Shown here one piece after another: positions 1 to 64,000 of a stretch of 64,000 nucleotides of DNA. Location: assembly GCA_029567325.1 (NCBI GenBank), contig JAKQLF010000177.1, positions 1 to 64,000 on the forward strand, read 5' to 3'. Made by a program: the position numbers and the translations under genes. The DNA comes from Bacteroidota bacterium. Its GTDB lineage: Bacteria; Bacteroidota; Bacteroidia; Chitinophagales; Saprospiraceae. Each line of letters begins with the position of its first letter. Within the stretch, counting starts at the first letter, position 1. The notes beneath the pieces are model-generated. The model saw only the letters and a program-made list of their open reading frames with translations, ran no database searches and was not told where the DNA came from.

Positions 1-138
1 TACTATTCTATAATCTTCAATTTTGTCTGCATTAGGATTAACCCCTATATACTCTTACAAGATACTACAGCATAATGTCAAAATTAAACAATTGGGGTTT
101 TTATTTTAGGCTAGTTTTTCTTAACTAAACGACATTGA

Positions 139-171
139 TTCACTATTTACCATTCACTATTTACCATTCAC
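139..171 (+). repeat. 14-bp tandem repeat, about 2.4 copies
   Basis: ttcactatttacca ttcactatttacca ttcac. Confidence 0.85.
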
Positions 172-218
172 ATAAATTAAAATTAAATTTGCATATATCA
201 CGTCATTAAAGCACCCAA

Positions 219-1742
219 ATGATAAAGATCTACAAAATAAATCTTGCCTTATTCTTATGCTGTTTTTGCTGTTTGGAAGTTTCAGCACAATTGCCAGAAC
301 CAGATCAAACATACCGCGGACTTTGGGTAACACAATTCAAAAACAATGTTTTGGGAAATGAAACAGCAGAAGATGCACTCATAACCTACGCCATAGAAAA
401 CGATTTTAATTATCTGATCTGTACCAATATGTTTCAGATCTTGACGGCATCTTGTGGCTCTTTCACCAGTGATATGAATAATCTACGAAACTTCATTGCA
501 AAAGCCCACGACGAAGGAATCACATATGTAAGCGGTAATGTTGGATCATTGGCGAGTGCCGAAAAAATACAGTTGTATAACAATTGTATCTCTGTGCTAG
601 CTAATGAAAAGTTGGATATGATTACCTACGAATGCGAATTTTATAACGCCGCAAGCAATGGTTCTTGCCCAAGTTATGCATCTTACATCAGTCAACTCAC
701 CGATATAAAATCTATCTGCAGCAGTACTTTATCTAGCAGTGGGGCCCCGCTCATTTGTGAAGCCTATATCGGAGGTGAAGGTGCTACTGGTTTGGTATTG
801 ACCCATTCATCGGAAGCTGAAATGGAGGAAATCGCAGGTGTCGCTGACCATATCCTCATCACCTATTATCGTCCATTACCGTCCAGTTCGAGCGGTAATT
901 TTTTTAATTGGACATTGGAAAGACTGCAATGGATTGCCAAAACTGGTGTTCCAAGTAACATCGTTTTGCTACTGAAATCCCGAGACACGGATGGAAACAA
1001 TATGTATGACTTCCTTCACGGTTTTCCAGGTATTCATTACGATGCAGTAAGAGCACCCTATTACTCCTGGGTCGAGGGAACAGCATTTAACCCCAGTTTG
1101 GCAAAAGGTTATAGAGAAAATTATGAGGATGGAACCTATCCCTGGCTTTCTGGAATCCAGGTAAAAGGGTTCTCCTGGTTTGAACACGATGCCAACATGG
1201 AAATCGTGGTGCTACCAATAAAATGGAAAACTTTTTCAGCTAACCTAAATAGTGAAAATGGCGTAGATCTTGACTGGTCAACATTATCAGAAAAAAACAA
1301 TGATATTTTTGTAGTTGAAAAATCTGCAGATGCCAAATCCTGGACTGCTTTGCAGACTATAAAGAGTAAAGGCAATTCCACATTCGAACAAAACTATCGT
1401 ACAGTGGATCAGAACCCATTCCCATCAACTTCTTATTATCGAATCAGACAAATAGATGTTGATGGCAAAAGTTCATATTCTAAAATGAAGTCCGTTTCCT
1501 TACCTACCTCAACGGGTTTCACATTATATCCCAATCCTTGCAGTGATTTCATTATTTTAAATTCGCAAAAAGGAATAAATCAGATAGGATTTGAGATCAA
1601 AAACATTTTTGGTCAAATCATGGAACATTACCAAACGTTGACAGCAAACCAAGAGCCTATTTCAATAAATGTAGCTCATTATCCGGCAGGAATATATTTT
1701 GTCAACTCGGAATTTGGAAAACAGTTATTTATAAAACACTAA
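219..1742 (+). CDS. Secreted protein with C-terminal type IX secretion sorting domain (Por_Secre_tail-like); N-terminal function unknown
   Basis: Signal peptide MIKIYKINLALFLCCFCCLEVSAQ; C-terminus FTLYPNPCSDFIILNSQ...YPAGIYFVNSEFGKQLFIKH matches T9SS type A sorting domain pattern. Confidence 0.8.
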   Translation: MIKIYKINLALFLCCFCCLEVSAQLPEPDQTYRGLWVTQFKNNVLGNETAEDALITYAIENDFNYLICTNMFQILTASCGSFTSDMNNLRNFIAKAHDEGITYVSGNVGSLASAEKIQLYNNCISVLANEKLDMITYECEFYNAASNGSCPSYASYISQLTDIKSICSSTLSSSGAPLICEAYIGGEGATGLVLTHSSEAEMEEIAGVADHILITYYRPLPSSSSGNFFNWTLERLQWIAKTGVPSNIVLLLKSRDTDGNNMYDFLHGFPGIHYDAVRAPYYSWVEGTAFNPSLAKGYRENYEDGTYPWLSGIQVKGFSWFEHDANMEIVVLPIKWKTFSANLNSENGVDLDWSTLSEKNNDIFVVEKSADAKSWTALQTIKSKGNSTFEQNYRTVDQNPFPSTSYYRIRQIDVDGKSSYSKMKSVSLPTSTGFTLYPNPCSDFIILNSQKGINQIGFEIKNIFGQIMEHYQTLTANQEPISINVAHYPAGIYFVNSEFGKQLFIKH

Positions 1743-1811
1743 CGTCTTTTTATTTTGGTTGATGGCTTTATAATATATGGCTGCATGAATTAAAACAAGG
1801 TAACAGCCAGA

Positions 1812-2807
1812 TCAACAACCGGCAAAGGTTTGAATAACATAGAGTTTGTTACCCTTGGCGGCTAATTTATTGAATTTTTCAGCTTGCGCAGCTGGCAAAA
1901 CTTGCTGCCAAGTCAAACCATTATCAGATGATTTATACAATCCAACAGCAAGGCTACAAAACAACTCATTTCCTACTTGGGTGATGTCAAAAATACTCTT
2001 TACGTTTGGAAGTTTTGCATCCAATCTTTCCCATGTCAAACCGTTATCACCAGAACGATAAAGTCTATCCAACACTTGATTTTCAGGTCCCATTACAAAT
2101 TGATAAGCAGATTCCTCATACCTGGAAATGGCATATATTTGACCACCTAGTTCAATGGTTTTTGTTACAAATCCAACCTGTGAGAGGGTTGTATTCCAAG
2201 TTTCACCACCATCAGTCGACCTTGCCACTCCCAGTTCACCACCTGCAATCAAAACGCCATCTTTTTCAAACAAATCGAGGAAAATGTTACCTTCCATTTT
2301 TTTCTTCCACGGCCTCTCATTAATTTTAGCTTTGAGAATGCCAGTAGAACCACTTATCAGCACATTTCCATCTTTTCTGAAAACAAAATTGTATATTAAA
2401 TGACCCCTTAAATCTTCAAAGATGGGCTGCCAAACTCCAATACCAGGCGCTTTTTGTAAAAATCCATCGTCAAAAGATCTGACAATTGGACGAGCACCCC
2501 CAGAAATAAAATGAGAAATTCCAGCTTTTAAATTCAAGTCCATTGTCCAATTGGCCTTTTTACCATCCCCAATGGTTTGGAATAAACCTTTGTTGGTATA
2601 TAAATACAACATATTTTGGTCTGCATAAACAGTGCCTGCCGTTGTTCCTTGTGGTAAGCTCGTGCCAATATCCCTCCAAGTTTTTCCACCGTCTTCAGAA
2701 AGGGAGATCAAATTAGATGAGACATTGTTGTCAGGTGCATCTTTCTTCGTAGGTAATATTAAGCTAAAAAGAATGCAAACAGTATAAATGAAATAAGCCG
2801 ACATCAC
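1812..2807 (-). CDS. BNR/sialidase-like or VPS10-like beta-propeller secreted protein
   Basis: Repeated SxDGGxTW motifs (SEDGGKTWRDIG, STDGGETWNTT, SGDNGLTWERL, SSDNGLTWQQV); hydrophobic N-terminus. Confidence 0.75.
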   Translation of the reverse strand: MMSAYFIYTVCILFSLILPTKKDAPDNNVSSNLISLSEDGGKTWRDIGTSLPQGTTAGTVYADQNMLYLYTNKGLFQTIGDGKKANWTMDLNLKAGISHFISGGARPIVRSFDDGFLQKAPGIGVWQPIFEDLRGHLIYNFVFRKDGNVLISGSTGILKAKINERPWKKKMEGNIFLDLFEKDGVLIAGGELGVARSTDGGETWNTTLSQVGFVTKTIELGGQIYAISRYEESAYQFVMGPENQVLDRLYRSGDNGLTWERLDAKLPNVKSIFDITQVGNELFCSLAVGLYKSSDNGLTWQQVLPAAQAEKFNKLAAKGNKLYVIQTFAGC

Positions 2808-2936
2808 TTTAAGGTTTTAATGAATAATATCTCAAAATTAGGCTCATCCCAACCAAGTTTTCTATTTTGAATGTAAAATGATGTAAATGGCTTGTAAAAT
2901 GTGGTGCATTTCCCTACTTCTTATATTGGATGTTGG

Positions 2937-2984
2937 GATTTTGTCATGATTTTTGGAACCTTGGCCAAAAATCATGACAAAATC
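2937..2984. repeat. 20-bp perfect inverted repeat, 8-nt spacer
   Basis: GATTTTGTCATGATTTTTGG aaccttgg CCAAAAATCATGACAAAATC. Confidence 0.9.
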
Positions 2985-3004
2985 ATAGGCTGGTTTTATT
3001 TTTA

Positions 3005-3048
3005 CCATGGACTTCATCCATGGCTATAATATTTAACCCCTCTGGGGT
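3005..3048. repeat. Two adjacent short hairpins, candidate REP-like element
   Basis: CCATGGA cttca TCCATGG followed by ACCCC tct GGGGT. Confidence 0.5.
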
Positions 3049-3366
3049 ATCTAAGACGAAGTTGTGAAATGCCTCCTCAATATGCGGTAACATAGACATG
3101 ATGAACAACAAATATATAATCTTTAAAACACCAAACAATCTGCAAAAACCTGCGAAGCTTATTTATCAATTATCGCGAACATTAGGTCATCTCTCTATTA
3201 ACTTCTTGCAATAACGGTCCATTTCATAAATTCTACATCAAATTAGGGTTTGGTAGAAATGCTGTTCATGATTGAATGACACCTTTCCACAGCACTTTAA
3301 CATGACAGTTATCCACAACTTGAGTCATCAACAAATTATATAGGTGTCTGTAAGTTTCATAAAAAA

Positions 3367-3394
3367 GAGTGGCCAGAAACACTACCGACCACTC
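3367..3394 (-). terminator. Putative intrinsic terminator downstream of the beta-barrel gene
   Basis: Inverted repeat GAGTGGCC...GACCACTC (one G:U in the RNA) followed on the minus strand by CTTTTTT. Confidence 0.55.
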
Positions 3395-3420
3395 CTTTAT
3401 TTGCCTAAAGAACTTTTATC

Positions 3421-4551
3421 TTATTCACCCATCTGGATCTTTAGAGATCCTTTTTCGTCGGAATTCATTTTATGACCACCAAATCGATAACTTACACCTA
3501 CGTTTACCAAATAATCTGCAAAAGCAGCGTCACCCTGGGTGAATTTACCTGATTCTGCCGTGGAAATCTTATCCTCATAACTTTGTATTCTGTTACGATA
3601 CACAGCTATAGGAACACTCACGAATGCTGCAATGGGTCCTTTGCCATAACTAATTCCTGGTTCAACTGACACTGCATAGCCAGGTCTTCTGTATCCTTCA
3701 CTACTACCAATCAAATCTGAAGCAGGAACGCCCTCTGCTCTACCTCCTACAAAAGTACTTATAGCACCCATGTTTGCATATGCTGCAAGTCTTACCCCAA
3801 ATTGATCAGGGCATGAAAATTCACTTCTCTTATTTCTTGTTAAAACACCATTGGTGGCCTTTGGATTGGACATGTAAAATGCTGAGGTCAATAAACCAAA
3901 TCTTGAAGTAAAGCTGTGATAACCCTGAAAGTCGAGATTTATGCCAAGTCCTCCGTCTCCGAGTTGAATCGACTGATCGACCACTCCTTCGATGTCCTGG
4001 GATCTATCTGCCCCTTGGTTATAGAAAATATCTGTGTAGTCATATTTTCCTGTCGGTAACTTCAGACCTAGGCCAAGCGCATAATTAAAATTCCGCTTAC
4101 CTTGAGGCAACAACCAATAACCAACTCCTAACCTGACATCTCCAAGTCCTTTTGAAGACGTTTCATGTCGCTCTCCCAAGCCATTTGGCGGATTACCTCC
4201 GTGCTCGTACATGGATGAACGCAAATTATGCACATACGGCAGGGTGATGTTGGCATATAATCTATCTGTGATACCCATTCCTACAGACAAATCAACGAAA
4301 TATGAATCATTGATGACCTGAGTACCTTTTTCGATTCGCTCATGCTCTTCTTCTGAACCTCTGAAATGTCTGAATGATTGAAAATATCTGCCATTTAAAG
4401 AAACAGTAAATTCTTTGGATTGGAGTTCAAATCCGTTTCCTGAAAGTGCATTGCAACTTGAGTTGCCTCTAATGGCGACGCATCCCTGGCCGTAACTTTG
4501 GTTTAAAAAAAGGATTGTCAGGATGGCTGATGTAATGTATAATTTTTTCAT
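3421..4551 (-). CDS. Outer-membrane beta-barrel protein of unknown function
   Basis: Signal peptide MKKLYITSAILTILFLNQSYGQG; amphipathic glycine/aromatic-rich strands; ends in VGVSYRFGGHK plus short tail. Confidence 0.6.
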   Translation of the reverse strand: MKKLYITSAILTILFLNQSYGQGCVAIRGNSSCNALSGNGFELQSKEFTVSLNGRYFQSFRHFRGSEEEHERIEKGTQVINDSYFVDLSVGMGITDRLYANITLPYVHNLRSSMYEHGGNPPNGLGERHETSSKGLGDVRLGVGYWLLPQGKRNFNYALGLGLKLPTGKYDYTDIFYNQGADRSQDIEGVVDQSIQLGDGGLGINLDFQGYHSFTSRFGLLTSAFYMSNPKATNGVLTRNKRSEFSCPDQFGVRLAAYANMGAISTFVGGRAEGVPASDLIGSSEGYRRPGYAVSVEPGISYGKGPIAAFVSVPIAVYRNRIQSYEDKISTAESGKFTQGDAAFADYLVNVGVSYRFGGHKMNSDEKGSLKIQMGE

Positions 4552-4901
4552 GATTGTATTGCTTTAACGAAACAATACTAATTAATACCCCAGACTTGAT
4601 TTGAAAAGAAGTATGAATCATGCCTTTGAAGGGATGAAATGAGGGTTTTAATGTATTAAATCATTGCCGTTGTGAGTTTATAAAGTTGAAAGTTAAAAGT
4701 TCATAAAGGAGACAAACTTTCCACTTTATGAACTTTATAAACTTTACAAACTTGATGGCTTCTTACTTCATGGTTTCTTGATTTTAAAAGCTCATCACTA
4801 GTGCCACTCGTGGCTCGAAGCTCGAAGCCAATTCACAAATACGAAATCTGAAGGCAAATCTTATCTCCAAACTTCACGTCCTCCGTTTCCGGTTTCCGAA
4901 T

Positions 4902-6107
4902 TTACCACATCAATCCCAACATCCACATTGGTATGATGCCGTTTGATCCTTGCTCAATTCCTTCTTTTATCAATATCGGATTGGGCATATTGGAAATTTG
5001 GTGAAAATCTTTTTTCGGACCACCGATCTCGACGGTATATTTATTATCGACCAATAAATCACCACGAGCGGGTGTTGAAATTTGATTATTCATTGACAAT
5101 GCATTCATGACAAATGTTTCCCTCAACATACCGCTATCCGGTGTTGGGTTTCCTAGAGCATAAAGCAAATTGGTGTTTTCCAAATATACTTTGTCTGGTT
5201 TTGTCAAAGCGCTATCCGACTTGGCGTTTGACTTGAGAATGTGCAACAGGTCTGCTGACTCCAAATAATCCATGAAAGTAAGTACTGACGTTCTTGACAT
5301 TGATAAATCTCTGGATAGATTTGCAATATTGGGCGTGTATGGCGCAATTCTACCAAGCATTGCAAGTAACTTTTTGATCTGTCGGGTACTTTCATAATTC
5401 ACATTAAAAATTGCTGGCAAATCAACTTCTATAACTTGGTTGATCACAGATAATAAACGCTCATGGTAGCGACTGCCTGCTTCCTTAAAAAATGGATAAA
5501 TTCCACTGCTCAAGTATTTTTTAAAGTGTTTTTTGAGTTGAAATTGCTCATAATAGGTGTCATAAATTTCAACGTGTTTCGCCAAAATTTCTTCAAATGT
5601 ATAGATAGGTATGTCTACCACCGATTCCATCATCAAATATTCTCTAAAAGAAAGCCCTCTCAGGTGATACACATCTGCTCGTCTGCTCAAATCTGCTGCT
5701 CCTTTCATAATGTCTAATGCAGAAGAGGCGGTTGCCATGATCTTTACATCGGAGTAAGAGTCATAAACATTTTTGATTTCTATGGACCAGTCTGTGTATT
5801 TATGAACTTCGTCAAAAACAAAAGTACGGTAACCTAAATCATAGCAGGATTCTACACAATCGTATAAGGTTGTGGATGCAAAATAGATGTGATCTAACGA
5901 AATATAGATGGAGGTAGTTTCATCCATTACTTCTTTGAGCGCTTGCAATAAGAGGGTTGATTTTCCTACACCACGACATCCTTTGATCAAAATAATTCTG
6001 GAATCAAATCCTATACTTGCATACAGGTACCGTTTGAAATCGAGTTTGGTTTCGTTGATTCGTTTTGTGCTTATTCTGGCCAATGCTTCTATTTGTGCCG
6101 GATTCAT
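4902..6107 (-). CDS. AAA-family ATP-binding protein (DUF4143-like C-terminus)
   Basis: Walker A GCRGVGKST, Walker B TFVFDEVHKY, C-terminal DNKYTVEIGGPKKD nuclease-like segment. Confidence 0.75.
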   Translation of the reverse strand: MNPAQIEALARISTKRINETKLDFKRYLYASIGFDSRIILIKGCRGVGKSTLLLQALKEVMDETTSIYISLDHIYFASTTLYDCVESCYDLGYRTFVFDEVHKYTDWSIEIKNVYDSYSDVKIMATASSALDIMKGAADLSRRADVYHLRGLSFREYLMMESVVDIPIYTFEEILAKHVEIYDTYYEQFQLKKHFKKYLSSGIYPFFKEAGSRYHERLLSVINQVIEVDLPAIFNVNYESTRQIKKLLAMLGRIAPYTPNIANLSRDLSMSRTSVLTFMDYLESADLLHILKSNAKSDSALTKPDKVYLENTNLLYALGNPTPDSGMLRETFVMNALSMNNQISTPARGDLLVDNKYTVEIGGPKKDFHQISNMPNPILIKEGIEQGSNGIIPMWMLGLMW

Positions 6108-6420
6108 TTTGCTCTTTTACCACAAATTTATTTCTTTTTGTTGGGTTTGAATACATTTTTTCATTTTATTTTTCCATTTTACACTTTTAGTTTTTGTCTT
6201 ATAAAATTACATTATTATATAATGTAAATATAAAATACATTTTGCAATAATGTTATTTGCAAATAACACTTTACATAATTATTATCTGCTTTTATTGTTT
6301 TATAAAATATTGCTTATCAATAATATATGAAAAATAAACAGAATTACGATTTTAAAAATTTAAGATAAAATATAAAAATATTGAAATAAAAATGACAGCC
6401 AATAATCACTAAATATTTTT

Positions 6421-8103
6421 TTATAAGATAATATTTAGCATCATCTTTTTAAATTGCCAATTAAGTGCAAGGTCATTAATTTCATCAAAATAGGTGTCCG
6501 CTTTTGAGGTTTCACCTGTTATGTCCCACATCATTTCTTTGGTTGGCCAGGGGCTTGAAAAACCTATTTTTTCTCTTTGCCACAGAATTTGACCGGGCAA
6601 GGCCCCTTCAAAGGATTTGCGTAATAAGTATTTTTTATATCCGTATTTAAACTTGGTTGTTTGTGGCAATGACAATCCAGTTTTCACAACTGCTGCTTGT
6701 AAAAAAGGTTGCCTTACTTCAAGGCCATACATCATAGAGTTACGGTCTGAATAGCGCAACAAGGTTTGTAAAGAGCCATTGTCAAAGTCATTACTTTTGG
6801 GACTTGGCTGAGCGGAAATGTGCGCCATCAAAAAATCTGATTTCAGCGGAATTTCACCTTTGGAAACGGTCCCCAATTTACTGCCCAGCTTTGATTTATT
6901 GTTCCATACATGCAGTACACTTTGGGTAATTGCTGCTCCAATCTTATTTGCTTTAAACAATTCTCCAATATGCGCTTTGTGGTGATAATTGTACCCACCA
7001 AATACTTCATCTGCACCTTGCCCCTCCAATAAAACTTTGTGACCATCAGATCTCACAAATTGGTACAATCTATTTTGCGCACAAATGCTCATGCTTGCAA
7101 TAGGAAGTTCCTGGTGATGAAGCACCTGCGTGAGCAATAACCAAAGGTCTTCACCTTTGGTCGGTAACATGGAATGATTGATTCCCAAATGCTTTGCAAG
7201 CAAGTTTTGCTTTTGTGTTTCATCATCCACTTGACCAGGAAATCCGATGCCATAACTTTGCAAATCGTGCTTTTCTTGCTTGCAAATCGCACTTACAATG
7301 GCACTATCTACACCTCCTGACATCGATGTACAAAAACCAACATCAGAAATGCTTCTTAACAGGACCGAAGAAGTAATTAAAGATTTTAAATCGACATGAT
7401 CAACGTCAATTTCCTCCATTGATTTGATATCAAAATATCGCGTCTTTTTAACGCCTAAGCCTTGGCCTGAATAAATAACCTCCAAAAAATGGCCAGCAGT
7501 TAACTCTTCAATGCCCTCGTAAAATGCAACTGCTGAAGGAAACTGATCATAGACCAAATAATGATAAATTCCCAATTCTGAAATCGTCTTTTTTACTCCG
7601 ATCGCCCACAAAGCTTTCATCTCTGATGCAAACAAAAAATGGTCTTGATTGTGGACATAATAAAAAGGTTTTTCTCCAAATCGATCCCTTGCGCAGAAAA
7701 GGTTTTTTGTCTCCTTGTCATAAATCGCAAATGCAAACATCCCATCCAGATATTGAAGACATTCATTGCCATAATGATGAAAGGAAGCTAAGATCACCTC
7801 TGTGTCGGATGATGTTTTAAAAACATAACCAAGGGCCAATAATTGATTGCGGATATCAACATAATTGTAAATCTCCCCATTGTAGGTGATCACATATCTA
7901 TTTAGAAAATGCATAGGTTGGTTACCCTCCGGCCCAACATCAATAATGGCCAATCGGCGATGCGCTAAACCCAGATTTTTGGTCTCACTGGTCCAAAAAC
8001 CCTCCCCATCTGGTCCACGGTGTTCTAATGCCAAAGACATCTGTTTTAGGTCCTGTACAGAAACCTCGGCCTTCAAATCATATTTACCTGCTATACCGCA
8101 CAT
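6421..8103 (-). CDS. asnB: Asparagine synthase (glutamine-hydrolysing); start placed at MCGIAG
   Basis: MCGIAGKYDL N-terminal Ntn amidotransferase motif, RGPDGEG, SGGVDSA PP-loop. ORF track begins 5 codons upstream (8118), but Cys2 must follow the initiator Met. Confidence 0.9.
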   Translation of the reverse strand: MCGIAGKYDLKAEVSVQDLKQMSLALEHRGPDGEGFWTSETKNLGLAHRRLAIIDVGPEGNQPMHFLNRYVITYNGEIYNYVDIRNQLLALGYVFKTSSDTEVILASFHHYGNECLQYLDGMFAFAIYDKETKNLFCARDRFGEKPFYYVHNQDHFLFASEMKALWAIGVKKTISELGIYHYLVYDQFPSAVAFYEGIEELTAGHFLEVIYSGQGLGVKKTRYFDIKSMEEIDVDHVDLKSLITSSVLLRSISDVGFCTSMSGGVDSAIVSAICKQEKHDLQSYGIGFPGQVDDETQKQNLLAKHLGINHSMLPTKGEDLWLLLTQVLHHQELPIASMSICAQNRLYQFVRSDGHKVLLEGQGADEVFGGYNYHHKAHIGELFKANKIGAAITQSVLHVWNNKSKLGSKLGTVSKGEIPLKSDFLMAHISAQPSPKSNDFDNGSLQTLLRYSDRNSMMYGLEVRQPFLQAAVVKTGLSLPQTTKFKYGYKKYLLRKSFEGALPGQILWQREKIGFSSPWPTKEMMWDITGETSKADTYFDEINDLALNWQFKKMMLNIIL

Positions 8104-8300
8104 GATAGTTTTTGACATTAAAATCTTACAAAAATAGCCAAAATAAAGCCCCTTTTAAACTATCCTACCTATATTCAAAAATAATGATCAACTAGTACAA
8201 TAAAAATCAACATTACAGCTATACATTTATAGCAATATTCAATAATTAGCATTCATTATAACACACCTTTTTGAAACAATAGATTAAAACCAATTTAAAA

Positions 8301-11300
8301 ATGCGTCGATTCCATTTAGCCCTTTTTTCCATCCTTACTTTACTTACTATTTCTGCCTGCAAAAAAAATAATGCCGATGCACCTTTGATGGATGCAGGAA
8401 AAGAAGCAGAATTATTGTCAACCTATTTTAGCGCTGCAACGACAGGTATCATTTCAGCTGCCGATCCTCTGACTTATATTTTTAACTCTCCATTGGCTAC
8501 AAAGCCAAGCGAAGATCAGATTCAGAATATAATTTCAATTTCGCCAAGTGTGGAAGGAATAGTTACCTTTTCAAATAATACAATTTTGACCTTCACACCA
8601 ACTGAAGGATTCAAACCAAATACCACTTACACCATCACCTTAAATCTAAAAAACCTGGATGGTGCAAGGTTTGAAAAGGACATAACTTACAGTGTCAGGA
8701 CTTTTAAACAAGATTTGGCGGTAGAACCAAGAGGCTTTATCATCAACGACGATGGTTCTGTTTCTATGATGGCCATAGTTTCAACGGCAGACAAAGCAAA
8801 AGCTGAAGATATTCAAAAATGCTTCACATCATCGGCCAGCAGTACAAATGTCGTGGAATTGGAAGCCAATCGTTTTCAGGTTGAATTTGTTTTCAAGCAA
8901 GGTATGAATAGCAGTACACAAATTACCTACGATGGAAGTTCGCTTGGAAGTGATACCAAGGGTGAGGTTCCAGTTTTTGAAGTAGATCAAAATAATTTTA
9001 CCGTAGTACATACCCAGCACGATCCAACAAATAAAGAGTTTAAAGTATATTTCAGCCAAAGACTCAACCCTGATGTAGACCTTACAGGATTGGTAAATAT
9101 CAACAATACCAATGCGAAATTAAATGTGCAAAGCAATGTCTTGACTATATACCTTTCGGACTTGGTCAACGATCAAAGAGCGACGATTTTACTGAGCAGC
9201 GGTATAACTTCTGAAAAAGGCAAAAAGCTCGGCAGAGATCAATCCTTTGAAATTGAAATTGAAGCAGAAAAACCAAGTATTGAATTCTTGGATGCTGGTG
9301 TCTATTTTCCGAGTGAAGGCAATTTTAAAATTCCCGTAAGATCAAAAGGTCTTGAATCCATACAATTGATGGTTATCGAAATCAAGCAAGAAAATGTAAA
9401 TTCTTTCCTTACCTGGCAATCTCTAGAATACACAGATTATTATGCCATGCGAATGTTTGGTAAACCCATTTATAATCAAAAAGTCAAACTAGACAAAGGA
9501 ATTGCAGATGCTGATGGATGGAGGGTTTATGGTATTGATCTTTCAAAACAGATTGCGCGAAATCCAGGTAGCATTTATCATGTCAGCATGGAATTCACGC
9601 CAGAAGATATTTCTTTAGCTTGCAAAGAAGAATTAATCAAAAGAGATATTCAATCAAAACTTCCCAACGAAGAATTCTACACCAGGTGGGAAAATTATTA
9701 CCGTGATTATTATTACTATGACGATTTCAATTGGGAGGAAACAGAAAATCCTTGTAATATTTCCTTCTATGCAAACAGAGCACCTGTAAACCGCACACTT
9801 ATTTGTTCTGATTTTGGTGTCATAGCAAAACAAGCAGGTAATGGTTATCACATCGCAGTCACAAAATTGCAAGACCTTTCTAATGTTGGTGATGCAAACC
9901 TTACGCTTTATGATTTACAAGGTGCAACTTTAGCCACAGCAAAAACATCAGCAGAGGGATTTGCAGAAATTCTAAATTTAAAAGCTGATGCAGCTGTCCT
10001 CAAAATTGAAAAGAACAAGCAAGTCACTTATCTCAAACTCAATCCTGCAGAGAGTAACCCACTCACAGAATTTGCCATCAATGGAAGTCGCTCGGAAGAT
10101 GATGCCCAATTTTTTGTTTACACAGACCGAGATGTATGGAGGCCAGGCGACAGCATCTACATTGATTTGATGATCAATGCCTCTAGTATTACACTGCCTG
10201 ATGGACTACCCATTGTTTTTTCTTTTTATAATCCTGATAATTTGTTGATTGGCAGAAAAGTGCAAACACTCAGTCAGAAAAATAAATTGATTTACAGTTT
10301 TACTCAAACCACACCTTCCAATGCTAAAACCGGAGCTTATAGGGGCGTAATGGAAATTGGTTCGAAAAAAATAGTCAAAAGGATCAGGATAGAAACCATC
10401 AAGCCAAATACCGCTGAAGCGACTTATACTTTTGACAATACAGGAAAAGAATTTGTGCTTTCCGATCGATTGAGTGGTAAGGTAAGCGTCAATTACCTCA
10501 CAGGATTCGAAGTAAAAAGTGCTCGGGTGAAGTTGATAGCCAGGCCAAGAAAAATAGACAATCCTTTCCCAAAATTTAAAGATTTCTTTTTCGGAAATTA
10601 TAAAAATGATCCTGTCAATGCCATGGATCTTGGAGAAGTAGTGACAGGACATGATGGCAGTGCAAAAATCAATGTAAATCCAGGGCTCAAACAATTGGGT
10701 ACACCCATTTTTCTTTCCTTAGAGTCGGAAATAACATTGCCAGGAGGAGGTAGCAATAAGCAAGGAAATACCATTAAAGTGTCGCCTTTTGATTCTTACG
10801 TGGGTTTGAAAAAACTCGACGGACAAGGTTGGTCTGGAAACCATTTGAGAACAGAAAATATCAAAGTTGAATTGGTAAATGTAGACGGAAAAGGAGATGT
10901 TTCTGCCACGGCAAACAACTTGGATTATACCATCCAAAAAAGGGTCTCATCTTGGTGGATAGACAAATACATGCTTCGTTCTTCAGGTTTCTATTATGAT
11001 GAAAGCTATTGGACCACTGTGAAAACGCAGGCAGTGAAAATCAGTGGCAAAACGACCCTCACGCTTCCTTCTGGAAGTTTGGACGATGGCGCTTATCGCA
11101 TTGCTTTCAAGGACCGCAATTCTGGCCACGAAACGGAGACATATTTCACGGTTTATTCAAGTGAACAATCTATTCCAGGCACACAACCTTACATCATTCA
11201 ATTTGAAGTAAGTAAAGAGGAAGTCAATGCTGGTGAGCCAATTACCATCAAATTCCCTCAGATTGCAGGTGCAAAAGCCTTGATCAGTATCGAAAAAGCC

Positions 11301-13802
11301 AATAAAATCATTCAGAAATCATGGTTTAATCTTGATCAAAAGAATGGAGAAGTTACCATCAATACCAATGCCGATTGGTCTCCGAATGTTTACATCCATG
11401 CGACCATCATTCAACCCTACGCGCAAGACAATAATGATATGCCTTTGCGCATGTACGGAATCAAACCACTCATCGTTAATTCGAATGCAAAGGAATTAAA
11501 ACCTGTTGCTACTTTACCAGATAAATTGGAATCTAATCACAGCTATACCTTTACGGTTTCTGAAGAAAAAGGGAGAGCAATGGAATACACTCTTGCGCTG
11601 GTGGATGAAGGCCTTTTGAACCTCACTGGATTTAAGACGCCAGATCCTTACAACCATTTTCAGGGTGATTTTCCACTATTGGTGAAAACATGGGATATTT
11701 ATCAATCGCTTATGCAATACTTCAAGGGAAAATTTGCAGGAATTCTGGCCATTGGAGGTGATGACGCATACAATCCTGACGCCATTGCAGAAGTTTCGCG
11801 ATTCAAACCTTTGTCTTTACACCAAGGTTCTTACAAAATATCCGCTGGTGGTAAAAACAGTCATACGATAAACATACCAAATTACATTGGCAAAGTCCGA
11901 TTGATGATTGTGGCTTGTAATGAAAGTGACTTTGGTAAGTTGTCCAAATCCTCTGTGGTCAAAAATCCATTGATGGTCCAAACCCAGTTGCCAAGAGCAC
12001 TCAATGTGACGGATAAACTTCAAATTCCTATCAACATCATCAGGGATGAAAAATCCATTTCTTCAGCCAAAATTGAAGCAAAAACAGACGGTAATCTGAT
12101 CAAAGGTCTACAACCATCCACCTCAGTTTCCTTTAGTGGTGGTGACCAAGTATCCCAAATGTACAATGTCGATGTGCAAAACAAACCAGGCAAAGCCAAT
12201 TTGAATTTCAAGGTCACAGGTGGTGGAAAAACAATGACTGAAACCACTGACATTTTGATCAATTATCCAAATGCATATGCTTCAGCCATCAAAGAATACG
12301 TCATTCAACCTGGAAAAAGTTTGAAGGTAACCTCAACTGTGAAAGGCTATGCCGAGGCTTACAAAGCAAAATTGATGATCAGCGGCCAGAAAGTCCCCAA
12401 TTTTACAAAATATGCGGAGGAGTTGATTGCCTATCCATATGGATGTTTGGAGCAAACCACTTCAGGTGCATTTTCACAATTATTTTTGGATAAGGTATTA
12501 CAACTTGATCCTACAGAAAACCGGGCCAGATTGGAAAATTTACAAGCTGCTGTGAATAAGTTGCAAAGATTCCAACATGCGGACGGCAAATTATACTATT
12601 GGGACAATGATTACTACCACGCTTGGTCTGACATTTATGGAGGTGATTTTCTGACTGAAATGAACAAGGAAGGCATGGTTGGTCAAGCTGGTGGTATGTT
12701 GGATAATTGGCTCAAAAGCCATACAAATACGGCAAATGGTTGGAATATTTCGGAAGCATCAAGTGAGTATGTTTATGAAAGTGAAGTAGCCGTACAAGCT
12801 TATCGTTTATACGTGCTGGCCAAAGCTGGCAGGCCTGCGAAGTCTGCCATGAATAGATTTGCTGCAACGTGTAAGTCAAAGCAAGCATTGACTTGGTGGT
12901 TCCTCGCTGGCGCTCATCAATTGGCCTCTTATGATACCAAGGCCCTCGAGTTTGTAACAAAAGCAGAATCTATGCAAATAGCAAACAACGGATATGGCTA
13001 CAATACATTTGGAAGTAATGCCAGAAACCTTGCATTGGCAGTAGAAGTGCTATCTTCATTTCCTTCACAAAAGAAAAAGGCCAGTTTATATTATGACAAC
13101 ATGGTCGATGCTTACAACAATAGTGGTTGGTTGAGTACTCAAGACAAAGGATTTGCATTTAAAGCAGCATATCGGTTTTTTGGTAGTGCATTGAATGTTA
13201 CAGACAAAATATCATATGCCCTCAATGCTCCTTCTGGACTCAAATCATATGAATTGTCATCGATAGAAAGCAAAACTTTCCATTTAGCAAAAGGTGACAT
13301 TGCAAAAGCTATTACTATTGAAAACAAAGGGAAAAGTGCTATTCATGTGTATCAGATAGAACGCTTCATTGACAGCGAGGTGGTGAAAGCTGCAACAGCA
13401 TCTGACCTTAATATCAATGTTACTTACAATGGCAATAGTACACCACCCATGGTCAACATCGGACAAGATATTTTGATCGATGTAGCGGTGAGTAATCCTT
13501 TAGCACTAGCGCAAAGTGACTTGGCTTTAAATCTCAAAATGCCATCGGGTTGGGAATTGATCAATCCAAGGTTGTATGAAACAGAGCGCAATGTAAACAC
13601 CAATGCACTTTACCAAGATTACAAAGACGACCGGGTTTATACATTTTTCAACATCCCTGCTGGTGGAAATCAAATCTTCCATTTTAGAGCAAAAGCAGCG
13701 TTCATTGGCAATTTCTTTGCTCCGGCAGCAACGGTTGAAAATATGTACAACGGATCTTATTATGCTAGTACTGCAAGTGGCAGAGTAGAAGTGAAAAAAT
13801 AA
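8301..13802 (+). CDS. Alpha-2-macroglobulin family lipoprotein with intact thioester motif
   Basis: 1833 aa; lipobox LLTISAC; YPYGCLEQTTS thioester (CxEQ) motif; MG-like and Ig-like domains. Confidence 0.92.
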   Translation: MRRFHLALFSILTLLTISACKKNNADAPLMDAGKEAELLSTYFSAATTGIISAADPLTYIFNSPLATKPSEDQIQNIISISPSVEGIVTFSNNTILTFTPTEGFKPNTTYTITLNLKNLDGARFEKDITYSVRTFKQDLAVEPRGFIINDDGSVSMMAIVSTADKAKAEDIQKCFTSSASSTNVVELEANRFQVEFVFKQGMNSSTQITYDGSSLGSDTKGEVPVFEVDQNNFTVVHTQHDPTNKEFKVYFSQRLNPDVDLTGLVNINNTNAKLNVQSNVLTIYLSDLVNDQRATILLSSGITSEKGKKLGRDQSFEIEIEAEKPSIEFLDAGVYFPSEGNFKIPVRSKGLESIQLMVIEIKQENVNSFLTWQSLEYTDYYAMRMFGKPIYNQKVKLDKGIADADGWRVYGIDLSKQIARNPGSIYHVSMEFTPEDISLACKEELIKRDIQSKLPNEEFYTRWENYYRDYYYYDDFNWEETENPCNISFYANRAPVNRTLICSDFGVIAKQAGNGYHIAVTKLQDLSNVGDANLTLYDLQGATLATAKTSAEGFAEILNLKADAAVLKIEKNKQVTYLKLNPAESNPLTEFAINGSRSEDDAQFFVYTDRDVWRPGDSIYIDLMINASSITLPDGLPIVFSFYNPDNLLIGRKVQTLSQKNKLIYSFTQTTPSNAKTGAYRGVMEIGSKKIVKRIRIETIKPNTAEATYTFDNTGKEFVLSDRLSGKVSVNYLTGFEVKSARVKLIARPRKIDNPFPKFKDFFFGNYKNDPVNAMDLGEVVTGHDGSAKINVNPGLKQLGTPIFLSLESEITLPGGGSNKQGNTIKVSPFDSYVGLKKLDGQGWSGNHLRTENIKVELVNVDGKGDVSATANNLDYTIQKRVSSWWIDKYMLRSSGFYYDESYWTTVKTQAVKISGKTTLTLPSGSLDDGAYRIAFKDRNSGHETETYFTVYSSEQSIPGTQPYIIQFEVSKEEVNAGEPITIKFPQIAGAKALISIEKANKIIQKSWFNLDQKNGEVTINTNADWSPNVYIHATIIQPYAQDNNDMPLRMYGIKPLIVNSNAKELKPVATLPDKLESNHSYTFTVSEEKGRAMEYTLALVDEGLLNLTGFKTPDPYNHFQGDFPLLVKTWDIYQSLMQYFKGKFAGILAIGGDDAYNPDAIAEVSRFKPLSLHQGSYKISAGGKNSHTINIPNYIGKVRLMIVACNESDFGKLSKSSVVKNPLMVQTQLPRALNVTDKLQIPINIIRDEKSISSAKIEAKTDGNLIKGLQPSTSVSFSGGDQVSQMYNVDVQNKPGKANLNFKVTGGGKTMTETTDILINYPNAYASAIKEYVIQPGKSLKVTSTVKGYAEAYKAKLMISGQKVPNFTKYAEELIAYPYGCLEQTTSGAFSQLFLDKVLQLDPTENRARLENLQAAVNKLQRFQHADGKLYYWDNDYYHAWSDIYGGDFLTEMNKEGMVGQAGGMLDNWLKSHTNTANGWNISEASSEYVYESEVAVQAYRLYVLAKAGRPAKSAMNRFAATCKSKQALTWWFLAGAHQLASYDTKALEFVTKAESMQIANNGYGYNTFGSNARNLALAVEVLSSFPSQKKKASLYYDNMVDAYNNSGWLSTQDKGFAFKAAYRFFGSALNVTDKISYALNAPSGLKSYELSSIESKTFHLAKGDIAKAITIENKGKSAIHVYQIERFIDSEVVKAATASDLNINVTYNGNSTPPMVNIGQDILIDVAVSNPLALAQSDLALNLKMPSGWELINPRLYETERNVNTNALYQDYKDDRVYTFFNIPAGGNQIFHFRAKAAFIGNFFAPAATVENMYNGSYYASTASGRVEVKK

Positions 13803-13818
13803 GATAGAGACCTGATTG

Positions 13819-13839
13819 GCGAGGAAAATTATTCCTCGC
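13819..13839. terminator. Hairpin between convergent genes
   Basis: GCGAGGAA aatta TTCCTCGC perfect 8-bp stem spanning the stop of the minus-strand gene. Confidence 0.5.
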
Positions 13840-16255
13840 TGATCATACTTTTACCCGATTTACCTTTTGCCTGCTTGATGCGATAATTGAGTGTAAGATT
13901 GATTTGTCTTCTACGCCCTTGGAAATTTCCTTCGGTGAAAAAATTCTCTCCTTCTGCTATAAACCGATTTCTTCTTGTATTGAATACATCTGAAACATTG
14001 AAGGTAACAGTTGCTTTGCCATCTAGGATATCTTTATTAAAACCAATATCCAGGTAATAAAAAGCTAAAACTTTCCCTTGTGGTACCTTTTGAGGAGCTT
14101 CATAGTTGCCCCTCATTTGTAGGTTACCATTTTGAAAGATGGTGAATCTGGAAGTATGTCTTACGAACCAACTGTAGGTATCACTATTGATATTGCCAAT
14201 ATTGGATCCATCTGTAATTGCTCTAAAAAAGTTGAAACTTACATCAGCTTTCCACCATTTTTTGATATCATACTGTCCCACAAATTCTGCTCCAAAGGAA
14301 TTTTCATCCACTAGGTTTTGAGGAATTGTGGAGGCAAAACCCAACTCGTCTACCACCCTAATTCTTTGAATTTTTGATTCAGTATGTCTGTGATAAAGGG
14401 AAGAAGATATAGATCCGTTTTCAAAATATTTGATGTGACCCAAATCATAAGCATTACTAAATTCAGGATTGAGATCTGGATTACCGGAGAAAAAATTGCG
14501 ACTGTCTGACAAAGTGATAAAGGGGCTCAATTCATTGTAAACTGGTCTGCGCACTCTACGGCTATAACTCAATTGAAGCGCGTTGTCATTGCCTAATGTA
14601 TAAGAAATATGACCACTAGGAAAAAGATTGGAGTACTTTCTGGGATTGACTTCGTTCGTCTTTTGCAAAGTAGTGCGGACATCTGTAATTTCTCCACGTA
14701 ACCCAAATTGATAAGAAAATTTCGACATCTTATCACCCATAATGGCATAGGCCGCGTGAATATTTTCATTGTAAATAAAGTAATTATCAAAGAGTGGATC
14801 TGTCTCAAAAACACCTCCAAATGCTTGATTTTGAACGGTATAATCATTGATCATATCTCTAAAACCACTGCGCATGCCAAATTCTACTTTACCATTTTTT
14901 TTGCCGTCGCTTGTTCCCAGTGAAAGTGGAAGCACATAGTCCAGCTGAAATAGATAGGTTTTCTCAAATTCGTCGTTGAGGGCTTTAGTAACGTTGGTTT
15001 CATCTTGGTTGATTTCTCCAGACGGTAAAAATGCATTTTGCGTAAAAACTTGATCTGATCGCTCCCAATAGTCAATGTATCTAAAGTCTACTACCAGCTC
15101 CTTACCTTTTTCTTTGAATGATTTTTTGTAAGTCAATGAAGCTTCAGAATTTGGCTCTGTTTCTATTTCATTTTGAAAACGCTCAACCACACCCAGAGGA
15201 TTGGAGCGGTCATTTAGAAAGTCTGTGTAAACAATGTCTGTAAAACGATCAACGTCGGTCCTTCGCATCATGTAGGAAGCCGTGAGGATATTCTTCTCAT
15301 CAAAGAAATAATCAAAACCTGCTCTGAGGTTATTGTGTAAACCATCAACGGTCCCAGTGCGGCTTACATCCGTCAGTAATGTTTCTCCTGGGTTATAAAC
15401 TGCTTGGAATTGAGATCCAAGTCCTGGTATTTTTCTAAAAGCCAGGCCATAATTGACAAAAAAATTGAGCTTATTCTTTCTATAATTGACATTTATTGCT
15501 CCACCATAATTTGCTGGATTGCCCAAAATCACTTCAAATGACCCATTAAAACCTTGGTTTTGGTCTTTCTTCAAGATGATGTTGATGATACCAGACATAC
15601 CCTCAGCCTCGTATCGGGCAGAAGGATTTGTGATGATCTCTACCCTTTCCACTTGACTGCCTTGCAATTGCTGTAATCCTGCTCCTCCTTTGAAACTCAC
15701 CAAACCAGAGGGTTTCCCTTCGATCAAAATCCGGACATTGTCACTGCCCCTCAATTTTACATTTCCTTCCACGTCCACGGACAATGAAGGTATATTAGAA
15801 AGCAAATCTGATGCTGTGCCTCCAGCGTTGGCCAAATCTTTTCCTACATTAAAAATGCGCTTGTCCAATGAAATGACCATGTTACTTTTTTCACCTTGCA
15901 CAATGATTTCGTCCAACAATTGCGAAGAAGCAGACACTCCAATATCTCCCATCACATGATCATCACCTTTTTTCAATCTAAAAGCAGGTATGGAAAAATC
16001 CTTGTAACCAATGAATTCTACAAGACCATAGAAATCCCCTTCTTTCAATTCTACTTCAAACTGCCCCTTTTGATCAGTGACATTTCCTGAAACGAAAGCA
16101 CTATCCGAGACATTAAAAATTCGGATACTGGCATATTCCAGTGGATTTTTATTTACTTCATCGATGATGCGCCCTTTTATAGTCGCAGCTTGTGAGGCCA
16201 AGAACAATGGCAAAAAGATAAAGAGCAAAGACGAAATTGAAGAATGGAAACGCAT
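13829..16255 (-). CDS. TonB-dependent outer-membrane receptor with CarboxypepD_reg-like N-terminal domain
   Basis: TIKGRIIDEVNKNPLEYASIRIF regulatory-like domain, plug domain VRILIEGKPSGLV, C-terminal barrel. Confidence 0.85.
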   Translation of the reverse strand: MRFHSSISSLLFIFLPLFLASQAATIKGRIIDEVNKNPLEYASIRIFNVSDSAFVSGNVTDQKGQFEVELKEGDFYGLVEFIGYKDFSIPAFRLKKGDDHVMGDIGVSASSQLLDEIIVQGEKSNMVISLDKRIFNVGKDLANAGGTASDLLSNIPSLSVDVEGNVKLRGSDNVRILIEGKPSGLVSFKGGAGLQQLQGSQVERVEIITNPSARYEAEGMSGIINIILKKDQNQGFNGSFEVILGNPANYGGAINVNYRKNKLNFFVNYGLAFRKIPGLGSQFQAVYNPGETLLTDVSRTGTVDGLHNNLRAGFDYFFDEKNILTASYMMRRTDVDRFTDIVYTDFLNDRSNPLGVVERFQNEIETEPNSEASLTYKKSFKEKGKELVVDFRYIDYWERSDQVFTQNAFLPSGEINQDETNVTKALNDEFEKTYLFQLDYVLPLSLGTSDGKKNGKVEFGMRSGFRDMINDYTVQNQAFGGVFETDPLFDNYFIYNENIHAAYAIMGDKMSKFSYQFGLRGEITDVRTTLQKTNEVNPRKYSNLFPSGHISYTLGNDNALQLSYSRRVRRPVYNELSPFITLSDSRNFFSGNPDLNPEFSNAYDLGHIKYFENGSISSSLYHRHTESKIQRIRVVDELGFASTIPQNLVDENSFGAEFVGQYDIKKWWKADVSFNFFRAITDGSNIGNINSDTYSWFVRHTSRFTIFQNGNLQMRGNYEAPQKVPQGKVLAFYYLDIGFNKDILDGKATVTFNVSDVFNTRRNRFIAEGENFFTEGNFQGRRRQINLTLNYRIKQAKGKSGKSMISEE

Positions 16256-16449
16256 ATTTGAAAAGGCTTTAAAATAGATCTATTAGTAAATGTAATTAGA
16301 ATGCCATTTTACCAATAGGTTTAAATCCTTTTTTATGCATTTTATAACAGTATGAAAATTGCGGGTCAAGTATTTCAAAACTTATACCCCAGTAAACGGA
16401 AAACATAAAGGCACCATGATTTAACCAAGAAATCAAGATTTATATCATT

Positions 16450-18489
16450 CTACAACCTCACATTCAAAGCAATAAATCCGCTACGACCTTGTCCATTGAT
16501 GCCACTTCCATGGGTACGATAATCTTCATTCAATATGTTTTGAATTCCAAAATTCACCGAGGCTTTCTTTAAACTGTATGATCCATAAAATTGAAATAAA
16601 TTCCATGCCGGTGTTCCTCCTTTGGGAATTCTATTGTCTTCTGTGTCTCCTTTTGCCAAGCGATCTTGTTTGGCTGCAAATAAATATTCGCCAGTGAAGG
16701 ACCAAGCTTTGTGCAAATAACTCAAGCGCATATTTCCATTTATGGGAGGAATTCTGCGCATAGGCTCATTTTGTGAAAGATTTTGACCAAAACAATAGGA
16801 TGTAGTTCCTTGTACCAACCATTTTGGCGTCACTTTATGAGAAAAAGAAAACTCCATTCCCTTGATGTAAGATTTTTGGCTATTCTCTTTGGTATACACG
16901 CTATACCCGCCAACCTGTTCATTTTCCAATTTTATTCTCGTAATCAAATCGGTCAAATGCATGTAGAATAAGGCAGCAGTCACACTTGTGCGTTTGCTTT
17001 GATATTTATACCCGATTTCTGAATTGTATGACTTTTCTGGTTTCAAATCATATGCTGGAATTTCATACCTGAAGTCAACTAATCCAAGTGTGCCTAGATC
17101 GTCCACATTTGGCGCTCTATAACCCGTACTCAATGAACCATAAATAGACTGATTGCCATTTAGTTGGTACAACAAGGCCAAATTAGAAACAAGACTAGAT
17201 GGGTTCAACTGTACATTTTCTGGAGAATTAGTAAGGGTATCGCTAGTCGGAATATGAATTCCAAAGTGATTATATCTTAATCCTGCCTCAATTGAAAGTT
17301 TACTCAATTGAAAATGGTGCAACGTATAAAAGGATAAATTACTCACCTTTGCCCCATCGGGATAAAGTCCTCTTTGTAAGGTTTCAATTCCTGTTTGTTC
17401 AGAGATTTGATTCCTCAAACTATTCACCCGATCGTTATAAATTTCTAATCCAGAATTCGCAGTCCATTTTGAAGAAAGGCATGAATAAATATCAATCGTA
17501 TTTCCGAAAGTTTTTACTCTATCTTTTTCGAAAAACCTATTTGCATTGTTGATTCTATGGTATTTTCTGGTCTCAGATGTATACTGCAAAGAAGAAGTAA
17601 AGGTGATTTTCTGAATCAGTGGATTTACATAAAAGGACTCCCATTTGACGTAAGAAAGCTGTCTTATTTGTGGATCGAAATTGTAGAATTCAAAATTTTC
17701 CAGCTTTACCCTGTGATAAAGTGGTACATCGCGTTGAGCTAGATTTTGGTGTGCTGCAGTAAGTACACCATTACTTAAAACTTGATATTTTATTTTGGCG
17801 TCAAAGCTATTTTCAAGGTAACCAGAAGGAGATTGCCGGCCTGTAGAATCTCCGCCCCACAAATCACCAAATTTTCGATTTGTAGATCCAACCAAGATGG
17901 CTAATTTTTTTGATTGGTATTCGATTGCCGCTCTGCCAGTATATTCCATATTTTGTGACACAATTTTGCCGGCAAAAGATGGATGGAAACTGGCCTTTTC
18001 AGCAAATTGAGGTTCTGTTGTCAAAATTTGTACCACACCACCCATTGCATCAGAACCATATTGCACAGATCCACTGCCTCTTACGACTTCTATTTTTGAA
18101 ACAGAATATGGATCAATGGTATTGAGATATTGGTTTGGGCCATAGCGCACTGTGCTATTATTGAGTCTAATGCCATCGATCAAAGTCAATGTTTGATTGC
18201 CTGTCAGGCCGCGCACAAAAGCTGAGCCACCGCCGTGGTTGGTTTTTTGAATGAAAACTCCTGTAGTCCCAGTCAAGGCTTCCGGGACAGATCTGGATTG
18301 GTATTGATACATGAATTTTCGATCCAGAGTAGCCGTCGAATAAGGTGATCGCAGAGCTGAAACACTTTTTCTGGTAGAAGTGATCACAACCTCAGTTATG
18401 GTATCAGTAAGATCTACAGCAGTTTCCTGCGCCAAAATTGCATTTGAAAACAGCATTAACGCTATGATTATAAAACTAAAAACCTTCAT
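16450..18489 (-). CDS. TonB-dependent receptor (BtuB/CirA-like plug and barrel)
   Basis: TEVVITSTRK TonB-box/plug region, FVRGLTGNQTLTLIDGIRLN, VEVVRG-like SKIEVVRGSGSVQYGSDAMGG. Confidence 0.88.
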   Translation of the reverse strand: MKVFSFIIIALMLFSNAILAQETAVDLTDTITEVVITSTRKSVSALRSPYSTATLDRKFMYQYQSRSVPEALTGTTGVFIQKTNHGGGSAFVRGLTGNQTLTLIDGIRLNNSTVRYGPNQYLNTIDPYSVSKIEVVRGSGSVQYGSDAMGGVVQILTTEPQFAEKASFHPSFAGKIVSQNMEYTGRAAIEYQSKKLAILVGSTNRKFGDLWGGDSTGRQSPSGYLENSFDAKIKYQVLSNGVLTAAHQNLAQRDVPLYHRVKLENFEFYNFDPQIRQLSYVKWESFYVNPLIQKITFTSSLQYTSETRKYHRINNANRFFEKDRVKTFGNTIDIYSCLSSKWTANSGLEIYNDRVNSLRNQISEQTGIETLQRGLYPDGAKVSNLSFYTLHHFQLSKLSIEAGLRYNHFGIHIPTSDTLTNSPENVQLNPSSLVSNLALLYQLNGNQSIYGSLSTGYRAPNVDDLGTLGLVDFRYEIPAYDLKPEKSYNSEIGYKYQSKRTSVTAALFYMHLTDLITRIKLENEQVGGYSVYTKENSQKSYIKGMEFSFSHKVTPKWLVQGTTSYCFGQNLSQNEPMRRIPPINGNMRLSYLHKAWSFTGEYLFAAKQDRLAKGDTEDNRIPKGGTPAWNLFQFYGSYSLKKASVNFGIQNILNEDYRTHGSGINGQGRSGFIALNVRL

Positions 18490-18550
18490 ACGTATTATGA
18501 TAATTTAGATCAAATTGTTTTTAAATATTGGCTGATGGATTGATTCAAAA

Positions 18551-20971
18551 TCATTCATCAGTTTCTGTTTCAATATTGATGAATGCACTTCTGATAGGTG
18601 CTGGCATGATGCTATCCTCCCCTTTTACAGCTTTCCAAATAACTTCGCTAAAAATCAAATCAGGAATGAGGTCTTCCTTGGAAAAGTCAAAGGTTTCGCT
18701 CAATCTTGCACTGGCTGTTCCGCCTTTATTTTTATCATTCAAATTTATTTGAGCTGGCACAGCTTGAAAACCAGAAGTATTTATTTCTTTAGAAAAGCAT
18801 CTCCACAACGGTTCTGCTGCTGCATCAAATTGGCTCATCGGCGGCAAGCCAAGAATAAGCTCTATTGTTCTCAATATTGAAGATGTAGAATACATGGTGT
18901 GATCTACAAAACCTCTTTTGACAAAACCTCCTGCGATGTAAAGGGTTGATCTGTGTGCATCCACGTGATCACTGCCATTTTGAGCGTCATCTTCTGTTAT
19001 AAAGACTACGCTTTCGCCCCATATTTTACTTTTGGATAGATATTCAACAAACATTCCCACGGCCAAATCATTGTCAGCAACGTGTGCAAAAACAGTAGGT
19101 TTTCCCTCTTTTTGGCCTTCTGTGTGATCATTGATAAAACGTAAAGTATTGAGTTGTGGCACTTGGTTGATCATCAGTAGAGAATCAAACTCTTTTTGCC
19201 ATTGATAAAATCTTGTTGTATCCCTTACAGATTCATCCCAACTGGTAAAAGTTGGACAAAAATGACCTTCCAACACTGGAATATTAGCTTTGTAATCATC
19301 GGCAAATTCTCCGTAAGTGCGATACGTCACATTGGCTCTTTTGCAATAATCCCACAAAAACCCTTTAGCAGGATTGGCAATTTCTCTCACCCCTTCTGCA
19401 TCATATTTCCCGCCCCGACTTCCATAATTGGTCGGCCAGGTTTTTTCCAGATAATCATTGGCATTGGCAGAAAGGGACCAGTTGTGGCCATCAGCACTCA
19501 CTTCGCCATCCACATAAAAATTATCTAATAACACAAACTCGTTAACCAATTTATGCTGATTGGGTGTAACATTTGCACCAAACAAAAGCAAACTCGTATC
19601 ACCATTTCCTCCCGCAACATCTCCCAAAACTTGATCATAGGTTCTGTTTTCTTTCAAAATATAAAACACGTGTTTGATTGGAGAAGGATCACCAACTTTC
19701 ATGGGGATGGGATTTCCCACTTCCCCATTAGAGGTAGTTTCACGTTCTTTGCTATATGGCGTATTTTCGTAAACTTGCTTTGAATAAACTGCCAATTGTT
19801 GCGCATTGGGAATCTGAATGATGCTCATTTGTCCTTTCATCAACCCGCCAATATATTGCACTTCTTGTTTAGCTAATGAGTCACCTTTTTGATAAATAAC
19901 ATTTTGTTTTTTGTCACCAGGTTTTGGACCATTGGGGTTGGCATAAGAGGTAAATCCTTTACCATTAGAAACAAATATCTTTGTACCAACTACCTTCACA
20001 TTGGTAGGATACCAGCCGACTGGGATAAATCCCTTCGATTTACTACTTCCTATTTTTGCTACATCAAACACAGCCAGAGCATTATTGTCTGCGTTGGCAA
20101 TGTATAGTGTTGATTCATCGCTACTCAATGCCAATCCATTACTTGCTGATCCTACAGGTGCATTGGGATATAGAGCTGATTGCAAAACTTCCAAAACTTT
20201 CCTTTTGGGAATGTCTATTACAGAAACACTGTTGTCATTTGCATTGGCTACAAATAAAATGTTGCCTTTTTTATTCATCAACAATTCGTTCGGATTATCT
20301 CCAACTGGGATATTTCCTGATAATGTTTTTGAAGCCACATCATAAATCAAAACTTTGTCGCCTCCCCAAAGAGAGATGTAAAGTTCTTTTTTATCAATTG
20401 AAAGCACACAAGTATAGGATTCTGCACCTAAGGAAAGTTTGTTTTCAACTTTATTGGTACCAAGGTTAATGACGTATAATGAACTATCTTCTTTGGTCAC
20501 AACAAACATCTTTTGGCTGACTTCATCGATATCAAAACCTGCTGGCGAAATGCTAACTGGCCAAGGCTCTCCAAGTTTGATGGTGTCTTTGACTACTAAT
20601 TTGTTTTGTTTGATGTCGAATTTATAAATCCAATTGTCATTTCCTCCACTAGCATATAATGATTTTGAATCTTGACTAAACTTGAGTCCATACCACGATT
20701 TACCAACGACAAAATTGTCGACGACCTTTTCACTTTTCACATCTATGAGCTGAATACTTTGTACACTTTGCCCATTGTTGGTCACTGCCATCCATTTTTT
20801 AGAGGGAGAAACTGCAATATTTAAAGGTAAATCTCCTAGTGGAAAAGATTTTCCAGCAGGGCTCAATGACCAGCCATTGGGAAGTTTTACTTTTTGGCCT
20901 GATTGTGCGTGTGCTACACTATAAATAACGATAGCAAGTAAACAAAAAAGCAAGTTTATATTTTTCATCAT
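18551..20971 (-). CDS. YncE-like beta-propeller / alkaline phosphatase superfamily phosphoesterase fusion
   Basis: YVTN-type repeats (NDNSVSVIDIPKRKV, ADNNALAVFDVAK) plus KENRTYDQVLGD, DNFYVDGEVSADGHNW, TEDDAQNGSDHVDAHRS. Confidence 0.85.
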   Translation of the reverse strand: MMKNINLLFCLLAIVIYSVAHAQSGQKVKLPNGWSLSPAGKSFPLGDLPLNIAVSPSKKWMAVTNNGQSVQSIQLIDVKSEKVVDNFVVGKSWYGLKFSQDSKSLYASGGNDNWIYKFDIKQNKLVVKDTIKLGEPWPVSISPAGFDIDEVSQKMFVVTKEDSSLYVINLGTNKVENKLSLGAESYTCVLSIDKKELYISLWGGDKVLIYDVASKTLSGNIPVGDNPNELLMNKKGNILFVANANDNSVSVIDIPKRKVLEVLQSALYPNAPVGSASNGLALSSDESTLYIANADNNALAVFDVAKIGSSKSKGFIPVGWYPTNVKVVGTKIFVSNGKGFTSYANPNGPKPGDKKQNVIYQKGDSLAKQEVQYIGGLMKGQMSIIQIPNAQQLAVYSKQVYENTPYSKERETTSNGEVGNPIPMKVGDPSPIKHVFYILKENRTYDQVLGDVAGGNGDTSLLLFGANVTPNQHKLVNEFVLLDNFYVDGEVSADGHNWSLSANANDYLEKTWPTNYGSRGGKYDAEGVREIANPAKGFLWDYCKRANVTYRTYGEFADDYKANIPVLEGHFCPTFTSWDESVRDTTRFYQWQKEFDSLLMINQVPQLNTLRFINDHTEGQKEGKPTVFAHVADNDLAVGMFVEYLSKSKIWGESVVFITEDDAQNGSDHVDAHRSTLYIAGGFVKRGFVDHTMYSTSSILRTIELILGLPPMSQFDAAAEPLWRCFSKEINTSGFQAVPAQINLNDKNKGGTASARLSETFDFSKEDLIPDLIFSEVIWKAVKGEDSIMPAPIRSAFINIETETDE

Positions 20972-20979
20972 GATAAATT

Positions 20980-23679
20980 TTAGTGGTTTTTGAATTCATT
21001 CTTGATCACTTTCACGTCGTCCATTTCGGGACCTTGCATGATGGTTTTCCAATCAACCCATCGATTGTATTTGCTCATGGCTTTGTCGGCATTGAAAACC
21101 CTAGGGTCATGAGGTTCTACGGTATATGGGGTGTAATCTGGTGTCGGTGTGAAGAAATCCTGTAACAAGGAAGCTGTTACGTCATATTGATTGACATATG
21201 GAGCACCAAGAATATTATAAATGACTTTGAGAATGGATCCAAAATTGGCGTGTGTATGACTGATATAACCCTTTTTCACATAAGGTCCCGCCATCATCAA
21301 AATGCTGCGATGCGCGTCCACATGATCAACTCCTCCCTGAGGATCATCTTCTGTGATGATGACCAACATTTCTTTCCAGTATTTTGTCCGTGATAAAAAA
21401 TGCAATATTCTACCCACCGCCAAATCATTATCAGCAACATAAGATGCGCTTGAAAAATATCCATCTTCTGGTCGAGGTGATGCAGTATGATCATTTGGAA
21501 TTTGCACTGCAATCAAAGAGGGCATTGTCTCCTTTCCCTTGATCCACATTTTAGTAAATTCATCTTCAAATTGATTCATTCTGAACTGATCAGGGATGTT
21601 CATATTATAACCAGCGTAATTGGTACTTGTCCTTGGATACAAAGCTTTTTGCATTGGAACCATTACTCCATGTGCAGCACCTGTAGCAGTATCAGACCAA
21701 GTTTCCCTTACGTGAGCGGTTTCATTGGCCTCTCCAAAATTATAAAACTCAAGCCCTTTGCGTTCCAGTGCTTCCCAGAGACCACCGATTTCTGCATAAT
21801 CCTCAGGATCCATGCTGCCTGTAGAACCTGGGAAAGTCCTACCTGGTGCGGTAGAAAAATACTTAGCGGTTTTATCCACACTTGAATTGGTCTCCACCCA
21901 CTCATTTGGAATAACCCCGACCATCCAATGATGGCCGTGGATTGAAGCATCGCTGTCGCAATAAAAATTATCGCTGAATGCAAATTGTTTGGCGGCTTTG
22001 TGATGATTGGGAGTCACCTTCATATTTTGAATGCCTCCCTTAAGGCTGTCGGGCAAAGTATATTCACAATTGACACCAAATCTAGCCAGGCTTTTATCGC
22101 CTTTTACACCCTCCATTTGGCCAAATACTTCATCAAATGTTCTGTTTTCCTTTGTGATATAAACGATGTGTTTGATGGGGCTTTCTTTTGCGCCAGGAAA
22201 AATGGGCAATGGATTTGGATCCATCGGGTCTGCCATAACTTCTTTGAATGTATTATCAATGGTTTGTTTGGTATAATCAGCTAGCTGCGACCTTGTTGGA
22301 ATGGCAACTTTTTGAAAACTTCCCAATTGAATGTCTCCAATGTAGGTACCTTGTGGAGGTGCAATAAAACCTGAACCACCATTGGGACCAGCGCCCAATC
22401 CACGGCAAGAAATGACATACATTTCTTTTTCGTCAGCAGATAATTTTACCCTACTCGGTCCCCAGCCTGTAGGAATCAGGCCCAATGTTTTTTCACTTTT
22501 GACGTCTATAACCGCAACTGCATTCATTCCCAGAAGGGCAACGTAGAGGGTCTTTTCATCTTTACTCAAAGTAATCCCAAACGGCAACGATCCACGATAT
22601 CGATCAATGCGTTTATCAATATTGATGGGAATATGTTTGAGGATTTTTCGATTCTTATGGTCAATTACGGCAATGTTGTCATTGGTTGCATTGGTAACAT
22701 ATAAGTATTGTTTACCAACGGCAATGGAGTTGGGACTTGCCCCACCTACTACCTCAGCATCCTCCACCATTTCACCAATTTGGTACCCAGTTTTGTACTT
22801 ATCTATGACTTTATTTGTCTTCAAATCGATGGTGAACACACTCATAGCTTCCGGAGATAGTGGATCACCTACTCCCGGTATTACTTTCCCATCAATGATG
22901 GTTCCTTCCCTTGATTCTTTGGAATTGTCAGCGTATGGGTGTCTCGAGATGAGCATGTCATTATAGTTCTCCTCTGTGATACCTTCGATCAAAGGATAAA
23001 CATACATGCCTACATTGGCAACAAAAGCTTTCTGGTGATCAGGACTTATGGCCAAACCAAAAGGTTGTCTGCCAACAGGAATAGACGCCGTAATTTTCTT
23101 TTTAGCTAAGTCATATCTGAGCATTCTGAAATTCCCCCGGTCTAAAACAAGTAATTCACCATTTTGATACAACAAATCTGAAGTAAAACTATCCTCAAAT
23201 TTTTTACCACTTACTTCCCCATTAAGTGATATGGAATCAATCCTTTTCATTTGCTCAATATCGTAAATTATGACTGCACCATTATCACCGCCGCTGAGGT
23301 ATATTGTCTTATTATCTGGGTTGAATGCTACACCAAGAAATGAACCATTGGAAAGTGGAGAAACTATTGTTTTGTCATAACTTGGAACTCTGGTTGTCTG
23401 CAAATCAGTAATTTGAATGATGGAAAATACACCGTTGTGAAGACTCACTGCTTTTCGTCCATTGGGTGAAATTGCCAGTCCAAAGGGATCGTGGGTAATT
23501 CTTACCAACTGACCAGCAGGTGTAAGAGTACGACCACTTGGCAGTACAGACTTACCCTTTTCATTGATGATGCAAATCTCTGATTTACCAGGAACTTCTA
23601 ATATGGGAAGTAATTGCTTTTGGGCTTGAACTACAAGGTACGAACAGTTAAAGAGAGCTAAAAAAGCAAGTATTCTCAT
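20980..23679 (-). CDS. YncE-like beta-propeller / alkaline phosphatase superfamily phosphoesterase fusion (paralogue of 18551..20971)
   Basis: Same architecture: KENRTFDEVFGQ, DNFYCDSDASIHGHHW, TEDDPQGGVDHVDAHRS. Likely start at MRILAFLALFNCSYLVVQAQ (signal peptide) rather than the ORF-track start at 23733. Confidence 0.83.
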   Translation of the reverse strand: MRILAFLALFNCSYLVVQAQKQLLPILEVPGKSEICIINEKGKSVLPSGRTLTPAGQLVRITHDPFGLAISPNGRKAVSLHNGVFSIIQITDLQTTRVPSYDKTIVSPLSNGSFLGVAFNPDNKTIYLSGGDNGAVIIYDIEQMKRIDSISLNGEVSGKKFEDSFTSDLLYQNGELLVLDRGNFRMLRYDLAKKKITASIPVGRQPFGLAISPDHQKAFVANVGMYVYPLIEGITEENYNDMLISRHPYADNSKESREGTIIDGKVIPGVGDPLSPEAMSVFTIDLKTNKVIDKYKTGYQIGEMVEDAEVVGGASPNSIAVGKQYLYVTNATNDNIAVIDHKNRKILKHIPINIDKRIDRYRGSLPFGITLSKDEKTLYVALLGMNAVAVIDVKSEKTLGLIPTGWGPSRVKLSADEKEMYVISCRGLGAGPNGGSGFIAPPQGTYIGDIQLGSFQKVAIPTRSQLADYTKQTIDNTFKEVMADPMDPNPLPIFPGAKESPIKHIVYITKENRTFDEVFGQMEGVKGDKSLARFGVNCEYTLPDSLKGGIQNMKVTPNHHKAAKQFAFSDNFYCDSDASIHGHHWMVGVIPNEWVETNSSVDKTAKYFSTAPGRTFPGSTGSMDPEDYAEIGGLWEALERKGLEFYNFGEANETAHVRETWSDTATGAAHGVMVPMQKALYPRTSTNYAGYNMNIPDQFRMNQFEDEFTKMWIKGKETMPSLIAVQIPNDHTASPRPEDGYFSSASYVADNDLAVGRILHFLSRTKYWKEMLVIITEDDPQGGVDHVDAHRSILMMAGPYVKKGYISHTHANFGSILKVIYNILGAPYVNQYDVTASLLQDFFTPTPDYTPYTVEPHDPRVFNADKAMSKYNRWVDWKTIMQGPEMDDVKVIKNEFKNH

Positions 23680-23875
23680 GATGAATTTATTTAGTCTATA
23701 AGTTTGCAAATCTAAATTTCTAGTGTTATTCAAATGTAAAGGAAAAGTGCTCCACTATCAATTTAAAATTAACAATCGCTGGAAGTTTGATTGCTTCTTT
23801 ATACGTCTCAAAGAAGTTTTGGTAATTCTTTGCTTTTGATAATCTTAGAAGAGAGTTCAACGAAATTCGAAAAAA

Positions 23876-25153
23876 TTATCCAATTACTTTAGGTTTTTTA
23901 CTCACAAAATAAGCCAGTAAAAACACTAAAGCGATGGCTGTTGCGCCACCTACTATAAAGGTCATATTTCTATAAAAATCAAACCAATGTAAATTGGGAT
24001 CAAAGAAATTTTTCACAATCAAAACACTGACAGATGCCAAATAGCCTATGGCATCTGTAATATACATGATGAAGCCTACATTTCCTTTGATTCGATAAGT
24101 AGCAATGAATCGATCATAAGCAATGCCATTGAGAATGATATAAGGTAAAAAGAGGCCAATTCCTGAAAGTACCATCCAAATCAATGGTGATAATTTTCCT
24201 GCCGTCAATAATATTGAAGCTCCCAATATAAGTGAAACAGCTGCCAGGCAAATTCCCAAGTTGACGATCAATGCCTTGTGATTTTCTTGAATCAAATAAA
24301 TAAAACCTAAGACAAAAAGGATGATCAAGGTAACAGCCAATTCTGTCATTGCAAAAACACTGCTATTTCCAATACCCATATCTACCATTATTTCAACCAT
24401 GAAATTATCCCTGACATCCCTTAAAACAGTCAGTAAAAGATATACAAATGAAAATAGCAAAATGGGAATGAAATATTTACGCAGAAAGTTTTTGCGATCA
24501 GAACCAGACATCGGTAGTCTGACCGATTTAGTTTCCATATCTTTCAAGCTGGGCGTTGGTAATCTTTTTAAAAAATAAGCAGAAATAAAAAAAATCGGCA
24601 ATGAGCATACGGCAATGACTGCGGGCATTATTTGTTCTGGAATTTCATAAGCAAGCAAAGACCTTCCCAATGATTTAGCAACTCCAGATGAAAATATAAA
24701 GTTTGCACTCAAGATTACTGTTAATACTTCCGTGATTCGCCGACCTTCACAGTAGGAAAATACAATTCCCCACACTAAACCCAATGGTAATCCATTTAAA
24801 AAAAGCCAAAGTGGCCCCCATTCATAGGGACTCAGGGCAAATCCAACAAGTGAAAAAGTGGCAAACAAAAGTAAATTTCTCAAAAGGGTAAGCCTTTTTT
24901 CTGGCTTTAATTCTGCGATTATTTTTATGCCCAAAAACTTGGACGTTGCATAACCCAAAACCTGTGCAACCACCAATAAAATTTTATAATCCCAATTCCA
25001 TAACTTTACTTGGTCAAAGGTCGCAGCGGTAAAAGGTTTGCGCATCATATACATGCTGAAATAAACCACAAAACAAACCAGACCCATGTAAAGAATCTGC
25101 CCCAATCTGTCGCCATTATCCGTCTGAAATTCACCTGACTTGTTTGCTGGCAT
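23876..25153 (-). CDS. DUF5690-like multi-pass membrane protein (MFS-like)
   Basis: About 12 hydrophobic segments; MYMMRKPFTAATFDQVKLWNWDYK resembles the GlpT/UhpT-like N-terminus. Confidence 0.75.
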   Translation of the reverse strand: MPANKSGEFQTDNGDRLGQILYMGLVCFVVYFSMYMMRKPFTAATFDQVKLWNWDYKILLVVAQVLGYATSKFLGIKIIAELKPEKRLTLLRNLLLFATFSLVGFALSPYEWGPLWLFLNGLPLGLVWGIVFSYCEGRRITEVLTVILSANFIFSSGVAKSLGRSLLAYEIPEQIMPAVIAVCSLPIFFISAYFLKRLPTPSLKDMETKSVRLPMSGSDRKNFLRKYFIPILLFSFVYLLLTVLRDVRDNFMVEIMVDMGIGNSSVFAMTELAVTLIILFVLGFIYLIQENHKALIVNLGICLAAVSLILGASILLTAGKLSPLIWMVLSGIGLFLPYIILNGIAYDRFIATYRIKGNVGFIMYITDAIGYLASVSVLIVKNFFDPNLHWFDFYRNMTFIVGGATAIALVFLLAYFVSKKPKVIG

Positions 25154-25285
25154 TTTGGAAACTATTTAAATATTATTGATTACTCCTAAATGCTCAAGCA
25201 CGTCCAATCTTGCCATTTAAGTTTTGAAGTCACTTTTTTGTCCGAATAAGACATTAATTATGAATCACTGCACAAGAATGAAGCA

Positions 25286-25972
25286 TCAAATCTCTCCGAA
25301 AATGACTTCCTGCAATTCTGTGAGTGAATGAACAATGAAATCAGGGCCTTCTTTGGCCATCTGTTCAACAGTTTGAGCACCTGTGGTAATACCAATAGAC
25401 AAATAAACTTGTGCATTTTTACCTTCTAAAATGTCCACTGCACTATCGCCTATTTTAATGCTTTGTCTCGCGTCAATTCCTAGTTCTTTGCAAATTTTGA
25501 GGATCATATCGGGTGCAGGTCTTGCTTCAAAAACTTCATCGGCAGTGCAGAGTATGTCAAAATCACGGCCCTCTACAAAATCAACCTTTTTCAGTATGAT
25601 TTCTGCGATTTGTCTGGAATAGCCCGTATTGACTGCTTGTTTGATTTTGTGTTCTTTCAGAAATTCAAACAATGGACGACAATCATCAAACAATTTGATT
25701 TCATGTTCTTGGTATGCCCTGGTCAAGTTTCTCAAAAAAATACCGTGAATGTCATTGGTTTTTTCTGCTCTTTCTTCGTCATCTAGCGTTGTAGTATCTT
25801 TCAATAAGTCATGAATCGCAAACCATTTTTCTTTACCTGCTGCTTTATCCAATACAGTGGCCAATTCCATTGGGAAACCTTCCTGCTCAAAAGCGGTAAC
25901 AATGTTTTTATATACTAGATTGTCTTCATCAACGATGGTTCCAGCGAGGTCAAAAATTGCAAGTTTAATCAT
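25286..25972 (-). CDS. Phosphonatase-like HAD hydrolase (TIGR03351-like)
   Basis: Motif I FDLAGTIVDE: D-x-A-G-T (Ala at Asp+2), as in phosphonoacetaldehyde hydrolase; AAGKEKWFAIHDLL cap segment with Lys; KIGDSAVDILEGKNA motif. Confidence 0.82.
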   Translation of the reverse strand: MIKLAIFDLAGTIVDEDNLVYKNIVTAFEQEGFPMELATVLDKAAGKEKWFAIHDLLKDTTTLDDEERAEKTNDIHGIFLRNLTRAYQEHEIKLFDDCRPLFEFLKEHKIKQAVNTGYSRQIAEIILKKVDFVEGRDFDILCTADEVFEARPAPDMILKICKELGIDARQSIKIGDSAVDILEGKNAQVYLSIGITTGAQTVEQMAKEGPDFIVHSLTELQEVIFGEI

Positions 25973-27156
25973 AAGGTTAGTGCTTGTTTTGGTGAACCGA
26001 TCAGTTTGGATACATTTTCTTCCGCATAACCAAAAGCTGCTGTCATGCCTTTTCCTCCTATTCCGGTAATAATGTGTATGTGGTCATCAATGGTTTTCGA
26101 AAAAATAGCCTCTTCTTTACATTGCGTGTAATAGCCCAACCAAGCCCTTTTCAATTGCCAGTTTTTGATGCTAATGATTTTCTGCGCTTCAGAAATTATG
26201 AATTGATTGATTTTTTCTTTGACCGTATAAACTTCCTTTTTATAATCATTGATGTCAAAATATTCGTGAGAATCGCCCACTATAATGGAACCCGATGGTG
26301 TTTGCTTGAATAAAATATGGACACCATATTTCTTAAATTGGGTATTAAAATCTTCTCTGCTTTTGATGTCGGCATAAGAGGGGCATTCACCAAAACCTTC
26401 ATACCTTCTGATCGTCTGACCCGTCAAAATGGATCCTGGCAAATAAGCATCAGACTGGCTTACCAATTCCATCATTTGCAGTTTCACCAGTTCAAGGTCC
26501 GATACTGCAAAAATATCTGGGAACAACATTTTCAGGTCACTTCCATTGCATAAAAAGACCTTGGAAGCTACAAAAAACCTTAAATCTGCAGTTGTAATGA
26601 CCACTTCCCCATTGGCGCGCAAAACATTTTTAACAAGGGTATTGCTGATGTATGTCAAATTCAATTTATCCATACAGTAATGGATCAATTTCAGCATTAA
26701 TTTGGCAGGTTCTACATTGATTTCTTGAGGAAAAAACAAAGCACCTTTGACATAATCACCGTTTAAAGATGGCGCATGGTCGCATGTCTCTTGTTTTGTC
26801 AACAAATGAGATTCATAGTCATTTGTTTGATTGATTATCGCTAATTCTTCAAGGAGTGTCATTTCTTCCTCATTGTTTGCAACATACAGCGAACCTGTTT
26901 GCCTTACCGTGATGTCTGCCTCCTCTTGGATTTGTTTGTATATTTCAAGACTTTTTCTTCCATACTTTTGCCATTCTTGGCCGAAACCCGAAGGAACAAC
27001 CTGGCCGAAATTCCTCACACTGGCATCTATGGGATATTGATTTTTTTCTATGACCGCTACCTTCAGACCTAGCAATGCGCAATGGTAGGCGTGTGCCATT
27101 CCTAAAATACCAGAACCAATGACCACTACATCAAATGTTTGCTTTTGGGTTTTCAT
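25969..27156 (-). CDS. FAD-dependent oxidoreductase (DAO fold), TIGR03364 / PbfD-like
   Basis: VVVIGSGILGMAHAYHCALLGLKVAVIEKN Rossmann motif; GIGGKGMTAAFGYAEENV C-terminus; overlaps the HAD and HD genes by 4 and 1 nt. Confidence 0.8.
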   Translation of the reverse strand: MKTQKQTFDVVVIGSGILGMAHAYHCALLGLKVAVIEKNQYPIDASVRNFGQVVPSGFGQEWQKYGRKSLEIYKQIQEEADITVRQTGSLYVANNEEEMTLLEELAIINQTNDYESHLLTKQETCDHAPSLNGDYVKGALFFPQEINVEPAKLMLKLIHYCMDKLNLTYISNTLVKNVLRANGEVVITTADLRFFVASKVFLCNGSDLKMLFPDIFAVSDLELVKLQMMELVSQSDAYLPGSILTGQTIRRYEGFGECPSYADIKSREDFNTQFKKYGVHILFKQTPSGSIIVGDSHEYFDINDYKKEVYTVKEKINQFIISEAQKIISIKNWQLKRAWLGYYTQCKEEAIFSKTIDDHIHIITGIGGKGMTAAFGYAEENVSKLIGSPKQALTL

Positions 27157-27761
27157 TACGACAATTTGATCAGGTATTGATTTAAAATTTCGGCCATTTC
27201 ATCCAGATGATTTTCTGTTACCATAAAATTTTCTTCTTTTGCCTCATCATCAATTTTTCTCAAAGACAAAGATTCCTCAAACAAAGGGCTATTTTCAAAA
27301 ACAAGAGATTCATAGGCATCCATTACTCCGCCTTGAAAGTCCAAAGTGGTAACACTTGCTTTCGAAAGTTTTGAAAAGTAACTTTCATCTTTCAAACACA
27401 AATACCTTTTGGAGGCCACATGATTTCTGATTGGAACAGTGACCGTTTCGTCAAAGCCCTTCCGTTCCAGAAAATGAGCTCCCAATAAATCATGTTCATT
27501 CAATCCATATCCATCCATCATACTATTTTTTACGCCTTCGTAAAGTGGACAGATGTGGCCAATGTCGTGTAAGTAAGCAGCTACCACCAATGAATCAATC
27601 AATCCCAAATCTTTTGCAATCAAGCCTGATTGAATGCTGTGGGATAAAACACTCATCTTTTCACCATAACTCAAATCACCGTGTTGTTTGAAAATGGCCA
27701 ATATTTCTTCTACTTGTGGTAACATAAAAAATTTATTAAGATCAAACTTGCTCGATGTCAT
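27156..27761 (-). CDS. HD-domain protein of the phosphonate-associated family (Phn-HD / PhnZ-like)
   Basis: SHSIQSGLIA, AAYLHDIGH, NEHDLLGAHFL, IRNHVASKRYLC, TLDFQGGVM metal-ligand pattern; alternative start at MLPQVEE (27725). Confidence 0.78.
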   Translation of the reverse strand: MTSSKFDLNKFFMLPQVEEILAIFKQHGDLSYGEKMSVLSHSIQSGLIAKDLGLIDSLVVAAYLHDIGHICPLYEGVKNSMMDGYGLNEHDLLGAHFLERKGFDETVTVPIRNHVASKRYLCLKDESYFSKLSKASVTTLDFQGGVMDAYESLVFENSPLFEESLSLRKIDDEAKEENFMVTENHLDEMAEILNQYLIKLS

Positions 27762-27802
27762 TCAACATCCTAAAATCACCCTGCAAAGCACGACATCGCG
27801 TG

Positions 27803-27850
27803 TTAACATAAACCCAAGACAACTTTACTCTTGGGTAAATTGTGTGTTAA
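27803..27850. promoter_or_regulatory. Nested inverted repeats in the divergent HD-gene/pbpC intergenic region
   Basis: TTAACA-taa-ACCCAAGA caactttac TCTTGGGT-aaattgtg-TGTTAA; inner stem 8 bp perfect, outer stem 6 bp perfect. Confidence 0.45.
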
Positions 27851-27895
27851 GCCAAAAGTTCGGAAGAAATAAAGCATGCACCTATAGCCAGAGGT

Positions 27896-27980
27896 ATGAA
27901 AGAAGGCTTTCTTTTATTGAACTTCCTTCTTTCATCTCTCATCTCTCGTCTCTCATCTTTTATCTTTCTTCTTTCATCTA
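27896..27980. repeat. 11-bp inverted repeat plus polypyrimidine degenerate tandem tract
   Basis: ATGAAAGAAGG ... CCTTCTTTCAT, then ctctcatctctcgtctctcatcttttatctttcttctttcatc. Confidence 0.7.
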
Positions 27981-28063
27981 CAATAGTGTTAGGGCTTACC
28001 ACTTTTATTTCGATTACTTTTTGATCGTGATGAACATGAGTCGGACTTCATTATTTTTGCAAG

Positions 28064-30397
28064 ATGAAGATTTTGCCTTGGCCTTTATTTAAGAAGATGA
28101 TTGCAGTTGTTACTGGCTTCATTCTACTCTTCATAGTATTGATGCCTTTGCCAAATTTCCAACCTGCTTACAGTCATTCTGTGTATGCAAAAGATGGAAG
28201 CTTATTATCTGCTGTAACTTCAAGTGAATCTCAATGGTGCCTTCCCTTGAATATGGATCTTCCTAAACCACTTATTGAATCCATCATCCTTTATGAAGAT
28301 GAATATTTCTATTGGCATCTAGGTGTAAATCCTGTCTCGATTGTGAAAGCAACCATGGCTAATTTTAAGGATAAAAGAATCAAAAGGGGTGCAAGTACCA
28401 TACCCATGCAAGTCATGCGGATGAAAAACAGAAATGCTGCCAGAACCTGGACCAACAAGGTCAAAGAAATCTTTTGGGCAACCAAATACAGCCTTTTCTA
28501 TCGCAAAAAGACTATTCTCAAAGATTGGGCAAATATGGCACCATTTGGTGGTAATACAATTGGAGTCACTGCCGCTTCACTTCGTTATTTTGGAAGAAAC
28601 ATCGATCAACTGTCATGGGCAGAATATGCACTTTTGGCCGTTCTTCCCAATGGTCCCACCAGTGCCAACCTCAATGTGAATAGACACATCTTAAAAAACA
28701 AAAGAGATTTTCTCCTTCAAAAATTATATGTCCATGGCCATTTTTCAAAAGATGATTTAGAAGTTTTTTTGGATGAGGATTTACCACTTACCCTAAAAAG
28801 TGTGCCCCAACTTGCTTATCACTTTTTGCAATTTTGTAAGTCGCAATCTACTTCGCAATACAACTTTTCATCGACCATTGATTTAACCACTCAAGTCAAA
28901 ATCGGCGAACTACTGGAAAATGAAGGATTATATCTTCGGGCTGAAGACATCCATAATCTGGCAGCTGTTGTCATCGACATCACAACCAACGAACTAGTGT
29001 CTTACGTGGGCAATATCAAAGATCAGTCTGGAAGATTTTCATACAATGATCTAGTGCAGGCTCCGAGATCTTATGGTAGTTTGATTAAGCCGTTATTGTA
29101 CGGATATGCTTTGGACCAGAATTACTTTTTGCCCTCTGAATTAGTTGCAGATATTCCTACAAGTATCGGGGATTTCAGGCCTGAAAATTTTGATAAAAAG
29201 TACCGTGGGGTTGTCCCATTTGATGAAGCATTGCGCCAATCGCTCAACGTACCTGCTGTCCGCATTCTGAACGACATTGGCAACCCTGGTTTTTACGACT
29301 TTATTCATCAGACGCTACAAGTACAAGGTCTAGACAAAGGCCACCAACATTATGGCTTATCAATCATTTTGGGAGGAGGTGAATCGACGCTTTGGGATCT
29401 ATCGAGAATATACAAGGGCCTTGCACGAAATTATAGTTCTCTAAATTACCCATTTCATGACGTGCAATATTTAGTAGAAAAACAAAAGGAAAACCTTCAT
29501 AAAACCAATTTTGCCTTTTCACCCTATGCCATCACCAATCTTACAAACACCATTACAAACCTTACCCGGCCTCGGGAAGAAAAATCTTGGGAACAATATG
29601 TTGGCAATCAGAAAATAGCTTGGAAAACAGGCACGAGTTTCGGTCATCGCGACGCCTGGGCACTTGGTTATAGTGGAAGATACTTGGTAGGCGTTTGGGT
29701 AGGTAATGAAACTGGAGAAAGTCGTACTGACCTCACAGGAATTACCAAAGCTGCCCCTGTTTTATTCAAAATATTCAATAATTTACCAGAAAATGAATGG
29801 TTTGATTTACCTCCCCAAGTCAATGGCAACCAAGTCATCACCGTGTGTCGTGAATCGGGGAAACTTGCCGGACCATTGTGTAAGAAAATCCAGAAAATTC
29901 GATTAAATAAAACCACTTACCAGTTCAAAACTTGTAACTACCACGAGGTGATATTCACTTCTTCCAATGGTCTTTTACTTCACAACGATTGTGTCGATGA
30001 TTTTTCGAAAAAGGATACTTTGTTCAAACTTCCAGAATACATGGAGTATTTCTACATACCTGCTCATCCAGAATACAAAGTCAAACCACAAGACGACCCA
30101 ACTTGTCAACAATCAGATAACGCCATTAGCATCATTTATCCCAATTCAAATCTAAAAATATTCCTCCCAAAAGAAAGCTCCATTAAAACCAATCAGTTAA
30201 TTGCCAAAGCTTATGCTGCCGGCAATCAAACCAGTATTTTTTGGTTTCTGGATGATCAATTTCTCAAGACTACCCCAGCCGGAGAAAACCTTGAATGTTT
30301 AATCACTGCGCCTGTTGGAAATCACATTCTGATGATTACAGATGAAAAAGGAAATAAGGACTGGGTTTATTTTGAAGTTATCGATGGAGATGATTAA
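28064..30397 (+). CDS. pbpC: Penicillin-binding protein 1C (transglycosylase/transpeptidase)
   Basis: EDEYFYWHLGVNP transglycosylase motif; SYGSLIKPLL (SxxK), SLNVPAV (SxN), WKTGTSFGHRDAW (KTG); C-terminal BiPBP-like domain. Confidence 0.93.
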   Translation: MKILPWPLFKKMIAVVTGFILLFIVLMPLPNFQPAYSHSVYAKDGSLLSAVTSSESQWCLPLNMDLPKPLIESIILYEDEYFYWHLGVNPVSIVKATMANFKDKRIKRGASTIPMQVMRMKNRNAARTWTNKVKEIFWATKYSLFYRKKTILKDWANMAPFGGNTIGVTAASLRYFGRNIDQLSWAEYALLAVLPNGPTSANLNVNRHILKNKRDFLLQKLYVHGHFSKDDLEVFLDEDLPLTLKSVPQLAYHFLQFCKSQSTSQYNFSSTIDLTTQVKIGELLENEGLYLRAEDIHNLAAVVIDITTNELVSYVGNIKDQSGRFSYNDLVQAPRSYGSLIKPLLYGYALDQNYFLPSELVADIPTSIGDFRPENFDKKYRGVVPFDEALRQSLNVPAVRILNDIGNPGFYDFIHQTLQVQGLDKGHQHYGLSIILGGGESTLWDLSRIYKGLARNYSSLNYPFHDVQYLVEKQKENLHKTNFAFSPYAITNLTNTITNLTRPREEKSWEQYVGNQKIAWKTGTSFGHRDAWALGYSGRYLVGVWVGNETGESRTDLTGITKAAPVLFKIFNNLPENEWFDLPPQVNGNQVITVCRESGKLAGPLCKKIQKIRLNKTTYQFKTCNYHEVIFTSSNGLLLHNDCVDDFSKKDTLFKLPEYMEYFYIPAHPEYKVKPQDDPTCQQSDNAISIIYPNSNLKIFLPKESSIKTNQLIAKAYAAGNQTSIFWFLDDQFLKTTPAGENLECLITAPVGNHILMITDEKGNKDWVYFEVIDGDD

Positions 30398-30645
30398 CGA
30401 TTGTAAGATGTAGGATGTGAAATGTAAGATGGAAGATGTAAAGAAAGGGCTTGCCCCTTACTAAGTGCATATTGATCTTGCAGAGCCATTGAATAATACT
30501 TTTTTCTTGGATGATTTTTTTGGAGGAGAGAGCCAATGGTACTGTATATGCCAACCTAATATGTAGAAGTATTTTACTAAAATAAATTTCTCTGAATTTT
30601 GATATTAAATATAATCATAATATATTTATCCTTCTGAGACAATAC

Positions 30646-31563
30646 ATGCACATAGAAAAATACATTTCTTACTTACAAAATGAAAAACGGTATTCGCCCC
30701 ATACCGTGAAATCGTATCACACCGACCTTACGGAATGTGAAACTTTTGTAAAAAATACATTTGATATTTCAATAGCGGATCCAACCATCAAACACACACA
30801 CATACGCTCTTGGGTTGTTGCCCTGACGGGTGAAGGTATGGTTGCAAGATCTGTCAATAGGAAAATAAGTAGCCTCAATGGCTTTTACAAATTTTTGAGA
30901 CAACGTGGCCTAATAGAAAATAGTCCAATGAAAAAGGTTTCTTTACTCAAAGCACCTCAACGTTTGCCATCTTTTTTTTCTGAAGATGACCTTCAAGCGG
31001 CCAAAATGCCTATTCATGCAAAGGATACCATTTTTACCATCACGCGCGATCACTTGATCATCAATCTTTTTTATCATACTGGCATGCGGAAATCTGAGTT
31101 GATCAATCTCAAATTGGCGGATGTTGATAAATCGAGGGGCGAAATCAAAGTTTTGGGGAAAGGTAATAAGGAACGTCTTATTCCAATCAGTCCCGACTTG
31201 ATAATAGCTGTTGAAAATTACTTAGCCGAAAAAGCCAAACATTTTGAAAAGTTGACCGATCCTTTTTTACTGGTCTCCAACACTGGTTTGAAGCTCGACC
31301 CAAAGACGGTTTACAACATTGTAAAGAAACATGTACAAGTTTTACCTTCATCAGATAAAAAAAGTCCACACGTTTTGCGTCACAGTTTTGCAACACATTT
31401 ACTCAATAATGGTGCGGACATCAATGCCATCAAAGAACTCCTCGGTCACAGCTCTTTGGCCGCAACCCAAGTATATACTCACAATTCTATAGATCGGCTG
31501 GTTTCCATTTATAAATCGGCTCATCCAAGGTCATCTGGTAGTGAAGAAAAAGATCAAAAATAA
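30646..31563 (+). CDS. xerC: Tyrosine recombinase XerC/XerD family
   Basis: 305 aa; HTGMRKSELINL, SPHVLRHSFATHLLNNGADINAIKELLGHSSLAATQVYTH catalytic R-H-R-H-Y. Confidence 0.88.
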   Translation: MHIEKYISYLQNEKRYSPHTVKSYHTDLTECETFVKNTFDISIADPTIKHTHIRSWVVALTGEGMVARSVNRKISSLNGFYKFLRQRGLIENSPMKKVSLLKAPQRLPSFFSEDDLQAAKMPIHAKDTIFTITRDHLIINLFYHTGMRKSELINLKLADVDKSRGEIKVLGKGNKERLIPISPDLIIAVENYLAEKAKHFEKLTDPFLLVSNTGLKLDPKTVYNIVKKHVQVLPSSDKKSPHVLRHSFATHLLNNGADINAIKELLGHSSLAATQVYTHNSIDRLVSIYKSAHPRSSGSEEKDQK

Positions 31564-31671
31564 TTAACACTAACTTGACTTTCACTTAAAATGTGTGTAT
31601 ATTGCCATAACATAACCGGAACTTCAAAGGAAGTATCTTAATTTTTTTTTGACATAAAAACTGTTTTACTT

Positions 31672-31968
31672 ATGAACATTACAATTCAAGCAGTGCATTT
31701 CGATGCAGACATTAAATTGAAAGAATTGATCCGCGAAAAGTTGTCAAACTTGGTTCGATTTTACAACGAAATTCTGAATGTCGACGTTTTTCTCAAATTG
31801 GAGAATTCTGGCCAAGTTAAAGACAAAATAGTTGAATTGAAAGCCAACATTCCCGGTAAATCAATCGTCGTTACATCGACGGGAAAATCTTTTGAATCTT
31901 CGCTCGATGAGGCTCACGATATCATAATCAGACAACTCAAAAGGCACAAAGAAAAAATGAGAGCCTAA
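31672..31968 (+). CDS. hpf: Ribosome hibernation-promoting factor / RaiA family, short form
   Basis: MNITIQAVHFDADIKLKELIREKLSNLVRFYN...; 98 aa; position after xerC is common in Bacteroidota. Confidence 0.85.
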   Translation: MNITIQAVHFDADIKLKELIREKLSNLVRFYNEILNVDVFLKLENSGQVKDKIVELKANIPGKSIVVTSTGKSFESSLDEAHDIIIRQLKRHKEKMRA

Positions 31969-31985
31969 CTCATAAAAAATGAATC

Positions 31986-32011
31986 AAGGGGTGGTAGCAA
32001 TATCACCCCTT
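31986..32011 (+). terminator. Intrinsic terminator with GCAA (GNRA) tetraloop after hpf
   Basis: AAGGGGTGGTA gcaa TATCACCCCTT followed by TTTTTGTTT; 11-bp stem with one G:U. Confidence 0.9.
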
Positions 32012-32039
32012 TTTTGTTTCAGCTGTTTTGCATATACTA

Positions 32040-32450
32040 GCAATTTCACAGTTCAGCAGTTTCGTGATTCAGCAGTTTTACCTTTAACATAAACGATTAA
32101 ACATATAAACAGTTAAACCCTACTGGGAACATATGAAAATTGGCAGTTTCGCAATTTGGCAATTCAGCAGTTTCGCAATTCAGTAATTTTTGCCGCGAGC
32201 TTCGAGCCACGAGCTGCCAGCTTTTTGCTTATAGGTTTATTTGTTTATGCGTTTATAAAAACTTTATGAACTTTCTACTTTCAACTTTACGAACTCATAA
32301 ACGATTAAACATATAAACAGTTAAACCCTAGGGACACCTTAAAAACTTTATGAACTTTTTACTTTGTACAGACGCAGGGCCCTCCGTCTCTGCGTTTATG
32401 AACTCAATTCAGCAGTTCAGCAATTTCGCAGTTTTATTAGCAGTTTAATT
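32040..32450. repeat. Repeat-rich intergenic region with a 35-bp direct repeat and short degenerate words
   Basis: cataaacgattaaacatataaacagttaaacccta at 32088-32122 and 32296-32330; repeated (cag)cagtttcgcaattcag and actttatgaactttt words. Confidence 0.8.
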
Positions 32451-32451
32451 T

Positions 32452-32459
32452 TATATTTG
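32452..32459 (+). promoter_or_regulatory. Bacteroidota-type -7 box (TAnnTTTG) upstream of the rhamnose cluster
   Basis: TATATTTG 77 bp upstream of the first ATG (32536). Confidence 0.4.
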
Positions 32460-32535
32460 TAATTACTGGTAGTGTTCCAAGCTGAATCACTATACAGGCC
32501 ATATAATTCATTCAAATCAAAATTTTAAAGCTGTA

Positions 32536-34632
32536 ATGACGCAAACATTCAATCATGTAAACTATTTGTGGGATGTAGCAAAAGCCGCTGAATGTGGTGA
32601 AGATCAAATCAAGCAATTCTTATACCGTTCAAATATTTTAGGTGCAGATTTGAGGATAACTAATTATGGGGGAGGCAATACCAGCGTTAAAACAATGGAA
32701 ATAGACCCGTTGACTGGTCAGCAAGAAGAAGTAATGTGGGTAAAAGGCAGTGGAGGCGACATTGGCACTTTGACGAGAAAAGGAATTGCGGGTCTTTACA
32801 CAAAGAAATTGCATGCATTAAAAAACGTTTATCGGGGCTTGGAACAAGAGGATGAAATGGTGGCTTTGTTTCAACATTGCCTACATGACCTCAATAGTGC
32901 TGCCCCTTCTATTGATACACCATTGCACGGTTTATTACCATTTAAGCACATAGATCACTTACATCCAGACGCTTTGATTGCCATCGCAGCAAGTAAAGAT
33001 GGACCTGCTATCATGAAAGAGATCTGGGGAGATAGCATTGCATGGATTCCATGGCAACGTCCAGGTTTTGATTTGGGGCTTCAATTAGAAAATTGTGTAA
33101 AAGAAAATCCCAATATAAGGGGCATCATCCTAGGAAGCCATGGTTTATTTACATGGGGAAACACTTCTTTTGAATGTTACGTCAATAGCCTGGAAGTAAT
33201 TGAAATGGCTTCTAATTATTTAGAAAATAAGGTAGCCTTAAATGGGAATGTTTTTGGTGGTCAAAAAATTACTGCATTAGATAGCGAAATAAGAATAACG
33301 CAGGCAACAGCAATGGCCCCGATTTTGAGAGGGCTTTGTTCATCTAGTCAAGGCATGATCGGTCACTTTTCAGACGCACCTCGAGTATTAGAATTCATCA
33401 ACAGTCATGACCTAGATCGTTTGGCACCTCTTGGCACTTCTTGTCCAGACCATTTTTTACGTACCAAAATTGCTCCACTTGTTTTAAATCTAGCACCTGA
33501 TGCCGATTTGAGCGATGCTTTATCTGTAAGAAATTTGCTTGAGAAAGATTTTGCGAATTACAGGGACTCCTATGCAGCATATTATGAAAAGTGCAAACAC
33601 AGTAACAGCCCTGCAATGCGAGATCCAAATCCAGTGATCATTTTATGGCCCGGCGTTGGCATGTTTTCTTTCGCAAAAAATAAACAAACCGCTCGTGTTG
33701 CTTCCGAATTTTATACCAATGCCATCAATGTGATGAGAGGAGCAGAAGCTGTATCAACTTATGTCGCCCTTCCTCATCAAGAAGCTTTTGATATCGAATA
33801 TTGGTTATTGGAGGAAGCTAAATTACAGCGCATGCCAGCAGAAAAACCATTGAGCCGCAAAATCGCATTGGTTTCTGGTGCAGGTGGTGGAATTGGTTCT
33901 GCAATTGCACAAAAGTTGATCAATCAGGGAGCGAATGTTGTTTTTACTGACCTCTATGAAGAAAATCTAAAAAAGGAAATTGCTCCGTACAATTCAGATA
34001 TTGCTGTTTCTATTCCAGGAAATATTACCAGTGCAGCCGACGTAAAAAAAGCCGTGGACCACTGTTGTTTACAATTTGGTGGCTTAGACATTATCGTTCA
34101 TTCCGCTGGTCTTGCTATTTCAAAATCTTTAGAAGATACAGAAGAAAAAGATTGGGACATCCTCCAAGATGTGTTGGTAAAGGGCCAGTTTTTATTGGCT
34201 CGTGAGGCAACTCCAGTCCTCAAAGCTCAAAAAATGGGTGGCGACTTCATCAACATCGCCAGCAAAAATGGAATAGTAGCTGGACCAAATAACGTGGCTT
34301 ATGGTACTGCCAAAGCAGCCCAACAACACATGACCAGATTATTGGCTGCAGAACTTGGACCAGATAAAATCAGAGTTAATACAGTCAATCCAGACGGAAT
34401 CATTGTTGGTTCCAAAATTTGGGAAGGCGAATGGGCAGAAGGCAGGGCAAAAGCATATGGTATCAAAGTAGAAGAATTACCAGCGTTTTACGCGAAACGA
34501 AATTTGATGAACGAAATCATGTATCCCGAAGACATCGCCAATGCAGTATTTGCCATTTTACATTTATTAAAGAAAAGTACTGGAAATACCATCAACGTTG
34601 ACGGTGGTATGGCCAATGCCTTTGTAAGATAA
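32536..34632 (+). CDS. rhaD: Bifunctional aldolase / short-chain dehydrogenase (rhamnulose-1-phosphate aldolase / lactaldehyde dehydrogenase type)
   Basis: N-terminal class II aldolase domain (GGGNTSVKT, GSHGLFTWG) fused to SDR (VSGAGGGIGSAIAQ, YGTAKAAQQH). Confidence 0.88.
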   Translation: MTQTFNHVNYLWDVAKAAECGEDQIKQFLYRSNILGADLRITNYGGGNTSVKTMEIDPLTGQQEEVMWVKGSGGDIGTLTRKGIAGLYTKKLHALKNVYRGLEQEDEMVALFQHCLHDLNSAAPSIDTPLHGLLPFKHIDHLHPDALIAIAASKDGPAIMKEIWGDSIAWIPWQRPGFDLGLQLENCVKENPNIRGIILGSHGLFTWGNTSFECYVNSLEVIEMASNYLENKVALNGNVFGGQKITALDSEIRITQATAMAPILRGLCSSSQGMIGHFSDAPRVLEFINSHDLDRLAPLGTSCPDHFLRTKIAPLVLNLAPDADLSDALSVRNLLEKDFANYRDSYAAYYEKCKHSNSPAMRDPNPVIILWPGVGMFSFAKNKQTARVASEFYTNAINVMRGAEAVSTYVALPHQEAFDIEYWLLEEAKLQRMPAEKPLSRKIALVSGAGGGIGSAIAQKLINQGANVVFTDLYEENLKKEIAPYNSDIAVSIPGNITSAADVKKAVDHCCLQFGGLDIIVHSAGLAISKSLEDTEEKDWDILQDVLVKGQFLLAREATPVLKAQKMGGDFINIASKNGIVAGPNNVAYGTAKAAQQHMTRLLAAELGPDKIRVNTVNPDGIIVGSKIWEGEWAEGRAKAYGIKVEELPAFYAKRNLMNEIMYPEDIANAVFAILHLLKKSTGNTINVDGGMANAFVR

Positions 34633-34641
34633 GCCACATTC

Positions 34642-35916
34642 ATGCAAGAAGAAATACAAAAACACAATCAGGCTTCTTTCACTCGAGTGTCTGAAGCTTT
34701 TGATTTTTTGGCAAACAAACTGACGAAAAATGGTCTGGATGTAGGAAATATTCTCTCCCAACTGTCTGGATTTCAAGTGGCCATCCCATCATGGGCATTG
34801 GGCGCCGGGGGTACGAGATTTGGAAGATATGGTATAGGGGGTGAACCTGCAAATCTTGAAGATAAATTTCATGACGTCGGTCTCATCCATGCTTTGACTG
34901 GTTGTGCAGGTGCCATTTCACTACATATTCCTTGGGACATTCCCAAAGATACCTTAGCAATTAAAGAATTAGCCGCTGCCAATGGTTTAGTTTTTGATGC
35001 CGTCAATAGCAATACCTTCCAAGACCAACCGGGCCAAAAATTGAGCTATAAATTTGGTTCTTTGAGCAATGTCAATAAAGACATAAGGGATTTGGCAATT
35101 GCTCACAATAAAGAAGTGGTCGACATCGGCAATGCTTTGGGATCTAAATCCATCACCGTTTGGTTGGCAGATGGAAGCAATTTTCCTGGACAATCAAATT
35201 TCAGAACGGCCCTTGATTTCACTGCACAATCGTTGCAGGAAATATACCAATACATGCCAACTGACTGGAGTCTATTTATTGAATATAAACCATATGAACC
35301 ACACTTTTATCATACCGTTATTCAGGATTGGGGCACTTCATTGATGTTGGCAAATGCATGTGGCAATCATGCTTTCACTTTGGTCGACTTAGGACATCAT
35401 CTGCCAAATACCAACATAGAAAACATTGTTTCCACGTTGATTTATCAAGGTAAATTGGGAGGCTTTCACTTCAATGATAGTAAATACGGAGACGATGACC
35501 TCACCGTTGGCAGCATCAAACCCTATCAATTATTTTTGATATTCAATGAGCTAGTTTGGGGCTTAGAGCACAACATAAAAAACAATCCTGCACCAGCTTG
35601 GATGATAGACGCAAGCCATAACCTCAAAGATCCCATCGAAGACCTCATACAATCTTTGGATGCTATTTTGATCGCTTTCGTTCAAGCTTTAATCATTGAC
35701 CAAAAAGCGTTGCAAACAGCACAAATGAACCACGACGTTTCACTTGCTCAAGAAATTTTGCAAGATGCTTATAGAACAGATGTGAGACCACTGATCCAAA
35801 AAATGCGGGCTTCCAAAAACGTGGCCATCGACCCCTTAAAAACATACCGTACCATGGACATCAGGAACAAATTAATCGCAAAACGCGGTGTAAATAGCCG
35901 GGCAACCGGTCTTTAA
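34642..35916 (+). CDS. rhaI: L-rhamnose isomerase, Pseudomonas-type sugar isomerase
   Basis: GAGGTRFGRYGIGGEPANLEDKFHDVG; WSLFIEYKPYEPHFYHT; GGFHFNDSKYGDDDLTVGSIKPYQLF. Confidence 0.87.
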   Translation: MQEEIQKHNQASFTRVSEAFDFLANKLTKNGLDVGNILSQLSGFQVAIPSWALGAGGTRFGRYGIGGEPANLEDKFHDVGLIHALTGCAGAISLHIPWDIPKDTLAIKELAAANGLVFDAVNSNTFQDQPGQKLSYKFGSLSNVNKDIRDLAIAHNKEVVDIGNALGSKSITVWLADGSNFPGQSNFRTALDFTAQSLQEIYQYMPTDWSLFIEYKPYEPHFYHTVIQDWGTSLMLANACGNHAFTLVDLGHHLPNTNIENIVSTLIYQGKLGGFHFNDSKYGDDDLTVGSIKPYQLFLIFNELVWGLEHNIKNNPAPAWMIDASHNLKDPIEDLIQSLDAILIAFVQALIIDQKALQTAQMNHDVSLAQEILQDAYRTDVRPLIQKMRASKNVAIDPLKTYRTMDIRNKLIAKRGVNSRATGL

Positions 35917-35932
35917 CTTTCAGCATGTTGAT

Positions 35933-37252
35933 ATGAACACACTTATTTTTGATATCGGAAAGACTAATAAAAAGTGGTTTGTATTCAACCAAAGCTTCGA
36001 AGTCATTGCACGAGATTCTATTATATTTGCAGAGGGTAAGGATGACGATGGTGATCCGTGTGAAGACCTACAATCCTTGACAGAATGGGTATTACTTACC
36101 GCCAATAAATTGATCGCAGATGATGACCATAATATTTCAAAAATAAACTTTTCTGCCTATGGTGCATCTGTTGTTCATTTAAATGAAAATCAAGAGGTAT
36201 GTGCTCCACTTTACAATTATCTCAAAAAACCTACTGAAGTAAATGAAGATTCCTTCAAAGAATATTTAAGCCAATACCCTGAAATTGAAAAACAAACTGG
36301 GGCTGCTATTTCGGGTATGCTCAATACGGGATTTCAATTATATTGGTTGAAAATGCAAAAAGCAGATGTTTTTAAATCATTCAGAAAGACTGTCCATTTA
36401 CCACAATATTTTTCATTCTTATTTACTGGTGAGACCATCAATGAATTGACTTCCCTAGGTTGTCATACAACATTATGGGATTTCAAAAATCAACAGTTAC
36501 ATAAATGGCTTTCAGACGACAATTTGATATCATTGATGCCCGCTTTGTCATCAAAAAATTCGTATTCTGAAATAACCATTCAAGGAAGAAAAATACAGGT
36601 TGGCAATGGTATTCATGACAGTTCAGCAGCGTTAGTACCTTATAAAACGGGAATTTCCTCTCCTTTTATATTATTGTCTAGTGGCACGTGGAGTATTTCA
36701 CTCAATCCATTTGCCCAGGAAGATATATCCCAAAATGATATCGATCAAGAATTGATTTATTACCTGCAACCAGATGGCAAAAAAGTAAGGGCTACTCGCT
36801 TATATTATGGCAAAATTTATGAAGAGGAAGTTGCAAGAATTCAGATTTCAGAGGAAGAAATAAGAAAAATTCCAGAAGAAGTAGTTGATTATTATTTTAA
36901 ATTAAAGAACTCCTCCAATGCAGATATCCAAATAAACGCCAAACAAAGAGCATATTTAGGAATGGTGGTACAGATTGCAATGGCCCATTTGCAGTCTTTG
37001 CAACTGGCGAAAGGTGAAAGCCACATTGAAGAGGTCTATGTTGATGGAGGTTTTGCAAAGAATGATTTATTTTTAAGATTTCTGGCTACTATGCTTTTTC
37101 CCATACAGGTATTTAAAGCAGAAAATCCAATGGGCTCGGCTTTGGGTGCAGCGATCATGATGGATCAAAATTCGTTTACTCCTGATATTTTCAGAGATAG
37201 ATATAATTTAAAGTTAGTGCTTTCACATTACAATAAAATGATAAATAAATAA
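35933..37252 (+). CDS. FGGY-family carbohydrate kinase, rhamnulokinase-like
   Basis: MNTLIFDIGKTNKKWFVF; LLSSGTWSISLNPF; VYVDGGFAKNDLFLRFLA. Confidence 0.82.
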   Translation: MNTLIFDIGKTNKKWFVFNQSFEVIARDSIIFAEGKDDDGDPCEDLQSLTEWVLLTANKLIADDDHNISKINFSAYGASVVHLNENQEVCAPLYNYLKKPTEVNEDSFKEYLSQYPEIEKQTGAAISGMLNTGFQLYWLKMQKADVFKSFRKTVHLPQYFSFLFTGETINELTSLGCHTTLWDFKNQQLHKWLSDDNLISLMPALSSKNSYSEITIQGRKIQVGNGIHDSSAALVPYKTGISSPFILLSSGTWSISLNPFAQEDISQNDIDQELIYYLQPDGKKVRATRLYYGKIYEEEVARIQISEEEIRKIPEEVVDYYFKLKNSSNADIQINAKQRAYLGMVVQIAMAHLQSLQLAKGESHIEEVYVDGGFAKNDLFLRFLATMLFPIQVFKAENPMGSALGAAIMMDQNSFTPDIFRDRYNLKLVLSHYNKMINK

Positions 37253-38403
37253 TGAACTTAGAAATCAATCCAAGGTATCCATCTATTGGTCATTTGAAAG
37301 CAAGGGCAAAATCCAGAATCCCCCGTTTTGCCTTTGAATATTTGGACGGAGGTTGCAATAATGAAATCAATCTCAAAAGGAATACAGAGGATATTAGAAA
37401 TATTCAACTACAGCCTTATTATTTGAGAGATTACCGCGGTATTGATTTACAAACCACTTTATTTGGCCATACATACAGCGCCCCATTCGGAATTTCGCCC
37501 ATTGGATTACAAGGCTTGATGTGGCCAGGAGCTTCAGAAATTTTGGCCAAAACTGCATTTGAGCAAAATATCCCCTACATCCTTAGTACAGTTGGTACCG
37601 CCTCAATTGAAAAAATTGCAGAAATTACTCAAGGGCAGGCTTGGTTTCAATTATATCATCCTGCAGAAGATAAGTTGCGTGATGATATGATCGATCGTTT
37701 GCTAGCATCTGGCATCAAAGTGTTAGTGGTATTAGCTGACGTACCTTCCTTTGGTTATCGGCCCAAAGAGATTAAAAATGGATTGGCTATTCCACCTAAA
37801 ATGACGTTTTCAAATATGATCCAAATTGCCTCCAAGCCAAATTGGGCAATTTCCACCTTACTTCGTGGTCAACCAGAATTTAAAACCCTCAAACCTTACC
37901 TTCCCAAGGGACTCAACCTCAAACATCTGGGTTTATTTATGAATAAAACTTTTGATGGTAGGCTGAGTCATGATCGGATAAAAACGATCAGAGATAAATG
38001 GCCACATAAATTGGTAATCAAAGGAATTGCCAATGTTGAAGATGCACAAAAATCCATTGATTGGGGCATGGATGGTATCATTGTAAGCAATCATGGCGGT
38101 AGACAATTGGATGCTGGAGAATCCGCCATAACGTCCTTACAAAACATTTTGACACAAATGGATAAGAAAATTGCTATGATGATGGACAGCGGCATCAGAG
38201 ATGGTACAGACATCGCCAATACGCTGGCTTGTGGTGCAGATTTCACATTTTTGGGCAGATCATTTATGTATGGCGTTTCTGCCATGGGGAAAAAAGGAGG
38301 AGACCAGGTTTTTGTCATTTTGCGAAGAGAATTGCAACAGGTTATGCAACAACTTGGCTGCCCCACTACAACTGATCTCCATCATCACCGAATTAGATCC
38401 TAA
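37252..38403 (+). CDS. lldD: FMN-dependent alpha-hydroxy-acid dehydrogenase (L-lactate dehydrogenase-like)
   Basis: FAFEYLDGGCNNEINL; SNHGGRQLDAGES; MMDSGIRDGTDIANTLACGADFTFLGR. Confidence 0.87.
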   Translation: MNLEINPRYPSIGHLKARAKSRIPRFAFEYLDGGCNNEINLKRNTEDIRNIQLQPYYLRDYRGIDLQTTLFGHTYSAPFGISPIGLQGLMWPGASEILAKTAFEQNIPYILSTVGTASIEKIAEITQGQAWFQLYHPAEDKLRDDMIDRLLASGIKVLVVLADVPSFGYRPKEIKNGLAIPPKMTFSNMIQIASKPNWAISTLLRGQPEFKTLKPYLPKGLNLKHLGLFMNKTFDGRLSHDRIKTIRDKWPHKLVIKGIANVEDAQKSIDWGMDGIIVSNHGGRQLDAGESAITSLQNILTQMDKKIAMMMDSGIRDGTDIANTLACGADFTFLGRSFMYGVSAMGKKGGDQVFVILRRELQQVMQQLGCPTTTDLHHHRIRS

Positions 38404-38413
38404 ATAAAATAAC

Positions 38414-39823
38414 ATGATAGAAGCCAACATTGACATCGCCGAAAACCACTCTCAAGAATTTGAAAGAGTTGCTGTACCTGAAAGTCATCTCAAAGGTTGG
38501 AAATCCTTTTTAGGCATGTATGCGGGAGAACATGCCGCTGGAACAGAATTTGTGATAGGACCGCTATTTCTCACTGCTGGTGTCAGTGCATTTGATTTAA
38601 TAGTGGGCTTGTTATTAGGCAATTTTATGGCGGTATTATCTTGGAGATACCTGACAGCAGTAGTTTCTGTCAAAGAGCGATATACATTATATTATAAACT
38701 TGAAAAGATATGTGGCAAAAACCTGGTGACATTTTACAATTTGGCCAATGGCATCTTGTTTTGTTTTTTAGCCGGATCAATGATTACGGTTTCTGCAACT
38801 GCTGTGGGTATACCTTTTGACATGCCTATGCCCAGACTTACTGACACCATGCCCAATGGTCTGAGTTGGATAGTTATCGTCTTAGTCATTGGCTTTGTGA
38901 TTTCTATAGTTGCTGCCAGGGGATACGATTCTGTTGCAAAGGCTGCTAATTACATGTCTCCCTTTATAGTCCTAGCTTTTATTGCATGCGGAATTGTAGC
39001 CTTAAATCAATTAAATGTGCACAGTTTTAGTGATTTTTGGAACATCTGGGGACAAGGAACTGAACCCTTTCCTGGCCAAATAAAATATACCTTTTGGCAC
39101 GTTGTCATTTGGTCTTGGTTTTGTAATGCAGCCATGCATGTGGGTATGAGTGATATGTCTGTTTTCCGTTTTGCAAAAAAGGCCTCAAGTGGTTGGACTA
39201 CCGCTGCCGGAATGTATGTTGGTCATTACATCGCCTGGATTGCAGCCGCATTATTGTATGCCGCTTATATCCAAACTCCTGAAGCTCAAAGTTTTCTAAC
39301 CAATGGTGAGGCCCCACCTGTGGCTCCTGGACCCTTGGCTTACAATGCCATTGGTGTATTTGGCATCATTACAGTCATTATAGCTGGTTGGACAACAGCC
39401 AATCCAACGATCTACAGAGCAGGTCTTGCTTTTCAAGCCATTATGCCAAAAGTTTCGACATTTTGGATGACCATTGTCGCTGGTGCCTTGGCTACCATAG
39501 CTGGATTGTTCCCTGCCTTCGCAATGAAGTTACTCGGATTTGTTGCACTCTATGGTTTTATTCTTGCGCCAATTGGTGCAGTAATTGTTTTTGAATATTT
39601 CTTTGGAAACGCATTTGGAATTAAAAAAGACTATGCTTTTCAAACAAAATCAACCTTCAATATTGCTGTTTTGCTTGCTTGGGGCTTGAGTTTTGGGATT
39701 TTTTATTTCATCTCCATAAAATACGACGTGTTCCTCAGCTTTTTGACCTTACCCGCTTGGTTGTTATGTGGAGTTTTATACTTGGTGTTTAGTAAATATA
39801 TTTTGAAAGACGGAAGGGTATAA
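38414..39823 (+). CDS. NCS1 / purine-cytosine permease family transporter
   Basis: About 12 TM segments; AGEHAAGTEFVIGPLFLTAG; AGWTTANPTIYRAGLAFQA. Confidence 0.8.
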   Translation: MIEANIDIAENHSQEFERVAVPESHLKGWKSFLGMYAGEHAAGTEFVIGPLFLTAGVSAFDLIVGLLLGNFMAVLSWRYLTAVVSVKERYTLYYKLEKICGKNLVTFYNLANGILFCFLAGSMITVSATAVGIPFDMPMPRLTDTMPNGLSWIVIVLVIGFVISIVAARGYDSVAKAANYMSPFIVLAFIACGIVALNQLNVHSFSDFWNIWGQGTEPFPGQIKYTFWHVVIWSWFCNAAMHVGMSDMSVFRFAKKASSGWTTAAGMYVGHYIAWIAAALLYAAYIQTPEAQSFLTNGEAPPVAPGPLAYNAIGVFGIITVIIAGWTTANPTIYRAGLAFQAIMPKVSTFWMTIVAGALATIAGLFPAFAMKLLGFVALYGFILAPIGAVIVFEYFFGNAFGIKKDYAFQTKSTFNIAVLLAWGLSFGIFYFISIKYDVFLSFLTLPAWLLCGVLYLVFSKYILKDGRV

Positions 39824-39911
39824 TCTCCTAATGGGTATAAACACTGGATTTCATAGTGGTTTTCTACTAAATTGAATCATAGTAAAAACTAAAACTTAAA
39901 ATAAAACGCTA

Positions 39912-39955
39912 TAGATTTATAACACACGACACGACAGTCGTTCTATATAAATCTA
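39912..39955. repeat. Nested inverted repeat downstream of the rhamnose cluster
   Basis: TAGATTTATA acac ACGAC acgaca GTCGT tcta TATAAATCTA. Confidence 0.65.
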
Positions 39956-39970
39956 GTACATTCATTTAGC

Positions 39971-40008
39971 AATAAGAGGCGATCATTTTAGGATGACCGC
40001 CTCTTATT
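39971..40008. terminator. Bidirectional terminator between convergent genes
   Basis: AATAAGAGGCG ... CGCCTCTTATT (11 bp perfect), flanked by T-rich sequence. Confidence 0.85.
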
Positions 40009-40036
40009 TTTTATTTCTAAATAGAATTTTTTTCTC

Positions 40037-41434
40037 TTACCCCAACAAAGTTTTCTTTGCCGCATCCAACAAAACCCTAGCTTCTGCTCCATTGGCAGCT
40101 TGCGCATATACTCTGAGAACAGGTTCTGTACCGCTTGCTCTGACCATGATCCACTCACCGTCACCTACAAAGAACTTGTGTCCGTCCAAGTTTTCATACA
40201 ATGTCACTGGTCTATCTCCAATGGATGTTATTTCACCATTTGCACATGCAGCCATGACGCTGTTTTTTATCTCATTGGTCAAGTGCAAATCATCGCGATC
40301 ACAATAGAAGCTTCCCACTTTTTCATAAACTTCGGCAATCAACTGTTTGATGGATTTGCCTGTCTTTGCCATAAACTCCATAACCATCAAGCCAATCCAT
40401 ACACCATCTCTTTCTGGAATGTGACCTTTCACTGCCAATCCACCGGACTCTTCACCACCTACAATCACATTTTCTTTGGTCATAATCTCAGCGATATACT
40501 TGAATCCAATCTTAGTGACCTCACATTCAAGACCATAAATCTCAGCTAACTTTTTCATCTTTTCAGTTACAGAAAAAGTGATGACCACTTTCCCCGTCTC
40601 TTTTTTATATTCAAACATATAATAAAGAAGTAAAAGCAAAATATGGTGAGAGTCTACAAAAACACCGTCTTCATCAAAAAGGCCAATTCTATCTGCATCC
40701 CCATCTGTAGCTAAGCCAAGATTGAGCGTTGAATCCTTTTTAAGTGCTTCTGTGAGCTCTGACAAATTACGTAGAATAGGCTCGGGAGCGGTTCCCATAA
40801 AGGAGGGATTATAATCACAATGCAAAAGCAATGCATCAGGAAACAATCTCCTTACTACATTTTGACCTGCTCCATACATAGCATCATAAGCCAATTTAAC
40901 ACCAGAATTTTTGATCAAATTAAGGTCAAAACTCTGCTCAACATGATCCATATACATGTTCTCCAGATCAATATATTCGACCAATCCTTTTTCCTTCAAT
41001 TCCTGAATGGATGGTAGGGTTGAGATTGCACTGTCTGGTATCATCGCTTCTACTTCTTCAATGTCAGAAGGACCACTTGGACCTCCAAATGACGATTTGA
41101 GTTTGAAACCATTGTAGGATGCTGGGTTGTGAGACGCGGTAATGACAATCCCCATATCACTTCCAGTTTTTACAACTGCCAAAGAAACCATTGGCGTAGA
41201 AGAAAAATTGGGTGATAAAAATACTTTTATTCCATGATCGCCAAATACTCTTGCTGCAACTTCAGAAAACATTTCCCCGGCAAATCTGCAGTCATAACCG
41301 ATAACTGCCTTTGTCATTTTCCTTTTGAGCATCCACTTGGCTGTGGCTTCAGATACTCTTTCTACGTTGTCTACAGTGTAATCTTTGGCAATTATAGCCC
41401 TCCAACCATCCGTCCCAAATTTAATTGTTGTCAT
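40037..41434 (-). CDS. Phosphoglucomutase / phosphomannomutase family protein
   Basis: TASHNPASYNGFK catalytic Ser loop; ATDGDADRIG metal-binding loop; GGEESGGLAVKGHIPERDG. Confidence 0.9.
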   Translation of the reverse strand: MTTIKFGTDGWRAIIAKDYTVDNVERVSEATAKWMLKRKMTKAVIGYDCRFAGEMFSEVAARVFGDHGIKVFLSPNFSSTPMVSLAVVKTGSDMGIVITASHNPASYNGFKLKSSFGGPSGPSDIEEVEAMIPDSAISTLPSIQELKEKGLVEYIDLENMYMDHVEQSFDLNLIKNSGVKLAYDAMYGAGQNVVRRLFPDALLLHCDYNPSFMGTAPEPILRNLSELTEALKKDSTLNLGLATDGDADRIGLFDEDGVFVDSHHILLLLLYYMFEYKKETGKVVITFSVTEKMKKLAEIYGLECEVTKIGFKYIAEIMTKENVIVGGEESGGLAVKGHIPERDGVWIGLMVMEFMAKTGKSIKQLIAEVYEKVGSFYCDRDDLHLTNEIKNSVMAACANGEITSIGDRPVTLYENLDGHKFFVGDGEWIMVRASGTEPVLRVYAQAANGAEARVLLDAAKKTLLG

Positions 41435-41473
41435 ACCAGGATTTGTTTGTTCGTTATTTTTAAAGCTTTTCTA

Positions 41474-41481
41474 TACTTTTG
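41474..41481 (+). promoter_or_regulatory. TAnnTTTG -7 box upstream of pcm
   Basis: TACTTTTG 18 bp upstream of ATG; TTTG words at 41442-41449 as possible -33. Confidence 0.45.
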
Positions 41482-41499
41482 ATGAATCAAAATTAATCT

Positions 41500-42162
41500 A
41501 TGCAAGATAGTTATATTCATAAAGGATTGCGAAAACAATTGGTAAAACTTTTACAAAATAAAGGGATAAATGATCCAAAAATTTTGGAAGGCTTTTTTGA
41601 AATACCCAGACATTTTTTTATTGAACAAGGATTCTCAGAATGGGCTTATAAAGACGTACCATTTAAAATAGATGCAGACCAAACCATATCACAACCTTAC
41701 ACCGTAGCCTTCATGACACAACTTCTTGAAATCAAAAAAGGAGATAAAATTCTAGAAATTGGCACTGGTTCTGGTTTTCAAGCTGCTTTGCTTGCTTATT
41801 GTGGTGCTAAAGTTTATACGATAGAAAGACACGAATCTTTATATGCCAAAACTCAAATCCTCTTGTCAAAACTGGGTTTTGATCAAGTAAGAATGCTATT
41901 AGGCGATGGTTTCGATGGAGCACCAAGATTTGCTCCATTTGATAAAATAATAGTTACCGCAGGTGCAACCGCAATTCCACAAAAATTAATGGGTCAATTA
42001 AAACTCAATGGCATGATGGTTATCCCAATTGGAATGGATGATGACGCTCAGATCATGTATAAAATTGTGAAAAATAATGAAAATAGCTATTCTCAATCGA
42101 CGCATGGCAATTTTAAATTTGTGCCATTTTTGCCCGGCGTAGAGAGAAAATTGAAGTTGTAA
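41500..42162 (+). CDS. pcm: Protein-L-isoaspartate O-methyltransferase
   Basis: TISQPYTVAFMTQLLEIKKGDKILEIGTGSGFQAALLAY; VTAGATAIPQKLMGQLK. Confidence 0.92.
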   Translation: MQDSYIHKGLRKQLVKLLQNKGINDPKILEGFFEIPRHFFIEQGFSEWAYKDVPFKIDADQTISQPYTVAFMTQLLEIKKGDKILEIGTGSGFQAALLAYCGAKVYTIERHESLYAKTQILLSKLGFDQVRMLLGDGFDGAPRFAPFDKIIVTAGATAIPQKLMGQLKLNGMMVIPIGMDDDAQIMYKIVKNNENSYSQSTHGNFKFVPFLPGVERKLKL

Positions 42163-42292
42163 AATAAATTTTATATAAATCGTGTAAAAATTTTTGATTA
42201 TTGCCAAATCGGTAAATTTATTACATAAAATATATAAATAATTTTTTGGATTTTTTCTTCTTAATTTAAAAAATTATTATACTTTTGTTGCA

Positions 42293-42403
42293 TAGTATTC
42301 TTATAGTGCCGTCCCCCTGGGGATACCTTTACCCGCAAAAAGCCAAGCCCTATGAATAAAGCTTAGTACTTGCCCTGGTAGGAGGGTAGGTACTTTGTTT
42401 TTT
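42293..42403 (+). ncRNA. Candidate structured small RNA (possibly 6S / Bacteroidales-1-like; family not established)
   Basis: GC-rich island in very AT-rich spacer; TACTTTTG box at 42280-42287; terminal hairpin AGTAC-ttg-CCCT-ggtagg-AGGG-tag-GTACT (42365-42394) followed by TTGTTTTTTA. Confidence 0.5.
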
Positions 42404-42482
42404 ATAGCCCTTAGCAACCTAATTTCTTTGACTTTCCATTATAACTATTTGTTTATTATAGTGTTTATGTACATATTATGGC

Positions 42483-42848
42483 ATGATTTGTGCAATATTT
42501 TTACCTGTGGACATTAGAAATATAAATAAGAAGCATTACTACGAGATTGACATGTATTACAGGTCTCAGTATGGTATTTCTTCTCAATTGACTAAGTATG
42601 AAAATTTGGTCTTCCACATTGATGTTGTCATTTCCAATCCGATTTACAGGTCATATGCTTCAGTTGCCGCTGAAATTGGATATATGTGGAAGCAAAATGT
42701 CAAAGAACTCAAATCATCTATTGGTTGTAAAATCAATTTTGTCGACGGCCATAAAAATCCTATGAATTTGGCACTGTATCAGGAATCAATCAGTGTAAAT
42801 TATGATGCCAGAAAAGGTATCATTTTCCATAAGAATTATCTCAACTAG
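42483..42848 (+). CDS. Hypothetical protein
   Basis: 121-aa intact ORF, no recognisable domain; plausible codon usage. Confidence 0.5.
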   Translation: MICAIFLPVDIRNINKKHYYEIDMYYRSQYGISSQLTKYENLVFHIDVVISNPIYRSYASVAAEIGYMWKQNVKELKSSIGCKINFVDGHKNPMNLALYQESISVNYDARKGIIFHKNYLN

Positions 42849-42898
42849 TCTTTTGCTTTTTTATCGATTTATGTTAGCTTGCTTGTTCATTTTGATAT

Positions 42899-43390
42899 AT
42901 GATGTTCAATAAATGCCTTATCTGCTTGTTTCTATTTACTTCTAGTATGCTTTTGAGTCAAAAATATCTCCAACTCGAAACTATCAATGATCCACAAACA
43001 TTAAAGTTTTCGGAAAATGATAAATTGACTTTCCGCTCTATTTCTCTTCCAGATTGGCAATCACGCCGAATAGAAAGATTGGTAATTCCTGATAGTTTAG
43101 TAATCTTTAATGATGGCTTTATGAAACTGGATCAATTTGATGCCATCCAAACGAATAGGCCTATTGTAGGCATTGCCGGCAAAGGTTTTATGACTTTTGG
43201 TGTTGCATGGGGAGTTTTTGGTATTATAGACGAACTTTACAATCCTGGCAAACAGATAGACACAAAAACAGTTGTTATAGGCTCTACATCATTTTTAGTT
43301 GGGTATGGATTGCAGAAGCTTTTTTACAAACGTACACATAAGTTGGGCAAACGTTACAGGTTGCGTTTACTGGATTTATCTATAAAGTAG
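42899..43390 (+). CDS. Hypothetical protein with N-terminal signal/TM and glycine-rich hydrophobic segment
   Basis: 163-aa ORF starting MMFNKCLICLFLFTSSMLLSQ. Confidence 0.6.
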   Translation: MMFNKCLICLFLFTSSMLLSQKYLQLETINDPQTLKFSENDKLTFRSISLPDWQSRRIERLVIPDSLVIFNDGFMKLDQFDAIQTNRPIVGIAGKGFMTFGVAWGVFGIIDELYNPGKQIDTKTVVIGSTSFLVGYGLQKLFYKRTHKLGKRYRLRLLDLSIK

Positions 43391-43749
43391 AAACTCTTAA
43401 TTATCACTAGTTCGAAAGAAAAAAGAATGGTAATAAGAGGCATTTACTTATCAAATCCTGTCACTTTCAAATGCTTCATTATTGCTTTTCAATAACAAGA
43501 AAATTTTCTTTTTTCCCCATTTATTATTTCAAAATTCGGGATTAAAGCTAACTTCAAAAGAGCTGAAAGTATTTTTCCACGTGGTTAAAGATTGTTGCCA
43601 TCTATTATGAAGTTTCGTCTCTCGTCTTTCATTTCTCGCCCAAAGAATATTTAAATTTACTTTCGAACTATTGAGATTAACCATTTCTATTGCTAAATCT
43701 GACTCTGCCTTAAAGTCTCAGACAAACCAAATCATACAGACATTAAAAT

Positions 43750-43783
43750 AAAAAGTATAGCAATTCACACTGCTATACTTTTT
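43750..43783. terminator. Terminator downstream of the OmpA-family gene
   Basis: AAAAAGTATAGCA attcacac TGCTATACTTTTT, perfect 13-bp stem. Confidence 0.9.
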
Positions 43784-43813
43784 TAAATATCGTTTTACCG
43801 GAGCGGAATTTAT

Positions 43814-45904
43814 CTAGTTTCTTGATCTTTTTCTTTCTCTTGGCGGTGCTTGAACTGGAGTACTCGGTGTTATAGGACTCACTTCACTACTCTGCTCGCC
43901 CGCTCCATCAAAATTGGATTTCTTGATTTTAATGGTCGTAGGACCTGCGATGATCTTAAATTCAGTCCTTCTATTTTGTCTATGCTCATCATCTGTACAC
44001 CTTACACCATTTTTACATTTATTGAGGATTACACTTTCTCCATAACCAACTGCTTTGATACGATCTGCAGCAATCCCTTCATTAGTAAGCCAATCCCTGG
44101 CAGACTCAGCTCTTTTTTGAGAAAGCTTTTGGTTGTATGCATTTTCACCTTGAGCATCTGTGTGAGATCCCAATTCAATGACCATATCAGGATATTCAAT
44201 CATCAATTCTTCGATATAAGATAGATCTTGCTCTGCATCGGGTAAAATGTCCCATTTATCCAAGTCATAATATATATTATTGAGCCTGATTGGCTCATTT
44301 CTACCTACTTCAGACATATCCGCGTCTGCTGGCTTAGGCTTCAACATAAATTTTTTCCTCACTGTATAGTCATCTATGATGCCAACAGTATTGAATACAG
44401 CTGTATCTGGATAAAATCCTTCTCTGGAAACCACAACTTTGTAATTTCTTTCTGGCTCAAGTGAGAAAGAAAAATCCACTGCCTTTGGATTACTTTTAGT
44501 ATCTGGATACCCTCCCAAAGTCAAATCATAAACTTCAACGGTGGCGCCTTCTAAAGGTCCCTTATCGTTGGTGACTTCAGTAAATAAGTCAATAACCAAC
44601 TCTTTGATTGCAAAACCATATATATCGTCACAGCAAGTTTCGCTAGCTTTCATTTTGAGCTTACCTTTGAAGGGGCGATTAGAAACAATAAAGCCGCGCT
44701 TCCCACTTGGATCTATTCTCAAAAACATATCATCATACGAAGAATTGTATTGATATCCCATATTTACAGGGTCTTCCCACTTACTGCCATTCCAAGTAGC
44801 ATAAAACAAATCAAAGCCACCCATACCTGGTTGCCCGTTGGTACTGTAGTATAAAGTTCCTTCCTTATAAAATGGAGAAATCTCATCCTGTTTGGTATTA
44901 ACTACGGGTCCCAAATTTACAGGGAGCCCAAAATCATCACCATTCATTTCTGAATAAAACAAGTCAAATCCTCCTTCACTTCCAGGTCTATTGGAAGAAA
45001 AAAACAAAACTTTTTTGCCAAATAATTCTCCCTCAAATGGGTGTTTATTGAGAAAATCGCCATTTAAGATTCCAATATCAGTCGCAGCACTCCAATTGCG
45101 ATCCCTAAAATACGAGATATAAATTCTAGAGGTCTCAATGCCGTTTGCTTCCAAAGTAGCTCTGGTAAAATACATTTTCCTTCCATCGCTGCTAAATGAA
45201 ACACCTCCACTATTAAATCCCGCTCTGTTTACATTGTCTGCAAGAGCTTGGGGTTTTTCATATTCACCTTTATCATTGAGCGCAGCTTTAAAAAGTTTCG
45301 CTTCATAGTCGCCTTCTTTGCCATCAAGTACAATTTCCTTACGAGCATTGAAGGAAGAATAATATAACTCACCATCTGGTCCAATAGCAGGAGCTGATTC
45401 CGCAGAACCTGAATTGACTTTTCCAGGCACCAAGCCCACGACAACCTCCAAATTATTTTCATATTTGTCGAGCATATCAATACCTGCCTTTTCTCGCAAG
45501 ATTAAAGCCTTAAGACTATCAGTGGTTAAGGCACTTCCAAGTATCAATTCATATTCTGCAAGAGCTTCTTTATACTTACCTTGATATTTATAAACACTTG
45601 CTAATGCAGGTCTGATATCTTCAAATTCTTTCTCCTTATCTCTTTTGAGCAACCTGGTATATATCTGCTCTGCTCTTCTATAATCCCTTGCCAAAACATA
45701 CAAATCAGCCATAGCTACCTGTAAATTAGGATCTTTACTTTCATCATAAGCTTTATCAAACCAATCAATTGCATTGTAATAATCTCCAGCTTTGGCTGAC
45801 ATATCAGCTACTTTCAACTTAGTCTCATACGTGACAGTCGTCCGCGGTTGGGCAAAAAGATTCACAAAGTATAAACAAGCTATTATGCTCAAAAAAAACT
45901 TCAT
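43814..45904 (-). CDS. OmpA-family protein with TPR and PD40/WD40-like repeats (T9SS/gliding-associated PorE-like architecture)
   Basis: TPR N-terminus, GLYYSS/FFSSNRPGSEGGFDLFYS PD40 repeats, C-terminal OmpA IELGSHTDAQGENAYNQKLSQKRAESARDWL. Likely start MKFFLSIIACLYFVNLFAQ rather than 45952. Confidence 0.87.
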   Translation of the reverse strand: MKFFLSIIACLYFVNLFAQPRTTVTYETKLKVADMSAKAGDYYNAIDWFDKAYDESKDPNLQVAMADLYVLARDYRRAEQIYTRLLKRDKEKEFEDIRPALASVYKYQGKYKEALAEYELILGSALTTDSLKALILREKAGIDMLDKYENNLEVVVGLVPGKVNSGSAESAPAIGPDGELYYSSFNARKEIVLDGKEGDYEAKLFKAALNDKGEYEKPQALADNVNRAGFNSGGVSFSSDGRKMYFTRATLEANGIETSRIYISYFRDRNWSAATDIGILNGDFLNKHPFEGELFGKKVLFFSSNRPGSEGGFDLFYSEMNGDDFGLPVNLGPVVNTKQDEISPFYKEGTLYYSTNGQPGMGGFDLFYATWNGSKWEDPVNMGYQYNSSYDDMFLRIDPSGKRGFIVSNRPFKGKLKMKASETCCDDIYGFAIKELVIDLFTEVTNDKGPLEGATVEVYDLTLGGYPDTKSNPKAVDFSFSLEPERNYKVVVSREGFYPDTAVFNTVGIIDDYTVRKKFMLKPKPADADMSEVGRNEPIRLNNIYYDLDKWDILPDAEQDLSYIEELMIEYPDMVIELGSHTDAQGENAYNQKLSQKRAESARDWLTNEGIAADRIKAVGYGESVILNKCKNGVRCTDDEHRQNRRTEFKIIAGPTTIKIKKSNFDGAGEQSSEVSPITPSTPVQAPPRERKRSRN

Positions 45905-45973
45905 TTTATTATTTTTATGTCTAATCATGATATGGATTGACTTCAATTTCATTCTATTTATCTAATGATATAA

Positions 45974-47044
45974 CTACAATCGGGGACACGTTATTATTGG
46001 ATCTGGTTTTGGTGTTTTCTTGATGATTCCAATATAACTCACACCAAATTCTATAGCATTTTGAATGCCTGAAGCATTAGCATATCCTGCAAGTGGAATA
46101 TCGTAAGCAAATCCTGCCTTGATGCTTTTATATTCAGCCCCAAGTAAAACTTGCGCTGATACAGTACCGGTTCTTGCACCCAGACCAGCTTTTACCACTA
46201 GTGGTTTCTCAGCTTTTAATTTATACCCAGCAACAAAATGACCAGATGCTTCAAAACCACTACCCTGACTTTGTATAATAAGTCCAGGCTCAATACTCAT
46301 TTGTCTATTGATGGATCCTTCATAGGTTGCAAATGCCGTTATCCGCATAGGTACATTATAATTATTTTGGAAAGCCGCATTTTCTTTTAAAAAATGGGCA
46401 AAAGCTGCTCCCAATATTAACTGTCCTTGTTTAGTTCTATTTGTGAAACTCAGGCCTCCAACCCAGTCTCCATAACTCTTTTCTACTGCTGGTGCTCCAC
46501 TGCCTCCGCCTTGTCCACTTGCGGCCGATTGTTGCAATCTTACTAGATCTGGGTCTGTTCTGTTGCCATTGAGTAGAATATTGGTGATATCAGTTCCAGT
46601 TGGTACATTGATTCTCCTAGATACACCTGTTCTTTGTGCTCCAATTGAAAATATTCTGGTTTGATTTTTATCTAATGACAAATGATAGGTAAGACCCATT
46701 CTGGAATAGGTGTCTGAAAATTTAAAAAGGCCTCTACTATCTCGATCGAATGAAAAACCTGCCCCTACCCAGTCTTGTTTCCTAATACCTCTGATCACAG
46801 GTACGTCAATCCCCGCCTCGATGGTACTGTATCCTTGTACTCCCGAATTTTGATATTGGTCCCTATACACTCCCGAAACTCTATAGGATCCAGCAAACAA
46901 GCCGTTGAGCGCCGGGTTAATGGATTGGGGTGCAAATTCAAAATAAGTAAAGTGAATATCTTGACCAAAACCGTTGACCAGTGGCAAAACAAAAATGAAA
47001 AGCAGCAATAACTTCAGTTTTCCAATCATATTTGAATGTTTCAA
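45974..47044 (-). CDS. PorP/SprF family type IX secretion system membrane protein
   Basis: GQDIHFTYFEFAPQSINPALNGLFAGSYRVSGVYRDQY signature; beta-barrel pattern. Confidence 0.92.
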   Translation of the reverse strand: MKHSNMIGKLKLLLLFIFVLPLVNGFGQDIHFTYFEFAPQSINPALNGLFAGSYRVSGVYRDQYQNSGVQGYSTIEAGIDVPVIRGIRKQDWVGAGFSFDRDSRGLFKFSDTYSRMGLTYHLSLDKNQTRIFSIGAQRTGVSRRINVPTGTDITNILLNGNRTDPDLVRLQQSAASGQGGGSGAPAVEKSYGDWVGGLSFTNRTKQGQLILGAAFAHFLKENAAFQNNYNVPMRITAFATYEGSINRQMSIEPGLIIQSQGSGFEASGHFVAGYKLKAEKPLVVKAGLGARTGTVSAQVLLGAEYKSIKAGFAYDIPLAGYANASGIQNAIEFGVSYIGIIKKTPKPDPIITCPRL

Positions 47045-47306
47045 ATGAATATAGTTGAAATCAAAGATATAATAGAAATTTGATTGAGCAAATTTGTTAA
47101 TGGTAAGGATAAATACTATTTGTCTAAAAGGACTATTTTAGATTGGCTGATATGCTGAGGATGCTTTCTTTTGGGCAAATTTTTTATAACACTGGACTAT
47201 TATTAATTCAATATTTTACATTTTACTAAGCGAAGACTTTCATCATCCCTATTCAATTTCAATAACTTGATAAAATGTTAAGTATATTTGTAAAAATGTC
47301 TGAGAC

Positions 47307-47843
47307 ATGATCGCACATAAATACCTTCCATCATACACTTACGAAGACTACTTACATTGGGAAGGTAGATGGGAATTGATTGATGGTATCCCATTTGCCA
47401 TGAGTCCTATGCCTAGTCCTTCACATCAAAAAATTTCTGGAAATTTACATTATACTTTTTTGAATGTATTAAAAAATAAAAATACATGTAGGTGTGATGT
47501 TTATCAACCCATAGACCTTAAGATATCCGAGCAAACCATTGTAAATCCTGATTTGCTCATTGTTTGTAAGCCCATTATAAAACAATTTTTGGATTTCCCT
47601 CCTGAATTGGTTGTCGAAATTCTTTCCCCTTCAACTGCTGTCAAAGATCGCACTACAAAATATGACTTGTATGAAGCATTCAAAATCAAATACTACCTCA
47701 TCATAGACATAGACAAAAACCTTATACAAACTTTTGAATTGAGTGCCGACGGAAAATATGAAATGCGACCCAGCTCTAATCAAACTTTTGAATTTAATGA
47801 GGGCTGCAAAATAGAGGTTGATTTGAGTGGTATCTTTGGTTGA
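47307..47843 (+). CDS. Uma2 family (DUF820) endonuclease-like protein
   Basis: YTYEDYLHWEGRWELIDGIPFAMSPMPSPSHQKIS; VNPDLLIVCKP; PELVVEILSPSTAVKDRTTKYDLYEAFKIKYYLIID. Confidence 0.9.
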   Translation: MIAHKYLPSYTYEDYLHWEGRWELIDGIPFAMSPMPSPSHQKISGNLHYTFLNVLKNKNTCRCDVYQPIDLKISEQTIVNPDLLIVCKPIIKQFLDFPPELVVEILSPSTAVKDRTTKYDLYEAFKIKYYLIIDIDKNLIQTFELSADGKYEMRPSSNQTFEFNEGCKIEVDLSGIFG

Positions 47844-47920
47844 AAGATTCATTATCCATATTAATCAAGAAGTAAATAAACATTAAGTATTTCTTAGGCA
47901 CCTTGCAAATAAATATTGCT

Positions 47921-47928
47921 TAATTTTG
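47921..47928 (+). promoter_or_regulatory. TAnnTTTG -7 box immediately upstream of mnmG
   Basis: TAATTTTG ends 7 nt before the ATG at 47936. Confidence 0.5.
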
Positions 47929-47935
47929 CGCCACG

Positions 47936-49801
47936 ATGTTTCCAGAATATGATGTAATAGTGGTCGGAGCTGGCCACGCCGGTTGTGAAGCAGCAGTAGC
48001 AGCGGCAAATATGGGCTCTAAAGTGCTTTTAGCAACTATGAATATGCAGACCATCGCACAGATGTCATGCAATCCTGCTATGGGCGGAGTAGCTAAGGGA
48101 CAAATTGTCCGTGAAATTGATGCTTTGGGCGGATATAGTGGTATTGTCACTGATCACTCTTTGGTTCAATTCAGGATGCTCAACTTGAGCAAAGGCCCTG
48201 CTATGTGGAGTCCTCGTGCACAAAGTGACCGCATGCTTTTTGCTTCTAAGTGGAGGGAAATGTTGGAAGCTCATGAAAATATAGACTTTTGGCAGGAAAT
48301 GATCAAAGGTTTGATTGTAAAAGACGGTGTATGTAAAGGCGTCATCACAGGACTTGGTTTAGAAATTAAATCAAAGGCGGTGGTCTTGACCAATGGTACT
48401 TTCCTCAATGGTATCATCCACATCGGGGAGAAACAACTCGGTGGAGGACGTGCGGGTGAAAAAGCTGCAACTGGCATAACCGAACAACTTGTAGAGCTGG
48501 GTTTTGAAGCTGGTCGAATGAAGACTGGTACTCCTCCAAGAATTGATGGACGCTCACTCAATTATGATCGGATGGAAGAACAGAAAGGGGATGAAATTCC
48601 AGGTAAGTTCTCTTATACCGATACGCCCAAAGTTACCAAACAATTGTCTTGTTATATAACTCATACCCATCAGGCTGTGCACGATATGTTGCGCACCGGT
48701 TTTGACCAATCTCCAATGTTTAATGGAAGAATAAGAGGCTTAGGGCCTCGTTATTGTCCAAGCATTGAAGACAAGATTGATCGATTCTCGGACAAAGATG
48801 GGCATCAACTTTTTGTTGAACCTGAAGGTTGGAATACCTGCGAGATCTATGTGAATGGTTTTTCATCTTCCCTACCAGAAGACGTACAGTACAAGGCTTT
48901 GAGGTTGGTTCCTGGTTTTGAAGACATGAAAATGTTCCGTCCTGGCTATGCCATAGAGTATGATTATTTCCCCCCTACTCAACTGAAATTAAACTTAGAG
49001 ACACATCTGGTAAAACATTTATTCTTCGCTGGCCAAATTAATGGAACTACCGGTTATGAAGAGGCTGGCAGTCAGGGCTTGATGGCTGGTATAAATGCTC
49101 ACTTGTCTATAAATGATCTCCCACCTTTCATACTCAAACGATCTGAGGCTTATATTGGAGTTTTAATTGATGACTTAGTCAATAAGGGTACCAAAGAACC
49201 GTATAGAATGTTTACCTCTAGAGCAGAATATAGGATTTTACTGAGACAAGACAACTCTGACATCAGACTTACTCCACTTGCCAACGCAATTGGTATGAAG
49301 TATTTAGATGAGCGCATGGATGCAGTAAAAATTAAGGAAGAGAGCATTTCAAAAGTGATCAAATACTTTGAACAAACTAGCGTTGAACCTGATTTAATAA
49401 ATCCTTTCCTAGCATCTATACAATCCGCTCCATTGCGTCAAAAAATGAAAGCGATTACTGTCCTTTCCAGGCCAGATGTGGGCATCTCTGCAATGAGAGC
49501 TGCACTGCCTATTTTTGATGCTGAATTAAGTCAGCATTCTGAAGAAAGTCTTGTTTCTGCCGAAATCGCTATGAAATATGCAGGTTATATTGAAAAAGAA
49601 CAAGAAATGGTAGATAAAATTGAAAGACTTGAGTCAGTAAAACTCAAAGAAGGTATCAATTACCATGGTTTAGTTTCGCTTTCAGCTGAAGCAAAAGAAA
49701 AATTGTCTAAAATGAAGCCACAGACTATCGGCCAGGCTAGCAGAATTTCTGGAATTACTCCTTCAGATATCTCTGTATTACTCGTGCATGTCGGTAGATA
49801 A
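47936..49801 (+). CDS. mnmG: tRNA uridine-5-carboxymethylaminomethyl modification enzyme MnmG/GidA
   Basis: YDVIVVGAGHAGCEAAVAAANMGSKVLLATMN; CNPAMGGVAKGQIVREIDALGG; GQINGTTGYEEAGSQGLMAGINA. Confidence 0.97.
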   Translation: MFPEYDVIVVGAGHAGCEAAVAAANMGSKVLLATMNMQTIAQMSCNPAMGGVAKGQIVREIDALGGYSGIVTDHSLVQFRMLNLSKGPAMWSPRAQSDRMLFASKWREMLEAHENIDFWQEMIKGLIVKDGVCKGVITGLGLEIKSKAVVLTNGTFLNGIIHIGEKQLGGGRAGEKAATGITEQLVELGFEAGRMKTGTPPRIDGRSLNYDRMEEQKGDEIPGKFSYTDTPKVTKQLSCYITHTHQAVHDMLRTGFDQSPMFNGRIRGLGPRYCPSIEDKIDRFSDKDGHQLFVEPEGWNTCEIYVNGFSSSLPEDVQYKALRLVPGFEDMKMFRPGYAIEYDYFPPTQLKLNLETHLVKHLFFAGQINGTTGYEEAGSQGLMAGINAHLSINDLPPFILKRSEAYIGVLIDDLVNKGTKEPYRMFTSRAEYRILLRQDNSDIRLTPLANAIGMKYLDERMDAVKIKEESISKVIKYFEQTSVEPDLINPFLASIQSAPLRQKMKAITVLSRPDVGISAMRAALPIFDAELSQHSEESLVSAEIAMKYAGYIEKEQEMVDKIERLESVKLKEGINYHGLVSLSAEAKEKLSKMKPQTIGQASRISGITPSDISVLLVHVGR

Positions 49802-49802
49802 A

Positions 49803-50327
49803 TCAGAGATATATTCTATATTGAGCTAGTAGGCTTCCATCATCAAACAAGCTGTCTTTTTCATAATGAAATTCCAGCTTTTTCAATAAATTGACTGAAG
49901 CTTTGTTATCAGCTTGTAAAACGGCAATGAGTGTGGTCAAATTAAATTTCGTTTTGGCCAATATCAAAACTTCTTTACAGGCTTCAAAGGCGTATCCTTT
50001 ACCAAAATAATCAGCAAGCAAGGCATATCCCAAATCTACATCCTCTAAAAATGGCCTTTTTACAATACCGCACAAACCTATAGGCTTTTGAGAGACTTTT
50101 TCAATCAATATCCAAAATCCGAAACCAATGAGTTTATAGCTCTCCATGTATCTTTCTTGAATATACTTTTGTGCATCAGGTACCGATTTTACATTTCTTT
50201 CCCCAATATACTTAAGCCAACCTTCGCTATTCAATAAATCAACCATAAAAGAGGCATCTTCCAAATTTGCTTCTCGTATGAGCAGCCTACCAGTTTCGCT
50301 GATGATATTCATAATTCCGAATTCCAA
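49803..50327 (-). CDS. GNAT family N-acetyltransferase (RimJ/RimL-like)
   Basis: TGRLLIREANLEDASFMVDLLN; GYALLADYFGKGYAFEACKEVL; ADNKASVNLLKKLEFHYE; probable start at MNIISETGRLLIRE. Confidence 0.85.
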   Translation of the reverse strand: MEFGIMNIISETGRLLIREANLEDASFMVDLLNSEGWLKYIGERNVKSVPDAQKYIQERYMESYKLIGFGFWILIEKVSQKPIGLCGIVKRPFLEDVDLGYALLADYFGKGYAFEACKEVLILAKTKFNLTTLIAVLQADNKASVNLLKKLEFHYEKDSLFDDGSLLAQYRIYL

Positions 50328-50338
50328 AAAATTAAAAA

Positions 50339-50371
50339 AGCCTTGATTTCTTTTTACAAGATATCAAGGCT
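50339..50371 (-). terminator. Terminator of the ribosomal supercluster, downstream of rplQ
   Basis: AGCCTTGAT ... ATCAAGGCT, with a T-rich run on the minus-strand 3' side (CTTTTTTAATTTTTT). Confidence 0.85.
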
Positions 50372-50399
50372 ACATTATTATACTCTACTTATACTTCAG

Positions 50400-50912
50400 T
50401 TATTCTTCTTCCTCAGCTGCTGATTCTGTTGCAACAACTGTTCCTGCTGTGGCAGCTGCTGCTACAGCTCCTGCTGCCGCACCACCTTTACCTCTTTTTC
50501 TTCTTCTACTCTTAGATGCTGTTTCAGTAACACCACCTTTTGGAGCGTAAACTTCATTATAATCTACTAGCTCAATCATTGCTGTTTCAGCAGCATCACC
50601 AAATCTAGTTCCTGTTTTGATGATTCTCAGATATCCTCCTGGTCTGTCAGCAATCTTTGGACCAATTGTATCAAACAATTCAGTAACCGCTTCCTTGTTC
50701 ATCAACATAGAGAAAACTATCCTACGACTGTGCTGAGCATTGTCTTTAGATTTTGTCAAAATTGGCTCCAAAAACAATCTGAGTGCTTTTGCTTTAGCCA
50801 AAGTTGTATTGATTCTTTTGTGCGTAATCAACGCAATCGAAAGGTTTCTAAGCAATGCTGCTCTATGACCTTTTTGTCTACCTAAGTGGTTAAACTTTTT
50901 TCCGTGTCTCAT
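50400..50912 (-). CDS. rplQ: 50S ribosomal protein L17 with Ala/Glu-rich C-terminal extension
   Basis: [34 protein letters not shown]. Confidence 0.97.
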
Positions 50913-50941
50913 TTGACTTTAAAAAATATGTTTCACGCAAG

Positions 50942-51019
50942 CGGAAAAGGACTACGACCTCAGCCCTATATTTTCCGACCGGTTAAAACGATTAATGATA
51001 AATCCTATCGAGGTCGAGT
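50942..51019 (-). promoter_or_regulatory. Pseudoknot-capable structured element in the rpoA-rplQ spacer
   Basis: Minus-strand RNA: ACUCGACCUC ... CGGAAAA uaua GGGCU GAGGUCGU AGUCC UUUUCCG; apical-loop GAGGUCG is fully complementary to upstream CGACCUC. Confidence 0.6.
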
Positions 51020-51029
51020 GATTTGTTTT

Positions 51030-52028
51030 TTATTCTTCGTCAAGCTTGTATTTAGAAAGATCCATTCCAAAAGTCAACCCTTTATTGACTAATAGTTCTT
51101 CAATTTCTACAAGTGATTTTTTACCAAAGTTTCTGAATTTCAATAACTCATGAGTATCAAATTTTACCAATTCGCCCAAAGTATTGATTTTAGCAGCTTT
51201 CAAACAGTTGTAAGCTCTTACCGATAAGTCCAAATCCTCAAGAGAGGTTTTGAGTAACTTTCTCATATGTAAGATATGCTCATCTACTACATTTTCTTCT
51301 CTGCTTGTTGAATCATTGAATGTGATATTTTCATCAGTAATCAACATCAAATGCTGAATCAAGATCCTTGAAGCCTCTTTGATAGCCTCTTCTGGATGGA
51401 TAGTTCCATCAGTTTTGATATCAATTGAAAGTTTCTCGTAGTCAGTTCTCTGTTCTACTCTTGTACTTTCTACTTTATAAGCAACCTTCTTGATTGGTGT
51501 ATAGATTGCATCAATTGGAATAACGCCAATTGGAGCATCTTTAGGAAGATTTTCATCAGCTGGAACATAACCTCTACCTTTAGTAACGGTTAATTCAAGT
51601 TCCAAACCTACAGAAGCATCCAAAGAGCAAATATGTAAATCAGGATTCATTACCTTAAACATATTGTTATATGTTTCAATATCGCCGGCAACAAATTCAG
51701 ATTTTCCTGAAATAGTTAGATAAATTTTATCTTCTCCACCTTCGTGATCAGTCAACAAAGGCTTTAATCTTACTTGTTTAAGATTCAAAATTATATCAAC
51801 AACATCTTCTACAACACCTTTGATTGTAGCAAACTCATGATCAACACCACCAATACGTACAGCTGATATAGCATAACCTTCAAGTGATGATAATAAAATT
51901 CTTCTTAACGAGTTTCCAATAGTCTGCCCAAATCCTGGTTCCAATGGTTTGAATTCGAATAATCCTTCGAAGTCATCTGCCTTTTGTAACCTAATTTTAT
52001 CGGGCTTTATGAAGTTGAGTAGCGCCAT
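51030..52028 (-). CDS. rpoA: DNA-directed RNA polymerase subunit alpha
   Basis: [31 protein letters not shown]-terminal [23 protein letters not shown] alpha-CTD. Confidence 0.98.
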
Positions 52029-52063
52029 TCTACAATTTTTATTTAATATTCATTAAATGAAAA

Positions 52064-52090
52064 ACTGCTCTACACCAAGTGTAAAGCAGT
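52064..52090 (-). terminator. Intra-operon terminator/attenuator-like hairpin between rpsD and rpoA
   Basis: + strand ACTGCT c TACAC caa GTGTA a AGCAGT; minus-strand stem followed by TTTTTC. Confidence 0.6.
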
Positions 52091-52095
52091 ATATA

Positions 52096-52704
52096 TTATT
52101 TAGAGTACAATTCAACGATTAATTGCTCGTTGATTTTCTCTGGAATTCTATCTCTTTCTGGATAATCGATGAAAACACCTTCCATTCTTTCGGTATTGAA
52201 TTCAACCCAAGGGAATTTAACATCAGACTTCCTTTTGCTTGCAGCAACTATGAAATCATGCTCTTTTGATTTTCCTCTCACAGAAATTTGATCACCTGGC
52301 TTCAACAAATATGAAGGTACGTTTGTCAATGTTCCATTTACTAAAACATGTTTATGAGAAACCAATTGTCTAGCACCTCTCCTAGTTGTAGCCAAACCCA
52401 TTCTGTAAACAGTGTTGTCCAACCTAGACTCAAGTAATTGTAAAAGGATTTCACCTGTTACACCACTTTTTCTAGATGCTTTTTCAAACAAATTTCTAAA
52501 TTGTCTTTCTAGAAGACCATATGTATATTTAGCTTTTTGTTTCTCCATAAGTTGTACCGCATAATCGGACATTTGCTTTCTCCTTTTGGTAGAACCATGT
52601 TGTCCTGGAGGGTACTTTCTTTTTTCGAACGCCTTATCATATCCGTGAATCGCTTCACCAAAAGCTCTTGCTTTTTTGGTTTTAGGCCCTGTATATCTTG
52701 CCAT
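52096..52704 (-). CDS. rpsD: 30S ribosomal protein S4
   Basis: [34 protein letters not shown]4 domain. Confidence 0.97.
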
Positions 52705-52725
52705 TTCTCGAAATATATTTTAGTA

Positions 52726-53112
52726 TTAAACTCTTCTTTTCTTTGGAGGTCTACAACCGTTGTGAGGTATTGGAGTAACATCTTTGATTCTTGATACTTT
52801 AATACCTACGCCATCAATTGCTCTGATTGCTGCTTCTCTTCCAGCACCAGGACCTTTAACCAATACTTCCAAAGATTTCATACCTGCATCATATGCAACT
52901 TGAGCAGCAGATGAAGCAGCTATTTGAGCTGCATATGGTGTATTCTTCTTAGATCCTTTGAAACCAGCTCTACCCGCAGAACCCCAAGAAATTACGTGAC
53001 CTTGGTTGTTACAGATAGATATAATGATATTGTTGAAAGTCGCTTGTATATATGCAATACCATCATTAGATATCGCTACATTACGCTTTTTTACTTTTCT
53101 TCCTTTAGCCAT
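52726..53112 (-). CDS. rpsK: 30S ribosomal protein S11
   Basis: [31 protein letters not shown]-terminal [10 protein letters not shown]. Confidence 0.97.
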
Positions 53113-53118
53113 TACCTA

Positions 53119-53496
53119 TTATTTAGTTGCTTTCTTCTTATTAGCTACAGTCTTCTTCTTACCTTTTCTGGTACGAGCGTTTGTTTTAGTACTTTGACCT
53201 CTTACAGGTAAACCTTTTCTGTGTCTAAGACCTCTGTAACAAACGATATCCATAAGACGCTTTATACTTAATTGCACCTCACTTCTCAACTCTCCTTCAA
53301 CTTTGAAGCTGTCTTGAATATATTTTGAGATGAATTTCACATTGTCATCTGTCCAGTTCTCAATTTTAGTGTTCTCATCAACACCTGCAGCTTCTAAAAT
53401 CTGCTTTGCTGTTGAACTTCCAACACCATAAATATAAGTAAGACCTATAACGCCTCTCTTGTTTCTTGGTAAATCTACACCCGCGATCCTTGCCAT
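53119..53496 (-). CDS. rpsM: 30S ribosomal protein S13
   Basis: [40 protein letters not shown]. Confidence 0.97.
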
Positions 53497-53509
53497 GGTA
53501 AACTGTTTT

Positions 53510-53626
53510 TTATCCTTGTCTTTGTTTAAACTTAGGATTCTTCTTATTAATAATATAGATCCTTCCTTTCCTCCTCACAATCTTACAATCAGCTGATCTC
53601 TTCTTTACTGATGCCCTTACTTTCAT
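53510..53626 (-). CDS. rpmJ: 50S ribosomal protein L36 (38 aa, cysteine-poor form); absent from the ORF track because of its length
   Basis: Translated by hand: [38 protein letters not shown]. Confidence 0.96.
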
Positions 53627-53632
53627 AACTAT

Positions 53633-53851
53633 TTATTTATATCTATACGTTATTCTTCCTCTTGACAGGTCATATGGTGACATTTCTACAGACACCTTAT
53701 CTCCTGGTAATATCCTTATATAATTCAACCTCATCTTACCTGATATGGTTGCCACTATCAAATGGTCATTTTCTAAACGCACTCTAAACATCGCATTTGA
53801 CAACGCTTCTTCTATCGTTCCGTCTAGTTTAATAAGGTTCTTTTTACTCAT
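53633..53851 (-). CDS. infA: Translation initiation factor IF-1
   Basis: [64 protein letters not shown]. Confidence 0.97.
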
Positions 53852-53874
53852 TTTTAATTTTGGAGTGCAAATAT

Positions 53875-54684
53875 CTAAAAATTTATTGAAATATTGTTCA
53901 AATTTTTATTATTTTTTATCTGATTTTCAATTATTTCGTGATCAGATAAGATATCTACCTTGCCTTTTCTAATAGTTACCGTATGTTCATAGTGTGCCGA
54001 AGGTTTCATGTCTCTAGTTCTGATTGTCCAGCCGTCCTTCAACTGTTGCACTTTCTGAGTTCCAAAGTTGATCATGGGTTCAATTGCAATAACTAATCCC
54101 TCTTTCAACATCAAACCATTACCTCTTTTACCGTAGTTGCAAACTTCCGGGGCTTCATGCAAACTTCTACCTATGCCGTGACCTACCAGTTCTCTTACAA
54201 CTCCCATTTTATACCTACGTTCTGCATGCATTTGCACTGCATTTCCTATATCACCTAGCCGTTTACCTACTGTTGCTTCTTCGCATGCCAGTCTCAAACA
54301 TTCCTTTGTCACTTTGCAAACTTGAATAGCTTCTTCAGATGCTTCAGGAAGAATAAAAGTATATGCCGCATCTCCAAAGAAACCGTCTTTGAACACCCCA
54401 CAATCTACACTCACAATATCCTTATCTGTAAACTCATCATCATTTGGAATACCGTGAACAACAACTTCATTCTTAGAAACACACAAAGTCGATGGAAATC
54501 CATTGTATCCCTTAAAGGCCGGAACAGCTTGATGATCTCTTATAAACTCTTCTGCTAACCTGTCAATCTTATTTGCACTAATGCCAGCTTTCATTTCTGA
54601 TCCAACCAACGCTAATGTTTCACAAACAAGAAGGCAATTTCTTCTAATTACCTCGATCTCTTCTTCTGTCTTATAATATACCAA
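53875..54684 (-). CDS. map: Type I methionyl aminopeptidase
   Basis: [49 protein letters not shown]. Confidence 0.95.
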
Positions 54685-54699
54685 TATGTGCTGTTTTTA

Positions 54700-56073
54700 T
54701 TAAATAGAAGCACCTATTTGCATACCTGTACCGCCTTCTGATCTTCCTTTAATCTTTCCAGCTTTTATAAGACCATCATATTTTTTCATCAATAAATAAC
54801 TCTCTATTTGTTGAAGAGTATCCAACACAACACCTACTAAGATTAGTAATGAGGTACCTCCAAAAAATATAGCAAAACCTTGACTCACTCCAAAGCCGGC
54901 AACAATAGCTGGCAATATTGCCAATAATCCTAAAAATATAGAACCCGGCAAAGTTACTCTTGTAGTTAATGAATCGATATATTCCTCAGTATCATCTCCA
55001 GGCTTTATACCAGGTATGAATGAATTCTGTCTTTTAAGGTGGTCTGCATACTGCTTAGGATTCACGATTAATGCTGTATATATATATGTGAAAACTACCA
55101 CTAATAAAAAGAAAATAATATTATAAGGCAATGATTGCCAATTTTGCATACTGATCAAGAAATCACTTCCCTGTCCGCCAGAACTATTCATTGACCATTG
55201 CGCCAAAGTAAGCGGTAAGAACATGATTGCCTGAGCAAAAATGATTGGCATAACACCAGAAGCATTTACCTTCAAAGGAATGTAATCTCTTGCGCCGCTC
55301 ATAGGAACATCTGCGCTAGATCTGCCTACCATTCTATTAGCAAATTGAATTGGAATTCTTCTTACTCCTTGGATAACTAAAATTGCTGCAAGAATAACAA
55401 AGAACCATAAGACCAATTCCAAAATCAAAATCAAACTACTTGATTTGATTTGACCTTGTACTTCAGCCACGAATGACCTCGGAAGCGTGGCAATAATACC
55501 AATCATGATTAATAATGAAATACCGTTTCCAATACCTCTGTCAGTAATTTTTTCACCCAACCACATAGCAAAAATTGATCCTGCTGAAAGAATGATAGAA
55601 TTACCAAGGAAAAATACAGGCTTACTCACCGTTGGATCAATAGCATTTTGATTTGCCAATAAAGCCAAATACGCACTACCTTGAACTAAAGTAATGGCAA
55701 CTGTAAGAAATCTAGTATATTGATTTAATTTTTTACGACCACTTTCACCTTCCTTCTGCTGTAGCTTTTGAAAATAAGGCACTGCAAAACCCAACAATTG
55801 AATGATGATCGAAGCTGTGATGTATGGCATAATACCTAATGCAAAAATAGAACCTTGATTGAAGGCTCCACCAGAAAAAGTATTAATCAAATTTAACAAA
55901 TCCGTAGCTCCTCTATTATCAGCAGCTGTGGCCAAAGCATCGGCGTTAACTCCCGGTAATAATACATGGGTTCCGAATCTATAAACCACAAGGATTATAA
56001 CAGTAAAAAGGATCTTATCTCTAAGCTCCTTTATACTCCAAATATTTTTAAAAGTCTCTATGAATTTGTTCAT
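54700..56073 (-). CDS. secY: Preprotein translocase subunit SecY
   Basis: MNKFIETFKNIWSIKELRDKILFTVIILVVYRFGTHV; MVGRSSADVPMSGARDYIPLKVNASGVMPIIFA. Confidence 0.97.
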   Translation of the reverse strand: MNKFIETFKNIWSIKELRDKILFTVIILVVYRFGTHVLLPGVNADALATAADNRGATDLLNLINTFSGGAFNQGSIFALGIMPYITASIIIQLLGFAVPYFQKLQQKEGESGRKKLNQYTRFLTVAITLVQGSAYLALLANQNAIDPTVSKPVFFLGNSIILSAGSIFAMWLGEKITDRGIGNGISLLIMIGIIATLPRSFVAEVQGQIKSSSLILILELVLWFFVILAAILVIQGVRRIPIQFANRMVGRSSADVPMSGARDYIPLKVNASGVMPIIFAQAIMFLPLTLAQWSMNSSGGQGSDFLISMQNWQSLPYNIIFFLLVVVFTYIYTALIVNPKQYADHLKRQNSFIPGIKPGDDTEEYIDSLTTRVTLPGSIFLGLLAILPAIVAGFGVSQGFAIFFGGTSLLILVGVVLDTLQQIESYLLMKKYDGLIKAGKIKGRSEGGTGMQIGASI

Positions 56074-56087
56074 TTCTAATCAGAATT

Positions 56088-56534
56088 TTACTTTGATGCA
56101 ACACTACCACCCGCAGCTTGAATCTTTTCTGCTGCACTAGCAGAAACTTTATCAAAACTCAATGTTAGTTTACTTGTAACATCACCGTTTCCAAGAATCT
56201 TAACTTTATCGTTGCTGCCTACTACATTAAGAGCAACAAGTTGAGCGTGGTCAAATGTAGATACTCCATGTTTCTCTGCTAATTCTTGCAATCTTGCAAC
56301 ATTCACAGCTACATAAACCTTCCTATTTACATTTTTAAAACCTACTTTAGGCAAACGCATTTGAAGTGGCATTTGACCTCCTTCATGGCCTCTCTTGCTC
56401 TTATAACCAGATCTTGACTTTGCTCCTTTATGACCTCTAGTTGAAGTACCACCATGACCAGAACCCTGGCCTCTAGCTATCCTTTTAGTACTTTTAGTTG
56501 CACCGTATGCGGGTCTTAGTGAATTTAATTCCAT
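56088..56534 (-). CDS. rplO: 50S ribosomal protein L15
   Basis: RIARGQGSGHGGTSTRGHKGAKSRSG. Confidence 0.97.
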   Translation of the reverse strand: MELNSLRPAYGATKSTKRIARGQGSGHGGTSTRGHKGAKSRSGYKSKRGHEGGQMPLQMRLPKVGFKNVNRKVYVAVNVARLQELAEKHGVSTFDHAQLVALNVVGSNDKVKILGNGDVTSKLTLSFDKVSASAAEKIQAAGGSVASK

Positions 56535-56555
56535 AATGATTACTTCTTTAAAAAA

Positions 56556-56735
56556 TTAAGCATTTTCTACAGACACCAGGTGTCCAACTTTCGCTACCAT
56601 ACCCAAAATCTGAGGAGTAGCTTCTTTTTCAACTGTTTGGTTGATTTTTCTAAGTCCTAAAGCTTTGATAGTATCCTTTTGTCTTTTAGGTCTATCAATT
56701 ATGCTTTTTACTTGTGTTATTTTTATCTTTCCCAT
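56556..56735 (-). CDS. rpmD: 50S ribosomal protein L30 (start corrected to MGKIKITQ)
   Basis: [35 protein letters not shown]; the longer ORF to 56804 would overlap the rpsE coding region. Confidence 0.95.
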
Positions 56736-56745
56736 GTCAAACAAA

Positions 56746-57261
56746 TTATCCTTCGTAAACTTTTTCGAGAGAAATTCCTCTGGTTTTAGCAACTTCGTGA
56801 GCATTTCTCATTTTAGAAAGTGCATCTATAGTAGCTTTTACAACATTGTGTGGATTTGAAGATCCCTGACTTTTAGCAAGTACATTATGTACACCTGCGA
56901 TTTCCAAAACAGCTCTCATGGCTCCACCAGCAATAACACCAGTACCGTCAGCTGCAGGCTTAATAAGCACTTTACCCGCGCCATATTTTCCCTTTTGCTC
57001 ATGTGGTATTGTACCTTTATTAATTGGAACCTTCACAAGATTCTTTTTAGCGTCATCAACAGCTTTTGCGATTGATTCAGATACATCTCTTGCCTTACCA
57101 AGACCATATCCTACTACGCCATTGCCATCACCCACTACAACTAAAGCAGAAAAACTAAAAGTTCTACCTCCCTTTGTTACCTTAGCAACACGAGCAAGAT
57201 TTACCAACTTTTCTTTTAATTCCGCATCAGCAGGTTTTACCCTCTTCAAATTGTCTGCCAT
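56746..57261 (-). CDS. rpsE: 30S ribosomal protein S5
   Basis: [33 protein letters not shown]. Confidence 0.97.
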
Positions 57262-57280
57262 TTGAATTATCTCTTATTTG

Positions 57281-57628
57281 TTAAAATATTAATCCACCTT
57301 CGCGAGCACCTTCTGCAAGCGACTTCACTCTACCGTGATATAAATATCCCCCTCTATCAAAAACCACAGCACTTAAACCCTGACTTTTTGCTTTTTCAGC
57401 GATGATCATTCCTACTTTTTTTGCTGCTTCTGACTTTGTAACCTTTGCGTCACCAATCTCTTTGATTGATGCGGTAGCTAAAGTTCTTCCTGCTTCATCA
57501 TCAATTAACTGGGCATAGATGCCAACATTACTTCTGAATACGTGAAGTCTAGGTCTACTGCTTGTACCAGATACACTTTTTCTAATTCTGTGGTGTATCG
57601 TTTTACGTCTAAGCGTCTTCTTATCCAT
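57281..57628 (-). CDS. rplR: 50S ribosomal protein L18
   Basis: [54 protein letters not shown]. Confidence 0.97.
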
Positions 57629-57649
57629 CTTACAAACTCTTTTATAAAA

Positions 57650-58207
57650 TTATTTCTTACCACTGGTTTTACCAGCTTTTCTCCTAACAACCTCACCAGT
57701 AAATCTGACACCTTTTCCTTTGTAAGGCTCTGGCTTTCTAAATCCTCTGATTTTAGCTGCTACTTGTCCTAAAAGTTGTTTGTCGTGACTTTCCAACATG
57801 ATTGTAGGATTCGAACCTTTCTCAGTTTTAGTGCTAACTGAAACCTCAGAAGGAACTACAAAATATATCGGGTGAGAATAACCAACAATCAATTCCAACA
57901 AACTGCCAGTGTTGCTCGCTCTATAACCAACACCTACTAACTCAAGATCCAATTTGTATCCTTCGTTAACACCTTGTATCATATTGTTAATTAGAGATCT
58001 GTAAAGACCGTGCATAGACCTGTGTCTAGGTTGATCAGTCGGCCTTGACACAGTCAATTCACCTTCTTCAAGCTTTACAATTATGTCTGAATCAACTTTT
58101 TCTGAAAGTTGACCTTTTGGTCCTTTTACAGTTACCAAATTGCTCTTTGATATATCAACATTGACCCCTGAAGGTATTGAGATAGGAGCTCTACCAATTC
58201 TTGACAT
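57650..58207 (-). CDS. rplF: 50S ribosomal protein L6
   Basis: MSRIGRAPISIPSGVNV; RKPEPYKGKGVRFTGE. Confidence 0.97.
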   Translation of the reverse strand: MSRIGRAPISIPSGVNVDISKSNLVTVKGPKGQLSEKVDSDIIVKLEEGELTVSRPTDQPRHRSMHGLYRSLINNMIQGVNEGYKLDLELVGVGYRASNTGSLLELIVGYSHPIYFVVPSEVSVSTKTEKGSNPTIMLESHDKQLLGQVAAKIRGFRKPEPYKGKGVRFTGEVVRRKAGKTSGKK

Positions 58208-58231
58208 TTTATCTAGATTTTGCGATTTGTA

Positions 58232-58633
58232 TTAATAAATATAACAAAGAAGCTCACCACCGACGCCCTCTTTTCTAGCTTGCTTATCGGTCATCACACC
58301 ATGCGAAGTAGACAAAATTGCCAAGCCAAGACCATTTGCAACCTTAGGAATATCACCAGACTTCACAAACTTTCTTAAACCAGGAGTACTTATCCTACCT
58401 AACTCCCGGATTACTCCAGTCTTAGATGCTTTATCATACTTTAATGCTATATGTATAGTACCTTGTTTGTCGTCTTCTTCAAACTTATATTTCAGGATAT
58501 ATCCCTGATCGTACAAGATTTCTGTCATCGCCTTCTTAATATTTGAAGCAGGAATGATTACAGTCGTGTGTAGTGCCTTCTGAGCATTACGAATTCTCGT
58601 AAGGTAGTCTGCTATTGGATCGGTAACAATCAT
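58232..58633 (-). CDS. rpsH: 30S ribosomal protein S8
   Basis: DPIADYLTRIRNAQKALH; LGLAILSTSHGVMTDKQARKEGVGGELLCYIY. Confidence 0.97.
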   Translation of the reverse strand: MIVTDPIADYLTRIRNAQKALHTTVIIPASNIKKAMTEILYDQGYILKYKFEEDDKQGTIHIALKYDKASKTGVIRELGRISTPGLRKFVKSGDIPKVANGLGLAILSTSHGVMTDKQARKEGVGGELLCYIY

Positions 58634-58671
58634 TGTTATCTATTTATTACTTTATAATCTATTTATTAATA

Positions 58672-58941
58672 TTACCAGCTCGCCTTAGTAACACCTGGAA
58701 TTTTGCCTTCATTGGCCATTTTCCTAAAAGTCACCCTGTTAATGCCAAATTTTCTCATATAACCTTTTGGTCTACCAGTCAATTTACATCTATTATGAAG
58801 ACGAACTTTTGAGCTATTTCTTGGGAGTTTATCCAACTCTTCGTAATTACCCTCTTCTTTAAGTTTTTTTCTTAGATCAGCATATTTCTCAACAAGCTTT
58901 TCTCTCTTTATTTCTCTAGCAATAACCGACTTCCTAGCCAT
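58672..58941 (-). CDS. rpsN: 30S ribosomal protein S14 (zinc-independent form)
   Basis: [43 protein letters not shown]. Confidence 0.97.
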
Positions 58942-58942
58942 A

Positions 58943-59509
58943 CTAATTATTGTTTACATTATTATTCTTAAATGGAAGACCCAAGCCTTTCAACAATTCA
59001 TAAGCTTCTGCGTCTGTTTTTGCAGTAGTTACGAAAGTGATGTCCATACCAGTGATCTTGTTAACCTTATCGATATCAATTTCCGGGAAAATTATTTGTT
59101 CAGTAATACCTACTGTGTAGTTACCACGACCATCAAAACTCTTATCATTGATACCTTTAAAGTCTCTTACTCTTGGTAAAGCAACATTGACAAATCTGTC
59201 AAGGAATTCATACATCCTTTCTTTTCTCAATGTAACCCTTGCTCCAATAGTCATATCTTCTCTCAACTTAAAGTTTGAGATGGAAGTTTTAGCTTTTGTT
59301 GGAACAGCCTTCTGACCGGCAATAATGCTCATTTCTGATAAAGCAGCATCTACCAATTTCTTATCTTGTGTTGCAGCACCAACTCCTTGGTTAATGCATA
59401 TTTTCAACAACCTAGGTACTTCCATGACAGTCTTATAATTATACTTCTCTTGGAGTGACTTTATAACCTCGTTGTTATATTTTTCTTTCGATCTAGCTAC
59501 GTATCCCAT
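58943..59509 (-). CDS. rplE: 50S ribosomal protein L5
   Basis: [44 protein letters not shown]. Confidence 0.97.
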
Positions 59510-59856
59510 TATTTGATAATTTCACCAGTTTTTTTAGAATATCTTACACTACTACCGTCAACCTCTTTTCTACCAACGCGGGTAGCTTTTCCACTTTTAG
59601 GATCAATGAGCATCAAATTAGAGATATGGATTGGTGATTCCATCTCTACGATACCACCTTGACTATTGTTGGAAGGTTTAACGTGTTTTTTTACCATATT
59701 AAGACCCTCTACCAGGGCTGAGTTCTTATCGCTAAGAACTTGAGTGATCACACCTTCTTTGCCTTTTGCAGAACCTGCAAGTACAGCAACTTTGTCACCC
59801 TTTTTCAAATGAAACTTAGGTGCAAATCTCTCTGTTGTAAATTTTTTATTCTCCAT
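59509..59856 (-). CDS. rplX: 50S ribosomal protein L24
   Basis: [45 protein letters not shown]. Confidence 0.97.
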
Positions 59857-59877
59857 TTCTACAAAAAATTCTGCTTG

Positions 59878-60243
59878 TTAAAGTACTTCTGGAGCCAATG
59901 AAATAATTCTCATATAGTCCTTATCTCTCAACTCTCTAGCAACTGGGCCAAAAATCCTTGTTCCTCTTGGCTCATCGTTTGCATTGAGTAGCACTACTGC
60001 ATTGTCATCGAATCTGATATACGAACCATCTTTTCTGCCAAGTTCTTTTTTAGTCCTGACAATAACAGCTTTGGAAACAGTACCTTTTTTGACACCACCT
60101 GGTGAAGCATCTTTTACACTCACCACTATTTTATCACCTACAGATGCATATCTTCTTTTAGTGCCTCCCAATACCCTTATACAAAGTACTTCTTTTGCAC
60201 CACTATTATCAGCGACTTTAAGTCTTGATTCCTGCTGTATCAT
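59878..60243 (-). CDS. rplN: 50S ribosomal protein L14
   Basis: [27 protein letters not shown]. Confidence 0.98.
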
Positions 60244-60271
60244 GATTCTTTATCTTGAATATTTTTATTAA

Positions 60272-60529
60272 CTACTTAGCTTTTTCAATAACCTCAACCA
60301 ATCTCCACCTTTTCTTGCTACTCAAAGGTCTAGATTCAGTGATTTTTACCAAATCCCCTTCTTGGCACTCATTGGTTTCGTCGTGCGCCATGAACTTCTT
60401 GGTTTTCTTTACGAATTTACCATAGATAGGGTGTCTCAACTTTCTCTCTACAGAGACAGTGATTGACTTTTCCATTTTATTACTGGTAACTAAACCAATA
60501 ATTTCTTTTTTAATTGGACCCTCTGACAT
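60272..60529 (-). CDS. rpsQ: 30S ribosomal protein S17
   Basis: [40 protein letters not shown]. Confidence 0.97.
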
Positions 60530-60549
60530 CTTTATTATCTTTTAATATT

Positions 60550-60804
60550 TTATTTTCTTCTTGCCCTAATTCTAGATCTACCAGCCAAATCTTCTTTGCT
60601 CATAGTTCCAATTTCTCTTGCACGCTCTTCTGTCTTAAGACGGGCAATTTCTCTCCTTTGATTTCTAATCACTAATGGATTAGCCAATCCTTTGATTGCA
60701 TGATCGAAAGACATTTTACTAAGCTCTGCACTCATTTCAGTTATCTTAGCTTTTAAATCTTCGACGCCCATGTCTTTTAATTCAGTAGTTCTTTTAGTTG
60801 CCAT
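60550..60804 (-). CDS. rpmC: 50S ribosomal protein L29
   Basis: ELKDMGVEDLKAKITEM; NPLVIRNQRREIARLKTEE. Confidence 0.95.
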   Translation of the reverse strand: MATKRTTELKDMGVEDLKAKITEMSAELSKMSFDHAIKGLANPLVIRNQRREIARLKTEERAREIGTMSKEDLAGRSRIRARRK

Positions 60805-60823
60805 TTCTTTGTATATTTATAGA

Positions 60824-61243
60824 CTACTCTTGATAATCAGGTCTTACAACAAAACTTGTCAATACCGGTAATTTCTGCGCTGCCAATCTCAAAGCCTCAC
60901 TTGCAGTTGCAAGAGAAACACCATCCAATTCAAACATGATTGTACCTGGTTTTACAACTGCCACCCAGTGATCCAAAGCTCCTTTACCTTTACCCATCCT
61001 TACCTCAGCCGGCTTAGAAGTTATTGGTTTATCTGGAAATATTCTAATCCAAACTTTACCTTCCCTTTTCATAAACCTGGTCATTGCGATCCTCGCTGAT
61101 TCTATCTGGCGACTTGTAAGTCTACCTGCATCTAGCGATTTAAGTCCAAATGAGCCGAAAGTCACTGTAAATCCACGGCCTGCGTTGCCATGAATCCTAC
61201 CTTTGTGCTGCTTTCTATATTTTGTTCTTTTCGGTTGTAACAT
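60824..61243 (-). CDS. rplP: 50S ribosomal protein L16
   Basis: [48 protein letters not shown]. Confidence 0.98.
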
Positions 61244-61272
61244 TGATAATCAATTTATTATGATACTTTTTC

Positions 61273-61300
61273 AAAAAGTTGTGCAAAGGTACAACTTTTT
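61273..61300 (-). promoter_or_regulatory. Hairpin with promoter-like TACCTTTG in the rpsC-rplP spacer
   Basis: + strand AAAAAGTTGT GCAAAGGT ACAACTTTTT (10-bp perfect stem); minus-strand centre reads GTTGTACCTTTGCACAAC. Confidence 0.55.
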
Positions 61301-61310
61301 TCAAATTTTA

Positions 61311-62039
61311 TTATCTTTTTCTTCTTTTGGCGCCGTTGCCTCTTTGTCTGTTGTCAGACCCTTGGCGTTCAGTACCTTTTAATTCTACACCTACATTTGG
61401 AGAAAGATCACGTTTACCTAAAACTTCACCTTTACATATCCAAACTTTTATTCCAATCAATCCATATACTGTAAGAGCTTCACTCAAAGCATAGTCTATA
61501 TCAGCTCTGAAAGTGTGTAAAGGAGTTCTTCCGTCCTTATACTCTTCCGTTCTTGCCATATCTGCACCATTCAAACGACCGCTGATTCTCACTTTGATTC
61601 CTTCAGCACCTGCTCTCATAGTAGACTGAATAGCCATCTTGATAGCCCTTCTATAGTTGATACGAGACTCGATTTGTTTTGCAACTGTCTCACCAACAAT
61701 AGCTGCATCTAATTCAGGCTTTCTGATCTCAACAATATTGATTTGCACTTCCTTGCTAGTCAACTTCTTGAGCTCTTCTTTGATCTTATCAACCTCCTGA
61801 CCACCTTTACCAATTATGATACCTGGTCTTGAAGTATTGATTGTGACAGTCACACGTCTTAGGGTTCTTTCTATTACAATTTTAGAAATACCACCTTTAC
61901 TGATTCTCATATTCAAGTAGTTTCTGATTTTTTCATCTTCAACTACTTTTTCAGCAAAATCTTTTCCGCCATACCAATTAGAGTCCCATCCTTTGATGAT
62001 ACCAAGTCTGTTGCCTATCGGATTTGTCTTTTGACCCAT
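61311..62039 (-). CDS. rpsC: 30S ribosomal protein S3 (start corrected to MGQKTNPIG)
   Basis: [41 protein letters not shown]-like KH loop ([15 protein letters not shown]). Confidence 0.97.
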
Positions 62040-62061
62040 GGATTTATCCTTTACTTTTTTC

Positions 62062-62409
62062 TTAATTCTGTTTGCCGTCCACAACAATAGTGATGTGGTT
62101 CATTCTTTTTCTAATTCTGTGAGCTCGGCCGTGAGGAGCAGGTTGAAATCTCTTCAACATCTGACCTCCATCAACAAATACAGTTTTTACAACCAAACCT
62201 TTATCTGATGCACTTTCGCCTTCGTTTTTGTTTTCCCAATTTGAAATTGCAGAAAGCAATACTTTTTCTACCCAAATAGAACCTTCTCCTTTTGAGTATT
62301 TAAGGATATTCAATGCTTGATAAACATCTTTACCTCTAATGTTGTCTACTACCAACCTCATCTTTCGAGGAGACATTGGGCAGTTTTTTAATTTAGCGAC
62401 AGCTTCCAT
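62062..62409 (-). CDS. rplV: 50S ribosomal protein L22
   Basis: [48 protein letters not shown]. Confidence 0.97.
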
Positions 62410-62441
62410 ATCTTACTTTTTGTCTAAGATTTTAAACCTAA

Positions 62442-62705
62442 TTATCTATTACCTGAGTGACCTTTGAATGTCCTAGTTGGAGCAAACTCACCAAGTTTAT
62501 GACCTACCATGTTTTCTGTAACATATACAGGAATAAATGATTTCCCGTTGTGTACAGCAATCGTAAGGCCTACCATATCAGGGATGATCATTGATGCTCT
62601 TGACCATGTTTTGATCACTGTATTTTTTCCTGACTCCTTGGTTTTGTATACTTTTTCAAGCAACTTGTGGAACACGTAAGGACCTTTTTTTATTGATCTA
62701 GCCAT
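62442..62705 (-). CDS. rpsS: 30S ribosomal protein S19
   Basis: [41 protein letters not shown]. Confidence 0.98.
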
Positions 62706-62716
62706 TGTGTAACAGA

Positions 62717-63550
62717 TTATTTATTTTTTGATTTTCTTCTACTAATAATATGCTTGTTAGAAGGTTTACTTACATTTCTAGTTTTCTGACCCTTCGCCAT
62801 GATACCTGTTCTTGACCTAGGGTGACCACCAGAAGCTCTACCTTCACCACCACCCATCGGGTGATCTACAGGGTTCATTGCAACACCTCTTACTCTAGGT
62901 CTCACACCAATCCATCTCTTCCTACCTGCTTTTCCAAGCACAGTCTGACCATGATCAGGATTTGATACTACACCCATTGTAGCCTTGCATGTCAATAAAA
63001 CCCTTCTTACCTCACTTGATGGTAACTTTATAACTGCATACTTATCTTCTCTACCAGTCAAAACAGCACTGTTACCAGCACTTCTTGCCAACTGAGCTCC
63101 TCTACCTGGGCTCATTTCAATTGCATGAATTACAGAACCTAGAGGAACTTCACTCAAGTAAAGCGCATTTCCAATTTCAGGAACTGCACCTTTACCACTT
63201 ACAATTGTATCACCAACTTTGATTTTATCAGGAGCTAGTATATATCTTTTCTCACCGTCTGAATAAGTAACAAGCGCTATGAAAGCTGTTCTATTTGGAT
63301 CATATTCGATAGTTGAAATTGTTCCAGAAACACCTTCTTTGTCTCTTTTGAAGTCAATAACCCTGTACTTCCTCTTGTGACCTCCACCTACGTGTCTAGA
63401 TGTACGTCTACCGTTACTATTCCTACCGCCACTTTTTGAAATACCCTCAATCAACGATTTCTCAGGCTTATCAGTAGTGATTTCAGCATAAGCATTTCCT
63501 ATTCTGAATCTGGTACCAGGTGTAACCGGTTTAAATTTCTTAATTGCCAT
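62717..63550 (-). CDS. rplB: 50S ribosomal protein L2
   Basis: [61 protein letters not shown]. Confidence 0.98.
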
Positions 63551-63570
63551 AACTGTATTGTTGAATGTTA

Positions 63571-63876
63571 TTAAGCTTCTGAACCAAATAAATCTAGTTC
63601 ATCACCTGAAGCAAGTGTAACGATGGCTTTTTTATAACCACTAACTCTTCCTTTGGACATCCCAGATCTTGTATTTCTTGTTTTAACTTTACCAGGTATT
63701 ACAGCTGTGTTTACATCTAGTATTGTAACACTTGGGAAAAGTTTGGCTAACGCCTTTTGTATCTCCAGTTTGTTGGCTTTTCTATCAACCACAAAAGTAT
63801 ACTTACTACTCTTTGTTGATAATTTGTCGGCCTTTTCAGACAAGACTGGTTTGATGATAATATCTCTTGCCATCAC
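63571..63876 (-). CDS. rplW: 50S ribosomal protein L23
   Basis: [42 protein letters not shown]. Confidence 0.96.
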
Positions 63877-63879
63877 TTA

Positions 63880-64000
63880 CTAATTTAACTTTGAAACAGA
63901 ACTCTCCATAAAGAGTAGTGTGTTTGAATTCAATAATTCATATGTATTCAAATCCTTAACATTAGCCGTTCCTGTTTTAGGAAGGTTTCTTGCAGATAAG
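63880..64000 (-). CDS. rplD: 50S ribosomal protein L4, C-terminal fragment (truncated by window edge)
   Basis: Hand translation of the edge: LSARNLPKTGTANVKDLNTYELLNSNTLLFMESSVSKLN*; expected position upstream of rplW. Confidence 0.9.
   Translation of the reverse strand, partial: LSARNLPKTGTANVKDLNTYELLNSNTLLFMESSVSKLN

Follow-up and report, generated by a model that had tools for sequence, protein, structure and literature searches.

A conserved pseudoknotted RNA in the rpoA-rplQ spacer of Saprospiraceae is a candidate leader of ribosomal protein L17

Control of bL17, whose gene rplQ is the last of the alpha operon, is poorly known outside the published cases. An L17 leader is listed in Actinobacteria and Proteobacteria, S4 leaders are described upstream of rpsD in Bacteroidia and Flavobacteria, and for published leaders the sole downstream ribosomal protein is taken as the ligand (Eckert and Weinberg 2020, PMC7247131). 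S4 is a repressor of bL17 in E. coli, where a second regulatory site before rplQ was proposed in 1984 and never proven (PMC10931766). Here, we describe an RNA element that fills the spacer between rpoA and rplQ in a Saprospiraceae genome. Like the published L17 leader, for which L17 is the proposed ligand and rplQ the sole regulated gene, it is a structured RNA found directly upstream of rplQ only; the published leader belongs to other phyla, and the comparison with it covers phylum, position and proposed ligand. It resembles the E. coli alpha-operon S4 leader in being pseudoknotted, in belonging to the same operon and in its presumed control of ribosomal protein translation. However, the S4-bound leader precedes rpsM, whereas the present element lies between rpoA and rplQ and consists of a core stem with a pseudoknot joining a loop to an upstream strand; no similarity between the two was found (Rfam negative). 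The S4 leaders of Bacteroidia and Flavobacteria share its phylum and operon, but are hairpins regulating rpsD-rpoA-rplQ. The L17 downstream element L17DE (RF01708) is also an RNA linked to the L17 gene, but is located 3' of rplQ in Firmicutes. An earlier note on this DNA knew of no described pseudoknot at this position. The spacer gave no match above the gathering threshold in Rfam 15, to L17DE or any other family, and no relevant match below it, and the open-access papers searched contained no account of an rplQ leader in Saprospiraceae.

The window analyzed is a 64,000-nucleotide stretch of contig JAKQLF010000177.1, in which the closest relatives of rpoA are from Saprospiraceae. The element and rplQ are encoded on the same strand, and the rpoA-rplQ spacer is 117 nt long (Table 1). 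Downstream, rplQ is the sole gene before a terminator-like hairpin, which was seen in the sequence and went unreported by a terminator scan with a loop limit of 8. This hairpin and its U run suggest that rplQ is the last gene of its transcript, and L17 would therefore be the only protein that the element could control directly. Further upstream, rpsD precedes rpoA, and the scan reported a strong terminator-like hairpin with a U run between these two genes (window 52064-52090, minus strand). Similar rpsD-rpoA hairpins with U runs occur in six relatives (L068, L072, L073, L074, L078 and L084), which suggests that attenuation may separate the ribosomal protein genes from rpoA at this point.

Table 1. 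Positions, in window numbering, of the element, its parts and the adjoining genes
Feature	Position	Strand	Basis or remark
Whole element, covariance model R1 match	50927..51021	-	E 1.4e-6, single match in 5.8-Mb genome
Pseudoknot 5' strand a, CUCGACCUC	51010..51018	-	sequence and covariation
Pseudoknot 3' strand a', GAGGUCG in apical loop	50955..50961	-	sequence and covariation
Core stem 5' arm, GUUUUAAC	50982..50989	-	bulged A at 50984; U-G wobble 50985/50934
Core stem 3' arm, CGUGAAAC	50930..50937	-	ends 17 nt 5' of rplQ AUG
Inner helix P3 5' arm, CGGAAAA	50971..50977	-	pairs with 50948-50942; predicted in MFE fold
Inner helix P3 3' arm, UUUUCCG	50942..50948	-	sequence; predicted in MFE fold
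Apical hairpin P4, GGGCU-[GAGGUCGU]-AGUCC	50949..50966	-	sequence; pairing kept in close relatives
rpoA (RNA polymerase alpha), 5' of element	51030..52028	-	stop codon 51032-51030; NF003516 and TIGR02027 above cut-off
rplQ (ribosomal protein bL17)	50400..50912	-	AUG at 50912; TIGR00059 above cut-off
Terminator-like hairpin and U run 3' of rplQ, GCCUUGAU...AUCAAGGC-UUUUUU	50334..50370	-	sequence

The earlier note had read the spacer as a hairpin with a loop able to pair with a strand further 5', in the order A-B-A'-B', and its coordinates were confirmed. The loop segment GAGGUCG pairs perfectly with CGACCUC in strand a, 32 nt separate strand a from the hairpin, and 29 nt (about 30 in the note) separate the hairpin from the AUG. 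The 8-nt loop GAGGUCGU (50961-50954) is closed by the P4 arms GGGCU (50966-50962) and AGUCC (50953-50949), whose letters differ yet pair in two relatives, as GUGCU/AGCAC in L039 and AAGCU/AGCUU in L055 (alignment A1). The note had left open whether the segments form an H-type pseudoknot or two mutually exclusive folds. The a/a', core, P3 and P4 helices are mutually compatible, and covariation is seen in both a/a' and the core, so that exclusive folds are not needed. The note had missed the outer core stem (50989-50982 with 50937-50930), within which the hairpin lies and which shows the strongest conservation of any part of the element. Strand a begins 11 nt past the rpoA stop codon in the window and about 4-6 nt past it in most sequences of genera g1 and g49; in the closest genera, it would be covered by a ribosome terminating on rpoA, and in other genera its distance to the stop is about 20 nt or greater. 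Taken alone, the window sequence makes a weak case, since the fold is not unusually stable (z-score -0.69) and the loop match has a p of about 0.05 against a loop-shuffle control. The fold score is what could be expected if the complementarity had arisen by chance in an AT-rich spacer, and the comparison with relatives bears on this reading.

We located rplQ in 98 of 101 relatives and in 374 of 399 family members, and took spacers from about 200 genomes. The spacer sequence diverges fast, and two features recur in it, the core stem and the pseudoknot. The pseudoknot was examined in 31 spacers picked by eye for the upstream motif, with the position of the loop hexamer set by a sequence-only alignment; the full complement of the hexamer, allowing at most one G-U pair, was present upstream in 28 of these, against 2.16 expected. 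More than ten different complementary hexamers were involved, including UCGACC/GGUCGA, CUGGCC/GGCCAG, UCAACC/GGUUGA, CUGACC/GGUCAG, AUGGCU/AGCCAU, CCAGCC/GGCUGG, GCGACC/GGUCGC and ACGACC/GGUCGU. A small hairpin ending in GGAU usually follows strand a. When RNAalifold was applied to the sequence-only alignment A2, it predicted the a/a' helix unprompted and no other, with five of six pairs doubly changed. In alignment A5, re-cropped because some rows of A1 and parts of A2 had strand a shifted by one base, 93.5% of the pseudoknot cells are paired, and double changes occur at six of seven pairs, the seventh being invariant; the pair counts of A3, whose upstream register had been picked for complementarity, agree. 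The covariation score of A5 was 0.459, compared with 0.216 +/- 0.019 for shuffled alignments, a simple control that kinship among the sequences inflates, and 0.045-0.109 for slid partners. Because GACC/GGUC is common to many genera, it weakened a test in which strands were swapped between them, and shuffled-strand tests were used instead: over 48 spacers with enough sequence, de-duplicated but not chosen for a pseudoknot, the match of loop to upstream sequence exceeded the shuffled controls with a conservative Fisher p of 8.5e-7.

A covariance model was built from A5 without the pseudoknot pairs. In the organism's own 5.8-Mb genome, its one match was the element. Across 200 Saprospiraceae genomes it returned 26 matches, 22 with E<0.01, and all 22 lay directly 5' of rplQ; three matches away from rplQ had E values of 0.047-0.087, the level expected by chance. 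Over 200 genomes of the phylum, no significant match was found outside Saprospiraceae. Nine of the matches were aligned, none of them from the A5 training set; at the positions fixed by the model, five pair at 7/7 and one at 6/7, and strand a was misplaced or missed by the model in the other three (L305, L309 and L310). By inspection, L305 and L310 have a perfect complement elsewhere upstream (ACGGCU/AGCCGU and UAUUGGC/GCCAAUA, respectively), while L309, which has the same spacer as L209, shows UUGGCA against the loop GGCCAA, with UAUUGGC/GCCAAUA as its best free helix. Kinship as the explanation of the covariation is countered by the many genera and distinct pair types involved, by the slid-partner scores and by these held-out sequences. 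Almost all pairs show compensatory change, in many genera and against controls; this covariation refutes chance complementarity, to which we give practically no credence. On this comparative evidence, the predicted pseudoknot is real and kept by compensatory change, the opposite of the outcome (no compensatory substitutions, or an unconserved spacer) by which the earlier note would have been refuted, and its proposal of a candidate rplQ regulator at this position is strongly supported. When the same genome and 100 relatives were searched at the DNA level for further copies of the spacer, only the element itself and short, low-significance matches came up, and a mobile repeat was therefore rejected.

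The core stem covaries as well, with the consensus GYRNUAAC...GUGNYRC, often followed by GAAG or GAUG. Its first four pairs vary freely with pairing kept (types at pair 4: AU 32, UA 18, GC 12, CG 3); they are followed by a U-G wobble, usually a bulged A, an A-U pair and often a C-G pair. In a scoring scan of 100 non-redundant spacers from Saprospiraceae, 80 contained the core. Its threshold was passed by 2.1% of dinucleotide shuffles, a fair control because the scan demands four paired positions, and by three of the 60 spacers taken from other families. When the segment was folded by a standard method, the core closed in 61 of 63 cases. Among the core pairs, G-U occurs 11 times and A-C never, in addition to the conserved U-G, which indicates that the structure forms on the mRNA strand. 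The 3' arm stops 14-41 nt short of the start codon in 65 high-scoring examples (median about 19 nt), and the end of the element is thus predicted to be near enough to the rplQ start to hinder ribosome loading. The core is present in many genera where the pseudoknot is absent or unclear. Judged by its distribution, the core is the conserved centre of the putative element, which the pseudoknot decorates in a subset of genera. Some genera have rpoA-rplQ spacers too short to hold the element (for example L062, L168 and L218), which shows that it is not essential.

A covariation-backed structure placed consistently 5' of a ribosomal protein gene is what is seen in ribosomal protein leaders, and we consider it reasonably probable that the spacer RNA is a new, lineage-specific leader controlling L17, with bL17 as its likeliest ligand. 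bL17 is favoured because rplQ is the sole gene downstream and by the published ligand rule (PMC7247131). In the proposed mechanism, the spacer RNA would act in cis as a structured leader of rplQ and regulate L17 translation from the polycistronic alpha-operon mRNA. The recognition centre would be the stem with the conserved U-G wobble and bulged A (UAAC/GUG), closing about 15-30 nt 5' of the rplQ start codon, and the loop of the inner hairpin would pair with the strand soon past the rpoA stop to form the pseudoknot. Excess bL17 may bind and stabilize the core beside the start codon, blocking ribosome loading, and the pseudoknot probably stabilizes the bound fold.

The effector could instead be ribosomal protein S4, with the element serving as a second S4 operator that places rplQ under S4 control. 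The repression of bL17 by S4 in E. coli and the second S4 site proposed there before rplQ (PMC10931766) would fit this reading, as would the S4 leaders known before rpsD in other Bacteroidota (PMC7247131), given that the rpsK-rpsD gap in the window is only 21 nt and no S4 leader fits there. However, no positive evidence was obtained for S4, one of the readers suggested in the earlier note, no Rfam family matched the element, and with rplQ as the sole downstream gene the ligand rule points to bL17; we therefore regard S4 control as unlikely, and less likely than control by bL17.

A switch that needs no ligand was also considered, in which a ribosome reaching the end of rpoA would cover strand a or open it and free the rplQ start, tying L17 to alpha by translational coupling. 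Strand a is close to the rpoA stop in the nearest relatives, within reach of a terminating ribosome, but its greater distance in other genera, and the retention of the core and conserved bulge without a visible pseudoknot, which looks like a protein site, make such a switch improbable. The two inputs might be combined in a new class of ribosomal protein leader, so that free bL17 would act through the bulged core and rpoA translation through the terminating ribosome, which would melt the pseudoknot strand; we hold this to be quite unlikely. An mRNA processing or stability element, such as a site of RNase cleavage or an attenuator separating the two genes, would fit AUAUUUUUU, which follows the core stem in the window. 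This U run is not conserved in relatives, the scan reported no intrinsic terminator or attenuator in the rpoA-rplQ spacer of the window, and the conservation of positions that are unpaired or in wobble pairs, together with the constant spacing to the AUG, better suits translational control, so that a processing role seems very unlikely. The preferred reading remains a leader that responds to bL17.

The same site is occupied differently elsewhere in the phylum. Spacers of the Chitinophagaceae/Sphingobacteriaceae type (L090-L147, L243 and L250-L254) carry another element, stem-A-AUUCC-...-ACGG-U-stem, in 50 of 66. Its flanking 5-bp stem covaries, with a mean of 4.79 of 5 pairs formed compared with 3.12 after exchange of arms between sequences, and the element appears to be a second rplQ leader specific to a lineage. 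Two sequences from another family of the class (L257 and L258) have short spacers with the hairpins ACUUCAU-AUUUUGC...GCAAG-AUGAAGU and CUUUCAU-AUUUUGC...GCAAG-AUGAGAG, whose outer stems differ in sequence with pairing kept, possibly a third leader type. One record labelled as a Deltaproteobacteria MAG (L142) has an rpoA 61% identical to that of the window and a Bacteroidota-like rplQ spacing, and is possibly misassigned.

The element is a precisely delimited RNA that a large family of bacteria has conserved; its two helices and its probable recognition core have been located, and related Bacteroidota families carry a different element at the same rpoA-rplQ site. Autoregulation by L17, or control by S4, can now be tested with simple compensatory mutants. 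If the element did combine two inputs, L17 would be balanced against ribosome assembly as well as RNA polymerase alpha.
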